Of a DNA stretch of 64,000 nt, positions 1 through 64,000 are shown one piece after another. Numbering within the stretch: position 1 is the stretch's first letter; every line of letters begins with the position of its first letter. The translations under genes and the position numbers were made by a program. Source of the stretch: Psychrobacter sp. APC 3281 (GTDB lineage Bacteria > Pseudomonadota > Gammaproteobacteria > Pseudomonadales > Moraxellaceae); assembly GCF_030407815.1 (NCBI RefSeq), contig NZ_JASDCS010000003.1:1-64000 (forward strand). Direction: 5' to 3'. Under the pieces are notes generated by a model. It worked only from the letters and a program-made list of their open reading frames with translations. It was not told where the DNA came from and searched no databases.

Positions 1-157
1 GCAAGGTCATGCCGCATCTCAATATCAACTAGGTACAATTTACCAAAAAGGTAGAGGCGTTCGTCAAGATAAATTCCAAGCAAAAGAGTGGTTCGGTAAG
101 GCTTGTGATAATGGTAATCAAAATGGATGTGATGCGTATCGAACATTAAATGAATAA
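1..157 (+). CDS. Sel1-repeat protein, C-terminal fragment cut by window edge
   Basis: The reading frame from base 2 runs open to a TAA at 155-157 and encodes about 51 residues. It contains a Sel1-like (TPR-type) helix pair: an AxYQLGxIYxxGRGVxQD segment followed by AKEWFGKACDNGNQNGC, which is the classic SLR spacing with conserved Gly, Ala and aromatic positions. Sel1 proteins are usually scaffolds of tandem 36-44 residue repeats, often exported. The start, any signal peptide and the repeat number lie outside the window, so its specific role cannot be stated. Confidence 0.75.
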   Translation, partial: QGHAASQYQLGTIYQKGRGVRQDKFQAKEWFGKACDNGNQNGCDAYRTLNE

Positions 158-514
158 TAGTAACAACTTTTTCTGATCTTTTATTAATGATTTAAATGCT
201 TCCTTGTAATTAATACCTAATGTTTAAGACATTAGTCAAGTTATTATATGTCTTTATAGACAACTTGAATTATATAGCACAAAGATTTTTTTAAAGAGAC
301 TCTAATCTACAAAGCTAATAACTTATAAACGGAAGCTAAATTGTAAGAAACCTTGATGCTATATGATGTATTAAAAAAATATGGGAAACCAATAAGTGTA
401 TAGTGCATCGATCATGAATAAAATTTGTAGAGTAGGTACACTGTGATCGTTTTAGCAGTTTAAACCTGAGATACCATTAGCCTACAACCTAAGCTTCAAG
501 TCCCCACTAGGAAC
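158..514. other. Intergenic, AT-rich, one hairpin
   Basis: No gene is visible in this stretch. An imperfect nested hairpin at 236-268 (outer arms TCAAGTT/AACTTGA, inner TGTCT/AGACA) could end the Sel1 transcript, but it has no T-run. The rest is AT-rich and featureless to the eye. Confidence 0.4.
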
Positions 515-1288
515 TTAAACCTCAACACTATCTGTCCAAGAGAACTCTTCTAAGATACGCATCCATTGATCGTCTAATCCTGCTGTTAATACTAGTGGCT
601 CACCAGTGACGGGGTGGCTGAGCGCTAAAGTCTGAGCATGCAGCAACATACGCGTGCAATCATAGTGAGTACGAAAAAATCGTGTATGACGTATATCGCC
701 GTGACTGGTATCACCCACGATGTGATGGAATACATGTCTCATGTGCCGACGCAGCTGATGTTTGCGTCCAGTTTCAGGCGTTAAGCGCACCAGACTATAG
801 CGGCTAGTGGCATGCTTTTTTGATACTGCAAATGGCAGCTCAATTTGTGCCAAACTTTGCCAGTGGGTGACCGCTTCTTGAGCAGGTTTATCTAAGTTGG
901 CAAATTTATCGGCAATGGCATCAGGTTTAAAGCTCAACGCATAGTCAACAGTACCTTGTTCAGACATAAAGCCACGCACCACGGCCAAATATTGCTTGGT
1001 CACTTTGCGTTCAGTAAACGCTTCGGTAAGGCTACGTGCCACGGCTGAGCTCTTGGCAAACAACAACACACCTGATGTAGGTTTGTCTAACCTATGTACG
1101 GGAAACACATGGCAGCCTACCGCATCACGTGTGAGCTGCATGGCAAAGCGTGTCTCATCTTTGTCCAGCCAACTGCGATGCACCAACAGACCAGCTTCTT
1201 TATTAATCGCTACTATATACTCATCTTCATAGATAATTTCTATTTGATCAGCAGTATTGCCTTCGATATCCATGTTTTCATTGCTCAT
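515..1288 (-). CDS. truC: tRNA pseudouridine(65) synthase TruC
   Basis: 257 aa, close to the usual length for TruC. It converts uridine 65 of certain tRNAs to pseudouridine in the cytoplasm. The RluA-family signature HRLDKPTSG is present at residues 65-73 with the catalytic Asp at 68. The preceding AINKEAGLLVHRSWLD segment is characteristic of TruC rather than RluA/RluC, which carry an extra S4 domain. C-terminal blocks RxTPETGRKHQLRRHM and GDTSHGD also fit the family. The gene is transcribed away from the pirin remnant on the other strand. The assignment to TruC rests on the HRSWLD block and overall length. Confidence 0.9.
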   Translation of the reverse strand: MSNENMDIEGNTADQIEIIYEDEYIVAINKEAGLLVHRSWLDKDETRFAMQLTRDAVGCHVFPVHRLDKPTSGVLLFAKSSAVARSLTEAFTERKVTKQYLAVVRGFMSEQGTVDYALSFKPDAIADKFANLDKPAQEAVTHWQSLAQIELPFAVSKKHATSRYSLVRLTPETGRKHQLRRHMRHVFHHIVGDTSHGDIRHTRFFRTHYDCTRMLLHAQTLALSHPVTGEPLVLTAGLDDQWMRILEEFSWTDSVEV

Positions 1289-1341
1289 ATTTTAGATGCA
1301 TCAATTATATATTCTTTTGTTAGACCTGTAGTGGCATAATA

Positions 1342-1668
1342 AATTTAGAGCCGGGCTTTGAGTACGGTATCTTGGTTTCAGAAGGCAAGGTTTGTCAACA
1401 AGACCAGTTATTCCGTTTTCATGATAGCGATGTCGCCAATAATAAAAGTATTAAGCTGGCTGCCAAAAAGGGCACACGTCTCATGTTCATCGGCGGCGAA
1501 CCGCTTAATCATCAAGTGCTAATGTGGTGGAACTTCGTTGCTGATAACAAAGCTGAGATTGAGCAATCTATTATTGATTGGAATAATGGTCATGAGCGTT
1601 TCGGTAATGTTGACTCTGATATGAAGCGCTTGCCTGCACCTGAACTACCGAAAGGTTTTAAAGGCTGA
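1342..1668 (+). pseudogene. Truncated pirin-family protein (C-terminal cupin remnant)
   Basis: The frame reads LEPGFEYGILVSEGKV and then RLMFIGGEPLNHQVLMWWNFVA, ending at 1668. These are typical of the C-terminal half of pirin (YhhW-like) cupins. A full pirin is about 230-300 aa; here only about 108 codons remain. An in-frame TAG lies at 1321-1323, and only a TTG at 1372 could serve as start. The metal-binding N-terminal cupin (His/His/Glu set) is missing and is not found upstream, where truC begins on the opposite strand. It is best read as a decayed gene, possibly still translated as a short fragment. Confidence 0.7.
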
Positions 1669-1895
1669 TTATAACTTATCTCGCCCCTTACTATTTGACC
1701 TTAACTCGTAGAAAACTGCTTAAGTAAAATACTGCTTAAATAAAATAAGGGTAGTTTGACGTAAGGATTAGAAAGGGTAGGTCGACCAAACATCAAGTCC
1801 TGATTCACACATAATTACTACGATGTTAAATCATATATGAATCAGGATGACATTTGAGATATAGCTCAGTTGGCTTACAATCAAAACACCAATGC

Positions 1896-2174
1896 TTAAG
1901 TTCTATAAAGGACTTTTACGACATGCCAGCCAAATTTGGTCTTTACTAAATGCGGGGTAAATAGTTCGCCGGTAAAGCAAACCTTATCGAATGGCCCTAC
2001 CATATCACCTTTGCCAAACTCACCTAGACTGCCACCTTTCTTACCTGATGGGCAGGTTGAGTATCGCTTGGCCAGTACATCAAACTTAGCACCTTTTTTA
2101 AGCTTGGCAATAATGTCCTCAGCTTGTTCTTTATGTTTTACTAAAATGTGCAATGCGCTAGCGGTACGAGCCAT
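1896..2174 (-). CDS. ppiC: Peptidyl-prolyl cis-trans isomerase PpiC (parvulin)
   Basis: 92 aa, matching the single-domain parvulin PpiC (E. coli about 93 aa). It is a cytoplasmic protein that catalyses cis-trans isomerisation of X-Pro bonds. Visible parvulin blocks are the ALHILVKHKEQAEDI start, the FDVLAKRYSTCPSGKKGGSLGEF core, GPFDKVCF, and the closing TKFGWHVVKVLYR. There is no signal peptide and no SurA/PrsA-type extension. It stands alone on the minus strand. Confidence 0.93.
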   Translation of the reverse strand: MARTASALHILVKHKEQAEDIIAKLKKGAKFDVLAKRYSTCPSGKKGGSLGEFGKGDMVGPFDKVCFTGELFTPHLVKTKFGWHVVKVLYRT

Positions 2175-2381
2175 AATGTAACCCTTTCATAAAATATCAA
2201 TTATCGGAACATTATATCACTACTTACCTTGGTTGCTAACCTCACTTGTAAGTGCTGATTTCTCCCAAGTCATCCTTATACAATCGTGACTATAGGGATT
2301 GGAGAAAAGAAGTTTTAGTCATGTAATGTTTTATTTAAACTACAGTCTTTATTTAAACTACAACCCTTAAATGATGGACAT

Positions 2382-2413
2382 AAAAAAAGCCTCAATCTTC
2401 AGATTGGGGCTTT
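2382..2413 (-). terminator. Rho-independent terminator of rutR
   Basis: On the minus strand a 13-bp stem (AAAGCCCCAATCT with its partner, one G-T pair) is followed by seven T residues (A-run at 2382-2388 on the plus strand). It begins 35 bases after the rutR stop. The stem is nearly the same sequence as the terminator of the tRNA-Val gene at 25851-25880. Confidence 0.85.
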
Positions 2414-2431
2414 CCGAATTGGGTAACCGTA
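2386..2431 (-). repeat. Partial copy of tRNA-Val terminator plus tRNA 3' tail (left relic)
   Basis: Beyond the shared terminator stem, bases 2414-2431 align without gaps to the 3' end of the intact tRNA-Val region at 25881-25897 (CGAAT, then GGGTAACCGTA against TGGTAGGCGTA, four differences in 17). The match fades after this point. It is in the same orientation as the right relic at 11946-12045. It may be an insertion scar or simply a copied terminator. Confidence 0.4.
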
Positions 2432-2447
2432 CTTTACTCATATCAAA

Positions 2448-3098
2448 TTACGGAATCAAACTATCTACCAGAAGTTGAATGCTAGTGTTTAATGCCTCAT
2501 TAGCGAACTTCTTATTTCTCAAGCTATGATTACACACCGCTTCAGTTTGAATAGAAAAGTCAGAATAGTGCTGAGTGACTGCCCAAATATGAAAAATCAG
2601 ATGGATGGCAGACACGGACTTAATCTTGTTATCTGCAATCCAGCCATCAATCACTGCCACCTTTTCACGAACCAAAGACCTTAAAGGGCCTTTTAATACG
2701 GCCATCAAATGAGGTGCCCCTTGTATAATCTCTAACGCATATAGTCTCGATGCTGCAGGCGATTTTTTTGAGATTTTATATTTTTCTTCAATATAGGTCT
2801 TAAGGGCAACCTTTGGATCTTGGTTGGCGTTAATCTCACTCAAAGGCAATAGCCACTTACTCAGCACCTTTTCTAAAACAGCAACATACAGAACTTCTTT
2901 ACTTTGAAAGTAATAAAATATATTCGATTTAGATATGTCAGCTTCGTCGGCAATTTGCTCCATGCGCGCGCCATTTAACCCCTCTTGGGAAAATACGATC
3001 AATGCAGCATTAATGATATGTTCTTTCTTTTTTAATATCTTTGCACTCGTCTCTGTCTCTTCTTTTAGTGCGTATTCTTTCACTATATTTTCCCTCAT
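2448..3098 (-). CDS. rutR: TetR-family regulator RutR
   Basis: 216 aa from the ATG at 3098; an upstream TTG at 3140 would add 14 residues, but the shorter form matches the usual length of about 212. The N-terminal TetR helix-turn-helix reads IINAALIVFSQEGLNGARMEQIADEADISKSNIFYYFQSKEVLYVAVL. The C-terminal half (SRLYALEIIQGAPHLM, IDGWIADNKI, HLIFHIWAVTQHYSDF) follows E. coli RutR block for block. RutR represses the rut operon and is released by uracil/thymine. It is divergent from rutA across a 471-bp regulatory gap that holds a fitting operator at 3413-3430. Confidence 0.92.
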   Translation of the reverse strand: MRENIVKEYALKEETETSAKILKKKEHIINAALIVFSQEGLNGARMEQIADEADISKSNIFYYFQSKEVLYVAVLEKVLSKWLLPLSEINANQDPKVALKTYIEEKYKISKKSPAASRLYALEIIQGAPHLMAVLKGPLRSLVREKVAVIDGWIADNKIKSVSAIHLIFHIWAVTQHYSDFSIQTEAVCNHSLRNKKFANEALNTSIQLLVDSLIP

Positions 3099-3350
3099 CG
3101 TAAAGCCAAAAAACCTAGTTTTAAATGATAGTTGATTCAATTTAAAAAAGGGTAGAAGTAACCAAAGGCAGATGCTACTGGTTGATCAAAATAGATATGT
3201 CAACTACTCCAACAGCGAGCAATACCATATCGGTTTGCAGGTTCACTAACTATAGACACCTGCTGTTGACCAGTCTTTTCTGCTGTTCATTCCACCTTAT
3301 CTTCATCCAAACCACCATCAAAATGTACTTATAAACAATTTATACATTTG

Positions 3351-3410
3351 TGCACTATTTTATAACACTTTGCACCAATTTATAACAGCCCGCACTATTT
3401 CTCTGCATAT
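3351..3410 (+). promoter_or_regulatory. Three 20-bp direct repeats with GCAC boxes (putative NtrC/enhancer sites)
   Basis: The boxes TGCACTATTT (3351), TGCACCAATT (3371) and CGCACTATTT (3391) start exactly 20 bp apart, and the first two are followed by TATAACA. Each carries a GCACY core like an NtrC half-site (TGCACYA). Two-helical-turn spacing puts them on one DNA face at about -159, -139 and -119 relative to the start predicted from the -24/-12 element at 3484-3499. NtrC binding is an inference; the repeats themselves are seen directly. Confidence 0.6.
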
Positions 3411-3412
3411 TT

Positions 3413-3430
3413 TTAGACCATATGGTTTAA
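3413..3430 (+). promoter_or_regulatory. RutR operator candidate
   Basis: TTAGACCATATGGTTTAA is an 18-bp near-palindrome with one mismatched pair. It matches the E. coli RutR consensus TTGACCA-N2-TGGTCAA at 11 of 14 specified positions. It lies between the divergent rutR and rutA genes, about 80-97 bp upstream of the predicted rutA transcription start. Confidence 0.7.
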
Positions 3431-3483
3431 TAATTTTTGTATGAAAAAAATATAAGTTATTGATAAATAACAATTAATTAATT

Positions 3484-3499
3484 TGGCATAAATTATGCT
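3484..3499 (+). promoter_or_regulatory. Sigma-54-type -24/-12 promoter of rutA
   Basis: TGGCAT-N5-ATGCT compares with the consensus TGGCAC-N5-TTGCA. The invariant GG (3485-3486) and GC (3497-3498) are exactly at the required spacing. The implied start is near 3510, giving a leader of about 60 bases to the rutA ATG. An upstream in-frame ATG at 3495 lies inside this element, which argues against it as the start codon. E. coli rut is a nitrogen-regulated (NtrC) operon, which fits. Confidence 0.65.
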
Positions 3500-3569
3500 A
3501 CATAAAAAACATGAAATAATCTTTATTTCTTTTATCGCTCTTTTCTTCCTCAAACGTATAGGTGAAATC

Positions 3570-4673
3570 ATGGAAATAGGTATTTTTTGTCCGATTGGCA
3601 ACAATGGTTGGTTAATTTCAAAAAACGCGCCGCAATACAAGCCAACATTTGAGCTTAATAAGCAAATTGTGCAACGTGCTGAGCACTATGGTTTCGATTT
3701 TGCGCTCTCGATGATCAAGCTACGCGGCTTTGGCGGGGAGACGGAGTTTTGGGATTATAACCTTGAAAGCTTTACCTTGATGGCAGGATTAGCTGCGGTC
3801 ACGTCCAAGATAAAAATCTATGCCACATCGGCGACGTTGGTCATGCCACCAGCAATCGTAGCAAGAATGGCATCAACGCTTGATAGCATCTCAAACGGGC
3901 GTTTTGGATTGAATGTCGTGACTGGTTGGCAAGAAGCAGAATACGGACAAATGGGAATGTGGCCAGGCGACGATTATTTTGGTAAGCGCTATGACTACCT
4001 ATCTGAATATGTACAAATTTTAAGAGATCTGTGGGCGACAGGTCAATCTGATTTGAAGGGTGAGTTCTTTCAGATGAATGACTGTCAAGTGAAGCCTATA
4101 CCGAAAGCGGATATGAAGATTATCTGCGCAGGTCAATCAGATACAGGGTTAGCGTTTTCTGCAAAATACGCTGACTATAACTTTGTCTTTGGTAAAGGTC
4201 TGAACACGCCAACTGCCTATGCCGGTATCAATGATCGCTTAAAGGTACATACGGATAAGACGGGTCGTAACGTTCCAACCTATGTCCTCTTTATGGTCAT
4301 TGCCGATGAGACCGATGAAAAAGCCCAAGCAAAATGGCAGTCGTACAATGATGGCGCGGATTTTGAAGCCATTGATTGGCTGCAGTCACAAGGTGGTAAG
4401 GACAAAACCTCAGGCAAAGATACCAACGTTCGCCATATGGCCTCAAGCGTTTCGCCAGTCAATATCAACATGGGTACGCTGGTCGGCTCTTTTGAAAACG
4501 TCGCCAGTATGTTGGACGAAGTCGCTGAAGTACAAGGTACAGATGGCGTTCTATTGACCTTTGATGATTTCGTGCAAGGCGTTGAGGATTTTGGCAGCAG
4601 AATTCAACCGCTGATGCAGAGCCGCATCAATGTCGATACACCAGTGGCCAGCCAAGCTGTCAGCGAAGCCTAA
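3570..4673 (+). CDS. rutA: Pyrimidine monooxygenase RutA
   Basis: 367 aa. A luciferase-like FMN-dependent monooxygenase that opens the uracil ring between N3 and C4 to give (Z)-3-ureidoacrylate peracid, using reduced flavin from RutF. The start [17 protein letters not shown] at 3570 is preceded by AGGTGA; an in-frame ATG 75 bases earlier would overlap the promoter. Family blocks are [60 protein letters not shown] and ICAGQSDTG, all as in E. coli RutA. It is first in the operon and is followed 14 bases later by rutB. Confidence 0.97.
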
Positions 4674-4687
4674 TACAAGGAGCAGAT

Positions 4688-5407
4688 ATGAATTCGGTTA
4701 ATACAATTTGTGCAGACTTTACCAAGGAATCATCTCCTGTTTTAGAGTCGTTGCCTGAACCTATCAAGCTAGATCCATCCCAGACGGCGCTGATCGTCGT
4801 GGACATGCAAAACGCGTATGCCAGCCAAGGTGGTTATCTAGATTTGGCTGGGTTCGATGTCACAGCGACCAAACCCGTCATCGATAAGATAAAGCAGGCC
4901 GTGGATATTGCGCATCAATCTGGCATACAAGTCATCTACTTTAGAAATGGCTGGGACAATAAATATGTGGAGGCTGGTGGTAGTGGGTCGCCCAATTATC
5001 ACAAATCAAATGCCCTAAAAACCATGCGTAAGAATCCTGAAATTGAGGGAACGCTATTAGCAAAAGGGGGCTGGGATTATGAGTTGGTCGACGAGCTTAG
5101 CCCTGCACCTCAAGACATCGTTATAGATAAACCTCGATATAGCGGCTTTGCTAACACTAACTTCGATAGCGTATTGCGATCACGTGGCATACGTAACTTA
5201 TTGCTCACAGGTATCGCGACCAACGTCTGTGTTGAATCGACGCTTCGAGATGGATTTTTCCTTGAGTATTTTGGGGTGTTATTAGATGACGCTTGTTATC
5301 AAGCAGGGCCAGTAGAGGCTCATGAGGCCACACTATATAACGTAAAAACCTTTTTTGGTTGGGTGTCTGATGTTGCCAGCATGCAGCAGTGTTTTACAGA
5401 TAGCTAA
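4688..5407 (+). CDS. rutB: Ureidoacrylate amidohydrolase RutB
   Basis: 239 aa isochorismatase-fold hydrolase that splits the ureidoacrylate product of RutA to carbamate (then ammonia and CO2) and aminoacrylate species. The catalytic triad is visible as Asp39 (VVDMQNAY), Lys148 (DKPRYSGF) and Cys181 ([17 protein letters not shown]). All three are offset by exactly 15 residues from Asp24/Lys133/Cys166 of E. coli RutB, reflecting a longer N-terminus. A ribosome site AAGGAGC precedes the ATG. Second gene of the rut operon. Confidence 0.96.
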
Positions 5408-5482
5408 CGTTTTACTTAGCCAGTTTTTAGCAACCTAAACCATGCTTTTCATACTTAACCTAACCGCAATAGGAATGTAGAT

Positions 5483-5866
5483 ATGTCTAAACAAGTGATT
5501 ATCCCTGAAGGTACTAGCAAACCATTAGCCCCTTATGTACCCGCTACCAAGGCCGACAACATCGTTTATGTCTCGGGCACCTTGCCCTTTGATGAAAACA
5601 ACGATGTCGTACATGTGGGTGATGCCGCTGCTCAAACCCGCCATGTGTTAACAACGATTCAAAACGTTATTCAAACTGCTGGCGGCGATATGGATGATGT
5701 GACGTTTAATTCAATCTTTGTAAAAGATTGGGCAGATTATGACGCAGTCAATCAAGTCTATGCAGAATTCTTTCCCAATGAAAAGCCAGCAAGATTTTGT
5801 ATCCAATGCGGGTTGGTAAAACCAGACGCTTTGGTCGAAATCGCGTCCATAGCGCACATTGGATAA
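5483..5866 (+). CDS. rutC: RutC, RidA-family 3-aminoacrylate deaminase
   Basis: 127 aa, as in the YjgF/YER057c/UK114 (RidA) family. RutC acts on the aminoacrylate intermediate of the Rut pathway. Visible blocks are the N-terminal [43 protein letters not shown], and the C-terminal [23 protein letters not shown] with the Arg/Cys region of the active-site cleft. AGGA precedes the ATG. In E. coli rutD and rutE follow at once; here they are displaced downstream, leaving a 132-bp gap before rutF. Confidence 0.94.
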
Positions 5867-5998
5867 AGACCTGTTTAAAAATGACTGCAGTTAGTGAATT
5901 TAAAGTTACCTGACATGGAACCCCCTAGCATTGAACTGTAGTAGGGCGCTTTAGTTGACTACACATGTGGCGGAATATTGTTTAAAAGGAAATGACAG

Positions 5999-6580
5999 AT
6001 GAATACAGTAATTAAAGAAAGCCAAGTAACGCAATCCTCACTAATGAAACATAAGTCTAAAGAATCATTCACCTCTACGGCAGGAAACTTAACCGACATG
6101 CAGCAGTCTTTTAGAGATGCAATGAGCAAGTTGGCTGCTGCCGTGAACATTATTACCACTGAGGGTCCAGCAGGGCGAGCAGGATTTACCGCCTCAGCAG
6201 TGTGCAGTGTCACTGACGAACCGCCAACCCTATTGGTGTGTCTAAACCGAAGCGCTTCTGTATACAAATTTTTTAAAGAAAATATGGTGCTATGCGTCAA
6301 CACCCTTGGTCTTGAACATAAAGATTTAAGCGGTGTGTTCGGCGGCAAAAAGGCGCTGGAAGAAAGATTTGAGCAAGGCAATTGGTCCACGCTGTCAACC
6401 GGATCGCCTGTATTAGAGGATGCCAGTATTTCTTTTGATTGCAAAATCAAACTCATCAGCTCGGTGGGGACCCACGATATTCTTATTTGTGAAGTATTGG
6501 ATATCAAACACAAGCCTGATTGTGAAAGTCTCATCTATTTCAATCGAGACTACCATCAATTAAGTAAGTGCAAAAACTAA
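5999..6580 (+). CDS. rutF: FMN reductase RutF
   Basis: 193 aa, about 30 residues longer at the N-terminus than E. coli RutF (164 aa). It supplies reduced flavin to RutA from NADH. The flavin-reductase core reads [51 protein letters not shown], followed by [17 protein letters not shown] and [15 protein letters not shown], matching RutF closely. The ribosome site AAAGGAAA fits the ATG at 5999. The extra N-terminus ([12 protein letters not shown] onward) is polar and of unknown use; translation could instead start at an internal Met near the core. Confidence 0.93.
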
Positions 6581-6615
6581 GTATCACACCTCTACTTTTT
6601 TTAAGGATATTCAAA

Positions 6616-7974
6616 ATGGATAAATGGTTTGTGAAATGGCGTCCCTACACCGGGAACCTAGAAACGACACCGGTAGGTATCAATGAATACTTACCAATGG
6701 GTAAAAGTGTGGTGTTAGGCGCACAGCACTCATTTGCAATGTTCGGTGCGACAATCTTAGCTCCCTTACTGATGGGCTTTGATCCTAGTTTGACCATGCT
6801 TATCACTGGTATAGGCACGATACTTTTCTTTCTTATTACTGGTGGTCACGTACCAAGTTATTTGGGCTCTAGTTTTGCATTTATCGGAGCGGTTGCAGCA
6901 GTAACAGGGTATAGCGGCGCTGGTATCAATCCAAATATTGGTATTGCCCTTGGGGGTACTGTTGTCTGCGGAGTTTTATACGCACTGATGGGTCTGCTGG
7001 TGATGAAAACAGGGACAGAGTGGATTGAGAACTTGATGCCACCTGTGGTCACTGGGTCCATCGTCATGATTATCGGGTTGAACTTAGCGCCGGTCACCAT
7101 ACAAAGCGTCATCGGCAGTAGCTTTGACTCTTGGATGGCATTAGTCACCGTATTGTGTATCTGTTCAGTCGCCGTATTTACCAGAGGCATGGTCAGACGC
7201 CTGTTACTGTTAATCGGATTGGTCGCTGCATATTTTATTTATTTCCTATTAACCAATGTATTGGGCATGGGCACGCCTATTGATTTTAGTCCAATTGCAA
7301 ATGCCGCTTGGTTCGGTATTCCAGCCCTTTATTCTCCTGTCTTTGAAACCAGTGCCATATTAGTGATTGCACCCGTCTTTATCATCTTGATCGCTGAAAA
7401 CCTTGGGCATTTCAAAGCAGTAGAAGCCATGACTGGCAAAAGTATCTCACCTTATATGGGTAGAGCATTCTTCGCTGACGGCCTTTGTACCACGCTTTCG
7501 GCTTCGGTAGGCGGCACTGGTATGACGACTTATGCAGAAAACATAGGCGTGATGGCCGCGACCAAAATTTACTCTACAGTCGTCTTTGTCATAGCAGGTG
7601 TTTTTGCAATCTTATTGGGCTTATCCCCTAAGTTTGGAACCTTGGTAAGCACCATCCCAGTGCCTATTTTGACTGGTGCCTCAATCGTTGTCTTTGGTTT
7701 GATTACGATCGCTGGTGCGCGTATTTGGATGAATGCAAAAATTGATTTTAGTAAGAATGGCAATATGTTGGTAGCCGCCGTTCCAGTCATTTTAGGCACT
7801 GGTAACTATTCACTAAACATTGCTGGCTTTGATTTAGGTGGTATCGGTACTGCTACTTTTTTAGCCATTCTTATGAACCTCGCTTTCAATTTTAAAAACA
7901 AACAAAAAGAGGTGAGCGTGACCACTGAGAGAGAAATTGCTACATCAGAGCCGCTCTTAAAACTCAATCCATAA
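6616..7974 (+). CDS. rutG: Pyrimidine permease RutG
   Basis: 452 aa NCS2-family (nucleobase:cation symporter) inner-membrane transporter with about 12-14 hydrophobic segments; predicted to import uracil/thymine. The start MDKWFVKWRPYTGNLETTPVGINEY at 6616 has AAGGA upstream and resembles RutG; a longer frame from 6568 would overlap the end of rutF. Family signatures are GAQHSFAMFGATILAPLLMG, APVFIILIAENLGHFKAVEAMTG (transport-domain Glu/Asn) and SVGGTGMTTYAENIGVM. It lies 35 bases after rutF. Confidence 0.95.
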   Translation: MDKWFVKWRPYTGNLETTPVGINEYLPMGKSVVLGAQHSFAMFGATILAPLLMGFDPSLTMLITGIGTILFFLITGGHVPSYLGSSFAFIGAVAAVTGYSGAGINPNIGIALGGTVVCGVLYALMGLLVMKTGTEWIENLMPPVVTGSIVMIIGLNLAPVTIQSVIGSSFDSWMALVTVLCICSVAVFTRGMVRRLLLLIGLVAAYFIYFLLTNVLGMGTPIDFSPIANAAWFGIPALYSPVFETSAILVIAPVFIILIAENLGHFKAVEAMTGKSISPYMGRAFFADGLCTTLSASVGGTGMTTYAENIGVMAATKIYSTVVFVIAGVFAILLGLSPKFGTLVSTIPVPILTGASIVVFGLITIAGARIWMNAKIDFSKNGNMLVAAVPVILGTGNYSLNIAGFDLGGIGTATFLAILMNLAFNFKNKQKEVSVTTEREIATSEPLLKLNP

Positions 7975-8013
7975 ATTTAAACCCTATTTGATATTACCTT
8001 AAGGAACCGTGTC

Positions 8014-9513
8014 ATGAATACAGAACCACGCAGCGTACAACAATTGATCAATGGCGAATTTACCGAATCAACGACCACAGAATGGATTGATATCACCAAT
8101 CCAGCCACTCAAGAAGTTATCGCTAAGGTACCACAATCAACACCTGCGGAAATCGAGCAAGCCATCAAAACAGCATCTGAGGCCTTTCAGAGTTGGCGTG
8201 TCACACCTATCAGCAAACGAGCCCGTGTTTTCTTAAAATATCAACAACTGATACGTGAGCATATGGATGAGCTGGCAGCGCTACTGACTGAAGAACAAGG
8301 TAAGACACTGGCAGATGCTAGAGGTGATGTATTTAGAGGTCTTGAGGTCGTAGAGCACGCATCAGGTATCGGTAACTTGCAGCAAGGTGGCTACATCGAA
8401 AACGTCGCCAGTAGTGTTGATATGTATACCGTGCAGCAGCCAATAGGCGTCTGTGCAGGTATTACTCCCTTTAACTTCCCTGCCATGATACCACTATGGA
8501 TGTTTCCAATGGCCATCGCCACAGGCAACACGTTCATCTTAAAACCCTCTGAACAAAACCCAATCGTTACCATGAGGTTGGTCGAGCTAGCGCTTGAGGC
8601 AGGTATACCAAAAGGGGTATTGAATGTGGTTCATGGCGGTAAATATACCGTGGATGCCCTGTGTGATCACCCTGATATAAAAGCGATATCTTTTGTTGGC
8701 TCAACTGCGGTGGGTAAGCATGTCTATGATCGAGCCGGTCAGGCTGGCAAACGTGTGCAATGTATGATGGGTGCGAAAAACCATGCCGTTATCATGCCTG
8801 ACGCCAATAAAGAACAAAGTCTGAATCAGCTAGCAGGGGCCGCATTTGGTGCAGCAGGGCAGCGATGCATGGCACTGTCTGTCGTGGTATTGGTTGGAGA
8901 GTCTAAACAGTGGGTTGATGAGATTGTAGAAAAATCAGCACAGCTAGTCGTTGCCGCTGGCAAGGATGACAAGGATTTGGGACCTCTAATATCCAAGCAA
9001 GCCAAAGCCCGTGTCGAGCGCTTAATTCAAGCAGGCGTTGACGAAGGGGCAACTCTCAGACTAGATGGCCGTGGTTGTCAGGTAGCAGGCTATGTGGATG
9101 GCAACTTTGTTGGTCCAACTATTTTGGACAATGTAACCACTGATATGAGCTGCTATACCGAAGAGATTTTTGGCCCTGTCCTGTGCATTATGTATGCCGA
9201 CACGCTTGAGGAAGCCATTAAGATTATCAATACCAATCCGAATGGTAATGGCACCGCAATTTTTACTCAGTCTGGCGCTCATGCACACAAGTTCCAACAA
9301 GATATCGATGTTGGACAAGTTGGTATTAATTTACCAATTCCAGTACCGCTACCAATGTTTTCATTTACAGGGTCTAGAGCCAGTAAGCTCGGTGACTTAG
9401 GTCCTTATGGCAAGCAAGCGGTGCAGTTTTATACACAGACCAAAACAGTGATATCACGTTGGTTTGATGAAGATGCTAGTGAAGGCGTAAATACCACTAT
9501 CTCTATGAAGTAG
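8014..9513 (+). CDS. mmsA: CoA-acylating (methyl)malonate-semialdehyde dehydrogenase
   Basis: 499 aa aldehyde dehydrogenase. The nucleophile is Cys285 in GQRCMAL. The general-base Glu of ordinary ALDHs is replaced by Asn in the [13 protein letters not shown] block, both diagnostic of the CoA-acylating MMSDH family. Such enzymes turn (methyl)malonic semialdehyde, NAD+ and CoA into acetyl- or propionyl-CoA plus CO2. Its place between rutG (39-bp gap) and ribB inside the Rut locus suggests it takes malonic semialdehyde, the RutD-stage product, to acetyl-CoA in parallel with RutE. A role in valine or beta-alanine breakdown is the alternative. Confidence 0.9.
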
Positions 9514-9621
9514 CTGTACGGCCTATCAAACGTAGGACGTTATGTAGAGCGCGTGATTGATTGATAATAGGCTCTACATAACAACATACAAAAGCAAATA
9601 TAAATGCAAATGGTGGATTTT

Positions 9622-10329
9622 ATGAATATCAATACAATACCAGAAATCATTGAAGATATTAAAGCAGGCAAGATGGTCATAATCATGGATGATGAGGATA
9701 GAGAAAACGAAGGTGACCTGATCATGGCAGCCACTTTAGCCAAACCTGATGATATCAATTTTATGATCACCCATGCCAGAGGTTTGGTTTGTTTGACCTT
9801 GACCTCCGAACGTTGTAAAAAATTAAAACTACCTCTCATGTGCAAAGACAACCAAGCACCTTACAGTACAAATTTCACCGTTTCAATTGATGCAGCAAAA
9901 GGCGTAAGTACCGGAATATCAACGGCAGACAGAGCTCGGACTATCAGAACTGCCGTGTCTCAAGACGTTACTTTTGATGACGTCGTAACCCCAGGCCATA
10001 TTTTTCCATTAGTGGCTAAAGAAGGTGGTGTCTTAGAGCGGGCTGGGCATACGGAGGCAGGTTGTGATCTAACGAGACTGGCTGGTTTAGAACCTGCTGC
10101 GGTTATTGTAGAGATTATCAATCAAGATGGTGAAATGGCTCGTAGAAATGATCTGATGAAATTCGCCGATACTCATAACCTAAAGGTCGGCACCATAGAC
10201 GCGTTAATTAAATATATTAAATCTCAAGAGGCCATCGAGAGTAAAGGTGAAAGCGAAGTCGAAAATTTCGAAGAAACCGTAGCGTATGAATATGATGAAA
10301 GCGATGAGCGTACCGCTGAATTGATTTAG
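9622..10329 (+). CDS. ribB: 3,4-dihydroxy-2-butanone 4-phosphate synthase RibB
   Basis: 235 aa from the ATG at 9622, which has GGTGGA four bases upstream; in-frame ATGs at 9604 and 9610 would add six or four residues. It makes the four-carbon unit of riboflavin from ribulose 5-phosphate. Motifs are [16 protein letters not shown] (metal and substrate acids), [22 protein letters not shown] and [14 protein letters not shown]. There is no RibA domain; instead an acidic tail of about 35 residues follows the core. No FMN riboswitch fits in the 90-bp gap upstream. Its location in the rut operon suggests dedicated flavin supply. Confidence 0.93.
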
Positions 10330-10410
10330 TAAATTTAATTTAACTTGATTTTATAAGCTATTAGATACTTTTACTACAATTTGAATTTTACTAAAATTGG
10401 ATGAAACCCT

Positions 10411-11187
10411 ATGTTAGTTAAAAAATATCCTTGTAAGAACGACACGTCAGAAATGGTCGTATTTAGTTCAGGTTTAGGCGGGCATGCTGATTTTTGGTTA
10501 CCTCAAATTGAGAGTTTTACCGAGCATTATAATGTGATTTGTTACGAACAAGAGGGGGTATCAGCTGATAGTGATTTCTTACCCGATGACTATTCTATGC
10601 AAGATTTAGCAGAACAGTTAATTGTAATATTGAAACAAGAAGGGCTTTCTAACTGTCATTTCGTCGGTCACGCACTTGGTGGGTTTATTGGTATGGAAGT
10701 CGCTTATAAAGCGCCAGAATTATTAGATAAACTGGTCATCCTAAATGGTTGGGAAAGCCTAGATCCTCACACTATTAAATGTTTTCGTATGCGAACCAGT
10801 TTGCTACAAGATACAGGGGTAGAAGCATTTGTACGCGCTCAAGCGATATTTTTGTACCCGCCGATATGGATCTCAGACAACATAGACGTACTCACGCAAA
10901 AAGAAGATAAAGCCATCGCTAACTTTGCTCCCGTTAAGAACGTCTTAACGAGATTAAAAGCCTTGCAGGCTTATCAACCTCTGATAAACGCTAAGCATAT
11001 CAAAAATAAAACGCTAGTTTTAAGCAACCTCGATGATGTTTTGGTGCCATGGCAACGCGGTCTGGCTTTAGCTGAAAATATGCAGAATGCTCAATTTGAG
11101 TTGATGGTGACAGGTGGCCATGCCAGTACAATCACAGAGACCTGCTCAACCAATAGCAAAATCCTTCAATTCTTATCCAAAAATTAA
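10411..11187 (+). CDS. rutD: Alpha/beta hydrolase-fold RutD
   Basis: 258 aa. RutD assists aminoacrylate breakdown to malonic semialdehyde in the Rut pathway. Blocks shared with E. coli RutD are VVFSSGLGGHADFWLPQ, DDYSMQDLAEQL, FVGHALGGFIGMEVA, NGWESLDPHTIKCFRMR, AQAIFLYPPIW and the closing GGHAS. The nucleophile elbow is GHALG, with Ala where ordinary hydrolases have Ser, as in E. coli RutD. The promoter side is AT-rich, with no clear ribosome site beyond GGATGAAA. It follows ribB after 81 bp and precedes rutE by 18 bp. Confidence 0.93.
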   Translation: MLVKKYPCKNDTSEMVVFSSGLGGHADFWLPQIESFTEHYNVICYEQEGVSADSDFLPDDYSMQDLAEQLIVILKQEGLSNCHFVGHALGGFIGMEVAYKAPELLDKLVILNGWESLDPHTIKCFRMRTSLLQDTGVEAFVRAQAIFLYPPIWISDNIDVLTQKEDKAIANFAPVKNVLTRLKALQAYQPLINAKHIKNKTLVLSNLDDVLVPWQRGLALAENMQNAQFELMVTGGHASTITETCSTNSKILQFLSKN

Positions 11188-11205
11188 TATCAATTAGGAC
11201 GTACT

Positions 11206-11802
11206 ATGACTGATTCCCTATCGTTAACCTCAGAAGGTCTTGACCAACTGTTTGGTAAGGCCAGATCCTTTAATGCTTGGCAAAAAAAAGACGTACCAGA
11301 TGCACTACTTGAAGAGATCTATCACTTAGTTAAAATGGCACCTACCTCGGCCAACTGTTCACCGGCGCGGTTTGTATTTCTTAAATCTGATGACGCTAAA
11401 GCGAAATTAGAGCCAGCACTGTCATCAGGTAATATCGAAAAAACAATGACAGCACCTATCACAGTGATTTTCGCTTATGATGAAGAGTTTTATGAGCAAC
11501 TTCCCAAATTATTCCCACATACGGATGCCAGATCGTGGTTTAACTCTAGCCCTGAACTCATAAAAGAAACGGCGTTTAGAAACAGTTCTATGCAAGCGGC
11601 CTATCTGATTTTGGCTTGTAGAGCCTTGGGTTTAGACACAGGCCCAATGTCTGGATTCAATAATGAACTGGTAGATAAAACCTTTCTTGAGGGTAGCAAA
11701 TGGACTTCAAATCTACTGATTAATATAGGTTATGGTCAAGAAGATCAATTGTATAGCCGTCTGCCAAGATTGGACTTTGATGAGGCTTGTCAGATTTTAT
11801 AA
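11206..11802 (+). CDS. rutE: Malonic semialdehyde reductase RutE (nitroreductase family)
   Basis: 198 aa flavin-dependent oxidoreductase of the nitroreductase fold, reducing malonic semialdehyde to 3-hydroxypropionate. Near-identical blocks to E. coli RutE are [11 protein letters not shown]-like [81 protein letters not shown] and [12 protein letters not shown] lies seven bases before the ATG. It is the last gene of the locus; the terminator-like relic at 11946 is on the opposite strand. Confidence 0.95.
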
Positions 11803-11945
11803 AAACAAGCGATTCATCCATGTGAAAGGGTAGCTGCTTTCGACTGGGTTATTAAGTGAACCATGATGACGCTTAATAACCATTTTTGATTACAAAGCTT
11901 TGAAACTAAAGGTTCTCCGCTACAGCTCTGTTATTGCAGGCATAA

Positions 11946-11977
11946 AAACAGCCCCAACCTTGAGATTGGGGCTGTTT
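11946..11977 (-). terminator. Terminator-like hairpin next to tRNA relic
   Basis: Arms AAACAGCCCCAACCT / AGATTGGGGCTGTTT (one mismatched pair) are followed on the minus strand by a T-run (A's at 11944-11948). The core GCCCCAA-x-CT is shared with the hairpins at 2386 and 25851. On the plus strand it could also end the rut transcript weakly. Confidence 0.65.
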
Positions 11978-11982
11978 AAATT

Positions 11983-12045
11983 TGGCAAATGTAATATGAT
12001 TCGAACCAACGATCTCTATCATGTTTGAGTAGGTTGACCAAGCAA
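11983..12045 (-). pseudogene. Decayed tRNA-Val remnant (right relic)
   Basis: Bases 11983-12032 align without gaps to the first 50 bases (plus-strand view) of the intact tRNA-Val gene at 25887-25963. They share the T-arm GATTCGAACCAACGA and part of the anticodon arm; about 14 of 50 positions differ, mostly transitions. The anticodon loop is lost, and the D-arm side is only faintly recognisable. It cannot fold as a full tRNA. Confidence 0.6.
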
Positions 12046-12231
12046 CGTATTATTACACTCTCTTATAGATATTTCTTGTATCAGCCTACAGCTATCTGAG
12101 CTATGCTACATATATTTCTCTGTATATGACTATATAGTAGGCTAAGCGAGACTGACATCGTATCCACATTATAGAGGATTGGTTATATTAGAATATAAAC
12201 AAACTTCCGAGATTTACGGTTTTTATATTTC

Positions 12232-12651
12232 TTACTCTACAGCGTTAGCTGATAAGAAAAGAGATTTTGATAAAGCCGAGAAAAAATCTTGATATATTTT
12301 AGGATTTTCAATTGGTTTCAAGTTGTATTGCGCGTTTGCTCTAACAATTACAGATTTTCCAGAACTAGAAGGTCTTGCAGTAACAGTCATCCTGACTTTA
12401 TTACCACTGACTAGTCTAGTAGCTGAAACTGTACCAAGATCTGTATCAGCTTTATCAATGACAAAACTCAAATCTTGTAAGGTTGATATTACATTTCTAA
12501 CTACTATAGTTTTATCACTGGTATCAAAAGCTCGCGTTTGCATACTGCGTAGCTCTACTTGATTATCAGCGCCCAAAATTCTAGCATCATGTGTTGCACA
12601 ACCTGTAATAGCGAGGAAGGCAGCGAAAAAAGTTATTTTTAATAATTTCAT
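12232..12651 (-). CDS. Small lipoprotein of unknown function (paralog 2)
   Basis: 139 aa. The N-terminal signal MKLLKITFFAAFLAITGC ends in a lipobox with Cys18, so it should be lipidated and held in the envelope. No known enzymatic motif is seen. It is a paralog of the upstream gene at 12648-13178. Both carry a RxMQxRxFxTxD block, then LQDxxxxID, a GxxxAxxxVS strand and a C-terminal FFSxLSKSxFLxA helix. Its start overlaps the stop of that gene by 4 bases (ATGA), implying translational coupling. Function is not known to me. Confidence 0.75.
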   Translation of the reverse strand: MKLLKITFFAAFLAITGCATHDARILGADNQVELRSMQTRAFDTSDKTIVVRNVISTLQDLSFVIDKADTDLGTVSATRLVSGNKVRMTVTARPSSSGKSVIVRANAQYNLKPIENPKIYQDFFSALSKSLFLSANAVE

Positions 12652-13178
12652 ATTTCTTGAGCCTCTAAAAATACTGATTTAGATAATTTACTGAAGAATT
12701 CAACATATAGCTCTTCTGTCTTCATGGTTTCGGCTTTGGTTACTTGTCCTTGAGTATTTGTCACAATACGCTGAAAAGTAGCCCTAGCTAAATAACCTTC
12801 ATTGTTGAGCTTAGAAGGTAGTGTGACGAAACTAACTTTAATTTGCTGCTCGCTATCAACTGACATATTGCCACCACCAAGGACGGCTAATATTACCGCG
12901 CCTGCTATCTGCGCGTTATTGGTGGCACTTACAGTCTTAGACGCTGTAATAACACCTGATTTTGTTTCGGTTTCGTCTATCGAATATCCCATATCTTGTA
13001 ATACAGCTACTCCAGCTGAAAGAAGTGAGATCTCATCTTTTGTCTCAAAAAATCTAGACTGCATTTGTCGTTCTTGTAGAGAGGTCTCAGAAGCTTGAAA
13101 TAAGTTTTCTGGTGCAGTTGTCGCGCAACCAGTCATTGCTAAAGTACAAGCGACAAAGATATATTTCATTTTTTTCAT
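12648..13178 (-). CDS. Lipoprotein of unknown function (paralog 1)
   Basis: 176 aa from the ATG at 13178 (MKKMKYIFVACTLAMTGC). An upstream ATG at 13214 would overlap the preceding gene and push the signal peptide 12 residues inward, so it is less likely. The lipobox is MTGC with the Cys about 18 residues in. The body contains a hydrophobic Gly/Ala segment (AQIAGAVILAVLGGGN) missing from its smaller paralog downstream. The C-terminal LYVEFFSKLSKSVFLEA helix is shared by the two. It probably forms an envelope complex with its neighbours, but this is inference. Confidence 0.75.
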   Translation of the reverse strand: MKKMKYIFVACTLAMTGCATTAPENLFQASETSLQERQMQSRFFETKDEISLLSAGVAVLQDMGYSIDETETKSGVITASKTVSATNNAQIAGAVILAVLGGGNMSVDSEQQIKVSFVTLPSKLNNEGYLARATFQRIVTNTQGQVTKAETMKTEELYVEFFSKLSKSVFLEAQEI

Positions 13179-13188
13179 TAGTTTGACC

Positions 13189-13584
13189 CTAGAACTTTGA
13201 TGAATGATAGGCAAAGTCTCTTACCAAGTTTTGTTCATCAAATTTTATTATTATAGTAAGTGTTCTCTGTGAGGTAGATGACGCCCCTGAACTAGATTGA
13301 CCACCAGCTAGAACAGCAAATACCCAACCTGTACTTGATGACTGAACTCTATCTGTAGCTACTTTATCGTAAACCCAGACCTCTCTTCTTTGATCATCTG
13401 TAGAGACCATATTCGGTGACCCAAGTGCTTGTAATACATCTGCACCACTCATGCCTACTTTGATTTGTTTTTGAACAACGCCCACAGATATATTTGAATT
13501 GCTTTGAACTTGTCCAGCATGATGTGCTGCTGAAACACAGCCACCAAGTGATAAAGCGGCTATTAGAGTAAATATAGCTTTCAT
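13189..13584 (-). CDS. BamE/SmpA-like small lipoprotein
   Basis: 131 aa. MKAIFTLIAALSLGGC is a lipoprotein signal with Cys16. The segment VGVVQKQIKVGMSGADVLQALGSPNMVSTDDQRREVWVYDKV has the hallmark of the SmpA/OmlA (BamE) fold: a helix containing the GMSxxDVLxxLGSP turn followed by WxYD. Genuine BamE is about 110 aa and is usually next to fur; here the context is an unknown lipoprotein operon and the C-terminus has a Gly/Ser-rich loop, so it is probably a relative, not BamE. First gene of a three-gene minus-strand operon. Confidence 0.75.
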   Translation of the reverse strand: MKAIFTLIAALSLGGCVSAAHHAGQVQSNSNISVGVVQKQIKVGMSGADVLQALGSPNMVSTDDQRREVWVYDKVATDRVQSSSTGWVFAVLAGGQSSSGASSTSQRTLTIIIKFDEQNLVRDFAYHSSKF

Positions 13585-13619
13585 CTTATTTCCTTTTTAA
13601 TAGAGTGATATGCACAGTA

Positions 13620-13660
13620 TAAGTTAGGTGTGAAAACATGATATTTTCACACCTAACTTA
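13620..13660. promoter_or_regulatory. Perfect 17-bp inverted repeat upstream of lipoprotein operon
   Basis: The arms TAAGTTAGGTGTGAAAA and its exact complement are separated by a 7-base loop. The element ends 36 bases upstream of the first lipoprotein start. Neither strand shows a T-run after it, so a plain intrinsic terminator is unlikely. An operator or a leader hairpin is possible. Confidence 0.6.
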
Positions 13661-13690
13661 GATAGACACAATGTAACGGTTTAGTTAACA

Positions 13691-13741
13691 AATGTAAATA
13701 AAAAACTATACAATACAAGGCTTTTGTTCTTTATTTACATT
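13691..13741. repeat. Perfect 12-bp inverted repeat
   Basis: AATGTAAATAAA (13691-13702) and its complement (13730-13741) flank 27 bases. The arms are AT-rich, so chance is possible. It may belong to the 3' end of the regulator transcript or to the lipoprotein promoter. Confidence 0.4.
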
Positions 13742-13885
13742 CATACTTTCATATGATTTAAGAAAATAAATTTAAAGAAATCTTTTATTTATTTTGATAT
13801 TAACGTGAATAGTAGACTTACCTATAATGGCAAAGGGAGTGCCATCTAAGTATTCAATATTATTGGTGATACAAGTGTCGCTATA

Positions 13886-14317
13886 TTACAAACTCGAAAG
13901 CAGAACGCTTGTTTCGCTATTCAAAATGCCATCAATTTCTCTGACTTGACGCAGCACTTCATCAAATTCCCTTAAGCTTGTCGTATGTATCTCTCCTACC
14001 AAGTCCCATGCCCCATTGGTCGTATGTAGCTTAATCAATTGCGGTATACCTCGCAGTTTCCTAATTACTTGTGAAGTAGACTTGCCTGTTACTTCAATCA
14101 TCATCATCGCTTTGACCGTTTCTTTATCTAGTGCCTCATGCACTCGAATCGTAAATCCTAAAATAGCACCGTTGTGAATCAGTCTATCCAATCTGTTTTG
14201 GACAGTGGCACGAGAGACTTTGAGTTTTTTAGCAAGGTTGGAGATGGTTGCTCGACCATCTTGTCGAAGTTCAGATATCAATTCGCTATCTAGAGAGTCA
14301 TAAGTGTAATACGCCAT
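13886..14317 (-). CDS. Lrp/AsnC-family regulator
   Basis: 143 aa from the ATG at 14317, which is preceded by GAAGGAAG; an in-frame ATG at 14362 lacks such a site. The AsnC-type helix-turn-helix reads LDSELISELRQDGRATISNLAKKLKVSRATVQNRLDRLIHNGAILGFTI. The C-terminal RAM (ligand-binding) domain runs from about residue 65 with MMMIEVTGKSTSQVIRKLRGIPQL and LVGEIHTTSLREFDEVL. It is divergent from the ornithine cyclodeaminase gene, so it probably controls arginine/ornithine use in answer to an amino acid. The exact effector cannot be read. Confidence 0.9.
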   Translation of the reverse strand: MAYYTYDSLDSELISELRQDGRATISNLAKKLKVSRATVQNRLDRLIHNGAILGFTIRVHEALDKETVKAMMMIEVTGKSTSQVIRKLRGIPQLIKLHTTNGAWDLVGEIHTTSLREFDEVLRQVREIDGILNSETSVLLSSL

Positions 14318-14371
14318 AAAAATGCTTCCTTCATTAGATTTTGACATTATGCTAAGTAGCACCTAACAATG

Positions 14372-14449
14372 TGTCAAAAAAATGTCCATATTTAGTGAAT
14401 TATTGACATTTTAACTGACAATTATAATTGGTAGCATATTAATTGTCGG
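14372..14449. promoter_or_regulatory. Cluster of TGTCA/TGACA inverted half-sites between regulator and ocd
   Basis: TGTCAA (14372) pairs with TTGACA (14403). CTGACAATTA (14415-14424) pairs with TAATTGTCGG (14440-14449), one mismatch in ten. Repeated AT-rich half-sites over about 80 bp suit an Lrp/AsnC octamer. TTGACA (14403) and TATAAT (14423) also occur but are only 14 bp apart. Confidence 0.45.
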
Positions 14450-14485
14450 TTAAATAAATAATATTCATGGAATGGAGCAAAATTA

Positions 14486-15580
14486 ATGTCTAAATTTATC
14501 GTATCACAGAAGCAGGGTGTGCCATTTGTTAGCGTACAGGCGATGGCTGAAATCATTAGTAATTATGGTATAGAGCAGACGATAAAAGAATTGGTAGATG
14601 CTTTAGAACAAGATTTTTCTCGTTGGGATAGTTTTGAAAAATCCAGTCGTTTTGCTTCTCATTCCAAAGACGGTGTCATAGAGTTGATGCCTGTCAGCGA
14701 TGGTGAAATGTTTGCGTGCAAATATGTCAATGGCCATCCAATCAATACCAAGCGTGATTTGCAGACGGTAGCCGCTTTTGGCTTATTGTCTGATGTCGAT
14801 ACAGGCTATCCCATTCTGCTGACAGAAATGTGTATTCTAACCGCATTACGTACTGCGGCGACTTCTGCATTGGTTGCCAAACATTGTGCGCCCAAAAACG
14901 CCCAGACTTTAGCGCTTATCGGTAATGGTGCTCAGGGTGAGTTCCAAGCAATGGGTATGAAAGCAGTCGTGGGTATCTCAAAAGTGCGTTTATATGATGT
15001 CGATTCAGCCGCGTCTGAAAAAGTAGCGCATAACCTTGCCGATTCAGGCCTAGAGATTACTATCTGCGAAACGGTAGAAGAAGCAGTTGAAAGTGCAGAT
15101 ATCATCACTACCTGTACCGCAGATAAGAAAAACGCCACGATTCTTCGTGATGATATGGTCAAAAAAGGTGTCTATATCAATGCTATCGGTGGTGACTGTC
15201 CTGGCAAAACGGAGTTGGATGCCAACATCCTGTTAAGAGCCGATCATGTGATTGTGGAGTTTGAACCACAAACTCGTATTGAAGGCGACATTCAGCAGCT
15301 CTCTCAAGATTTCCCTGTGACAGAGTTTCACCGCATCGTAAACGGTGAAAAAGAAATACGCACCAATGAAGATAACTTGGTTGTATTTGATGGTGTTGGT
15401 TTTGCCTCAGAAGACTTTACGGCTTTGGTATTTTTGCGTGATTTGATCAAAAAGCAGGATGCCTATGAGCTGCTTGACTTGATTCCTCAGCAACAAGACC
15501 CTAAAAACCTCTATTCGGTCGTAAAAGCTCATAGCAAAGATCGTAGCCTAGAGACGGATGAAGCGATGGCCGCATCATAA
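14486..15580 (+). CDS. Ornithine cyclodeaminase
   Basis: 364 aa, the normal size for the OCD/mu-crystallin family. It converts L-ornithine to L-proline and ammonia with bound NAD. Visible are the substrate region FACKYVNGHP, the TEMCILTALRTAATSALVAK helix, the dinucleotide motif LIGNGAQGEFQAMG near residue 150, and NAIGGDCPGKTELD with the catalytic Asp. The C-terminal 50-residue tail matches the ornithine rather than the alanine-dehydrogenase-like branch. The next gene is an arginase, so the two give arginine to ornithine to proline. The Lrp-type regulator is divergent. Confidence 0.93.
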   Translation: MSKFIVSQKQGVPFVSVQAMAEIISNYGIEQTIKELVDALEQDFSRWDSFEKSSRFASHSKDGVIELMPVSDGEMFACKYVNGHPINTKRDLQTVAAFGLLSDVDTGYPILLTEMCILTALRTAATSALVAKHCAPKNAQTLALIGNGAQGEFQAMGMKAVVGISKVRLYDVDSAASEKVAHNLADSGLEITICETVEEAVESADIITTCTADKKNATILRDDMVKKGVYINAIGGDCPGKTELDANILLRADHVIVEFEPQTRIEGDIQQLSQDFPVTEFHRIVNGEKEIRTNEDNLVVFDGVGFASEDFTALVFLRDLIKKQDAYELLDLIPQQQDPKNLYSVVKAHSKDRSLETDEAMAAS

Positions 15581-15610
15581 GTCATTTGAATATAGAAAAA
15601 TAGGAGTTCA

Positions 15611-16627
15611 ATGCCAGATTTGGACTCAAATGATGAAAAAATTGTTTTATTTAATAGAGACAAAATAATGAATGATTTAATGAAAAACGTGCGAATAGTA
15701 GAAGTTTATTCAGATGTTGCAGGGCATAAAAAAGGCGCGTCACTAGGAATCGATGCATTGCGCGCGTCATCAAAAGAGATGAATGCAGACTACTATGAAA
15801 AATTGCAACTTGATAGTATAAAAAATGAATATATACATGAAGAAGAGTCATCATTTAAGCATGCAAAATACGCCGATGTAATTGAGCCTGTTATTTCTAA
15901 ATTGGCGCATAAAATCAAAGATATAAGAAACGAAAATCAATTTCCAATTGTTATTGCAGGTGATCATTCTAGCTGTGCAGGCACTATGCATGGTCTAAAA
16001 ATGGCGCATCCTGATGCTGAAATTGGCGTGGTTTATATAGACGCACACGCTGATTTCCATTCACCATATACCAGCGGATCAGGAAATATGCATGGCATGC
16101 CTTTGGCAATGGCTTGTGCCATTGATAATTTGGAATGTCAGCGTAACGAGCTTTCTGAAAAAGAAAAAGAATATTGGGAAAAATTGAAGTTTATGGCATC
16201 AAGCGAGCCATCAATTAAGCCAGAAAATGTGGTGTTTTGTGCGGTTAGAGATTATCAAGAAGAAGAGATGGATCTAATTAGAAGACATAAAATCCCTTTA
16301 TATAGCGTGGCTGAGATAACCCAAAAAGGCATCAGCTCTACCGTAGAGGAAATCTTCAAAAAACTAGAATATTGCGATCATATCTATGTGTCGTTCGATG
16401 TTGATAGTGTCGACCCTTTGTATGTGCCAGGCACCGGTACACCTGCAATGAATGGCCTGTCATACGAGCAAGCGATGCAACTTAATATAGAGTTAATCAA
16501 GAATAAGAAAGTATGCTGCTGGGAAATGGCAGAGATAAATCCTTTGTACAACAACTCAAAAGATGACTCGACCAGAATATTTAAAATTTTAGAGAAAGTG
16601 ACCCACACACTTTTGAGCAATTACTAG
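15611..16627 (+). CDS. Arginase-family ureohydrolase
   Basis: 338 aa. The binuclear manganese ligands are seen as His119 (AGDHS), Asp144/His146/Asp148 (DAHADFH) and Asp263/Asp265 (SFDVDSVDP), with Glu in WEMAEINP for the guanidinium. TAGGAG precedes the ATG at 15611. It probably hydrolyses arginine to ornithine and urea, feeding the cyclodeaminase 30 bases upstream. The first metal loop reads AGDHS rather than GGDHS, and position 150 is His where arginases usually have Asn, so another guanidino substrate cannot be excluded. The N-terminal 25 residues are an extension. Confidence 0.88.
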   Translation: MPDLDSNDEKIVLFNRDKIMNDLMKNVRIVEVYSDVAGHKKGASLGIDALRASSKEMNADYYEKLQLDSIKNEYIHEEESSFKHAKYADVIEPVISKLAHKIKDIRNENQFPIVIAGDHSSCAGTMHGLKMAHPDAEIGVVYIDAHADFHSPYTSGSGNMHGMPLAMACAIDNLECQRNELSEKEKEYWEKLKFMASSEPSIKPENVVFCAVRDYQEEEMDLIRRHKIPLYSVAEITQKGISSTVEEIFKKLEYCDHIYVSFDVDSVDPLYVPGTGTPAMNGLSYEQAMQLNIELIKNKKVCCWEMAEINPLYNNSKDDSTRIFKILEKVTHTLLSNY

Positions 16628-16658
16628 TACTGAATATTCAAAATGAGTAAAAGAATCT

Positions 16659-16693
16659 AACCTAAAGGGGTTTGTTAAAACCTTCTTTAGGTT
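16659..16693. promoter_or_regulatory. Hairpin between arginase and YjiH genes
   Basis: The outer arms AACCTAAAG / CTTTAGGTT are perfect and enclose GGTTT / AAACC around a GTTA loop. No T-run follows. It may reduce or stabilise read-through from the arginase gene into the transporter gene. Confidence 0.5.
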
Positions 16694-16723
16694 GGTTAAA
16701 AAGGGACTGCGAGTAAAAATAAT

Positions 16724-18127
16724 ATGGACATTATTAAAGCCAGCGCTGCAAGTCGAGATGTTAGCGGTATCAATATCAGACAGTTTTTGAAGTTCTTTAT
16801 CCCATCTATCATAGGTTTGATGCTTTTCGTATTTCCAATTCCTTATGTTGACGGTAAGTTTGTCACCTATGCAGAAGGATTTACCATCCCTATATCTGTA
16901 TTAAAGGATTATATACAGGGTTATATCGGTGACCTTTTGCCGTTATTGGTTGTCACCTCAATCATGATTACCTTGTGTTGTACTTTATATACTAAAATCA
17001 TGAAACCTGCATTTATTCTGAATAATGCGTTTTTGAATAACTTATTAAACGTTACAACGCCTTGGCTTGTTATTAGGATGCTTGGTGCGTTCTTCGTTGT
17101 CGTGACCTATTTTAAATTTGGGTTTGAGGCAATATATTCAGACAATATTGGCGGCTTAATATTATATGAGTTAATGCCAATACTTTTTATTGTATTTTTC
17201 TTGGCTGGTTTACTGCTGCCTTTATTGCTTGATTTTGGCTTATTAGAATTTTTTGGGGTTCTACTAAGTAAAGTAATGAGACCTTTGTTTGGCTTACCAG
17301 GTAGGTCATCTGTAGATTGTTTAACATCATGGTTGGGTGATGGCACTATCGGCGTATTATTGACTGATAAACAATTGGAAGGCGGGTTCTATACCAAAAA
17401 AGAAGCGGCAATTATCGCTACAAGTTTTTCAGCAGTATCGATTACATTCTGTTTGGTGGTCATCTCACAGGTTAAGCTCGAAAGCTACTTTATCAATATG
17501 ATTGGGGTCGTTGCTTTATGCGGGATTGTTTGTGCGCTAATAGTTCCAAGGTTATTGCCTTTATCTAGGATTGAAGATACTTATACTATCGAAAATAGTG
17601 ATAGAGATCATGAAACCATTCCCGAAGGAAAAACACTATTTACCCACAGTTTACATAAAGCCGTCCAAAAAGCAGATAAGAGTCCAAGCTTTCTTACTTT
17701 CTTAAGAGATGGTCTAAAAAATATTTTGGATATGTGGATTGGGATACTGCCTGTCGTTATGGCAATCGGCACTATGGGTTTGATCGTTGCAGAAGAAACA
17801 CCTGTATTTGATTATTTAGGTATGCCGTTTATTCCATTCTTAGAGTTATTGAACATACCTTTTGCTGCAGAAATGTCAAAAACGATTATGGTAGGTTTTG
17901 CCGATATGTTTTTGCCGGCTATTATCGGTTCTTCGATAGAGTCAGAACTAACTCGATTTGTCATCGCTTGCTTGTCAGTGTCTCAATTGATCTATATGTC
18001 AGAAGTCGGCGGATTGATTTTAGGGACAAAAATTCCAGTGAGTTTTTTTCAATTACTAGTCATTTTTCTATTGAGAACAATCATCTCGTTACCAATCATT
18101 GCGGTGTGTGCTCATATGATTTTCTAA
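16724..18127 (+). CDS. YjiH-family inner-membrane protein (nucleoside-recognition/Gate domain)
   Basis: 467 aa with roughly ten hydrophobic segments. The block FGLPGRSSVDCLTSWLGDGTIGVLLT near residues 190-215 and a second membrane half (TMVGFADMFLPAIIGSSIESELTRFVIACLSVSQLIYMSEVGGLI) are typical of YjiH and related Gate-domain proteins. The biochemical role of YjiH is not established. In E. coli yjiH sits by an isoaspartyl dipeptidase gene; here it follows arginase and ornithine cyclodeaminase. A role in moving arginine, ornithine, proline or peptides is an inference from position. Confidence 0.8.
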   Translation: MDIIKASAASRDVSGINIRQFLKFFIPSIIGLMLFVFPIPYVDGKFVTYAEGFTIPISVLKDYIQGYIGDLLPLLVVTSIMITLCCTLYTKIMKPAFILNNAFLNNLLNVTTPWLVIRMLGAFFVVVTYFKFGFEAIYSDNIGGLILYELMPILFIVFFLAGLLLPLLLDFGLLEFFGVLLSKVMRPLFGLPGRSSVDCLTSWLGDGTIGVLLTDKQLEGGFYTKKEAAIIATSFSAVSITFCLVVISQVKLESYFINMIGVVALCGIVCALIVPRLLPLSRIEDTYTIENSDRDHETIPEGKTLFTHSLHKAVQKADKSPSFLTFLRDGLKNILDMWIGILPVVMAIGTMGLIVAEETPVFDYLGMPFIPFLELLNIPFAAEMSKTIMVGFADMFLPAIIGSSIESELTRFVIACLSVSQLIYMSEVGGLILGTKIPVSFFQLLVIFLLRTIISLPIIAVCAHMIF

Positions 18128-18180
18128 ATAGAACTTTCTAAAAACTGGCTACACCACGTTTGAGTAGAGAATCAGCAGCA

Positions 18181-18208
18181 AAAAAACCACCTATCAAAGT
18201 GGTTTTTT
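18181..18208 (+). terminator. Rho-independent terminator after YjiH gene
   Basis: AAAAAACCAC and GTGGTTTTTT form a perfect 10-bp stem over an 8-base loop with a T6 tail, 53 bases past the stop codon. Confidence 0.88.
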
Positions 18209-18303
18209 GCTATCAGTATCAAGCCATAGTTGAATTCACATAATTTCAATACAAGGAGACCGAGTTCAAGCGATACATTATTTCTTGCAACCATACAAAA
18301 ATA

Positions 18304-18333
18304 GATATACGATTCATATACGTTTCGTATATC
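18304..18333. promoter_or_regulatory. Palindromic operator upstream of ParD-like gene
   Basis: GATATACGA (18304-18312) and TCGTATATC (18325-18333) are exact complements around a 12-base spacer that itself holds a third ATATACG. The site ends 11 bases before the ATG at 18345 and just before the AAGGTG ribosome site. It resembles the paired half-sites that ribbon-helix-helix repressors bind to control their own operon. Confidence 0.6.
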
Positions 18334-18344
18334 AAGGTGTTTTT

Positions 18345-18551
18345 ATGGGTATTGTTAAAATTGATGATGAGCTGCATGAAGATATTCGTAAAGCAAGTGC
18401 CGTCATGGTGCGCTCCATCAACGCACAAGCTGAATATTGGATGAAGATAGGCATGCTCGCTGAAGCTAACCCCAATATGTCTTACAACCAAATTATCAAT
18501 GAGCAAATGAGACAAGCTGATGTCAATGTAAGGAACCTTATAGATGGATAA
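18345..18551 (+). CDS. ParD-like ribbon-helix-helix protein
   Basis: 68 aa from the ATG at 18345 (AAGGTG upstream). A longer frame from 18285 would run through the operator and is rejected. MGIVKIDDELHEDIRKASAVMVRSINAQAEYWMKIGMLAEANP follows the ParD-like antitoxin pattern: a short beta strand (GIVKIDD) then two helices. No ParE-type toxin follows. Instead the stop overlaps the start of a methionine aminopeptidase gene by 8 bases, implying coupled translation. It is probably a DNA-binding autoregulator; an antitoxin role is conjecture. Confidence 0.82.
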   Translation: MGIVKIDDELHEDIRKASAVMVRSINAQAEYWMKIGMLAEANPNMSYNQIINEQMRQADVNVRNLIDG

Positions 18552-19317
18552 GGTCATACTTAAAAGCGCAGCGGAATTGGAAATCATGCGCGAGTCTGGG
18601 CGACTTCTCGCCTCTGTCTTTGATTATCTTGATGAGCAAATTACAGTTGGTACTTCTACGATGGAGATCAATAACCTTGCTGAGCACTATATTGTCGATC
18701 AGCTAGGTGCACGTCCAGCCAGTAAGGGTCAGTATGGTTACCAATATGCATTGAATACCTCAGTTAATAACGTGGTCTGTCATGGCATTCCTTCAGAGCA
18801 GCAAATACTCAAATCGGGTGATATTGTGAATGTGGATATTACCCTAGAACAAGGGGGTTTTATCGCTGATTCTAGCAAAATGTATTTGATAGGTGAGGTG
18901 TTGCCCCTTGCAAAACGCTTGGTTGATCAGACCTATGAAGCTATGTGGGAAGGAATACGAGTGGTGAAACCTGGAGCAACGCTAGGTGATGTTGGTCATG
19001 CCATCCAAAGTTACGCTGAGCAGCAGGGCTATTCTGTAGTGCGAGAGTATTGCGGTCATGGTATTGGACGCGAGATGCATGAGGGACCGCAAGTTTTGCA
19101 TTACGGATATCAAGGAAAAGGTCTAGTCCTACAAGAAGGTATGACATTTACCATTGAACCGATGGTCAATCAAGGTAAAGCCAAAGTTAAAGTCAAAAGA
19201 GATGGCTGGACTGTAATCACCAATGATAAAAAGCTATCTGCTCAGTGGGAGCATACGATTGCGGTTACTTCTGACGGCTATGAGGTTCTCACTCTGCGTA
19301 ACGATGAGATACTTTAA
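18544..19317 (+). CDS. map: Methionine aminopeptidase, type I
   Basis: 257 aa. It removes the initiator methionine from new proteins in the cytoplasm. The substrate His80 (VCHGIP) and metal ligands Asp98, Asp109, His172 (GHGIGREMHEGPQV), Glu205 (FTIEPM) and Glu236 (QWEHTIAV) are all present, each one residue beyond the E. coli numbering, so the enzyme should be active. It overlaps the ParD-like gene upstream by 8 bases. Because housekeeping map usually stands near rpsB, this copy may be a second, specialised one; the rest of the genome is not visible here. Confidence 0.94.
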   Translation: MDKVILKSAAELEIMRESGRLLASVFDYLDEQITVGTSTMEINNLAEHYIVDQLGARPASKGQYGYQYALNTSVNNVVCHGIPSEQQILKSGDIVNVDITLEQGGFIADSSKMYLIGEVLPLAKRLVDQTYEAMWEGIRVVKPGATLGDVGHAIQSYAEQQGYSVVREYCGHGIGREMHEGPQVLHYGYQGKGLVLQEGMTFTIEPMVNQGKAKVKVKRDGWTVITNDKKLSAQWEHTIAVTSDGYEVLTLRNDEIL

Positions 19318-19346
19318 GCGATTTAATATTCGAACGACGATTCGGT

Positions 19347-19380
19347 AAGGCGTTTCTATAATTCAGAAGCGCCTTTTTTT
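19347..19380 (+). terminator. Terminator after map
   Basis: AAGGCGTTTCT pairs with AGAAGCGCCTT (one G-T pair) over a 7-base loop, and a T7 tract follows. It starts 30 bases past the map stop. Confidence 0.9.
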
Positions 19381-19504
19381 AGGATGTCATGTGACCGTTT
19401 TTTAGCCAGTTATGGCTGAGAAGAAAGTGACTAACATCAAGGGCAAAAGCCTCTGCTACGACACCAATCAGTAGCAGAGGACTATTTAACACATACAAAT
19501 ATAT

Positions 19505-21163
19505 TTAGAGAACTGCTTTGGTCGCGCCAGCCGCCCGTTCGATCAATAAATCCACGGGAGCATCAGGACTTAATGTACCAAAGGCTAGCCCATGCTCATT
19601 CCCAATCCTAGAACGACAGAATGCCTGAGCGATCTCCGTATGTTCAGTCTGTAAGAGTATCGAAGCCTGTAGCATCAATGCTAGGCGCTCAATCACATAG
19701 CGACTACGGAACTCCAAGGTTTGAGTGTTCTCAAATCGCTCTATCAGTAGGTCTAATTCTACATCATAATCAGCATTTTTCCCTGCTGCTTGCTGCATTT
19801 CCTTAAATAAAGCTCGCTGAGTTTCTGGCTCCTTGTTTAATGCACGCAGCACATCTAGACATTGCACATTGCCGCTGCCTTCCCAGATTGAGTTTAGCGG
19901 TGCTTGTCTATAAAGACGCGGCATAATAGTCTCTTCGACATAGCCATTTCCGCCCAAACATTCTTGCGCCTCATTGATAAGAACGGGCGCGCGTTTGCAT
20001 ATCCAATACTTCCCAATCGCAGTAGCAATACGAGCGAGTGCGGCTTCATGAGGGTCTGTTTCTATCCTATCAACTGCGCGCGCAATACGCATTGTTAGGG
20101 CCAAAGCCGCTTCTGACTCTAAGGCTAAATCTGCCAGCACATTACGCATAATAGGTTGGTTGACTAATAATTTACCAAAGGCTTCGCGCTGACTGGTGTG
20201 ATGAATCGCTTGAACGATCGCTTGGCGCATTTGGGCTGAGGAGCCAATCATACAGTCAAGTCGGGTTAGCGCGACCATCTCGATAATGGTAGGGATGCCG
20301 CGACCCTCAGTGCCTACTAGCTCACCGAATGCACCTTGAAACTCTACCTCTGAGGAAGCGTTTGCCCAATCTCCTAATTTATCTTTTAAGCGTTGAACTT
20401 GTACGGCATTGCGTGTCCCATCAGGCCGAAAGCGTGGTACTAAAAAACAACTAGGTCCACTGTCAGATTGAGCCAAGACGAGATGAGCATCACACATTGG
20501 CGCTGAGAAAAACCATTTATGCCCGATGATTTCATACGAGCCATCTTCTTGTCGTGTGGCCCTAGTCGTATTGCGACGTAAATCTGATCCACCTTGTTTT
20601 TCTGTCATGCCCATACCCATCGTACAGCCTAGCTTTTCTTCCATGGGCAAGCTGCGCGGATCATAGTGTTCAGATGATAGCTTGGGCAGCCATTTTTCAG
20701 CCAGTGCTGGCGAATGACGTAGGGCAGGGATAGCGGCATAGCTCATAGACATGGGACAACCAAACCCAGCCTCAGGCTGTGAGCCGAGATACATGACTGC
20801 CGCCCGAGCCACGTGAGCACTATCACGCTCTTCGTTGCGCCAAGCAAAATTGCTCATGCCGTATTTCATTCCTGCACGCATCAGATCATGGTAAGCCGGA
20901 TGAAACTCTACTTCATCTATACGCCGACCATAGCTATCAAAGTTGCGCAATTTAGGCTTGTTTTCATTGGCTAGGAATCCGCTAGTGATCAGATCTCCAC
21001 CAGTCAGTGCCCCAAACTCTTTTAAGTGACTTGCTGCCCAAGCAGCACCTTCTCTTGCGACAGCTTCTTTGAGCGCTGTATCTGTTTCCCATGCATTATA
21101 ATTGACTAAGGCAAAAGGTTGATTCTGCACCTCATGGGTCTTAAATTGATTTACAATTGACAT
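19505..21163 (-). CDS. aidB: AidB-like acyl-CoA dehydrogenase
   Basis: 552 aa, longer than ordinary acyl-CoA dehydrogenases (about 380) and matching AidB (541 in E. coli). AidB-style features are the N-terminal VNYNAWETDTALKEAV region, MGMTEKQGGSDLRRNTT, the FAD-fold block HKWFFSAPMCDAHLVLAQ, and the C-terminal helical domain with QECLGGNGYVEETIMPRLYRQAPLNSIWEGSGNVQCLDVLRAL. E. coli AidB is an alkylation-response flavoprotein that binds DNA and has weak isovaleryl-CoA dehydrogenase activity. No ada-type control is visible here; instead a PaaX-family gene is divergent, hinting at a metabolic acyl-CoA role. Confidence 0.88.
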   Translation of the reverse strand: MSIVNQFKTHEVQNQPFALVNYNAWETDTALKEAVAREGAAWAASHLKEFGALTGGDLITSGFLANENKPKLRNFDSYGRRIDEVEFHPAYHDLMRAGMKYGMSNFAWRNEERDSAHVARAAVMYLGSQPEAGFGCPMSMSYAAIPALRHSPALAEKWLPKLSSEHYDPRSLPMEEKLGCTMGMGMTEKQGGSDLRRNTTRATRQEDGSYEIIGHKWFFSAPMCDAHLVLAQSDSGPSCFLVPRFRPDGTRNAVQVQRLKDKLGDWANASSEVEFQGAFGELVGTEGRGIPTIIEMVALTRLDCMIGSSAQMRQAIVQAIHHTSQREAFGKLLVNQPIMRNVLADLALESEAALALTMRIARAVDRIETDPHEAALARIATAIGKYWICKRAPVLINEAQECLGGNGYVEETIMPRLYRQAPLNSIWEGSGNVQCLDVLRALNKEPETQRALFKEMQQAAGKNADYDVELDLLIERFENTQTLEFRSRYVIERLALMLQASILLQTEHTEIAQAFCRSRIGNEHGLAFGTLSPDAPVDLLIERAAGATKAVL

Positions 21164-21270
21164 GATGATTATCTTCCCTGATTTTAAATGTCATTTACTA
21201 AGTTTCAGTAGTTCAGTAACTTACACGATCAGTATTACATATAAAAAATAATTCCGTCAATAGGTGTAAT

Positions 21271-22074
21271 ATGAACAAACCAACGCCTCGTTTATTGCTT
21301 TTACGCTTACTTATGGTGGCAGAAGCAAACACACTTAGTGCTTCCGAAGCGGTGCTGGCAGGCTCTATCTTTGGTATGACAGAAAATAGTATACGTGTGA
21401 CGCTTGCTCGTTTGATCCAAGCGGATCTTGCTGAGTCGATTGGTCCTGCCACCTACAGACTCGGACCGAAAGCTCAAAAATTGGGCGCCGATGTGGCCTT
21501 ATGGCAAACAGCGGATAAAAGAACGATAAAATCCGATGGCTCATGGATAGCGGTAGCTACCGGTGGACTACCCCGCAGTGATCGTAAAGCGCTGCGTGCC
21601 CGTGCTCGCGCTTTGTCATTATTGGGGTTTCGTGAACTTGATAAGGGGCTTTATCTGCGTCCCAATAATTTGTTAGGCGGTATTGATGTCGTCCGTCGGC
21701 GTCTATTGGACTTGGGATTAGAAGAGGAAGCTGCGGTTTTTAAGGCCAATGATTTCGATGAGGTTAGGCAGAAAAAAGCACGAGAGCTCTGGTCGGACAT
21801 GCATCTTGAAAAGCATTATAAAGAGAAGTCGCAGCAGCTCACCGACTGGTTAAATGGTTTGGCCGATTTGCCGTCCCATGTGGCGCTTCGAGAAATATTC
21901 ATCCTTGGAGATGCAGGTATCCGCAGTGTTGTTTTTGATCCTCTACTTCCTGCTCCCTTAGTAGATGAGGAAGCGCGGCAAAAGTATTTCGAGACGGTGC
22001 GACGTATTAATGAGGAGGGTAGGCGTTTATGGTTTGCGTTTTTTGAAAAGGCTAAATCGTTAGAGTCTGTTTAA
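21271..22074 (+). CDS. PaaX-family transcriptional regulator
   Basis: 267 aa. The N-terminal winged helix reads PTPRLLLLRLLMVAEANTLSASEAVLAGSIFGMTENSIRVTLARLIQADLAESIG. The central SDGSWIAVATGGLPRSDRKALRARARALSLLGFRELDKGLYLRPNN and the C-terminal effector domain follow the PaaX/PaaX_C arrangement. PaaX represses phenylacetate genes and responds to phenylacetyl-CoA; no paa genes are here. It is divergent from the AidB-like acyl-CoA dehydrogenase with a 107-bp gap holding TATTACA/TGTAATA arms at 21233 and 21265, so it probably controls that gene in answer to some acyl-CoA. Confidence 0.85.
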   Translation: MNKPTPRLLLLRLLMVAEANTLSASEAVLAGSIFGMTENSIRVTLARLIQADLAESIGPATYRLGPKAQKLGADVALWQTADKRTIKSDGSWIAVATGGLPRSDRKALRARARALSLLGFRELDKGLYLRPNNLLGGIDVVRRRLLDLGLEEEAAVFKANDFDEVRQKKARELWSDMHLEKHYKEKSQQLTDWLNGLADLPSHVALREIFILGDAGIRSVVFDPLLPAPLVDEEARQKYFETVRRINEEGRRLWFAFFEKAKSLESV

Positions 22075-22198
22075 CCAAGTCATTAGAATGCGCTTAAAGA
22101 GAATCAAGTGAAATTGCAGCATAGTAATTATCAAATAGCAGAGGTGCTATCTATAGCGATGAATAAGCATTAATTATTTGCAGCTATTCAGATAGTAT

Positions 22199-22630
22199 TT
22201 ACTGTGAGCCATATGGCGAATTTTCATGACAAGAATGATCAGCAAGCGCATTTAATATGCCACATGATTTCGCTGGTGCGCTACTAACACATTTCTGTCG
22301 CAAAACACTTAAGTGTTTTTTTAACTGTTTTAGCTCTTCTATACGTGTTTCTACAGCGCAGATATGTTCATCCAACAAGGTATCGACATCAGCGCAATCT
22401 CTGCTAGGCTCTTCCCAGTACTTAAGTAAAGTCCGTACTTCATCCAATGTCATATCGAGTGTACGACAGTGCAGAACGAACTGTAGACGCTCGATATGAC
22501 TTTCGCGATATAAGCGATAGTTCCCTTCACTACGCGAAGGCTCTGGTAATAGCTTTTCTTTTTCATAATAGCGAATGGTTTCTACTGTAACGCCTGTACG
22601 CTTAGCGAGCTCTCCAATTTTTATTAGCAT
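22199..22630 (-). CDS. cadR: MerR-family Cd(II)/Pb(II)/Zn(II)-responsive regulator CadR
   Basis: 143 aa. The MerR helix-turn-helix IGELAKRTGVTVETIRYYEKEKLLPEPSRSEGNYRLY is followed by the dimerisation helix and Cys residues at the metal-binding end: RDCADVDTLLDEH, LRQKC and KSCGILNAL, then a His/Cys tail (DHSCHE). This pattern is that of CadR/PbrR. It is divergent from a Cd/Zn/Pb exporting P-type ATPase, whose promoter has the distorted MerR spacing at 22727-22757. Confidence 0.92.
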   Translation of the reverse strand: MLIKIGELAKRTGVTVETIRYYEKEKLLPEPSRSEGNYRLYRESHIERLQFVLHCRTLDMTLDEVRTLLKYWEEPSRDCADVDTLLDEHICAVETRIEELKQLKKHLSVLRQKCVSSAPAKSCGILNALADHSCHENSPYGSQ

Positions 22631-22675
22631 GGTTATCTCAAAGTCATTTCAAAACTGAAAACATTAAAGTAACTA

Positions 22676-22690
22676 TAAGGTTTAACCTTA
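22676..22690. promoter_or_regulatory. Perfect 15-bp palindrome near cadR start
   Basis: TAAGGTT-T-AACCTTA lies 46 bases upstream of the cadR start. It may be a second operator for autoregulation or part of the cadR promoter. It is distinct from the ACCCT/AGGGT dyad of the cadA promoter. Confidence 0.4.
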
Positions 22691-22726
22691 AGGAAATCAA
22701 GTTTATACAATTGCATATAAATGGCC

Positions 22727-22757
22727 TTGACCCTGAAGCCACTAGAGGGTTCAAAAT
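22727..22757 (+). promoter_or_regulatory. MerR-type promoter/operator of cadA
   Basis: The -35 TTGACC (22727-22732) and -10 CAAAAT (22752-22757) are 19 bp apart, two more than optimal. Between them sits the dyad ACCCT-N11-AGGGT. This overlong spacer with a central dyad is the standard design for activation by DNA twisting in MerR/CadR/ZntR systems. Confidence 0.8.
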
Positions 22758-22796
22758 AGCGTTATTAAATGAATTCTTATAATGAGGCAATTTATT

Positions 22797-24989
22797 ATGC
22801 AATATCGTATTGAAGGTATGGACTGTGCCAGTTGCGTCAGAAAGATTGAAACTGCATTAGAACGTATGCCTGGTGTCTCTGACATACAGCTTAATTTTGC
22901 GACTGAAAAGTTAGAGCTATCGCTTGCCCCTGATTCAGATACTCAGTGCAGCGATATTGAAAAGACCATCAAGCGTCTGGGTTTTGGCATATCTGCCACT
23001 GCTGATCAAGCAAACGCAGCAGACAGCATTAGTGATAATCAATTGAAGACGCAGCAACAGTGTTGGTGGCAAACCAGAAAAGGTAAGCAAGTCGTTAGTC
23101 TCGGTATCTTGATGAGCGTCGCCTACGCGTTGGCATTACTTTTTCCTGATTATGTCATGTGGGCATTTGCTATTGCCGTCGTTGTGGGTGTTTTCCCTTT
23201 TGCCCGAAAGTCTATAACCTTGGCAATGACAGGCACCCCGTTTTCTATTGAAATGCTGATGTCTATCGCGGCAATTGGTGCACTTATTATTGGTGAATCT
23301 GAAGAGGCGGCGGCGGTTGTCTTTTTGTTCTCTGTCGGTGAATTGTTAGAAGGTGTGGCAGCAGATCGTGCCCGTGCTGGTATCAGAGCATTGGCATCAT
23401 TGGTTCCAAAGACTGCGATTTTACTGGATGCACAAGGCGGACAACGTGACGTTCCTGCAGTCTCGTTACAGGTCGATGATCTGGTAATGGTACGTCCTGG
23501 CGATAAAGTATCCGCTGATGGTGTCATTGTTCAAGGTAGCTCTAGTCTTGATGACTCACCTGTTACTGGCGAATCAATTCCCGTTGCCAAGGCGATAGGT
23601 GATACGGTATTTGCAGGATCAATCAATATGGATGGGGCGCTGCAAATCCGTGTACAAAAGACAGCTGCTGACAACACCATTGCACGCATTATCAATTTGG
23701 TAGAGCAAGCGCAAACCTCTAAAGCCCCTACTGCCCGCTTTATTGAAAAATTCAGTCGGTATTATACCCCAGCGGTGATGGCTATCGCTGCACTGGTTAT
23801 TGTTGTGCCGCCGCTAGCGATGGGAGGAGAATGGGCGACTTGGTTATATCGTGGTTTTGCACTGTTGCTAATCGCCTGTCCTTGCGCGCTTGTACTATCT
23901 ACTCCAGCTGCCATTGCATCAGGATTGGCTGTCGGTACACGCCGCGGTTTACTTATCAAAGGGGGCAGTGCTTTAGAAATCATGGGTCGCGTAAATGTCG
24001 TGGCTTTTGATAAGACGGGCACGTTGACTGAAGGTAAGCCACAGGTGACCGATGTGATAGCCTTTACACAGAAGCGATCAGTACAAGAGCATGTAGGGCC
24101 TGAAGGTCATAATGAGATACTAGCGCTGTTTGCCAGCGTTGAATCCGCCTCTAGCCATCCACTGGCAAAAGCTATTATCGATCATGCCAAAGCTGCCCAG
24201 ATATCCATACCAGTGGCTTCCAAAGCTTATGCTACTGCGGGAAAAGCAGTACATGCAACAGTAGCCGGGCGCCCTCTAGCCATTGGATCACCAGTCTATG
24301 CAACTGAGAAAAGCTTGCTGTCAATGGACCAACAGGCACGCATTGAAGTATTGCAAAAGGAAGGCAAGACTGTCTCAGTTTTGTATGATGAGCAAAGTAG
24401 TGAAGTGCTTGGATTGATAGCATTACGAGATGAGTTGCGAGAGGATGCTCAGGCAGGAGTGGCACAGCTCAAAGCGATGGGTGTGCGTTCGGTGATGCTG
24501 ACAGGTGACAACCGTCTGACCGCTCAGGCACTTGCTAGTCATTTAGAGATAGAATGGGAAGCTGAGCTCTTACCTGAAGACAAACTACGTTTGCTCAATG
24601 AGATGAAGGATAATAGCAAGATAGCGATGATTGGTGATGGTATTAACGATGCGCCAGCATTAGCAACAGCAGACGTAGGTATTGCCATGGGTGGCGGTAC
24701 GGATGTTGCTATCGAAACGGCCGATATCGCCCTATTAAAAAGTCGCGTCACGGACGTCGCTCATCTCATTGCCCTATCACGTGCCACCATGTCCAATATT
24801 CATCAAAATGTGATTTTTGCACTTGGTCTAAAATCCATATTTCTGATCACTACTGTACTGGGTATCACTGGGCTATGGGTTGCTGTGATAGCGGACACTG
24901 GTGCAACGGTACTAGTGACTCTCAATGCTTTACGCTTGCTAAGGTTCAAAGGAGCTCAACCACTAACAACTTTGTCCAAAGCAAAGTAA
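22797..24989 (+). CDS. cadA: Cd/Zn/Pb-exporting P1B-type ATPase
   Basis: 730 aa from the ATG at 22797, which has ATGAGG nine bases upstream; another ATG at 22782 is less well placed. One N-terminal heavy-metal domain carries GMDCASC (Cys10, Cys13). Then come eight membrane segments with the CPC transport motif (LIACPCALVLSTP), the actuator TGES, the phosphorylation site DKTGTLTEG, the SSHPLAKAI His-Pro, TGDN and GDGINDAPAL. The CPC type with no His-rich stretch fits divalent Cd/Zn/Pb export from the cytoplasm. It is under the divergent CadR. Confidence 0.95.
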   Translation: MQYRIEGMDCASCVRKIETALERMPGVSDIQLNFATEKLELSLAPDSDTQCSDIEKTIKRLGFGISATADQANAADSISDNQLKTQQQCWWQTRKGKQVVSLGILMSVAYALALLFPDYVMWAFAIAVVVGVFPFARKSITLAMTGTPFSIEMLMSIAAIGALIIGESEEAAAVVFLFSVGELLEGVAADRARAGIRALASLVPKTAILLDAQGGQRDVPAVSLQVDDLVMVRPGDKVSADGVIVQGSSSLDDSPVTGESIPVAKAIGDTVFAGSINMDGALQIRVQKTAADNTIARIINLVEQAQTSKAPTARFIEKFSRYYTPAVMAIAALVIVVPPLAMGGEWATWLYRGFALLLIACPCALVLSTPAAIASGLAVGTRRGLLIKGGSALEIMGRVNVVAFDKTGTLTEGKPQVTDVIAFTQKRSVQEHVGPEGHNEILALFASVESASSHPLAKAIIDHAKAAQISIPVASKAYATAGKAVHATVAGRPLAIGSPVYATEKSLLSMDQQARIEVLQKEGKTVSVLYDEQSSEVLGLIALRDELREDAQAGVAQLKAMGVRSVMLTGDNRLTAQALASHLEIEWEAELLPEDKLRLLNEMKDNSKIAMIGDGINDAPALATADVGIAMGGGTDVAIETADIALLKSRVTDVAHLIALSRATMSNIHQNVIFALGLKSIFLITTVLGITGLWVAVIADTGATVLVTLNALRLLRFKGAQPLTTLSKAK

Positions 24990-25051
24990 GTATGAAGTTC
25001 TTGTTAAAATGGCGGTTTGATTCTCTATTCTAATGACTAAGAGTGGCATCG

Positions 25052-25480
25052 TTAAGATTTTGGTTTAAAAGGTTTTGAGAATTGTAGGATCAAAAAACCA
25101 ACTATTGATAAGATGATAGCAATCTCATAGCGACTATACGCCACCGATATCCCAATGGCGGCTGTATTCCACAATCCAGCCGCAGTAGCAGTGCCCTTTG
25201 CGCCACTTTCGTTTTTAAAGATAGCGCCACCGCCAATAAAACCCATTCCAGTGATTATGCCATACATAATTCTAGCCTCAGCATCGGCGTCTTGATAAAT
25301 GTCCATGCCCACTAGCATAAAAGCACACGAAGCAATTGTTACTAAAGGAAAAGTCCTCAAACCTGCACCATTATCTTCAAGTTCACGGTTAAGCGCGATT
25401 GGTAGTGACAATATGAAAGCAATACCTAATTGAAAGGCATGATACACCAGAACATTTAGACTAAAATCGAAGTTAAACAT
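25052..25480 (-). CDS. MgtC/SapB-family membrane protein (short form)
   Basis: 142 aa with four to five membrane segments. The family signature is present: SLPIALNREL, GAGLRTFPLVTIASCAFMLVG, GIITGMGFIGGGAIFK and GTATAAGLWNTAAIGISVA. Only the membrane domain is present; the soluble C-terminal ACT-like domain of longer MgtC proteins is absent. MgtC proteins help growth in low magnesium and inhibit or tune ATP synthase in some pathogens. The gene converges with cadA with a 62-bp gap. The role here cannot be narrowed. Confidence 0.9.
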   Translation of the reverse strand: MFNFDFSLNVLVYHAFQLGIAFILSLPIALNRELEDNGAGLRTFPLVTIASCAFMLVGMDIYQDADAEARIMYGIITGMGFIGGGAIFKNESGAKGTATAAGLWNTAAIGISVAYSRYEIAIILSIVGFLILQFSKPFKPKS

Positions 25481-25886
25481 AGTAATAACTCAGAATATAT
25501 TTATGGCATGGCTTACTTTAAAAAATATAAGTATAAATAAAGAATAACAGAAATTAGCAAGTCGCAGTGTCTAAGATCTAATTGATAAAATTTGTGAGGC
25601 ACTAGATCTTAGGGCAGGGGATATTTTTGAATATATAAAAGAGGATAAAGAGAAAAATACTCAGAAATAAGTTTTAGTTTACAGTTTAAAGTAGAGGTCA
25701 AAAAGAGGGTTTTAATTTTAATGGTTTTTAAGGGATGGTCACGTTTTGGTCACCGTCACTTTTTTAAATGATTTAAATCTGCTTGTATAATCATGACTAT
25801 GAGTCGATGTAGACAAGTATTTTTCGCTACAGCCCATATTTCACGGAAAAAAAAGCCCCAATCTTAAGATTGGGGCTTTTCGAATC
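25481..25886. other. Intergenic, includes 10-bp inverted repeat and tRNA terminator
   Basis: CTAAGATCTA (25571-25580) and its exact complement (25603-25612) flank 22 bases. The tRNA-Val terminator is at 25847-25880. No gene seen; the remainder is AT-rich. Confidence 0.5.
25847..25880 (-). terminator. Terminator of tRNA-Val
   Basis: AAAAGCCCCAATCTT and its exact complement meet at 25865/25866, and the minus strand runs into eight T's. It lies directly 3' of the tRNA, six bases past the CCA. Copies of this stem recur at 2386 and 11946. Confidence 0.92.
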
Positions 25887-25963
<77 letters not shown>

Positions 25964-26274
25964 ATTTAGGTTGAGCATTTTAGCAAGTTTCCCAGACTTT
26001 GCAAGTCTTTTTTAGCTTAAACTTCTTTTATTATCATAATATCTGCTATTCAGGCTTATATTAGATATTTAGATATACTTTTGTGTATATTCACTAAATA
26101 TTAAATTTAATAGGTTTAGTTTTTATTGTTAATAAACGAGATGACGCTAATGATTAAACCCTTATAACTGATATGATATCTCTCTAAACAACGTAATGGT
26201 CATGATAATAATGACTTCAAGTCAGTCATGCTGAGCAAGTGTTAAACAAATATTAAAAACAGTTGGAGAATAAC
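25964..26274. other. Intergenic upstream of glutathionyl-hydroquinone reductase
   Basis: AT-rich spacer carrying the promoter regions for the tRNA (minus) and the next gene (plus). No further gene or clear dyad is seen. Confidence 0.4.
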
Positions 26275-27252
26275 ATGGGTCTTTTGGTAGAAGGGCAGTG
26301 GCAAGACAAGTGGTATGAGACAAAAGAGAGTGGCGGCCGCTTTCAGCGTGAAGATGCTGGTTTTAGAAACTGGGTAACGGTAGATGGTAGCGCAGGGCCT
26401 ACAGGTATTGAGGGCTTTAAAGCCGAACCTGACCGCTATCATCTATACGTGTCGCTAGCCTGTCCTTGGGCACACCGTACCCTTATCTACCGCAAGCTTA
26501 AAGGCTTAGAAGACATCATTCCGTTGTCTGTAGTACATCCATATATGGGTGAGTATGGTTGGACGTTTGCAGAAGGTGCAGGCGTCGTTGCTGATCCAGT
26601 TATCAATGCAGACTATGCCTATGAGCTGTATACCAAGGCCAAGCCAGACTATACAGGCCGTGTCACCGTACCTATCTTGTGGGATAAAAAAACAAACACA
26701 ATCGTGAGTAATGAATCATCTGAAATTATTCGTATGTTTAACTCTGCCTTTGATGAGGTTGGGGCACTAGCAGGTAATTTTGTGCCAGCAGAGTTATTAC
26801 AAGAAATTGATGATATCAATACCTTTGTCTATTCAACTATCAACAATGGCGTGTATAAGACAGGATTCTCTACCACACAAGAGGCTTACGAAGAGGCTGT
26901 GATTGAGCTATTTGCGGCATTAGATACACTTGAGACGCGCTTAGCACATCAGCGTTATCTAACAGGTAGCACCATAACTGAAGCAGATTGGCGACTATTT
27001 ACGACGTTGGTTCGTTTTGATGCTGTTTATGTTGGGCACTTTAAATGCAATCTGCGTCGTATCGTTGACTATCCAAATCTTTGGGGCTATCTGCGTGATT
27101 TATATCAGGTACCTGGTATCGCAGAGACAGTAAATATGGATCATATCAAGCAGCATTATTACACCAGTCATGCCAATATTAATCCCACATGTATTGTCCC
27201 TGCTGGCCCAGTGATTGATTTTAATGAGCCACATGATCGTGCACGTCTATAG
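26275..27252 (+). CDS. yqjG: Glutathionyl-hydroquinone reductase (YqjG/PcpF-type GST)
   Basis: 325 aa from the ATG at 26275 (GGAG upstream; an in-frame ATG at 26263 overlaps that site). Xi-class glutathione transferases reduce glutathionyl-hydroquinones. The catalytic Cys is in SLACPWAHRTLIYRKLKGLEDIIPLSVVHP. Other family blocks are GRVTVPILWDKKTNTIVSNESSEIIRMFNSAFD, YLTGSTITEADWRLFTTLVRFDAVYVGHFKCN and DHIKQHYYTSHANINP. The length and these blocks match E. coli YqjG. It is a single gene, convergent with hemB. Confidence 0.93.
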   Translation: MGLLVEGQWQDKWYETKESGGRFQREDAGFRNWVTVDGSAGPTGIEGFKAEPDRYHLYVSLACPWAHRTLIYRKLKGLEDIIPLSVVHPYMGEYGWTFAEGAGVVADPVINADYAYELYTKAKPDYTGRVTVPILWDKKTNTIVSNESSEIIRMFNSAFDEVGALAGNFVPAELLQEIDDINTFVYSTINNGVYKTGFSTTQEAYEEAVIELFAALDTLETRLAHQRYLTGSTITEADWRLFTTLVRFDAVYVGHFKCNLRRIVDYPNLWGYLRDLYQVPGIAETVNMDHIKQHYYTSHANINPTCIVPAGPVIDFNEPHDRARL

Positions 27253-27279
27253 TTTTATTTTAATAGAGTAACCGCATAA

Positions 27280-27315
27280 AAAAGCCCCAGCTACTAATAG
27301 GTAGCTGGGGCTTTT
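27280..27315. terminator. Bidirectional terminator between yqjG-type gene and hemB
   Basis: AAAAGCCCCAGCTAC pairs perfectly with GTAGCTGGGGCTTTT over a 6-base loop, with A/T tracts on both sides, between convergent genes. Confidence 0.93.
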
Positions 27316-27342
27316 ACATTATAAAAGGTAGTTTAACTACTA

Positions 27343-28359
<1,017 letters not shown>

Positions 28360-28459
28360 TTATGATTGTTTTAATAGTTATCATGTTACATGGTTAAAAT
28401 AATATCGCTATAAGCGGTATTTTATAGAATTAGCTTATCAAAATCTGTGCTTTATAAGT

Positions 28460-28526
28460 GGCTTTATACAAAGAAAGCTTATATAAAGAGAGCCTGCATA
28501 AAGTGAGCCTGCATAAAGTGAGCCTA
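28460..28526. repeat. Short tandem repeat, 15-bp unit
   Basis: AGCCTGCATAAAGTG occurs twice in tandem (28491-28520) with a partial third copy, and degenerate copies (AAGCTTATATAAAGAG, GGCTTTATACAAAG) lie just before. It is located between hemB and the pump operon terminator; no function is evident. Confidence 0.6.
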
Positions 28527-28553
28527 CTATAACCAAAAGACGTCAATAAAAGC

Positions 28554-28585
28554 AAAAAGCCCCACCACGTTAAGTCGGTAGGGCT
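28554..28585 (-). terminator. Terminator of the RND pump operon
   Basis: AGCCCCACC pairs with GGTAGGGCT (one mismatch) over a 10-base loop, followed on the minus strand by TTTTTGCTTTT. It lies 64 bases past the outer-membrane factor stop. Confidence 0.75.
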
Positions 28586-28648
28586 GATAGTACGTATCGA
28601 CTGTCAATGTGATGATAGAGCTGCGTCATCAAATTAAGGCTGGGTCAT

Positions 28649-30463
28649 TTAAGGCTCAACAATCTGGGTCACAGGAACTTGCTCAACACTATTGTTATTG
28701 AAGCGAGTCTCTTCAGTGACCACGCCGACAGCGGCATCCTTTTTACCATCATCATTCACATCGACGATAGCAGTCGGTTTGAAAGTAGTCGTTTCTACCG
28801 CTTGCGACTGTTTAATGGCGACCGCTTCTTGCGGCGTAGTCACACGCGCTGAACCAGCTGCTTTGATGGCATTTGTCGCTTTGGTTTTTGCACTAGTAGC
28901 AGTTCCAGTGACAATCTGTGCCAAGTTGGTGTGCTGCGGTACAGGAATGACAGACGGTACATCAAGGTTCGCACCGCCACCAAGCGCTTGGTACAACTCA
29001 ATCTGGCTAACGATTTTCTGTAGCTCTAAATCTAGGATACCTTGCTGAGTAGAGAATAGTGAACGTTGCGCATCAAGTACGTCTAAGTAATTGTCCAGAC
29101 CTGCTTTAAAGCGCGCATCTGCTATCTGATATGTCTGTTCAAAATTATCTTGCAGACGATACTGCGCCTCTAACTGCTCACCGAGCGTTGCACGCGTGGC
29201 AAGTACATCTGACACTTCGCGGAATGCCGTTTGAATAGAGCTCTCATAACTAGCAAGCGTTTGCTCACGTTCGATTTGAGCCACATCGTAATTGGCGTCT
29301 AAACGACCTGCGTCAAAGATAGGGACGCTAATGCTAGGTCCAAACGACCAGCCAACGGCACCATTTTTAAACAAGTCATTCAAGCTGCCGCTACTGACGC
29401 CCACACTACTGGTTAAGCTAATAGATGGGAAGTAAGAGGCACGGGCCACTTCGATATTCGCACCAGCCGCTTTTAGATTGTATTCCGCTTGTAGTACGTC
29501 AGGACGATAACGTAGTAATTCACTTGGTAGACCGGCATTGAATATCTGCTGGCTGGTGATATTGCTGACAGCAGGTGTTGGGATAAGCTCGTTTGGAATA
29601 GCGCCACCAACTAAATACTGCAATGCATTGCGTGATTGAAGAACGCTAGTCTGTGCACGTAATACGGCAAGCTTAGCACTTTCAAGAGAGGCAGCAGCCT
29701 GCAATGAAGGCAGTTTTGCATCAATACCTGCTTCAAAACGTTTATCCGCGATAAATAGCGAACGCTCACGGCTTTCAACTGTAGCTTCAGCCAGTTTTAA
29801 TTGCGCTAAGCTATAGCTTAGATTGGCGTAGCTTTGGGCAATATTACTAATCAAGCTGATTTGGGTCGCATCTTTGGCTGCTGTAGTCGCCAAGAAATTC
29901 TGCAATGCTTGATCTTTTAAGCTTGAGATTTTACCCCAAAAGTCTAGCTCGTAATTGGCAAGGCCTAAGTTGACACTGTAGCTACTACTAGCGTTTCGAT
30001 CAGTACGATTCTGTGCTGAGCGAGTATAACCCGCACTGCCATTGATAGCGGGCAAGTCATTAATATCGGTAATCTGATACTGTGCACGTGCTTTTTCAAT
30101 CGCTAGGCGCGCACTCTCAAAGTCTTTGTTTTTTTCAAGACCGAGAGCAATCAAACCTTTTAGCCGCTCATCGCTATAAAAATTCTGCCAGCGTTGACTG
30201 GCAATGCTTGCTTGGTCAGCACTACTGACAGTCTCTTTATCAAATGCACCGTAAGATTGCTGCATAGGAATATTTGGCTCTGCTAGCACAGGACGCATAT
30301 CCGCTTTTGGAATGGTGTTACAAGCGGCCATGCTGATTGCCAATGCAGTCAGCCCTAACAGGCGGCCACTGTTTTTGCGCAAACGAGATAGTGCTGGCTG
30401 CGCATCGATAGCTGTAATAGCTACCGATGATGAGTTGATGATAGATGTTTTTTGAGCACTCAT
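28649..30463 (-). CDS. Outer-membrane efflux factor (NodT/OprM family) with C-terminal extension
   Basis: 604 aa, about 100 longer than usual. A long N-terminus leads to a lipoprotein signal (GRLLGLTALAISMAAC), so it is lipid-anchored like OprM. Two TolC-type repeats follow, with motifs such as YELDFWGKISSLKDQALQNFLAT, PSELLRYRPDVLQAEYNLKAAGANIEVARASYFPSISLTSSVG and FKAGLDNYLDVLDAQRSLF. After the usual end, an Ala/Thr/Lys-rich tail carries DVNDDGKKD at residues 568-576, a DxNxDGxxD calcium-loop pattern unusual for this family. It is last in the pump operon; its ATG overlaps the transporter stop by 4 bases. Confidence 0.93.
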   Translation of the reverse strand: MSAQKTSIINSSSVAITAIDAQPALSRLRKNSGRLLGLTALAISMAACNTIPKADMRPVLAEPNIPMQQSYGAFDKETVSSADQASIASQRWQNFYSDERLKGLIALGLEKNKDFESARLAIEKARAQYQITDINDLPAINGSAGYTRSAQNRTDRNASSSYSVNLGLANYELDFWGKISSLKDQALQNFLATTAAKDATQISLISNIAQSYANLSYSLAQLKLAEATVESRERSLFIADKRFEAGIDAKLPSLQAAASLESAKLAVLRAQTSVLQSRNALQYLVGGAIPNELIPTPAVSNITSQQIFNAGLPSELLRYRPDVLQAEYNLKAAGANIEVARASYFPSISLTSSVGVSSGSLNDLFKNGAVGWSFGPSISVPIFDAGRLDANYDVAQIEREQTLASYESSIQTAFREVSDVLATRATLGEQLEAQYRLQDNFEQTYQIADARFKAGLDNYLDVLDAQRSLFSTQQGILDLELQKIVSQIELYQALGGGANLDVPSVIPVPQHTNLAQIVTGTATSAKTKATNAIKAAGSARVTTPQEAVAIKQSQAVETTTFKPTAIVDVNDDGKKDAAVGVVTEETRFNNNSVEQVPVTQIVEP

Positions 30464-33400
30464 TGTGTATTGTCTCCAAGACTTGCAGGCTGATAACTCT
30501 CAGAAGGTGTTGGGTTATGCGAGTTAGGCGTACCATTGCCACCATCTTTATCATTGGGTGTGTTGTTCTCATATTTATGCGGGAACGCGCTACGCACCCA
30601 GATATAGAACATTGGGATAAAGAAGATACCTAAGAGGGTTGCTGTGACTACCCCACCAACAACACTAGTACCAATAGCGTTTTGACTGCCTGAACCTGGC
30701 CCATTCGCCAAGAATAATGGCACAACACCCAAACCAAAGGCAAGTGAGGTCATGATAATCGGACGCAAACGTTGGCGTGCTGCGGTCATGACGGCTTCTC
30801 TGAGACTGTAACCTTCCTCTTGGTGTTCTTTTGCAAACTCGATAATCAAAATGGCGTTTTTGGCGGATAGACCAACGACAGTCAGTAGACCAACTTGCAA
30901 GTAGATATCATTGGCAAAACCACGTAGCCAGGTAAATATCACTGCACCCAATACCCCAAGTGGAATCACTAGTAGCACAGAGAAAGGAATCGACCAGCTT
31001 TCGTACAAAGCTGCCAAACATAAGAAGACAACTAGAATTGAAAGCGCATAAAGCATCGGCGCTTGGGCACCTGACTTCTGTTCTTCCAATGACATGCCTG
31101 TCCACTCGTAACTGATACCCTCAGGTAGCTTGTCTATCATCGCTTCCATTGAGCTCATTGCTTCACCAGTACTTAGTCCTGGTGCGGCGCTACCTTGGAT
31201 GTTCATTGACGGTAGGCTGTTGTAACGAGTAAGACGCGGTGAGCCTGACTGCCACTCACTACTAGAGAATGCATCGAACGAAATCATATCGTTCATGTCA
31301 TTTCTTACATACCATTTGCCAATATCATCAGGGTTGGTACGGCTGCTGGCTTCACCTTGTACATAGACACGTTTGATACGGCCACGATCGATGAAGTCGT
31401 TAACGTAGCTTGAGCCCCACGCAGTAGAGATAACGCTATTGATATTGCTTAGTGACAGGCCATAAGCCGCCGCTTGTTCTTGATTGATATTTACTTTAAG
31501 TTGTGGCGAGTCTTCTTGCCCATTAGGACGTACGCCAGCTACTTGATCGTTTTGTGCAGCCATACCTAAGAGCATATTTCGAGCTTCAAGTAGCCCATCA
31601 TGTCCGAGGTTGCCACTGTCCTGAATCATTAAGTCAAAACCACTAGCATTACCAAGCTCGGTAATCGCTGGCGGTACGATCGCAAATACTTGTGCTTCGT
31701 TTAGCTGAGTAAGGAAATACCCCATTGCTCGACCAGCGACAGCTTGAGCGGTGTTTTCATCGCCCGAGCGTTCCTCCCAGTCTGATAAGCGCACAAACGC
31801 CAGACCCATATTCTGACCTTGACCTGCAAAACTAAAGCCTGCAATGGTAAAGACCGAAGCGATATTATCGGTTTCTTGAGTATCGTAATAGTTTCTAACT
31901 TTATCCAATACGTCTTGCGTCTCATCTAACGTAGAGCCAGCCGGAAGCTGTACCAAGGTAAACATAATGCCTTGATCTTCTTCTGGTAAAAATGAGCCTG
32001 GAATACGTAAGAAGACAACGGCCATGATACCGATGATGGCTGCATAGCCAATCATGTATAGCCATTTAAAACGAATACTTTTGCCTACAAAGTTTTCGTA
32101 CGAACGGCTAAGTTTAAAGAAGCCGCGGTTGAACCAACCAAAGAAGCCTTTTTGCTTTTCGGTACTGCCTTTTTCATGACTTTTGCCACGTTTTAGCAAG
32201 GTCACACATAGGGCAGGGGTGAAGACAAGCGCGACCATGGCAGAGAGCACCATGCTGGTAATCAGCGTGATAGAGAACTGACGATAAATCACACCTGTTG
32301 AGCCACCAAAGAAGGCCATTGGTACGAATACGGCGGACAAGATAAGCGCAATACCAATAACGATTTTACTGATTTCACCCATCGACTGGATAGTTGCATC
32401 TTTGATAGAGATGTGAGGATCTTCTTCTAGTATTCGCTCGACGTTCTCTACAACGACGATCGCATCATCGACCAGTAGACCGATAGACAATACCATGGCA
32501 AACATGGTCAATACGTTGATACTAAAGCCAGCAACGTATAGTACTGCAAAGGTACCTAATAGAACGACAGGTACTGCAAGCGTTGGAATAATGGTTGCGC
32601 GCCAGTTCTGCAAGAAAATGAACATAACGATAAATACCAACACAATCGCTTCAATGAGGGTCATAACGACTTGTTCAATAGACAAGCGTACAAATGGTGT
32701 GGTGTCATACGGAACGACTGAGGCTAGACCAATTGGGAAGTTTTTTTCCAGCTCAGCCATACGTGCGCCGACGGCTTCACGAGTCTCAAGGGCGTTTGCG
32801 CCACCAGCGAGTGAAATACCTAAACCGGCTGCTTCTTTACCATTGTATAAAGACACAACGCTATAGTTCTCACTGCCGATTTCGACATCTGCTACATCGC
32901 CTAAGCGTACTTGTGCGCCTGAGGTATCTGTTTTTAGTAGAATGTTTCGGAATTCTTCAGGCGTTTGAAGATAGCTTTGCACCGTGACCGTGGCATTGAT
33001 AACCTGTTGGTCGGTATCAGCAGGTGCTTGACCTAACTGACCGGCAGATACTTGCGCGTTCTGCGCTCGTATCGCATTGACCACATCTGAAGGTATCATG
33101 TTATAGCTACGTAGGCGTGAAGGGTCAAGCCATACACGCATCGCATAAGTAGAGCCAAAGACTTGAACTTCACCCACACCCTCTACACGACTGATCGAAT
33201 CGACGACATTAGAGTTAATATAATCGGCAATATCTGCCCGATCCATGGTGCCATCTTCAGAAATAAATGCTTGCACCATCAAAAAGCTGCTAGACGATTT
33301 ATTGACGTTGACACCTTGACGCTGAACAGACTCAGGCAAGGAGCTCATCGCTGCTTGCAGTTTGTTCTGTACTTGTACTTGAGCTGTGTCAGAGTCGGTA

Positions 33401-33690
33401 CCGTTTTCAAAGGTTAGCGTCACAGACGCACTACCATTTGACGAGCTCGACGATGACATATACATCAGACCATCTAGGCCTTTCATACGCTGCTCAATGA
33501 TCTGTACCACTGAGTTTTCTACGGTTTGCGCATTGGCACCAGGATAGCTTGCACTGACTGAAATCGTTGGTGGTGCGATACGTGGATATTGTTCAATCGG
33601 TAGATTAAGAACGGATATCACCCCGATGAGCATGACCAAAACAGCCAGCACCCATGCAAAAATAGGGCGATTAATAAAAAAACGTGACAT
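30460..33690 (-). CDS. RND multidrug efflux transporter, AcrB/AdeB/MexB family
   Basis: 1076 aa inner-membrane proton antiporter of the HAE1 group. The start MSRFFINRPIFAWVLAVLVMLIGVISVLNLPIEQYPRIAPP is typical. The proton-relay acids are in LSIGLLVDDAIVVVENVERI (TM4), and the second half carries VGLSAKNAILIIEFAKE (TM10 Lys). The periplasmic docking and porter domains lie between. The C-terminal tail of about 40 residues is polar and Asn/Pro-rich. It exports drugs or other amphiphiles in a tripartite complex with the adaptor (upstream, 34-bp gap) and outer-membrane factor (4-base overlap). No regulator gene adjoins. Confidence 0.96.
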   Translation of the reverse strand: MSRFFINRPIFAWVLAVLVMLIGVISVLNLPIEQYPRIAPPTISVSASYPGANAQTVENSVVQIIEQRMKGLDGLMYMSSSSSSNGSASVTLTFENGTDSDTAQVQVQNKLQAAMSSLPESVQRQGVNVNKSSSSFLMVQAFISEDGTMDRADIADYINSNVVDSISRVEGVGEVQVFGSTYAMRVWLDPSRLRSYNMIPSDVVNAIRAQNAQVSAGQLGQAPADTDQQVINATVTVQSYLQTPEEFRNILLKTDTSGAQVRLGDVADVEIGSENYSVVSLYNGKEAAGLGISLAGGANALETREAVGARMAELEKNFPIGLASVVPYDTTPFVRLSIEQVVMTLIEAIVLVFIVMFIFLQNWRATIIPTLAVPVVLLGTFAVLYVAGFSINVLTMFAMVLSIGLLVDDAIVVVENVERILEEDPHISIKDATIQSMGEISKIVIGIALILSAVFVPMAFFGGSTGVIYRQFSITLITSMVLSAMVALVFTPALCVTLLKRGKSHEKGSTEKQKGFFGWFNRGFFKLSRSYENFVGKSIRFKWLYMIGYAAIIGIMAVVFLRIPGSFLPEEDQGIMFTLVQLPAGSTLDETQDVLDKVRNYYDTQETDNIASVFTIAGFSFAGQGQNMGLAFVRLSDWEERSGDENTAQAVAGRAMGYFLTQLNEAQVFAIVPPAITELGNASGFDLMIQDSGNLGHDGLLEARNMLLGMAAQNDQVAGVRPNGQEDSPQLKVNINQEQAAAYGLSLSNINSVISTAWGSSYVNDFIDRGRIKRVYVQGEASSRTNPDDIGKWYVRNDMNDMISFDAFSSSEWQSGSPRLTRYNSLPSMNIQGSAAPGLSTGEAMSSMEAMIDKLPEGISYEWTGMSLEEQKSGAQAPMLYALSILVVFLCLAALYESWSIPFSVLLVIPLGVLGAVIFTWLRGFANDIYLQVGLLTVVGLSAKNAILIIEFAKEHQEEGYSLREAVMTAARQRLRPIIMTSLAFGLGVVPLFLANGPGSGSQNAIGTSVVGGVVTATLLGIFFIPMFYIWVRSAFPHKYENNTPNDKDGGNGTPNSHNPTPSESYQPASLGDNTQ

Positions 33691-33724
33691 AGTATATCCC
33701 TAAGTCTTCCTGTCTTGAATGGAA

Positions 33725-35140
33725 TTAGTTGGCAGCGGCTTCTGTTGGTTTTTTGGTAGAAGTCTCATCGCCAGCTGGCTTTTTATCCATCGTTTTTGCG
33801 GCTTGCTGCGGCGTTTTGGTATTAGGCGCACTCTGTGCAGCTGGTGCTGGATTTGCACTTTCTAACGGTTTAGCGACCACTTCTTGGTCAGGTTTGACCT
33901 TAGCACCGCCAATCACAACTACTTTGTCACCTGCTTTCAAGCCTTCAGTAACGACCCATTGTCCATCGTAAGTACCATTAATGGTGACCGGACGTACCTG
34001 GATTTTGTTATTTTCGTCAACGATATAGACTTGCGTCTCACTCTTAGGCGTACGAGTGACCGCACTTTGCGGGACAAGGGCTGCGTTGGTAATAACGCTC
34101 TGCGTCAAACGTGCCGAGACATACATACCTGGTAGCAGGATATTGTTGCTGTTTGGAAAAATAGCACGTAAAGTGACAGCACCTGTTGACTCATCAACTT
34201 TGGCTTCAGACAGTGCAAGCTTACCGCGTACTGGGTAAACAGAACCATCTTCTAGTACCAATTCAACTGAGTTCATACCTGGCTGAGCAGTACCATCTGC
34301 AATCTGCTGACGAAGCTTTAGCAACTCAGAAGAAGACTGGCTGATATCGACGTAGATAGGGTCTAAGCGTGAAATAGTTACCAATGGATCTGCTTGACCA
34401 GCACTGACTAGAGTACCAGCAGTGACGCTAGAGCGATCAGTACGGCCGGTTAGCGGTGCACGTACGATTGTACGATTTAGATCTAAGGTACTGGCTTCCA
34501 AACCTGCTTTTGCAGTCTGAATGCCTGCTTTTGCGCTCTCAATACCTGCTTGAGTTTGACCGACAGCGGCGGCGGCACTTTGTACTGCTGCTTGTGCTGT
34601 ACGTACGGCTGTTTGTGCTTGATCGTACTGCTGCTTTGAGATGGCATCAATACTGACCAGACCTTGCAGACGTTGTAAGTCATTTTGCGCTTGTGCTAAT
34701 GACGCTTGACGGCTGACCAATTCAGCTTTTGCATTGGCATTGTTTGCCACAGCAGTCTGATAGTTAGCCTGTGACTGCTGTACAGCGGCTTGGCCACTCG
34801 TTACAGATGAGGCATAGTTATCGGTGTTGATGCGATACAGTGGCTGACCTTTTTTGACGTTACTTCCTTCACGGAATAGTACTTCGTCAATCACACCGTT
34901 GACCTGTGGGCGGACGTCAGCAGTTTGATAAGCTGCAGTACGACCAGAAAAAGTTTGTACTTGAGGGACGGTATCGAGAGTGACTGTCTGAACGTTGACA
35001 ACCGCGGGCGGCATTTGCTGCTGTGTGGCTTGCTCACCAGCGGCGTCCTCGTTTTTGTCACAGCCAACCAGTACAGCTCCAGATAGTACAGATGCTATTA
35101 CAAGCGCAAGATAAGAGTGCTTCATCAATGTCCTCGGCAA
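33725..35140 (-). CDS. RND periplasmic adaptor (AcrA/AdeA/MexA family)
   Basis: 471 aa lipoprotein: the signal ends LSGAVLVGCDKNED (lipobox Cys). The lipoyl half-motifs flank a long alpha hairpin of about residues 100-215 that is rich in Ala/Gln. The hairpin has tandem seven-residue units such as AGIESAK and AGIQTAK. Then LNRTIVRAPLTGRTDRSSVTAGTLV and the beta-barrel domain follow. A C-terminal tail of about 50 residues (Pro/Ala/Lys/Thr) exceeds the usual AcrA end. First gene of the pump operon; a MerR-type promoter candidate lies about 295 bp upstream. Confidence 0.95.
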   Translation of the reverse strand: MPRTLMKHSYLALVIASVLSGAVLVGCDKNEDAAGEQATQQQMPPAVVNVQTVTLDTVPQVQTFSGRTAAYQTADVRPQVNGVIDEVLFREGSNVKKGQPLYRINTDNYASSVTSGQAAVQQSQANYQTAVANNANAKAELVSRQASLAQAQNDLQRLQGLVSIDAISKQQYDQAQTAVRTAQAAVQSAAAAVGQTQAGIESAKAGIQTAKAGLEASTLDLNRTIVRAPLTGRTDRSSVTAGTLVSAGQADPLVTISRLDPIYVDISQSSSELLKLRQQIADGTAQPGMNSVELVLEDGSVYPVRGKLALSEAKVDESTGAVTLRAIFPNSNNILLPGMYVSARLTQSVITNAALVPQSAVTRTPKSETQVYIVDENNKIQVRPVTINGTYDGQWVVTEGLKAGDKVVVIGGAKVKPDQEVVAKPLESANPAPAAQSAPNTKTPQQAAKTMDKKPAGDETSTKKPTEAAAN

Positions 35141-35202
35141 TATATATAAATAGTGACAGTATAAAAATCGATCAATAAGTTTGGCGTACTGAATATAAGG
35201 GT

Positions 35203-35274
35203 CTTGCTAATGCTAAATAACTTGCTAATGCTAAATAACTTGCTAATGCTGAATAAAGAGAATAAAGAGAATAA
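35203..35274. repeat. Tandem repeats: 3 x 18 bp then 2 x 9 bp
   Basis: The unit CTTGCTAATGCTAAATAA occurs three times (35203, 35221, 35239; the third has one change). It is followed by AGAGAATAA twice (35257, 35266). It lies in the leader of the pump operon if the promoter at 35435-35466 is used. Confidence 0.85.
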
Positions 35275-35434
35275 ATAGCCTAAGCTAGCATTATTTATTC
35301 CAGTTTCAGATTATTCCGTTAGTGAAATATGACTAATAGAAAATCTGACATCGATATGGATTAAGTATCGAAAGGATTATTTAGCATTAATTGTTTAAGC
35401 AAACCACAGAATGGATTAATAAATTTAATGAGTC

Positions 35435-35466
35435 ATTATAAACTATTGGGGTAACCCCACAGTCAA
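35435..35466 (-). promoter_or_regulatory. MerR-type promoter candidate for the RND pump operon
   Basis: On the minus strand TTGACT (35461-35466) and a perfect TATAAT (35435-35440) are 20 bp apart, and the spacer holds the dyad TGGGG-TTA-CCCCA (35447-35459). An overlong spacer with a central dyad is the MerR-family design. The direction points to the adaptor gene at 35140, leaving a leader of about 290 bases. No MerR gene is nearby. Confidence 0.5.
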
Positions 35467-35980
35467 GTAGTTTGCAATACGAGCTGGATCGAAAAGCGGT
35501 AATATTACAGTTTACGAATTAATAGATTACCGTCATAGTAAGCGTCGTCTCTATTAACAGCTAATAGAACCATGCACAACCTAGTATCAAAATATATTGT
35601 AAACTTTTGTTATAATTCTAAAACCCTATAGTAACTAAGGTTTTTAAACGATAGAAAATCGACTTTGTCAACAAAATGACAATTTTAGCAACCCCTAATT
35701 ACAGTCATAAAAAATAACTATCAGTATGTCTCTAACAAACGGCATCAAACTTTAACCGACTATCAAAAAGCCTTATACGATTATAGTACTGCAAGGATGT
35801 ATGAAACTTAAAGAAAGGTAACGATTTGGCTGACATGCTATTTTTTGAGAAGGTATTTCTTAATTTATGGGCTTTTATTTATCAATTGCTGAGGAAGTTT
35901 GCTAAAAAGCTTTGCTAAAAAAATTTTATCGAAAAATGAGTCGTCTTAATCAGTCAATAACATAGACGACTCAGCTTTAA

Positions 35981-37006
35981 CTATACTAGTCGGGCGCTAG
36001 CGAGTTCAGTCAATTGATATAAGCCTGTACGATAACGGTTGTCTGGTAGCGTACTAAGGGCATCTTGCGCCAGTTTGGTTTCTTCTAACGCGCGCTGCTT
36101 ACAATAAGCCAATGAGCCAGAACTACGTACCAATTCAATCAGCTGCTCAGCATTTGGTGTCTTACCTGTCTGAACGGCGATACGCAACTGCTCATAGCCT
36201 TCAGTGTCGCTGTCTTTGAGTAGTTCGAGTGCTTTGATAGTCGGTAGGGTAGGCTTGCCTTCAGCAAGGTCATCGCCTAGGTTTTTGCCCATTACGTCGC
36301 TATCGCCACTATAGTCGAGCACATCATCAATAATTTGAAATGCATTACCAAAGTGCTGTCCGAAATCGCCCAATGCCGTCATATATTCTGTCTTATCTTG
36401 CAAGATAGCAGCGCCTTGGGTCGCCATCATGAACAGGCGTGAAGTTTTGCCATCGATAATGCGTAAGTAATCTTCCTCTGTCGCGGCAGGGTTATGCTGA
36501 TGCTGTAGTTGCAATACTTCACCTTCGGCAATGTCACAAGTCCCATCAGAGAACACTTGCAACAATGGTAGGCTTTGAAAACCAACCAATAGATTAAAGG
36601 CGCGGGCAATCAAATAATCACCGACTAACACTGCAGTGGCATTGTCCCACGTCGCATTTGCCGTCGGCTTTCCACGGCGTTGCCCTGACTCATCGATGAC
36701 ATCGTCATGGACTAGGGTAGCGGTATGTAGCATTTCAGTGATAGCAGCTAGATGCATGGCCTTTTCTGATGGGTTGTCATCAAACATACGTGCGCAGAGC
36801 AAGGTAATCAGCGGACGCATACGCTTGCCACCAGCATTGATCACATGTTGCGAGACGCTCATGACGAGTTGTACTTTTGAGTTCAAACTGCCAAACACTT
36901 GCTTGTCCATTACCTCAAAGTCATTGGCTACAATACTTTGAATATCAGCATAGCTAGGCGTCGATTGAGAGGCAGGCACGGTATTCTTTAAAGAGGTACT
37001 AGTCAT
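35981..37006 (-). CDS. ispB: Octaprenyl diphosphate synthase-type polyprenyl synthase
   Basis: 341 aa trans-prenyltransferase making the isoprenoid tail of ubiquinone from farnesyl diphosphate and IPP. The first Asp-rich motif is LVHDDVIDESGQRRGKPTAN, the second FQIIDDVLDYSGD, with GGKRMRPL for IPP binding. There is a 20-residue polar N-terminal extension. It is divergent from rplU-rpmA, the same arrangement as in E. coli, which supports IspB rather than IspA. Confidence 0.95.
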   Translation of the reverse strand: MTSTSLKNTVPASQSTPSYADIQSIVANDFEVMDKQVFGSLNSKVQLVMSVSQHVINAGGKRMRPLITLLCARMFDDNPSEKAMHLAAITEMLHTATLVHDDVIDESGQRRGKPTANATWDNATAVLVGDYLIARAFNLLVGFQSLPLLQVFSDGTCDIAEGEVLQLQHQHNPAATEEDYLRIIDGKTSRLFMMATQGAAILQDKTEYMTALGDFGQHFGNAFQIIDDVLDYSGDSDVMGKNLGDDLAEGKPTLPTIKALELLKDSDTEGYEQLRIAVQTGKTPNAEQLIELVRSSGSLAYCKQRALEETKLAQDALSTLPDNRYRTGLYQLTELASARLV

Positions 37007-37575
37007 AATAAATAGTCATATTAATAAGAGTAAAGAGAGTTGGTATAACCTTGACTTTATCTATCTATAGGTAAGGTATTATTTCGCTTATGATAGCATA
37101 GCTATCTGCTTAAATTGTTGGTTAAAGTATATAGCACAAGTAGGTCAAGCATATGATATATAGGGCTTACTATGCCTATTGAATAGAATAAAAACTGTAA
37201 GAAATGTCTTATGTTTTGAGGATATATCTTCTAGCGCATTTTAAGCTTATTGGTCACATAAATGATTCATAAAAGGCTGTAAGTAACTGATTGCATAAGT
37301 TATAATGGCCGCTGTTGGGCTTAATCTATCACTTATCATTACTATTTCTCATGTTTATATTCGCATTGTCGTTTATCGACTTTCCTTGATGAGCAGCCGT
37401 TATAGCCAAATGAGAGATGGTCATTAGTGTAACTACCTTGCAAAAACGAGAGGCGCGGCTTGCTTTTATGAGCAAAAAGCCGTAAAATCTTGCCTTTAAT
37501 TTTTCCCTGTCGTGTTCGTCGTAAAAGCGTTGGTATAACATCAGCCACGGCACACGGGTTAAACGGAGTCATACA
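37007..37575. other. Divergent promoter region, ispB / rplU
   Basis: A 569-bp gap. TATAAT at 37301-37306 probably serves rplU, although its -35 (near 37278) is poor; it would give a leader of about 260 bases, long enough for an attenuation structure. Nothing else is recognised. Confidence 0.45.
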
Positions 37576-37887
37576 ATGTACGCAGTAATCAAAACTGGTG
37601 GTAAACAGCACCGTGTAGTCGTCGATGAATTGCTTAAAGTTGAACTACTAAAAGCAGAAAAAGGCGAAACAATCAAATTTGAAGACGTGTTGATGGTTGT
37701 TGACGGCGATAACGTCAAAATCGGTCAGCCTGTTGTTGACGGCGCTAGCGTAGAAGTTGAAGTTGTTGAGCATGGTCGCGGCGAAAAAATCCGTATCATC
37801 AAGCACAACCGTCGTAAGCATTATCACAAAGAACAAGGTCACCGCCAATGGTATACCTTGTTAAAAATCAAAGCGATTAATGCCTAA
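37576..37887 (+). CDS. rplU: 50S ribosomal protein L21
   Basis: 103 aa, identical in length to E. coli L21. [25 protein letters not shown] at the start and [27 protein letters not shown] at the end are the family signatures. It binds 23S rRNA. It is followed by rpmA after 91 bases. Confidence 0.98.
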
Positions 37888-37978
37888 TTATCCATTTAGC
37901 AATTATTGCTAAATAGCGCACTAAATGCTTAAGAGTTATCGCATCAGCGATAAGTCAAATTAACAAGGAGATTTTCTC

Positions 37979-38236
37979 ATGGCACATAAAAAAGCTGCCG
38001 GTTCGAGCCGTAACGGTCGTGATTCAAACCCAAAAATGCTAGGCGTAAAAATCTTTGGTGGCCAAGCTATCACAGCTGGTAACATCATCGTTCGTCAACG
38101 TGGTACAGAATTCCACGCAGGCGAAGGCGTTGGCATGGGTCGTGACCATACTTTATTTGCACTGAATGACGGTGTTGTAAAGTTTGCGACCAAAGGTAAA
38201 TTTAACCGTCGTTATGTTACGGTTGAAAACGCATAA
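37979..38236 (+). CDS. rpmA: 50S ribosomal protein L27
   Basis: 85 aa. [61 protein letters not shown] is unmistakable L27, whose N-terminus reaches the peptidyl transferase centre. AAGGAG lies before the ATG. No cleaved N-terminal leader as in Firmicutes. A terminator follows. Confidence 0.98.
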
Positions 38237-38647
38237 TTATCTGTTTAGATTATTTTATTCTTTGAATAAAACGATTGGATAATTAAAAAAGCCCTTACTG
38301 CCTTATGGTAGTAGGGGCTTTTTACGTTTGTAGGGTGATATAAATTAATAATAATTCTTTTAAGCGATATTTTTAAGGCCACTATTAGCGTAATGATTGT
38401 AGCTAAAAATTCTAAATGCAAACTTTTACCGTGTAACTGCATTGGTTACAAGCGTGTATGGCAGCCGTAGTAAAGATTGCAAATCATGACTAGGCGCGTA
38501 ATAAAAAAACTGGCACACTGTTGCCATTGCTGATGGTTACCAGTTTTAACTTTGTAAAATCAGTATTTATAGAAAACAAAAATTTCAATAGAACATTTTA
38601 TTTTTAGCAACAACTTTAAAGCGATTATGCTTTTTTAGAGAGGATTT
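38237..38647. other. Intergenic between rpmA and lolA
   Basis: Contains the rpmA terminator and, at 38506-38547, a hairpin with arms AAAACTGG/CCAGTTTT and an inner CCAT/ATGG. TGGCAC-N4-TTGC at 38511 mimics sigma-54 but is one base short. No gene seen. Confidence 0.5.
38286..38323 (+). terminator. Terminator of rplU-rpmA
   Basis: AAAAAGCCCTTACTGCC pairs with GGTAGTAGGGGCTTTTT (two imperfect pairs) over a TTAT loop, with T5 at the end. Confidence 0.88.
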
Positions 38648-39334
38648 ATGATGAACTTATCTACGAAAAAATCAACCAAACAAAAAATGATGAGTGGGGC
38701 TTTAGCAGGTGTATTAATGACATCGCTAGGTATCGCAGCGCCAATGATGGCATTGACTCAAACGGCTACCGCAGCTCCTGCTGATAATCTAACAGCTGCC
38801 AAACGTTTGAACAAATTGCTGACCAATACCAAGAGTATGACGGCTAATTTTAGCCAAACGACCAAAGGCGCGAGTAGTGGTACGTTTAAAGGCTCTATGA
38901 GTGTTCAACGTCCAAATAACTTCCGCTGGGAAACCAAGTCACCATCAGAGCAGCTTATCGTTGCTAATGGGAACTCTATGTGGGTTTATGACAAGGATTT
39001 AGAGCAAGCGACTAAGCAGAATGTTGACAGTCAAGTAGGTAATACACCAGCGTTACTACTGTCAGGTGATCCAAGCAAAATTGATCAAAACTTTAAGATC
39101 ACTCAGCCATATGACAACAAAAACTACTATGTGCTCTATCCTAAGTCAGACAGTGCAAGTTTTAAAAGTCTTTCAATAAGCTTTAGTGGTGGCAAACCTG
39201 TCATGATGGTATTGAATGATACCTTGGGTCAAACAACTTCTATCAAGTTTAGCGGTATCAAAATGAACCCAAGTATCGGTAGCAGTCAGTTTAAATTTAC
39301 ACCACCAAAGGGTGTTGACGTTATCAATCAGTAA
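38648..39334 (+). CDS. lolA: Outer-membrane lipoprotein carrier protein LolA
   Basis: 228 aa. A long signal peptide (to about residue 43, ending TATA before APADN) exports it to the periplasm, where LolA ferries lipoproteins from LolCDE to LolB. Family blocks are LNKLLTNTKSMTANFSQTT, GSMSVQRPNNFRWETKSPSEQLIVANGNSMWVYDKDLEQATKQ and ALLLSGDPSKI. AGAGGA precedes the ATG pair at 38648/38651. It is a single gene, convergent with scpB. Confidence 0.95.
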   Translation: MMNLSTKKSTKQKMMSGALAGVLMTSLGIAAPMMALTQTATAAPADNLTAAKRLNKLLTNTKSMTANFSQTTKGASSGTFKGSMSVQRPNNFRWETKSPSEQLIVANGNSMWVYDKDLEQATKQNVDSQVGNTPALLLSGDPSKIDQNFKITQPYDNKNYYVLYPKSDSASFKSLSISFSGGKPVMMVLNDTLGQTTSIKFSGIKMNPSIGSSQFKFTPPKGVDVINQ

Positions 39335-39386
39335 TTAACAGATATATTGCTAGGTTTTGATATCAGTTCAAAATCAGCAACCTAAT

Positions 39387-39421
39387 AAAAAGGACAGATC
39401 CTATGCGGTCTGTCCTTTTTT
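39387..39421. terminator. Bidirectional terminator between lolA and scpB
   Basis: AAAAAGGACAGA and TCTGTCCTTTTT form a 12-bp perfect stem over a 10-base loop, with A and T tracts on both sides. Confidence 0.92.
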
Positions 39422-39454
39422 ATGTGAGTAACTATAGTTTGTTCAGCAGAAAAT

Positions 39455-40069
39455 TTAAGACATGGATCGTATGGTTTCCATATCTGGCATAGGTGGTAAT
39501 TCATCTAGATGGCTTAATCCAAACGCATCTAAAAACTGCGCAGTAGTATGAAGAAACGCAGGACGACCTAAAGTATCTTTAAAGCCTTTCTCTACAATCC
39601 ATCCTTTATCAAATAACTGGCGCAGTATATTACTCGATAATGTTACTCCGCGTACATGCTCGATATCACTGCGTGTCACAGGTTGCTTGTATGCAATGAC
39701 ACTTAGGGTTTCAAGTAAAGCTTGGCTCAGGCGTTCTTGACGCTGCGGGAAAGTACGCTGGATTAAACTGCTATAGTCATCAGATATCTGTAAGCGATAA
39801 CCGCTGGCGGTCTCATGTAGCTTAAGCACACCTATATCTAGGCGTTGTTGCAGCACTTCTAAGGTTTGCTTTAATTCTTTAGTAGATAATGACAAATGTT
39901 TTTTTAATGCGTGAGCGGTCAGCGGTGCCTCTGAGGCATGCAGCAGCACTTCGATACGTTTACTCATCTCTTCCAAAGAATCATGCTGCGCGTCAGCTGG
40001 TGGAGATGTAGTCATAGTTATTGGTTCTTGGGTCTCGTCATGTTGCTTTGGGTCTTCAATATCTACCAT
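39455..40069 (-). CDS. scpB: Segregation and condensation protein ScpB
   Basis: 204 aa. ScpB is the winged-helix kleisin partner of ScpA and SMC in chromosome segregation. IEVLLHASEAPLTAHALKKHLSLS, SQALLETLSVIAYKQPVTRSDIEHVRGVTLSSNILRQLFDKGWIVEKGFKDTLGRPAFLHTT are the family blocks. A 30-residue polar N-terminus precedes. It follows scpA in a minus-strand operon after a 70-bp gap. Confidence 0.95.
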   Translation of the reverse strand: MVDIEDPKQHDETQEPITMTTSPPADAQHDSLEEMSKRIEVLLHASEAPLTAHALKKHLSLSTKELKQTLEVLQQRLDIGVLKLHETASGYRLQISDDYSSLIQRTFPQRQERLSQALLETLSVIAYKQPVTRSDIEHVRGVTLSSNILRQLFDKGWIVEKGFKDTLGRPAFLHTTAQFLDAFGLSHLDELPPMPDMETIRSMS

Positions 40070-40139
40070 CTAAAGTATGCTCTTATTTCAATATTGTGAT
40101 TTTGATAGAGAATGGGCTAGGAGACAGTCTTAGAGCCTG

Positions 40140-41090
40140 CTAGGCAAGCCACTGTAACGTAAGTGCGGTAGGCTCACTATCCATATCAGACGGTTCGTCA
40201 TTGAGAGCAGAGTTGACGATATCGCTATCTACCTCAGTATGGACAACACCAACTAACTGCCGCTTTATAAGCTCAAGTACGGCGACAAAACTCACGACCA
40301 CGCCTATTTTACCTTGTGCCTTATCCAGTAGCTCATAAAAGGAGCGCGCCCCATCTGTACTTAATTGTCTGCTAATACTGGCAATACGATCGGCAAGGGG
40401 TACTGCATCAACTTTGATCGTATGCATTTGATAGTCAGGCTGTAACTGCATTTTAAATAAGCTATCAATCAGCAAGTTAGGTGAGTAGCTTGGCAGTTCT
40501 GCATTCATAACGTCTTGACCAGGCATACTAACCATTGCCAAAAACACATCACGCTCTAGACGTACTAGATTGTCTAAGCGCTGACTGACCACTTTGATTT
40601 GCGCGTATTCTTCGAGGCGCTCGATTAGCTCTGCTTTTGGGTCACGCTCATCAGTTGGGGTATCAGGAGCAGGCAATAGCAGTTCGGTTTTGATAGCGAT
40701 AAGCGTTGATGCCATTAGCAGATAATCACCCGCTAATTCAAAGTGCTCGGTATCCAATTCACCGATATAAGCTAAATATTGCTCAGTGATGGGCAGAATA
40801 GGCATTTGGGTCAAATCGACGTTGTTTTTTTTGACCAAATACAATAGAAAATCCAATGGGCCAGCAAATTGTTCTAACCAAATAGCAAAGGCTTGCGGTG
40901 GTACATACAGGTCTTCTGGCAAATGCTGCACAGGCGTTTGATAGATACGCAGCGACATATCATGGTTGACTGATTCATCATGCTCGCTCTGATTGTCTGT
41001 AAGCTCGGAGGTTGAAGCAGCCATGGCAGATAAGGCGGCTTTAGACAAAGCCGCCTGCTTGGTGTTTGGTTCAGTTTGCACGTTTAGCAC
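40140..41090 (-). CDS. scpA: Segregation and condensation protein ScpA
   Basis: 316 aa kleisin. The core starts with FAIWLEQFAGPLDFLLYLVKKNNVDLTQMPILPITEQYLAYI and ELAGDYLLMASTLIAIKTELLLP, and ends in a winged helix. About 65 polar residues precede it, so an internal start is possible, although none is better marked. It lies between trpS and scpB in an apparent trpS-scpA-scpB operon. Confidence 0.95.
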   Translation of the reverse strand: MLNVQTEPNTKQAALSKAALSAMAASTSELTDNQSEHDESVNHDMSLRIYQTPVQHLPEDLYVPPQAFAIWLEQFAGPLDFLLYLVKKNNVDLTQMPILPITEQYLAYIGELDTEHFELAGDYLLMASTLIAIKTELLLPAPDTPTDERDPKAELIERLEEYAQIKVVSQRLDNLVRLERDVFLAMVSMPGQDVMNAELPSYSPNLLIDSLFKMQLQPDYQMHTIKVDAVPLADRIASISRQLSTDGARSFYELLDKAQGKIGVVVSFVAVLELIKRQLVGVVHTEVDSDIVNSALNDEPSDMDSEPTALTLQWLA

Positions 41091-41138
41091 CCGCTTTGAT
41101 AATAAATTGCGTCAGTGAAACGACTATTCCAGCAACGG

Positions 41139-42224
41139 TTATTTAAGCTTAGCAAGAGGACGGATACCGATAGCACGGCGAGCTTTGTCTAGTTGCTTAC
41201 GACTATGACGACGGGCTTTATCTGCACCCATCTGCAAGATTTCTTCTAGCTCTTTTGGATTGGCCATTAGCTCTTCGTAACGTGCACGGAATGGCGCGAC
41301 TTCATCATTAATCTTATCAAATAGAGCTTGCTTAGCGTCACCCCAGCCAATACCAGCGGCATAACGCGCACGCATATCAGCAATCTCTTCAGCGGTCGCA
41401 AATGCTTTATAAATCTCAAAGATAGCTGAATCATCTGGATCTTTTGGCTCATCAGGTAACTGTGAGTTAGTCACGATCTTCATGATGGCTTTATGCATTT
41501 GTTTTTCAGGACTGACTTGTGGATTTGGCTCACCGAAGAGGGGAATCGTATTGCTATAGCTCTTACTCATTTTGCGGCCATCAAGCCCAGTAAGCAGCGG
41601 TATATCGTTATCGACGACTGCGGACGGTAACGTAAAAAGCGATTTATAACGATGATTAAAAGTACCTGCGATATCACGCGCCATCTCGATATGCTGCACT
41701 TGGTCACGACCAACAGGTACATGGGTTGCATTAAACATCAAAATATCAGCCGCCATTAGCACTGGATAACCAAACAGACCCATGGTGACACCTTGATCAG
41801 GATCGACATCGGCTTTCTCTGTATTGATATCAACGGCTGCTTTATAGGCATGGGCGCGGTTCATCAAACCTTTGGCACATGAGCAGTTCAAAATCCAAGC
41901 AAGCTCTGGAATTTCAGGTACGTCTGACTGACGGTAGAATGTCACACGCTCTGGGTCTAGACCACAAGCAATCCACGTAGCGGCAATGGCTCTAGTCGAT
42001 TCATGAATGATAGCAGGGTCATAGCAGCCGATGATGCCATGGTAGTCTGCTAAAAAGAAAAACGCTTCATGATCACTGTTTTGAATAGACTCAATCGCTG
42101 GACGAATCGCACCAACATAGTTACCCAAGTGCGGAATACCAGTTGGTTTGATACCAGTCAGAATACGCTTAGCTTCGGTTGAAGTATCAGAATTTTGATT
42201 GTCAGGAGTACTTTTATTGCTCAT
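41139..42224 (-). CDS. trpS: Tryptophanyl-tRNA synthetase
   Basis: 361 aa class I synthetase. The HIGH-type motif is [19 protein letters not shown] and the KMSKS motif is [11 protein letters not shown] central [33 protein letters not shown] block binds tryptophan and supports the dimer. A 20-residue polar N-terminal tail is extra to the common 335 aa. First gene upstream of scpA and scpB. Confidence 0.97.
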
Positions 42225-42332
42225 GGAAAATCCGTTATTTTGTTTATCAAATTATTATCAGTGCATAGCTAAAATGCAAAATATTAGCCGCAAAGTATAG
42301 CAAACTTCACCAGTATTTTTGGGAATAAAGGC

Positions 42333-43454
42333 TTACTTATAGATATCAGTACGACCGTTTGGCCCATGTTTAAAACGACGATGGAACCACATCCACTGCG
42401 TAGGATCAATACGAATGAGCCCTTCTAAAACTTCATTGACCCGAGTGGCATCAGCGACTTCATCTTTACTTGGATAGTTGTCTAATTCTGGCGTAATTGT
42501 TAAATGATAATGGGGACGTTTACCACGCGGCAAGTTGTCAGGCGTTTGCCGATAAGTATGCAATGCCATGACAGCTGGTGGCTTTGCTTTGCTACCCAGT
42601 TTTGCCATGCGACGCGATGCAGTGATAGTCGCGGCGGGCACACCGAAAAATGGTGCCATGACCCCTTGCTTAAGGCCATAGTCTTGGTCAGGAGAGTACC
42701 AAATGACGTGTCCTGCTTTGATAGAGGTAACTAAGCTTCGCATATCACGACTAGAGATTTGCTTACCAAATATATTGGTACGACCATTATAAATAAACCA
42801 GTCTAATAAAGGATTGTTTTGCGTACGATACATACAATCTACAGGGAAAAACTGCGCACATAAGAGACCACCCAAATCTAGCATCGTATAATGAGCACCG
42901 AGCAGGATAACTGGTCGCTGCTCATTTTGCGCATTAACAATATGCTGTAGCCCTGAAATGGAAACAGTTCTAGTAAATATATTTGGCCTGAACCAAGCGC
43001 ATAACGTTTCAAACACACCAATGCCTTGATTGACAAATACTTGCTTGGCCATTAGTTCACGTTCAGCTTCGGGCTTTTCTGGAAATGCCAGCTTCAGATT
43101 GATTAACGTATCGCGTCTACGTGAGCCAGCAGCTTTATAAATCAATATACCGAGCTTACGACCTAGCCAAAACTGCCAGCGTAACGGCAGATATATCATC
43201 GGTAGCATTATTAAGAATAATAACCAAATGCCCCAATTCTTTGGTGATAAAAACTGCCACTGAAATGGCTTGTTATCTGCTTGCGCTGTACGCTTATGAT
43301 TTTGGGTAATCGTCGGTGTGCCAGCAGGTATAGCAGGCGACTTAGCCGACTGTTTCATGCTAGGCGGCACGCTGCTATTGGCAGATGGTTTGCTAGGGTC
43401 GAATTGTTCTGGCGCTTTCATAATATCCTTCTGCGGCACGGTTTGAGGCATCAT
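42333..43454 (-). CDS. Lipid A-type lysophospholipid acyltransferase (LpxL/HtrB family)
   Basis: 373 aa. The acyltransferase HX4D motif is in LLGAHYTMLDLGGLL. It is preceded by LPLRWQFWLGRKLGILIYKAAGSRRRDTLINLKLAFPEK and followed by SPDQDYGLKQGVMAPFFGVPAATITASRRMA, typical of late acyltransferases of lipid A. One membrane helix (NWGIWLLFLIMLPMIYLPL) follows a Pro/Ser-rich N-terminus of about 65 residues. Which of LpxL or LpxM it is cannot be decided from sequence alone. Confidence 0.9.
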   Translation of the reverse strand: MMPQTVPQKDIMKAPEQFDPSKPSANSSVPPSMKQSAKSPAIPAGTPTITQNHKRTAQADNKPFQWQFLSPKNWGIWLLFLIMLPMIYLPLRWQFWLGRKLGILIYKAAGSRRRDTLINLKLAFPEKPEAERELMAKQVFVNQGIGVFETLCAWFRPNIFTRTVSISGLQHIVNAQNEQRPVILLGAHYTMLDLGGLLCAQFFPVDCMYRTQNNPLLDWFIYNGRTNIFGKQISSRDMRSLVTSIKAGHVIWYSPDQDYGLKQGVMAPFFGVPAATITASRRMAKLGSKAKPPAVMALHTYRQTPDNLPRGKRPHYHLTITPELDNYPSKDEVADATRVNEVLEGLIRIDPTQWMWFHRRFKHGPNGRTDIYK

Positions 43455-43753
43455 GGCAAATAATAAAAAGTTACTAATATGATGGGGTAGCGTTTAATGC
43501 TTTGCAAGTTAGAATTTCTACAGACGCTCTACTTTGCAGCGTTGAAACAAGGCACTCATGTTAGTTATTGCCGTAAAACAAAGCTGGTTTGATGAAGACA
43601 ATCAGATAATCAACACGCTATCAGTAGGCATAAAAAAACCTTATAAGCTGTGACCAGCTTATAAGGTTTTGCAAAACCAGACTCTTATTTAATTTTGCTA
43701 CTGAAGCTCTGAGAAAAAGACAACAGCAGCAAAAATATAAGAGATAGTTTTGA
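43455..43753. other. Intergenic between rpsI and acyltransferase gene
   Basis: Holds the rpsI terminator and a probable promoter for the acyltransferase gene. No small gene recognised. Confidence 0.4.
43632..43670 (-). terminator. Terminator of rplM-rpsI
   Basis: AAAACCTTATAAGCTG and its exact complement form a 16-bp stem over a TGAC loop, with a T-run on the minus strand, 84 bases after the rpsI stop. Confidence 0.93.
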
Positions 43754-44140
43754 TTAACGTTTTGAGAACTGTGGACGTTTACGTGCTTTACGTAGACCCA
43801 GTTTCTTACGTTCAACTTGACGTGAATCACGAGTAACAAAACCAGCTGCTTTTAGGGCAGGCTTCAAAGTTTCGTCAGCTTCGATTAATGCACGTGTGAT
43901 GCCGTGGCGGATTGCGCCAGCTTGACCACTAATACCACCGCCTGCAACAGTTACATATAAGTCATATGCGTTAACAGAGTCTAGTAGTTCTAATGGCTGA
44001 CGTACAACCATGCGTGAAGTTTCACGGCTGAAGTATTCGTCAAGTGGCTTACCGTTAACAACGATACTACCAGTACCTTTTGATAAAAATACACGAGCAG
44101 TAGACGTCTTGCGGCGACCAGTTCCGTAATTGCGTTCCAT
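43754..44140 (-). CDS. rpsI: 30S ribosomal protein S9
   Basis: 128 aa. [21 protein letters not shown] at the start and the basic tail [24 protein letters not shown] reaching the P-site tRNA are diagnostic. It is cotranscribed with rplM, 10 bases apart. Confidence 0.98.
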
Positions 44141-44150
44141 AAGTATATCC

Positions 44151-44579
44151 TTAGATGTCTAGTTCTTTAGGTTGCTGTGCAGTATGTGGATGATCAGTAC
44201 CCGCATAAAGTTTCAGCTTCTTGATCATCGCATAGCCAAGAGGGCCCTTTGGAAGCATACCCTTAACTGCTTTGTGTAGAACATCTTCAGGCTTATGTGC
44301 AAGCAACTTATTGAAGTTGGTTTCTTTAATACCACCTGGGTAGCCACTGTGACGATAGTACTTTTTGTCTTGTGCTTTTTTACCCGTTACCGTGATTTTG
44401 TCAGCATTGATGACAACAATAAAGTCACCAGTATCAACGTGCGGAGTAAAAGAAGGCTTGTGCTTGCCACGTAAGCGAGTTGCGATTTGAGTGGCTAAGC
44501 GACCAAGGGTTTTGCCGTCAGCATCTACGACATACCAGTCATGGGTCACTTCAGCTGGTTTTGCACTAAGTGTTTTCAT
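44151..44579 (-). CDS. rplM: 50S ribosomal protein L13
   Basis: 142 aa, as in E. coli. [50 protein letters not shown] and [11 protein letters not shown] are the family signature. It binds 23S rRNA early in assembly. First gene of the rplM-rpsI operon. Confidence 0.98.
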
Positions 44580-44789
44580 GATAAAACCTTAAAATTAGAA
44601 TTCGTTGAGAGTTTAGCTGGGAACGGGGCTCTCAAAAAACAGACTGCACATTATAAGCAGTAGCGCCTACGCTTGCAAGCTGCATTGGGGTTTATTTTCG
44701 CCTTATATACATTAAACTGCAGCGTCGGCCAGTTTTTAGCGGTTCTAAACATTTGTAAAATACGTTAACGGCTTTCATTAACCCGACAA

Positions 44790-45476
44790 TTATGACGATG
44801 ATAGACGATAAAGTCCAGCAACAACTTGTCCGACTTTGGTTTGTTTCAAGCATTCAAAAGCGATTGGTTGCTGAGTGGCGCTTGATTGAGAGTCCAAATT
44901 CTCATTTAGCGACGCTTCCAATTGCTTAAGCTGTGCTGACAAATCTTTATCAGCTTCTAAATAAATTAGTGTTTCAGTATTGATTAATGCATTGGTAATA
45001 AGCGCCGTCAAAATAGGCTGCCACAAATCCTGAGCATAAGGCGGATCGATAAATACAATGTCAAAGGGAAGCGTAATTAGCTGCTCTTGACGCAATACTT
45101 GTTCAGCAGTGCCAGTGATAATTTGGTAAGCAGTAGACTCAAGGCGTAATTGCTCAGCACTCTGACGTAGCATGTTGCTTTGTGCTGGATTGATTTCGAT
45201 AAATGTCGTGTGAGCAGCACCGCGAGATAGCGCTTCAAACCCCAGTACACCACTGCCAGCGCAGCTATCAAGTACATGAGCATCATGAATGTCAGCGAGT
45301 AGCCAGTTAAATAAAGTCTCCCGCAAGCGATCTGGGGTCGGGCGTAGGCCATCTGCATCGATGAAACTTACAATACGGCGCTTAAACTGACCACCGATAA
45401 TGCGCACATCACCCGCTGCCGCACTTTTCGCCTTACGGTTGTTCTTTGGTGCGCGTCCATTTGAGGCTTTTTTCAT
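44790..45476 (-). CDS. rsmD: 16S rRNA (guanine(966)-N2)-methyltransferase RsmD
   Basis: 228 aa. An SAM-dependent methyltransferase acting on 16S rRNA. VRIIGGQFKRRIVSFIDADGLRPTPDRLRETLFNWL is the RsmD substrate region, DSCAGSGVLGFEALSRGA the SAM motif, and DIVFIDPPYAQ the catalytic DPPY. There is a basic 24-residue N-terminus and an extra loop near residue 190. It lies 69 bases downstream of a PBP2 gene on the other side and on the same strand. Confidence 0.95.
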   Translation of the reverse strand: MKKASNGRAPKNNRKAKSAAAGDVRIIGGQFKRRIVSFIDADGLRPTPDRLRETLFNWLLADIHDAHVLDSCAGSGVLGFEALSRGAAHTTFIEINPAQSNMLRQSAEQLRLESTAYQIITGTAEQVLRQEQLITLPFDIVFIDPPYAQDLWQPILTALITNALINTETLIYLEADKDLSAQLKQLEASLNENLDSQSSATQQPIAFECLKQTKVGQVVAGLYRLSSS

Positions 45477-45545
45477 TATTGTGTCTCGCTTACCAATTCT
45501 TTGCTAGGTTTTACTTTTTATACTATTAACTACTTAAACGTCTAG

Positions 45546-47531
45546 TTACTCAGACGTCGCTGCTGTCGCTTCAGCTTCCGCGGCTTCTTTCTCTTCTAAT
45601 GCTTTTGCTTCTTTATCACGAATGGCATCACGCATCGCTTTTTCAAAAGCCTTTTGGCGTTTAATAACTTTTAGCTCATCAGCAGAAGGTGGCAGCACAG
45701 GATCTGTCTTACGTTGTAATACCCAGTAGTCAAATAGAGCACGGCCAATAGGCGCTGCAACAGCACTACCACCACCGCCATTTTCAACCAATACCGCAAG
45801 TGCAATCTGCGGGTCTTCTACTGGGGCAAAACCATTAAACCAAGCATGATCCCAGTGGCGCTTATCAATCGCTGACTTGTCATATCGTTTGCCCTGCGCG
45901 ATAGATTTCACCTGTGCAGTACCTGTTTTACCAGCGATACGATAGCGCGGGGTATAGATACCGCGTCCTGTACCATTTTCTACCACGCTTTCCATCGCAT
46001 CATGCATACGCAACCAGTCGGACGGCTTACCGTTATAGTCAATTTTACCATCTGGCTTAGTGATGATTTTGACGTCTGCGGCGCCGTCACTGCTCTTTAA
46101 TAAGTGCGGGGTGATATGCTGACCTTTACTGGCTGTCATGGCTGTAGCGTTGGCAATCTGTAGCGGCGTCGCCAAGAAATACCCTTGTCCAATACTGACA
46201 GAGATGGTTTCGCCCGGTAGCCAATCTTTATCATAAGTGTCTTTTTTCCATTTTGGTGACGGCATGATACCTGGTTTTTCATTAGGTAAATCAATACCAG
46301 TATCTTCACCAAAACCAAAGCGTACCATCCAGTCGTGCAGACGTTGAATGCCCATCTCATAAGCCAACTTATAATAATAAGTATCGACCGACATCGCGAT
46401 GGATTTTTTGAGGTCTACTGTGCCATGACCGCCACGTTTCCAGTCACGGAATCGATGCGTGTCACCAGGTAAGCTAAAATAACCAGGGTCATAGATAGTG
46501 CTGTTCCAATCGCGTAGACCATAATGAATCCCGCCCAAACCCTCGAATGGCTTGATAGTAGAGCCAGGTGGGTAGGTGCCTTGGAGGGCACGGTTATACA
46601 GTGGCTGATCTAAATCTTCGCGTAGATCGTCGTAGTCTTTGAAAGAAATACCCGATATGAAAGGGTTAGGGTCGTAGCTTGGATTACTAACAAATGCCAA
46701 TACATCACCGTTTTTGGGATCTATCGCGACGATTGCACCGCGGCGTCCATCGAGTTGCTGTTGGGCGATGGTTTGCAAACCATAATCCAAGCTCAACGTA
46801 ATATCGTTACCCGCTATTGGCGGCTTGGTATCCAGTTGACGTAAGATATTCCCATGTGCGTCTGTCTCTACCGATTGATAACCCGGTTGACCAAGCAAAA
46901 TATCTTCGTAGTAGTCTTCAATACCGATTTTACCAATCAAGTCAGTACCAGCGTAACGGTCTTTATCGATACGCTTTGACTCTTTGTCATTGATACGCCC
47001 AACATAGCCGATGACATGAGCAAACAGCTCATCATAAGGATAAGAGCGCGTAAGCTTGCTTTGGATAGAGACCCCGCGGAAGAACGGCTTGCGCTCACTA
47101 AACTGAGCCAACTGTGCTTCTGTTAAGTCGATCTTGATCGTTACAGGGTCGTTTTTATTTTTACTTAGACGCGCCAAGATATCAGTGATATCTGTATCAG
47201 TTAAATCAAAAATAGGTGCGAGCAGATGCAATGTACGCTCAGGGTTTTCCACCTCATCAGGACTGAGCATCGCTGTAAATACAGGCTGGTTGTCTGCCAG
47301 TATTACTCCGTTACGATCATAAATATACCCACGACTAGGCGGCGCAGATATCAGTTTGATACGGTTGTTATCGGCTTGCGTTGTGTACTGATCATGAGCG
47401 TAGACTTGCAAATACCCATAACGTGTTATCAAACCGCCCAAACCAATCAATATTATAATCCCAAAGATGATAATACGATTGGTAAAGGTGCTGTTGACCT
47501 GTTCGGTATTGGGAGTTATCGGTTTATTCAT
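45546..47531 (-). CDS. mrdA: Penicillin-binding protein 2 (MrdA)
   Basis: 661 aa. One N-terminal membrane helix (residues about 20-40) anchors a periplasmic dimerisation domain and a transpeptidase domain that makes side-wall peptidoglycan with RodA. The active-site Ser is in YPPGSTIKPFEG, with SVD and KTGTAQ as the other penicillin-binding motifs. RGYIYDRNGVILADNQPVF is typical of class B PBPs. The C-terminal 45 residues are Lys/Glu/Ala-rich. No rodA is adjacent here. Confidence 0.95.
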   Translation of the reverse strand: MNKPITPNTEQVNSTFTNRIIIFGIIILIGLGGLITRYGYLQVYAHDQYTTQADNNRIKLISAPPSRGYIYDRNGVILADNQPVFTAMLSPDEVENPERTLHLLAPIFDLTDTDITDILARLSKNKNDPVTIKIDLTEAQLAQFSERKPFFRGVSIQSKLTRSYPYDELFAHVIGYVGRINDKESKRIDKDRYAGTDLIGKIGIEDYYEDILLGQPGYQSVETDAHGNILRQLDTKPPIAGNDITLSLDYGLQTIAQQQLDGRRGAIVAIDPKNGDVLAFVSNPSYDPNPFISGISFKDYDDLREDLDQPLYNRALQGTYPPGSTIKPFEGLGGIHYGLRDWNSTIYDPGYFSLPGDTHRFRDWKRGGHGTVDLKKSIAMSVDTYYYKLAYEMGIQRLHDWMVRFGFGEDTGIDLPNEKPGIMPSPKWKKDTYDKDWLPGETISVSIGQGYFLATPLQIANATAMTASKGQHITPHLLKSSDGAADVKIITKPDGKIDYNGKPSDWLRMHDAMESVVENGTGRGIYTPRYRIAGKTGTAQVKSIAQGKRYDKSAIDKRHWDHAWFNGFAPVEDPQIALAVLVENGGGGSAVAAPIGRALFDYWVLQRKTDPVLPPSADELKVIKRQKAFEKAMRDAIRDKEAKALEEKEAAEAEATAATSE

Positions 47532-48024
47532 AGAAGATCAGAGCCCAAACGGTCAGTGAGTCAATAAAAGAAAAATAAGAGGGCAGGTTGGTTAACCAAA
47601 GTGCGGTGAGTCTAAAAGATAATGCAAATGGTTTCAATCACATAGAAGGGTATGGTGTGAAATCGTCATGCAGTCATTTATACGCAGGTAGTCTTTGTTA
47701 TTGCACTACAAATTATAACAGAACAAATGAGCAGGCGCAGTACTCAGTCATATATTTTGTCTTGATTGTCTACTGACCAGGAACTGGCTTATATTTAGGT
47801 TTTTATTGGTTAACAGACGATATGAACCATGTCATCTTTAGTCACAACTTGCCGCTGGTCTATATGTGCTAATAAATGGCAAGTATGCTAAAATCAGGCG
47901 ATTTATTTTATAGTAGTTATTATGGGCGGAGCGTCTTTTGAAACGTTCTCATTTTGCTAAAGTTTCGTTATCAGTAGCGACAATATTAGCAACGACAATC
48001 AACCTGTCAGGGACTAGATAAGTC
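47532..48024. other. Intergenic between mrdA and DUF445 gene
   Basis: The gap serves as a divergent promoter region. Apart from the possible 27-codon peptide at 47938-48021, nothing convincing is seen; a 62-codon open frame at 47588 has no homology-like pattern or ribosome site. Confidence 0.4.
47938..48021 (+). CDS. Possible small signal-like peptide upstream of DUF445 gene
   Basis: A TTG-initiated frame of 27 codons encodes a basic start (KRSHFAK) then a hydrophobic/Ser-Thr stretch resembling a short membrane or leader peptide. GGCGGAG lies at 47926-47932, 5 bases upstream. It stops 3 bases before the DUF445 start, suggesting coupling. The small size makes chance quite possible. Confidence 0.25.
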   Translation: MKRSHFAKVSLSVATILATTINLSGTR

Positions 48025-49359
48025 ATGGACGTAAATTCATTATGGCAGACGATAGCTGAACATCCAGAGTTCTTTGCCATGCTGACCATTCCACCAGTGA
48101 CGGCATTCGTCACTTGGGTACATGTGTGGATGGCGCTCAAGATGCTGTTTTATCCGGTTAAGTTCTGGGGTATTCGTATTCCTAACTTCCCATTTTTTGG
48201 GTTGCCAGGTATCGGTTGGCAAGGTATTGTTCCGCGCAAAGCGGGCAAGATATCAGGGGTTATCGTTGACCAGACGCTCTCAAAACTCGGTTCGCTTGAT
48301 GAGTTTTTTAAGGCGATGGAACCTGAGCAAATGGCGATATTTGTCACTGATACGGTGGACAAAAACCTTGAGCCATTGATTGATGAGATAATGCTGGATC
48401 ACTCGCCAGCATTGTGGGGCAATCTGCCTTACGCCCTAAAGCGCCGTGTCTATGCGCAAGCTCATAAAGAGCTACCTAGTATTATGCAGTCGCTTGTGAC
48501 AGATTTGACTTATCATGTCGAAGACTTGGTCGATATGCGCAAAATGATTGTCAACACCATGGAAAATGATCGTCGCCTGATGGTCAATATGTTTCTAAAA
48601 GTGGGGCAAAAAGAGATAGACTTTATCTGGCACATTAGTGCTTTGATTGGTCTGGTATTTGGTATTATCCAGATGTTTATATTTTTGGTGGTGCCGCAGC
48701 ATTGGACCGTACCGTTCTTTGCCGCGATTTGGGGTTTTCTCACCAATTGGATTGCCATTTGGATGGTGTTTAATCCAGTAGAGCCGCACTTCATACCTTA
48801 TTTGAAGCTGTTTACGGTGCAGAGTCGCTTTCCATTTATCAAACCTGTCATACCGCATATCGCAAAGTATCGTTTGCAAGGCGGCTTTATGAAGCGCCAA
48901 GAGGAAGTTTCTGAGGTTTTTGCTGAAATTGTGGTAAAGGATTTGGTCACTCTAGAAAACATCATGAATGAGATGATGTATGGTGATCGCTCAGCACAAA
49001 CCCGTGATTTGATGAAATCGCATCTATATACGGTACTAGAGTCACCAGTGATTAGCACGACTCTACGTGTGGGGTTGGGACGCCGCGATTATGGCCAACT
49101 CAAAAATACCATTATCGATAAATCTATTGTCGCAACGATGGTACCACTGCGAGATCCTGAGCTAAATGAAAGCCGAGCCAGTAAGATATTTGGTCTGTTT
49201 CGCGATAGAATACGTGCGCTCACGCCAAATGAGTTTCAGAACCTATTGCGTCCCGCTTTCCGCGAGGATGAGATGACGTTGATTGTTTTGGGCGGTTTGA
49301 CTGGTTTTCTAGCAGGTTGGTTGCATTTAGTGTTAGTATTTTTCCCCTCGATGCAATAA
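48025..49359 (+). CDS. DUF445-family membrane protein
   Basis: 444 aa. It has membrane segments near the N-terminus (FAMLTIPPVTAFVTWVHVWMALKMLF), in the middle (FIWHISALIGLVFGIIQMFIFLVVP and the following helix) and at the end (LIVLGGLTGFLAGWLHLVLVFFP). Soluble helical stretches (KISGVIVDQTLSKLGSLDEFFKAMEPEQMAIFV) and the FGLPGIGWQGIVPRKAGKI and LTNWIAIWMVFNP motifs typify DUF445/YheB-like proteins. No function is established for the family. It stands alone between mrdA and the ccm genes. Confidence 0.85.
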   Translation: MDVNSLWQTIAEHPEFFAMLTIPPVTAFVTWVHVWMALKMLFYPVKFWGIRIPNFPFFGLPGIGWQGIVPRKAGKISGVIVDQTLSKLGSLDEFFKAMEPEQMAIFVTDTVDKNLEPLIDEIMLDHSPALWGNLPYALKRRVYAQAHKELPSIMQSLVTDLTYHVEDLVDMRKMIVNTMENDRRLMVNMFLKVGQKEIDFIWHISALIGLVFGIIQMFIFLVVPQHWTVPFFAAIWGFLTNWIAIWMVFNPVEPHFIPYLKLFTVQSRFPFIKPVIPHIAKYRLQGGFMKRQEEVSEVFAEIVVKDLVTLENIMNEMMYGDRSAQTRDLMKSHLYTVLESPVISTTLRVGLGRRDYGQLKNTIIDKSIVATMVPLRDPELNESRASKIFGLFRDRIRALTPNEFQNLLRPAFREDEMTLIVLGGLTGFLAGWLHLVLVFFPSMQ

Positions 49360-49650
49360 TGCATCAATAAGTATTTTTAATTAGTCATGAACGGCTATAT
49401 TGAATAAGCTTTGAATAAGCTTTGAATAACTAAAAAATGTAAAATTAACAACAGATAAGCATTTTGTATCAATCATTCATATTGATACGTCACAATGATA
49501 GTAGCGGGTTTTATGTGCTTCTACAGCAATTGAAACCTCAGTTTTTAACCGTAAACTATGACCGCATAAAGGACTATTAGCGTTTGCCAGTGGCTAGCAA
49601 TGCCATCGGTGAACCCTTAATTGTATCCAAGGTAAACAAGGTTAGACCGT

Positions 49651-51681
49651 ATGTTAATCACAGAATTGGGTTATTTTGCCTTGCTGGCCGCTTTTATATT
49701 GGCGATTTTGCAGGTGGTACTACCAACCATTGGCGTCATGCGTGACCACGTCGCTTGGCAGCGTTTGGCGCCAAGTCTGGCATGGGCACAATTTGCGGCA
49801 ATGATTACCTCATTTGCTGCGCTGATGGCAGGCTTTTATTACAACGACTTTAGTCTCGTCTATGTCACTCAGCATTCCAATACATTGCTGCCTTGGTACT
49901 ACAAGCTGTCGGCGACATGGGGCGGGCATGAAGGCTCACTGCTGCTTTGGATGACCATCATGGCCACTTGGTGTGCGCTGGTCTCTTACTTCAGTCGTGG
50001 GTTGCCGTTGTCTATGCGTGCGCGAGTGCTGGTGATATTGGCAGGCGTGCAGATGATGATGCTAGCGATGCTTATCTTTACCTCATCGCCATTTGATCGC
50101 ACATTACCCAATCTGCCTGTTGATGGTGCGGATCTAAACCCTGTATTGCAAGATTTTGGTCTAATTATTCACCCACCAATGCTTTATATGGGTTACGTGG
50201 GTATGGTTGTGCCATTTGCGTTTTGTATGGCAGCACTGTGGGAAGGGCGCTTGGATGCGGTATGGACACGTTGGTCGCGTCCATGGGCGTTGGCGGCTTG
50301 GGGTTTCTTAACAGTCGGTATCGCGCTTGGTTCTTGGTGGGCTTATTATGAGCTTGGCTGGGGCGGTTGGTGGTTCTGGGATCCAGTAGAGAACGCCTCA
50401 TTAATGCCATGGTTGGCAGGAACAGCGCTACTGCATTCACTTGCTGTCACCGAAAAACGCGGTGTATTTAAAGCATGGACAATCATGCTCGCAATCTTTG
50501 CTTTTGCGCTCAGTTTGCTTGGTACTTTCTTAGTACGTTCAGGTGTCATCACCTCAGTGCATTCGTTTGCCGCTGATCCAACGCGTGGTCTAGTGATTCT
50601 AGTCATCCTCGGTATTATCGTCGGTGGTGGTCTGTTGATGTTTGCGGTACGTGGTTGGCGTTTGACGGTTGAGAGTCAGTATCGACTTATCTCACGTGAA
50701 TCATTTTTGGTAATTAACAACGTTATTATTCTCATTTCAACCTTAGTGGTACTACTTGGTACGCTATATCCTATTATTGCTGATGCCTTTAACTTAGGTC
50801 AGGTATCTGTTGGCCCTCCATACTTCAACGCCCTGTTTGTGCCGTTGACATGGCTGCTACTGGTGGCGATGGGCATGGGTTCTAATATCCGCTGGAAACA
50901 AGACAGTCGCCCGTTATTGGGTGCTGGCATGGTTATCGCGGTGAGTAGTTTGGTATTAGCTGCCATCATCACCTATTTTACCAGTCCATCAGCGATGCTA
51001 AATATTGGTGTCACATTGGCGGTTAGCTTTTGGGTGTTGTTATGGATGGTTGTCGATTTCAAAGACAAGACCAAAAATGCACCAAGTCGCTTAAACGGCT
51101 TACGTCAGTTGCGTCTGAGTTATTGGGGGCAGCAAACCGCTCATATTGGCGTTATCATTGCGGTCATCGGTGTGGCATTTACCACTACGTTGAGCATTGA
51201 GCGCGATGTGGCATTAGGGCCTAATGACAGTGTCAATGTTCAAGGCTATGACTTTACGGTCAAAGGCTTTAGTGAAGTAAAAGGCAGTAACTTTGACGCC
51301 ACCCAAGCAGAAGTAACAGTCAGTAAAGACGGTCAAGAAGTGACCACGTTATATCCTGAAAAGCGTAACTATATCATCAGTATGATGCCAATGACGGAGG
51401 CTGCGATTGATGCCAATTTGATGCGCGATGTCTACGTAGCACTTGGTGAGCCAATTGCTGAAGATAGCAATGAATGGGCTTTCCGTATTTATGTCAAACC
51501 GCTTATCCGCTGGATATGGTTGGGTGCACTTATCATGGCGTTTGGCGCATTGCTCAGCATGCTAGACAATCGTTACCGTATCAAAAAAACCAAAACACCT
51601 GCGCAAATCGCGGCCAAAAAATCAGGCTTCGCGACGGTTGCAGATTTGGATACGTCAGCTACAAAAATAGGGGAGCGTTAA
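49651..51681 (+). CDS. ccmF: Cytochrome c maturation protein CcmF
   Basis: 676 aa with about 15 membrane segments. It is the core of the haem lyase that attaches haem to apocytochrome c in the periplasm. The tryptophan-rich haem motif is WGGWWFWDPVENASLMPWL; YKLSATWGGHEGSLLLWMTIMATW and the conserved His residues (HPPMLYMGYVG, SVHSFAADPTRG) are present. First of ccmFGHI; ccmABCDE are not in the window. Confidence 0.96.
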   Translation: MLITELGYFALLAAFILAILQVVLPTIGVMRDHVAWQRLAPSLAWAQFAAMITSFAALMAGFYYNDFSLVYVTQHSNTLLPWYYKLSATWGGHEGSLLLWMTIMATWCALVSYFSRGLPLSMRARVLVILAGVQMMMLAMLIFTSSPFDRTLPNLPVDGADLNPVLQDFGLIIHPPMLYMGYVGMVVPFAFCMAALWEGRLDAVWTRWSRPWALAAWGFLTVGIALGSWWAYYELGWGGWWFWDPVENASLMPWLAGTALLHSLAVTEKRGVFKAWTIMLAIFAFALSLLGTFLVRSGVITSVHSFAADPTRGLVILVILGIIVGGGLLMFAVRGWRLTVESQYRLISRESFLVINNVIILISTLVVLLGTLYPIIADAFNLGQVSVGPPYFNALFVPLTWLLLVAMGMGSNIRWKQDSRPLLGAGMVIAVSSLVLAAIITYFTSPSAMLNIGVTLAVSFWVLLWMVVDFKDKTKNAPSRLNGLRQLRLSYWGQQTAHIGVIIAVIGVAFTTTLSIERDVALGPNDSVNVQGYDFTVKGFSEVKGSNFDATQAEVTVSKDGQEVTTLYPEKRNYIISMMPMTEAAIDANLMRDVYVALGEPIAEDSNEWAFRIYVKPLIRWIWLGALIMAFGALLSMLDNRYRIKKTKTPAQIAAKKSGFATVADLDTSATKIGER

Positions 51682-51682
51682 T

Positions 51683-52360
51683 ATGACTACCTCAAACAAT
51701 GAACCTGATAAAAAAGCTCAGCAAGAGGCTGTCAACGACCCTAAAGTTGCGAGCAGCAATAAAGTAAAAACTAAGAAAAAACTTAAAATTGGGTTTTTGA
51801 TTCCGCTGGTTATCTTTATTGGTTTGGTTGCTATGCTCTATATGCGTTTGGGCAAACCGACGGATATCGTGACCAATACAGCGCTTGAGCGTCCAGTACC
51901 TGCCTTTGAGTTGCCATTATTATCAGATACCAGCCGTATCATGACCAATGACAACTTGCCAGATAAGCCATTTCTCATGAATATTTGGGGCTCTTGGTGT
52001 CCAACTTGTATCATTGAGCATCCTTTTTTGATGAAGCTAGAAGAGCGCGGCGTTAACTTAGTAGGCGTAAACTACAAAGATGATATTGGGGATGCGTTAG
52101 GGTATCTGAATCGCGGTGGTGACCCGTTCTCTATGTCTATTCAGGACTTGTCAGGGCAGTTCGCTCTTGACTTAGGTCTGACTGGTGCGCCTGAGACTTT
52201 TATCGTCGATGGTGATGGGATTATTCGTCAGCATATCATCGGTGAGATCAATGAGAGCAATTGGCAAAGTCGTATTACACCTTGCTTGATGGTACTCAAT
52301 GACGCTAGTAATAACGGGGTCAGTCCAGATCCGAGCCAAGTTGCGGAGGCGTGCAAATGA
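51683..52360 (+). CDS. ccmG: Thiol:disulfide protein CcmG/DsbE
   Basis: 225 aa. A membrane anchor (IGFLIPLVIFIGLVAMLYM, residues about 36-54) holds a periplasmic thioredoxin domain. The active site is WGSWCPTC (Cys106, Cys109), with the GAPETFIVDGDGIIR block typical of CcmG. It reduces apocytochrome c Cys residues. Its 35-residue cytoplasmic Lys-rich start is longer than usual. One base after ccmF; overlaps ccmH by 4. Confidence 0.95.
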   Translation: MTTSNNEPDKKAQQEAVNDPKVASSNKVKTKKKLKIGFLIPLVIFIGLVAMLYMRLGKPTDIVTNTALERPVPAFELPLLSDTSRIMTNDNLPDKPFLMNIWGSWCPTCIIEHPFLMKLEERGVNLVGVNYKDDIGDALGYLNRGGDPFSMSIQDLSGQFALDLGLTGAPETFIVDGDGIIRQHIIGEINESNWQSRITPCLMVLNDASNNGVSPDPSQVAEACK

Positions 52361-52914
52361 TAGCCTACCAAATAAGAAAGGCGACCGTAAAGTTAGCAAG
52401 CTTGTTTATCGCTTGTCTATTCAGCATGGCAAGCTTTGCTGCCATTGATGTCTACGATTTTGATTCTGTGCAACAAGAAGCCCAGTATCGCGGTCTTATC
52501 GAAGAGCTACGCTGCCCGAAATGTCAAAACCAAAACTTGGCAGGGTCTGATGCGCCAATTGCGCAAGACTTAAAGCAAAAAACCTATGATTTGATAAAAG
52601 ATGGTCGTAGTGATGGCGAGATTCGAGCCTATATGCAAGAGCGCTATGGCGACTTTATCAGCTATAAGCCGCCAGTACGTCCTTCAACATGGATTTTATG
52701 GTTTTTCCCACCATTATTATTGATCGTTTTATTGGTCGGTTGGTTTTGGCAAAGTAAACGCCGTCAGCTTGTCGCCAGCGGCGAGAGTGGTGTAGCAGTA
52801 GACAACCAAGTTAAAGCGTTGTCTGCCGCTGAAAAAGCAGAACTTGATCGCTTATTGTCACGAGCCAATAACGATGACAAAGACGACACTATAAGCCTTG
52901 GGGGCAAAAAATGA
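52357..52914 (+). CDS. ccmH: Cytochrome c maturation protein CcmH (CycL)
   Basis: 185 aa from the ATG at 52357, which overlaps the ccmG stop (ATGA) and has GGAGG 7 bases upstream. A signal/anchor segment is followed by the periplasmic redox site LRCPKCQNQNLAGSDAPIA (Cys53, Cys56) and a second membrane helix (STWILWFFPPLLLIVLLVGWFW). It reduces apocytochrome with CcmG. The next gene supplies the CcmI part, so E. coli-type fusion is absent. Confidence 0.95.
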   Translation: MIAYQIRKATVKLASLFIACLFSMASFAAIDVYDFDSVQQEAQYRGLIEELRCPKCQNQNLAGSDAPIAQDLKQKTYDLIKDGRSDGEIRAYMQERYGDFISYKPPVRPSTWILWFFPPLLLIVLLVGWFWQSKRRQLVASGESGVAVDNQVKALSAAEKAELDRLLSRANNDDKDDTISLGGKK

Positions 52915-54191
52915 CCATATTTTCTACTGTTGGCTTATTTATTGCGCTAAGTTTACTTGTCGCTCTACTATTGGGCATTATCACCATTAAGCCGTGGTTA
53001 AAAGCACCGCGTTCGCATAGTAAGCCTGTGGACAATCAACTGCTGGATATCAACGTTGCTGTGTTTCGTGAGCGATTAGCAGAGCTGAAAACAGATAAAG
53101 ACAGTGGTATCATTGATGACCATCACTATCAAAACCAGAAGCTTGAGCTTGAACGTCAGCTTTTGGATGCTCAGCGTGAAGTGTCACCGATGGTCACGCC
53201 AGGTATCAAAAGCCGATTGATTATTATGGTTTGGGTACCTGTATTGACTGCCATGGCATATCTGATGGTCGGCGATCGCACACCTGTCTTTGAGCTGTGG
53301 GCTGCTGAGGACAAAGTCGGTCAAGTGGCGGATGACTTACTGACAGGTAGAATCGATCAGCCACCTGCTTGGGCTATTGAAGATGGTAATCAGCTGATTA
53401 GTGCTATGCAGACTAACGTCTATCGTCATGCCAGTGACTACAATCGCTGGATGCGCCTATCAGAGCTGTTCTTGTCATTAGAGGCGACTGATTCGGCATT
53501 AGAGGCCTTGTCACGCGCTTATCGTCTATCACCTGATAACGAAGAAATTGCGACCACTTATGCGCAGATTAGTTTCTTTGCTAATAAAGGTCAGTTAGAT
53601 GCCAATAGCCGCCGAGTGTTAGAAAACATACTGGCCACAAATCCAGAGCATGAGGGCGCACAGATGCTTATGGCGATGGGTGAAGCACGTGCTAGTAACT
53701 TCGATCAAGCGCAAGGCTGGATTAAACGTCTGCGTGACAGTATTGCGGCCAAACCAGGCGATCATACGCAAGCGCTATCAAGTCTAGATGAGCTTAGCGC
53801 TAATGTGGTGATGCAGCAGCAGCAAGCCTCTGAAGGCGTCGAAGTGACAGTCAAAATAAATGCTAGTCTGTTACCATTGGTAAAAGCTGACGATACACTG
53901 TTTGTAGCGATACGTGACGTGAAAGGTGGTCCACCATTTGCGGCTAAGCGTCTACCGATTAGCAATATCAAACAAGGCGAAGCGGTTATTAGCCTAAGTG
54001 ATCTTGATGCTATGATGCCAGAGCGTACCCTAGGATCGGCTCGTTCTGATAAAGTACAGCTAGCGGTCATCGCTCGTATCAGTCATAGTGGCAATGCTAC
54101 CGCAGAGTCAGGCGACCTCTCGGGTAATCCAGTGGTTATCAGCGCAGAACAAAATCAGGTCAACGTGGAAATCAATCAGCAAGTTCCATAG
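52911..54191 (+). CDS. ccmI: Cytochrome c biogenesis protein CcmI (TPR)
   Basis: 426 aa. Two membrane helices flank a cytoplasmic segment (VAVFRERLAELKTDKDSGIIDDHHYQNQKLELERQLL). TPR-type helices run at about residues 170-280 (RHASDYNRWMRLSELFLSLEATDSALEALSRAYRLSPDNEEI), and a beta-rich C-terminal domain follows. CcmI chaperones apocytochrome c to CcmFH. Overlaps ccmH by 4 bases; no terminator is clear after it. Confidence 0.93.
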   Translation: MTIFSTVGLFIALSLLVALLLGIITIKPWLKAPRSHSKPVDNQLLDINVAVFRERLAELKTDKDSGIIDDHHYQNQKLELERQLLDAQREVSPMVTPGIKSRLIIMVWVPVLTAMAYLMVGDRTPVFELWAAEDKVGQVADDLLTGRIDQPPAWAIEDGNQLISAMQTNVYRHASDYNRWMRLSELFLSLEATDSALEALSRAYRLSPDNEEIATTYAQISFFANKGQLDANSRRVLENILATNPEHEGAQMLMAMGEARASNFDQAQGWIKRLRDSIAAKPGDHTQALSSLDELSANVVMQQQQASEGVEVTVKINASLLPLVKADDTLFVAIRDVKGGPPFAAKRLPISNIKQGEAVISLSDLDAMMPERTLGSARSDKVQLAVIARISHSGNATAESGDLSGNPVVISAEQNQVNVEINQQVP

Positions 54192-55179
<988 letters not shown>

Positions 55180-55227
55180 CTATCGATATTAGCTAATTGA
55201 TTTAGCCAGTCGATGTAGTCGTTGAAG

Positions 55228-55253
55228 ACCCTGTTTAATAGCAGGGTTTTTTT
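55228..55253 (+). terminator. Terminator of adk
   Basis: ACCCTG and CAGGGT over an 8-base loop, with a T7 tract. Confidence 0.85.
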
Positions 55254-55275
55254 ATGCCTTATGAGAACACACACA

Positions 55276-55306
55276 AAAAAACCGCTTACTCATTATAAGT
55301 AAACGG
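55276..55306 (-). terminator. Terminator of secB operon
   Basis: CCGCTTACT and AGTAAACGG (one mismatch) over a short loop, followed on the minus strand by T7. It is 50 bases past the secB stop. Confidence 0.7.
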
Positions 55307-55355
55307 CCCTTTATCAAATATACGACTGGTAGAGCTCATATATTCTAATTAATGC

Positions 55356-55808
55356 TTATGCGTTACCTTGAGCATCAACTTGTGCTTGCTGCTGACTCTG
55401 TGCATACGCTTGATCAAAGTTCACAGGTGCTAGTAGCAATTGTGGGAAGCTACCACGCGTCACGATGTCACTGATGACTTCACGAGCATATGGGAACAAC
55501 ACGTTAGGGCAGTATGCGCCTAGGATTTGACCGATTTGATCTTCTGGAATGTCTTTTAATAAGAAGATACCTGCTTGATGCACTTCAGCGATAAATGCGG
55601 CTTCTTCCGCATTTTTGGCAGTAACGCTCACAGTTAGGATGATTTGATAATGATCGTCATCTAGTTTTTCAGCGTTGCTAGACAAATTGATATCAAGCTC
55701 TGGGTTCCACTCTTTGGTGAATACGCTAGCGCCTGGGACTTCAAGAGACATGTCTTTTACATAGATGCGTTCTAGTGCCAATTGTGGTTGTGCTTGTTCT
55801 TCAGCCAT
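55356..55808 (-). CDS. secB: Protein-export chaperone SecB
   Basis: 150 aa. SecB keeps precursors unfolded for Sec[59 protein letters not shown] and [38 protein letters not shown] are family blocks. The ending is Gln/Ala-rich. The order rhodanese-grxC-secB matches E. coli yibN-grxC-secB. Confidence 0.97.
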
Positions 55809-56000
55809 GGTAAATCCTCTAAAATTAAATCAAATGATTGGGCAAATCGTTATTTTAATAAACGTTCATTGTAATATAAATCGAGACTATTTTTTGGTAT
55901 TGTCTCGATATTTTTTATTATTACTTCTTACTGCTCTATTAAAATCTGACACTGTCTATCTTTACATAAATAAAGACAGACAGTAAAGAAAGGTAGCAGA

Positions 56001-56264
56001 TTAACCAGCCAATAGCTCGTCAAGTTTGCCTTGCTGGTTCATTTGGTTAAGCTCATCAAAACCACCGACAAAAGTTTCGCCAACGAAGATTTGCGGCACA
56101 GTGCGGTAGTTATTGGTTTTTTTCATCAACGCTTGGCGCTCTTCGCTGCTCATATCGTGCATGCCGATTTCTTCATAATCAACGCCTTTGGTTTTTAGTA
56201 GTTGTTTGGCGTTTGAGCAGTATGGGCAGATAGGGGTAGTGTAAACTTTCACAGATACAGTCAT
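56001..56264 (-). CDS. grxC: Glutaredoxin 3 (GrxC)
   Basis: 87 aa. The active site Cys13-Pro-Tyr-Cys16 is in YTTPICPYCSNAKQLL, and NYRTVPQIFVGETFVGGFDELNQMN contains the cis-Pro and glutathione-binding segment. It reduces disulfides with glutathione. It is 192 bases upstream of secB on the same strand. Confidence 0.96.
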   Translation of the reverse strand: MTVSVKVYTTPICPYCSNAKQLLKTKGVDYEEIGMHDMSSEERQALMKKTNNYRTVPQIFVGETFVGGFDELNQMNQQGKLDELLAG

Positions 56265-56609
56265 GGTAAATCCTTATTTATAAATTTATGGGATAACAAA
56301 CATATTATAAAGAGCATGATAAATTAACATAGTCTCAAAGTTGGTATAGTCTGTTATCAATGAGTAAAGCAAAAATGCATTCGGTGATGCTCATTACTAA
56401 AGTGGGGATGGGCATAACAAATTCAAGCCGTTTTGGCTCAAAACGTATTTTAGTGCTGTAAAACATGAAAAATAAACCACAAAAAAAGACACCTGATAAA
56501 AAGGTGTCTTCTTTATAGCGTTGGTAGCGCTGATAACGTTAGTCAGGTCGCATAAACATCAGCTAAGCGATGTGTATAAACGCTTCACTTAAGCGCCCAT
56601 ACAGGTCTA
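56265..56609. other. Intergenic between rhodanese gene and grxC
   Basis: Holds the terminator at 56486-56510 and probably a grxC promoter. Nothing else is seen. Confidence 0.4.
56486..56510 (-). terminator. Terminator after rhodanese gene
   Basis: AAGACACCT and AGGTGTCTT over a 7-base loop, with a T-run on the minus strand (A7 at 56481-56487). Confidence 0.85.
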
Positions 56610-57065
56610 TTACTTGCTTAGACTTGGTTTTGTTTTACCTTTAGCCTTTGCTTTGGCGTCTTTTACACCAACCAATGGCATGCCAGCGCCTTGCCAACCG
56701 CCAATACCGCCCTCTAAGCGATAGACACTATCTTTACCAATCATCTGAATCGCAGCGCCTGCTTGGACGCCCATGTCGCAAATGATAATCACTGGCTGCT
56801 CAATCGCGCGAATCTCTTCTAAGCGGTCTTTGAGGTCAGTGAACGGTATGTTGCGGCTGCCTTGAATATAGCCTGATTCAAACTTCTTCTTAGCGCGAAT
56901 ATCGATAAGCTGCGCGTTTTGAGAGTTGACCATCATGCCAAGCGTGTTAGGCGATATTTTTCTACCGCTACGTTTGTTTTCAATCGTAAAAAACAGTATA
57001 GCAAGTACGGCTAATATACCAAATAAAAACGGGTGGTTGCCCACAAATTCCAGCGCACGATCCAA
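56610..57065 (-). CDS. Membrane-anchored rhodanese-like protein (YibN type)
   Basis: 151 aa if it starts at the TTG at 57065, which has GGAGG at a 6-base spacing; an ATG at 57116 has no ribosome site and would add an unlikely Phe/Trp-rich start. One membrane helix (HPFLFGILAVLAILFF) is followed by a rhodanese domain with LIDIRAKKKFESGYIQGSRNIPF and the active Cys loop IIICDMGVQAG. YibN-type proteins sit upstream of grxC-secB in many gammaproteobacteria. The substrate is unknown. Confidence 0.88.
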   Translation of the reverse strand: MDRALEFVGNHPFLFGILAVLAILFFTIENKRSGRKISPNTLGMMVNSQNAQLIDIRAKKKFESGYIQGSRNIPFTDLKDRLEEIRAIEQPVIIICDMGVQAGAAIQMIGKDSVYRLEGGIGGWQGAGMPLVGVKDAKAKAKGKTKPSLSK

Positions 57066-57286
57066 ACCATACCTCCAAAAAAATAAGTGTTCTATTGAGC
57101 TGAGAAGACAGCCCAATGATAGTGAACAAGGCGCTATTATACCGATAAGGTCATCTATAGTAAACGGGCGATGACATGGGCAGTAATTGAGCGGTTATTG
57201 CACCTATCTATGGATATTCTTAGCCTAATAAAAATATCTACTCACAAGACCGTTTTTAATTAAGACGGACAGTAACAAGCCAAATA

Positions 57287-58390
57287 CTAATAAGGCTTCG
57301 TATCTGCCTCTTCTCGTAGCGTGACGAGGTTTTCAACACGGCGCTGCAATACTTCACCATCAGCTACTGCTTGCCATAGTGCGCAGCCTTTGCTGTTGTG
57401 AGTATGGCGACAGTCACGGAATTGGCAACCGCCGGCCAATGGTGCTAGCTCAACGAAGCCCGAAATAATATCATCAGGGGTGAGGTGCCAAATGCCATAT
57501 TCACGAATCCCTGGTGTATCGACGATACCGCCTTGAGTGAGATCTTCTGGATTGAATGGCAATAGTCGGCTAGTTGTCGTGGTGTGCTGACCGAGCTTAG
57601 AATTTTGCGAGATGATATTGACACTCTGACCAGACTCAGGCAATAGGGCATTAATTAGACTGCTTTTGCCGACGCCAGATTGACCCGCGAAGATCACCAG
57701 CTTTTTATCTATATAGCGTTTTAGCTCATCAAGGCCTTCTTGCTCATCGCTATCAGCGATATTTTCAGGACAATCGACCGAAGTTAGAACACTTTCATAG
57801 CCAAGCGCGGCATACTGTGCCAATAACTCATTGGTGTCCACGCCGTTCTCTTCTGCCAATAAGTCGGCTTTGTTGAGTACTAATAATGGTTTGACACCTG
57901 CATGATGGCATACCACGAGATAGCGATCGATCAGCGTTGGTGCGGCGGCAGGCAGTGGCGCAAAAACAATCGCCAAAATATCGACGTTGGCGGCAACAGG
58001 TTTGAGCTTATGATAGCGGTCAGGACGAGAAACCAGCGATGTACGCGGTTTGACCGCTTCGATACGACCAAAGCCAGTATTAGAGTCGGCATTCCAACGT
58101 ACTTGATCACCAGCAGCGAGCATCGGTAGATTGGTACGTACATGACAGCGCCAGATATCATTTAACTCAAGCGTTTGCCAAAACGGCTCAGGATCATCAG
58201 GGGCAATCTCTGGCTGCTCAGGTATAACAGCAGGCAGGCTAGTGACTTGTACTTCTAGTTGCTTACCGTAATGCGCCATGACCACGCCATCCATCAAACT
58301 GTCATCAATACTATCTTGATTAGACAGTTGCTGCTTGTCGATGCGACGAATCTGTTGTTTAGTCAGTTTGCGTTGCCGGATTAATGCCAT
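57287..58390 (-). CDS. rsgA: Ribosome small-subunit GTPase RsgA
   Basis: 367 aa from the ATG at 58390 (MALIRQRKLTKQQIRRIDKQQ); a longer frame to 58447 adds a hydrophobic start typical of upstream DNA. A circularly permuted GTPase: G4 (NKADLL), then G1 (GQSGVGKSSLIN), then G3 (DTPGIREYG). An OB-fold lies before it, and the zinc cluster GGCQFRDCRHTHNSKGC is near the end. It checks late 30S assembly. It is divergent from orn, as in E. coli. Confidence 0.95.
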   Translation of the reverse strand: MALIRQRKLTKQQIRRIDKQQLSNQDSIDDSLMDGVVMAHYGKQLEVQVTSLPAVIPEQPEIAPDDPEPFWQTLELNDIWRCHVRTNLPMLAAGDQVRWNADSNTGFGRIEAVKPRTSLVSRPDRYHKLKPVAANVDILAIVFAPLPAAAPTLIDRYLVVCHHAGVKPLLVLNKADLLAEENGVDTNELLAQYAALGYESVLTSVDCPENIADSDEQEGLDELKRYIDKKLVIFAGQSGVGKSSLINALLPESGQSVNIISQNSKLGQHTTTTSRLLPFNPEDLTQGGIVDTPGIREYGIWHLTPDDIISGFVELAPLAGGCQFRDCRHTHNSKGCALWQAVADGEVLQRRVENLVTLREEADTKPY

Positions 58391-58620
58391 GGGTTTTTGA
58401 CCTATTATAAAAATATTGCTAAGTGTAGCGTGAAAATTTGCTAACATACAGCCTAAAGCGTCTGCGGCAGACAGTGGTTTTGTAATATTTTGGCTGCTTG
58501 CTAGATTTTTTGAATCAATCAGTGCATTACAATGCTGCCTGAATATGAGTATTCAACCGCAATACGTTTTTCAAATTATGTTTAAAACTGTCCCAAAATT
58601 TAATGACCATAGGATATTGT

Positions 58621-59208
58621 ATGACTACCGGTGACCATCCCAATAAGATTAAAATCAAAAATCAAGGCAAAAAAGGGCTGGTGTGGATTGATTTAGAAAT
58701 GACCGGACTTGATACCTTAAATGATGAGATTATCGAGATTGCTACTGTCGTTACTGACGAAGATTTGAATGTACTTGCTGAAGGGCCTGTATTTGCGATC
58801 AAGGTATCGGATCAAGTCTTAAACAAAATGGATGACTGGAATACCAAGCAGCATGGTCAATCAGGGTTGGTCGATCGTGTACGTCGTAGTACGGTGACAT
58901 TGGCAGAAGCCGAAGCTGAGACTATCAAGTTCCTAAACAAGTGGGTTGATAGTGGTAAGTCGCCAATGTGTGGTAACTCTATTTGCCAAGATCGTCGATT
59001 TATGGCGCGCCAAATGCCAGAGCTTGAGCGATTCTTCCATTATCGTAATCTTGATGTGTCGTCAATTAAAGAGCTTTGTTTCCGCTGGCGTCCTGATATC
59101 TTAAAGAATTTCGAAAAAGGTGGCAGTCATTTAGCCTTAGACGATATTCGTGACTCTATCCGTGAGCTAAAGCACTATCGTCAACATTTCTTTAAGTTAA
59201 TACCTTAA
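58621..59208 (+). CDS. orn: Oligoribonuclease
   Basis: 195 aa from the ATG at 58621 (AGGA 7 bases upstream); an in-frame ATG at 58603 is less well placed. A 3'-to-5' exonuclease that finishes degradation of short RNA and linear pGpG. The DEDDh acids are in [48 protein letters not shown] and [17 protein letters not shown], with the His. It has a basic 18-residue N-terminus. Confidence 0.96.
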
Positions 59209-59266
59209 ATAGCTAGCAAGAGATAAGCTATTTAAAAGTGTAGTAAAAGAATTGTAGTAAAAAAAC

Positions 59267-59300
59267 AAAAGGGTCTGTTGATATTTCAACAGACCCTTTT
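59267..59300. terminator. Bidirectional terminator between orn and lpxH
   Basis: AAAAGGGTCTGTTGA and its exact complement form a 15-bp stem over TATT, with A- and T-tracts on each side, between convergent genes. Confidence 0.95.
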
Positions 59301-59328
59301 TATTTTTAAGCTAGATTCAACGATCAAG

Positions 59329-60213
59329 TCAAACAAGCATTGTAAACTCAAACAATCCAAACTCAGCATCATTACTGCTTAAATCGTTACTACTAAAACC
59401 GTCATTTGAACGCTGGTCATCTGTTACTGCGCCAATCACAGCACTGACTTTCGGCTGGCGAGTGTCTTTATCTAACAATCGCCAGTCGCCAAGCACGTAG
59501 CGCTTTTTATCATCAGTCGCCTGATGAATGTCTGGACGATGGGTATGTCCGTGCAACAATGCATCGCTACTAGTAATGGCTTGACGTACGGCTTTATCAT
59601 TCACGTCCATGATATGCGCAGCTTTGTTCGCATTATTCTGTTGGCTTCTTTTACGCATGTTGTCTGCAATTGCCAAGCGTTTTTCTAATGACTTATTGAG
59701 CAGATACCACTGAGTTAAACGGTTACGCATAATTTTGCGAAAGAACTGATATTTTTTATCATCAGTACAGAGTGCGTCACCGTGTTCTAAGCGGTAATTC
59801 TGCTGACCAATAGACAAAGTATATGGCTCGTTGATTAGCTCACCGCCGAACAGATTACAAAACGGCTGACCCAACAAGAAGTCACGATTACCGTGCATGA
59901 CCAATATCTCACAGCCATTGATACGTAGCTGCTTGAGTTTAGCTATGAGCGGAGTTAGCCAATGTTTTTTCTGCTCATCTCCTGACTCCTTCTCTTTCGA
60001 TAGGGACAGATACGTATCATCACCTAGCCACACCTCAAACCAATCACCCAATATAAAGAGGCGTTTGAGCGCTGGCAGGGCGAGACAGTCATCTAATAGC
60101 GCCAAAAAAGCCTGCACTAAGGCAGGCTCCTGAGGCGATAAATGCAAATCGCTAATCAATACTTGCCGCACTTGATGAGGGCGGGTCGTGATTAAGTGAT
60201 CAAAACTTTGCAT
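59329..60213 (-). CDS. lpxH: UDP-2,3-diacylglucosamine hydrolase LpxH
   Basis: 294 aa, about 50 longer than E. coli LpxH (240). Calcineurin-like motifs are LISDLHLSP, FILGDWFEVWLGDD, LVMHGNRDFLLG and LLHGHTHRPD. It makes lipid X in lipid A biosynthesis at the membrane face. The extra length is mostly an Asn/Ser/Asp-rich stretch near the C-terminus (TDDQRSNDGFSSNDLSSND) and an inserted loop near residue 75. ppiB is just upstream on the same strand (123-bp gap), as in E. coli. Confidence 0.94.
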   Translation of the reverse strand: MQSFDHLITTRPHQVRQVLISDLHLSPQEPALVQAFLALLDDCLALPALKRLFILGDWFEVWLGDDTYLSLSKEKESGDEQKKHWLTPLIAKLKQLRINGCEILVMHGNRDFLLGQPFCNLFGGELINEPYTLSIGQQNYRLEHGDALCTDDKKYQFFRKIMRNRLTQWYLLNKSLEKRLAIADNMRKRSQQNNANKAAHIMDVNDKAVRQAITSSDALLHGHTHRPDIHQATDDKKRYVLGDWRLLDKDTRQPKVSAVIGAVTDDQRSNDGFSSNDLSSNDAEFGLFEFTMLV

Positions 60214-60336
60214 TTATCTTGGTCCTTGTGACTTATCGTATGGCGAGCATGATTTAATAAACTCTACTAGAAAATGCTCGCTCATTCACAGCTATCGCTA
60301 AGTAACTATTACTGACTAGCAGCTATTGAATGACTA

Positions 60337-60852
60337 TTACTGAGTAATGATGGTTGCTGAGTTGATAACAACTGGCTCTTTTGGCACATCAGCATGCATA
60401 CCGAAACGACCCGTTGGTACGCTGCGCATTTTCTCGATAACGTCCATACCGCTTGTTACTTTACCAAATACGGTGTAACCCCAACCTTGCATGTTTTTGC
60501 CAGAGTGGTTTAGGAAGTCGTTGTCTTTTACGTTGATGAAGAACTGGCTAGTCGCTGAATGCGGATCTTGGGTACGCGCCATTGCGATAGTACCTTTGTC
60601 ATTTTTTAGACCATTGTCCGCTTCGTTTTCGATAGGCGCATTGGTTGGTTTTTCATTCATCTCAGCGTCCATTCCGCCGCCTTGAATCATGAAACCATCA
60701 ATGATGCGATGGAAAATTGTACCGTCATACTGACCAGATTTTACGTAGTTTAAAAAGTTTTCTACGGTTTTCGGTGCTTTTTCTTCGTTGAGTTCGATAA
60801 CGATCGCACCCATATTGGTTTCAAGTTCTACTACTGGTGGCATGTCTACCAT
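60337..60852 (-). CDS. ppiB: Cyclophilin-type peptidyl-prolyl isomerase PpiB
   Basis: 171 aa with no signal peptide, so cytoplasmic. [79 protein letters not shown] and [15 protein letters not shown] are cyclophilin signatures with the catalytic Arg in FHRII. Followed by lpxH. Confidence 0.96.
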
Positions 60853-61145
60853 GAGATATTCCTTTTTGATTGCAGCGCCTTAAATAGCACTATTGTGAGT
60901 GGTGGTTAAAAAGTTACGGGTAGTCTAACGGCTTTTTTATCCCGTGTCATGTATCAGGCTGTTAATGCGTTTGCGAAACCTGATAGAATAACGCAACTTT
61001 ACCCATTTTTGACAAATTTTGATAATGCGGTCGCACTATCTAAGTTTTTATATTCTCGCTTTATTTTAATACTTTAGTTTAAACGTTTCGTGATGCGTGA
61101 TGGCACGCACCATGAACTGACAATTTGCGTTAGGAGCAATGCCCG

Positions 61146-62885
61146 ATGAGTGATCACTCAAGCAACAATGCACAAAAAGATGAACCAAAAAACGATTTTA
61201 TTCGTAATATCATTCGTGACGATGTCAATGCGCAAAAATATCAGCAAATTGTAACGCGCTTTCCGCCTGAGCCAAATGGCTACCTGCATTTAGGCCATGT
61301 GAAATCTATCTGCTTAAACTTTGGTGTGGCCAAAGAGTTTGGCGGTGTGTGCAACCTACGTTTTGATGACACTAACCCAACTGCTGAAAAGCAAGATTAC
61401 ATCGACAATATTAAAAACGATGTGCAGTGGTTAGGTTTTGAGTGGGCAGGCGAGGCACATCATGCCTCAGGTTATTTCGATCAGCTACATGCATGGGCAA
61501 TCCAGTTGATTGAGCAAGGCGACGCTTATGTTGATTTGCAAACCCCTGAGCAAATCAAAGAAAACCGTGGTTCATTCAATGAAGCGGGAACGCCTTCACC
61601 ATATCGTGATGCCAGTGTTGAAGAAAACCTAGCGCTTTTCAACGATATGAAAGACGGTAAATACGCTGAAGGAAAGGCTATTTTGCGCGCCAAGATTGAT
61701 ATGGCCAGCCCAAATATGAACCTGCGTGATCCTGTTATCTATCGCGTGATGCATCAAGCGCATCATCAGACTGGTGATAAATGGTGCATTTATCCAATGT
61801 ATGACTTTGCTCATCCACTCTCGGATGCGTTAGAAGGAATTACCCATTCATTATGTACGCTTGAGTTTGAAGATCATCGTCCATTCTATGATTGGGTCAT
61901 CGAAAAAATCGGCTTTGACGTACCGCCACATCAGTACGAGTTTAGCCGCTTAAACGTTGATCATACATTGACCAGTAAGCGTAAGCTAAAGCAACTGGTA
62001 GATGAAGGTATCGTCAGTGGTTGGAATGATCCCCGTATGCCAACCGTCGCTGGCATGCGTCGCCGTGGTTATACGCCAGAGGGCTTGCGCGATTTTTGTG
62101 AGCGTGTGGGGGTGACCAAAGCGGATAGTGTGGTTGATTTCCGTTTGCTAGAGTTTAGTGTTCGTCAATCGTTAGAGACGACTACTGGTCGCGGTATGGC
62201 AGTCCTAAAGCCATTAAAAGTGACCATCACTAACTTTAGCGAAGCGGTCAGCAGCTGGGAGTCGCAAAAAGCCGATAGCGTTAATGCGCGTTTTGACGAT
62301 GCGACTCAGACACTTTGGTTGACTCAGCCGAACCATCCTAACGTCGATATGGGTGAGCGTGAGATTCCATTTACCGAGACGCTATACATCGATCAAGGTG
62401 ATTACGAGATTGAACCGCCTGCAGGCTATAAGCGCCTATCACCAGAAAAGCCAGAGATTCGTCTGCGTAACACCTATGTGTTAGCCGTCACTGAGCATAT
62501 CACTGATGAAAGTGGCAATGTCGTTGAGCTAAAAGCGACGATTGACCCTGCTACTTTGGGCAACAACCCTGAAGGGCGCAAGGTCAAAGGTGTGATTCAT
62601 TGGGTATCAGCCAGTCAAGGTGTACCAGCGACCGTGCGCATGTATGAGCAGCTATTCAGTGCTGAAGACCCAAGTAGCGTCGCTGATGTTCATCAAGCGC
62701 TAAATCCGAACTCGCTCACTGAGCTAAACGCAGTGGTTGAGCCGTCTTTGGTCAATGCAAATGCTGGTACGCGCTTCCAGTTTGAGCGTGAAGGTTACTT
62801 CATCTCTGATAGCGAAGATCACAGCACGGATAAGCCAGTATTCAACCAAATCGTTAGTTTGCGCGATAGCTATAAGCCAGCTTAA
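61146..62885 (+). CDS. glnS: Glutaminyl-tRNA synthetase
   Basis: 579 aa. The class I HIGH-like motif is PPEPNGYLHLGHVKSI, and the KMSKS-like motif is LTSKRKLKQL. The catalytic core NLRFDDTNPTAEKQDYIDNIKNDVQWLGF and DFAHPLSDALEGITHSLCTLEFEDHRPFYDW separates it from glutamyl synthetases. The C-terminal anticodon barrels follow from about residue 350. AGGAG is 11 bases upstream of the ATG. It stands alone. Confidence 0.97.
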   Translation: MSDHSSNNAQKDEPKNDFIRNIIRDDVNAQKYQQIVTRFPPEPNGYLHLGHVKSICLNFGVAKEFGGVCNLRFDDTNPTAEKQDYIDNIKNDVQWLGFEWAGEAHHASGYFDQLHAWAIQLIEQGDAYVDLQTPEQIKENRGSFNEAGTPSPYRDASVEENLALFNDMKDGKYAEGKAILRAKIDMASPNMNLRDPVIYRVMHQAHHQTGDKWCIYPMYDFAHPLSDALEGITHSLCTLEFEDHRPFYDWVIEKIGFDVPPHQYEFSRLNVDHTLTSKRKLKQLVDEGIVSGWNDPRMPTVAGMRRRGYTPEGLRDFCERVGVTKADSVVDFRLLEFSVRQSLETTTGRGMAVLKPLKVTITNFSEAVSSWESQKADSVNARFDDATQTLWLTQPNHPNVDMGEREIPFTETLYIDQGDYEIEPPAGYKRLSPEKPEIRLRNTYVLAVTEHITDESGNVVELKATIDPATLGNNPEGRKVKGVIHWVSASQGVPATVRMYEQLFSAEDPSSVADVHQALNPNSLTELNAVVEPSLVNANAGTRFQFEREGYFISDSEDHSTDKPVFNQIVSLRDSYKPA

Positions 62886-63282
62886 TTTATACTGGCTTAG
62901 TATGTAAAAGTATCCTTATCCAAATGGATATTTTGAAATAATACTGAACAATAGTAGTTTGCAAGTTAGCCTATTTCTAGTACGCTAGGGATGGGCTTTT
63001 GTGTGTGCAGTTATAAAGTTAAGTATGATTATGGTGCGAATTTTGCTTATGGGATGCAGGGATGGTGGTTTAAGAAATAATTGATATATCTACTTAGGGT
63101 TAAATGGAATAACCGCATTACAATCCGTCACAAGACATTCATAACCAGTTTGTTAAGATAAAGTCAGTTTTTACGGATGTGCTTTATGTTATATTTGATA
63201 GCTGAGCACATCGATGATAATAATAGAGCGCGCGGCCAACGGGTCGATACAAGCGTTCATCAACATAGCTAAGGAATCAAGC
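62886..63282. other. Intergenic between glnS and peroxiredoxin gene
   Basis: An 8-bp inverted repeat TAAGCCAG/CTGGCTTA (62873-62899) spans the glnS stop; it may be a weak terminator, but no T-run follows. GGTTA-N7-TAACC occurs near 63098. No gene is recognised. Confidence 0.45.
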
Positions 63283-63921
63283 ATGGCACATTTACGTTTA
63301 GGCGATACCGCACCAAACTTTGACGCTGCGACCACAGAAGGCGATATTAATTTCCACGAGTGGGCAGGCGATCATTGGGTGGTTTTTTTCTCACATCCTT
63401 CAGATTATACGCCAGTATGTACCACTGAGCTTGGTCGTACCGCAGCACTAGGCGGTGAGTTCCAGAAGCGCAATGTTAAACCAATTGCGCTATCGGTTGA
63501 TGGTTTAGAAGATCATAAAGGTTGGGTAAGTGACATTGAAGAAACCCAAGGTACTGCTGTCAATTTCCCTATCATTGCAGACCCTGAGCGCAAGGTTGCA
63601 GATCTTTATGACATGATTCATCCAAATGCTGACAATACAGCGACGGTCAGAAGTGTGTTTATTATTGATCCTAAGAAAAAAGTACGCTTAACACTGACTT
63701 ATCCAGCCAGCTGTGGCCGTAACTTCGATGAAATTATCCGTGTTATTGATGCGATGCAATTGTCTGATGAATATAACGTAGCAACGCCTGTTGATTGGAA
63801 AGATGGCGACGACGTTATCATTCCTCCAAGCGTGAAAAACGAAGATATCGCTGCTAATTATCCTAAAGGTCATACCGAAATTAAGCCTTATTTACGTACC
63901 ACACCTGCGCCTAACAAATAA
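63283..63921 (+). CDS. 1-Cys peroxiredoxin (Prx6 family)
   Basis: 212 aa from the ATG at 63283 (AGGA upstream). An in-frame ATG at 63214 would add 23 unfitting residues. The peroxidatic Cys46 is in HPSDYTPVCTTELG; the Prx6-type block YPASCGRNFDEIIRVIDAMQLSD and C-terminal PVDWKDGDDVIIPP follow. No second conserved resolving Cys of the AhpC kind is seen. It reduces peroxides in the cytoplasm. A terminator hairpin follows. Confidence 0.94.
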   Translation: MAHLRLGDTAPNFDAATTEGDINFHEWAGDHWVVFFSHPSDYTPVCTTELGRTAALGGEFQKRNVKPIALSVDGLEDHKGWVSDIEETQGTAVNFPIIADPERKVADLYDMIHPNADNTATVRSVFIIDPKKKVRLTLTYPASCGRNFDEIIRVIDAMQLSDEYNVATPVDWKDGDDVIIPPSVKNEDIAANYPKGHTEIKPYLRTTPAPNK

Positions 63922-63969
63922 GTTAAATGCATGTGGTATTGATAAGTGATTAAGAATTGCTCAAAAATT

Positions 63970-64000
63970 AAAAGCCCTATAACTGAATGTTATGGGGCTT
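63970..64000 (+). terminator. Terminator after peroxiredoxin gene
   Basis: AAGCCCTATAAC and GTTATGGGGCTT form a 12-bp stem (one G-T pair); the T-tail lies at the window edge. Confidence 0.7.

Follow-up and report, generated by a model that had tools for sequence, protein, structure and literature searches.

Expression of the pyrimidine ring-opening (rut) operon in E. coli depends on NtrC under nitrogen limitation (rutAG; PMC10891134). The rut promoter is repressed by RutR (PMC10891134, PMC8743547), which recognizes a ~16-bp palindrome and binds between rutA and rutR (PMC10891134). E-sigma54 is bound upstream of rutA in vitro (PMC8743547). For Moraxellaceae, a comparative analysis predicted NtrC regulons; it also predicted RutR regulons, whose motifs are specific to taxa (PMC5343134). 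A literature search turned up no publication dealing with NtrC and pyrimidines in Psychrobacter. In the E. coli K-12 sequence, two NtrC-like 17-bp dyads are read at -124 (TGCACTCTCATCGCGCA) and -103 (TGCATGTTTTATGTGCA) from the TGG of the sigma-54 element, 21 bp apart, together with a RutR-like site and, at -32, an IHF-like site with one mismatch. The rut locus of Psychrobacter sp. APC 3281 shares with E. coli K-12 the divergent rutR and rutA genes, the NtrC-like dyads, the RutR-like site, the position of the IHF-like site and the sigma-54 element. It differs in having three dyads rather than two, in the arms of the dyads, which are more even in E. coli, and in the leader from TGG to the start codon, which is 86 bp in Psychrobacter versus 98 bp in E. 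coli K-12 (ATGATG start).

The locus was analysed in a window of 64,000 nucleotides, the whole stretch of DNA presented here, from a genome of 3.1 Mb. The promoter region is the divergent interval between a rutR-like gene on the minus strand and rutA on the plus strand. The former (rutR, 2448-3140), which encodes a TetR-family repressor, has RutR, TIGR03613, as its best NCBIfam match (E 4.6e-65), with a profile score of 219 bits that is under the curated cut-off of 368 bits. rutA (3570-4673) begins with the ATG at 3570; TIGR03612 (RutA, E 6e-209) aligns from residue 1, and a Shine-Dalgarno sequence, AGGTGA, read at 3560-3565 on the same strand, is conserved in the Psychrobacter alignment. A mechanical ORF start at 3495 was rejected because it falls inside the sigma-54 element and the RutA homology begins only at 3570. 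Downstream of rutA, all on the plus strand, are rutB (4688-5407; TIGR03614), rutC (5483-5866; TIGR03610), rutF (5999-6580; TIGR03615), rutG (6568-7974; TIGR03616), a methylmalonate/malonate-semialdehyde dehydrogenase gene (8014-9513; TIGR01722), a ribB-type gene (9604-10329; TIGR00506 ribB), rutD (10411-11187; TIGR03611) and rutE, for malonic semialdehyde reductase (11206-11802; NF003768). All of these score above the cut-offs of their models except rutG, with 706 bits versus a cut-off of 759. The dehydrogenase and ribB-type genes are thus placed within the rut cluster, between rutG and rutD (8014-10329). The first could handle malonic semialdehyde, and the second could provide flavin for RutA/RutF, an FMN-dependent system.

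A predicted sigma-54 promoter, TTGGCATAAATTATGCT, occupies 3483-3499 on the plus strand, the element proper, TGGCATAAATTATGCT, spanning 3484-3499. The -24 GG (3485-3486) and the -12 GC (3497-3498) are separated by exactly 10 bp, as a sequence-only reading of this DNA had claimed. The match to sigma-54 sites is moderate: TGGCAT versus TGGCAC at -24, and ATGC versus TTGC at -12. Transcription is predicted to start at 3510 on the plus strand, 12 bp downstream of the -12 GC, according to the established sigma-54 geometry. The genome carries rpoN (TIGR02395, 410 bits, above cut-off) and ntrC (TIGR01818, 653.9 bits versus a cut-off of 558.6).

Three boxes at exact 20-bp steps precede the promoter, at about -159 to -103 relative to the predicted start. 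The TGCAC, TGCAC and CGCAC boxes do start at 3351, 3371 and 3391, as had been reported; the GCAC to which these positions had been assigned starts one base later, at 3352, 3372 and 3392. Among the 213 GCAC on the plus strand of the 64-kb window, this is the only triple that is evenly spaced at any step of 10-44 bp. On the plus strand, the boxes open three NtrC-like 17-bp dyads: TGCACTATTTTATAACA (3351-3367), with a strong left and a weak right arm, TGCACCAATTTATAACA (3371-3387) and CGCACTATTTCTCTGCA (3391-3407). When compared with the dyad consensus (T)GCA(CC)AnnnT(GG)TGC(A), all three left arms match in full (GCACYA). The right arms of boxes 1 and 2, TATAACA, match it at T, C and A only; box 3 has TGCA.

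An NtrC half-site matrix was built from five sites of the genome's own glnA (TGCACTATAAAATAGCA, TGCACCAATTAAGTGCC and TGCTCTAATTAAGTGCT) and ureD (TGTACTATTTTGGTGCA and TGCACTGTTATGGACAA; UreD identity confirmed) promoters, a small set chosen by eye, with rut excluded. With this matrix, boxes 1, 2 and 3 rank 1st, 3rd and 84th of the 64,000 window positions. The triple at 20-bp pitch reaches 25.6, and unrelated triples of that pitch elsewhere in the window reach 11.3 at most. A pattern of three GCACYA at 19-21-bp steps occurs once in this genome and 25 times in 100 Psychrobacter genomes, ~15 of these matches being the rut array. In a genome-wide search with three mismatches allowed to the NtrC consensus, 111 sites were found versus 85 in the control, a noisy list that nevertheless pointed to ureD and glnA, and a search with the rut-box 17-mers gave no second target in the genome, the other matches being mostly intragenic. 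Taken with their phasing, three sites at a 20-bp pitch upstream of a sigma-54 promoter, the sequence matches indicate that the boxes are very probably NtrC sites.

rutA is patchy in the genus, being found in about 16 of 100 Psychrobacter species genomes. In an alignment of 14 distinct rutA upstream regions from Psychrobacter, the boxes and the sigma-54 element first picked out in a single genome are both kept. Conservation is 0.84-0.99 in the left arms and 0.86-0.98 in the right arms, compared with 0.62-0.76 in the 3-bp spacers between boxes; it is 0.98 for dyad 1 and 0.99 for the left arm of dyad 3. All 14 rows have the sigma-54 GG and GC, the RutR core ACCATATGGT and TTGATAAATA unchanged. 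Three boxes are usual, also in a diverged relative (G085) where they stand at 20-bp steps beside a rutR-like gene. P. fozii (L010/L081) has two and is short by exactly one 20-bp unit. In NG254, NG25 and NZS113 the last two boxes are 19 bp apart; in NG25 and NZS113 an incomplete fourth box, TGCACTATTAAAAACTT, is present another 19 bp upstream. On the sequences compared, the change in copy number of the 20-bp unit is specific to Psychrobacter, and in the three-copy array a known layout has been elaborated locally. It is rather unlikely, though conceivable, that the unit acts as a copy-number dial, whole helical-pitch units being gained or lost (2 to 4) to set the nitrogen threshold or strength of rut, with NtrC assembling in a head-to-tail array over asymmetric sites instead of binding as separate symmetric dimers. 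In one genome (G027; L017, 1800-2040) the full promoter is intact, yet rutA breaks off after ~104 codons into unrelated AT-rich sequence, which looks like a recent loss or insertion.

The known layout was defined with 81 rutA upstream regions from Psychrobacter, Acinetobacter, Serratia, Yersinia, Variovorax and Pseudacidovorax, which were anchored on the sigma-54 element and grouped into 41 clusters. Pairs of NtrC dyads peak at a spacing of 20 bp, the top of 48 spacings (mean best score 16.5 versus 12.8 in shuffles, z 19), the clusters being phylogenetically akin and the dinucleotide shuffles taking no account of kinship. Of the 41 clusters, 31 contain a strong pair spaced 19-21 bp apart, and a quarter have no strong pair. 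The preferred pair positions, -134, -126/-124 and -114 from TGG, appear to be roughly in helical phase (Rayleigh R 0.6 at period 10, in kin-related clusters). Together with the E. coli dyads, these 20-bp pairs make a tandem two-turn pitch the common enhancer layout of rut. The rutA promoters of Acinetobacter, Serratia and Variovorax resemble that of Psychrobacter in having tandem dyads 19-21 bp apart, a RutR-like operator, an IHF-like site and a sigma-54 element. They differ in having mostly two dyads, compared with two to four boxes in Psychrobacter; in addition, the strong arms usually face outward in Acinetobacter and Serratia, whereas in Psychrobacter all of them are upstream. The layout at 3351-3407 had been called unusual, a view that this comparison does not support: in Acinetobacter, Serratia, Variovorax and E. 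coli, pairs of NtrC-like dyads 19-21 bp apart are the arrangement most often seen in front of rutA. The region is real, conserved, functional-looking and of a known kind, and the arrangement taken for an oddity, a direct-repeat enhancer on one helix face, is for the most part the usual rut layout with duplicated units added.

Two further elements, both within the predicted loop, were overlooked in the sequence-only reading. A predicted RutR operator, TAGACCATATGGTTTA, lies between the enhancer and the promoter at 3414-3429 and matches the RutR consensus, TTGACCANNTGGTCAA, at 11 of 14 positions. Its core is invariant in Psychrobacter. Some strains have the GACC arm on the left and others on the right (G3416/T3427 versus A3416/C3427), as would be expected of a symmetric operator. 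RutR-like sites are found in the expected interval of the 41 clusters with a z of 24 over shuffles that ignore kinship. In the Acinetobacter rutA loci (L090-L134), the RutR-like operator shifts from TTGACCA-N2-TGGTCAA to TTTACYN4RGTAAA, suggesting a changed RutR specificity. The second element is an IHF-like site, TAAGTTATTGATA, at 3453-3465 on the minus strand, its reverse complement fitting WATCAANNNNTTR. It too lies between the enhancer and the sigma-54 promoter, where IHF is commonly bound; both this placement and the IHF consensus are described (PMC7962754). The site is 0.94 conserved in the genus, and the genome has an IHF-alpha gene that scores above one model's cut-off. The exact IHF consensus occurs in one orientation, at -30 to -33 from TGG, in 22 of the 41 clusters versus 0.35 expected, and is absent from about half of them.

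The boxes had been interpreted as a direct repeat standing in place of NtrC dyads. Each of them is better described as one imperfect 17-bp dyad with a weakened right arm, and the array gives the impression of a direct repeat because all three boxes have their strong arm on the upstream side. A true direct-repeat enhancer, in which NtrC would touch only the GCAC arms, head to tail, and leave the TATAACA arms uncontacted, is nevertheless worth considering. The strong arms are co-oriented in all three boxes of Psychrobacter and in both of Variovorax, the right arms of boxes 1 and 2 fit NtrC weakly, and direct-repeat half-sites have a precedent in Nla28 of Myxococcus (PMC9765219). Nla28 enhancers are comparable in that tandem half-sites serve a sigma-54 activator; they are unlike the rut array in that the sites are an unrelated 8-bp CT[C/G]CG[C/G]AG, irregularly spaced, and not NtrC sites. 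Uncontacted arms would be difficult to reconcile with their conservation: TATAACA is invariant or almost so in boxes 1 and 2 (0.93-0.98) and still has the T and the final CA of an NtrC arm, and the right arm of box 3, CTGCA or ATGCA, is near GTGCA and retains TGCA. Furthermore, the strong arm of the homologous dyads in Acinetobacter and Serratia is often on the opposite side, as expected for dimers on asymmetric dyads. The direct-repeat enhancer is therefore judged unlikely. The boxes are interpreted as asymmetric dyads, each probably bound by one NtrC dimer, because the right arms are constrained, the NtrC T and terminal CA are kept, and the weak arm is on either side in homologues. Symmetrical binding by the dimers is not certain, since TATAACA in boxes 1 and 2 fits the NtrC arm poorly.

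That the asymmetric dyads bind another sigma-54 activator or some other regulator in place of NtrC appears very unlikely. The genome does have at least one further NtrC-family activator gene (C18:72348-73604), and the 17-mer TGCACYATTTTATAACA, with up to one mismatch, occurs only at rut. But the left arms are identical to the NtrC arm of the genome's own glnA and ureD promoters and fit the published NtrC box GCAnnA (PMC8743547), and the NtrC dependence of E. coli rut also argues against a different regulator. A similar question applies to the promoter, for a sigma-70 promoter could drive the operon and the sigma-54-like element be incidental; the region is AT-rich, and the start at 3510 is a prediction. 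A generic scan of the window for sigma-54 sites with three mismatches found 95 versus 103 expected, with no excess, and is uninformative by itself. Support for the element comes from its conservation instead: GG-N10-GC does not vary within the genus, and essentially every one of the 81 rutA upstream regions contains it, 79 having TGGC[AG]N8GC and the other two TTGGTAT-N6-TTGC. A consensus scan of 3130-3600 found no sigma-70-like site, and a sigma-70 origin of the transcript seems extremely improbable.

The preferred reading, with a probability of roughly 0.87, is a composite NtrC/IHF/RutR/sigma-54 control region that gates the rut operon by nitrogen and pyrimidine. Its core, the combination at rutA of a sigma-54 promoter and an NtrC enhancer upstream of it, was correctly recognized in the sequence-only reading and is supported by the genome's own NtrC and RpoN, by conservation within the genus and by the same arrangement in other genera. 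From elements whose conservation and spacing are directly seen, in a genome with NtrC, RpoN, RutR-like and IHF genes, we infer binding by these proteins, the shape of the loop, gating by RutR and the direction in which the copy number changed. Under nitrogen limitation, NtrC-P would occupy the three adjacent imperfect dyads (3351-3407), the 20-bp pitch aligning them along the same helix face and favouring side-by-side assembly of dimers. IHF would bend the DNA at about 3453-3465, allowing NtrC to loop to the RNA polymerase-sigma54 at 3483-3499 and activate transcription from near 3510. RutR at 3414-3429, within the loop, would block activation until removed by uracil or thymine. With NtrC activation and RutR gating combined, the operon would thus need nitrogen shortage and pyrimidine together, an AND gate. 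The third, and sometimes fourth, box may trace back to a two-dyad ancestor, through gains and losses of the 20-bp unit. The significance is twofold: this two-signal control by NtrC, IHF, RutR and sigma-54 appears to be kept from beta- to gamma-proteobacteria, and the natural Psychrobacter series (2, 3 or 4 units at 19- or 20-bp steps) offers a ready test of how the number and pitch of NtrC sites affect enhancer strength.

At glnA of the same genome, as at rut, 17-bp NtrC dyads lie upstream of a sigma-54 promoter, but the sites are about 34 and 42 bp apart versus 20-21 bp at rut. The NtrC sites of E. coli glnA have a 32-bp spacing. Upstream of the Psychrobacter urease accessory gene ureD (L058, 1482-1695, contig C3), two NtrC-like sites, one a full dyad and one degenerate, are 19 bp apart and accompanied by a sigma-54-like TTGGCACAGTGCTTGT; a short-pitch tandem may therefore recur outside rut. 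amtB (L073, 1216-1290, contig C21) has a near-perfect sigma-54 element, TTGGCACAGGTTTTGCT, and its minus-strand TGCAC boxes, spaced by ~21 bp, are found downstream rather than upstream of that element.
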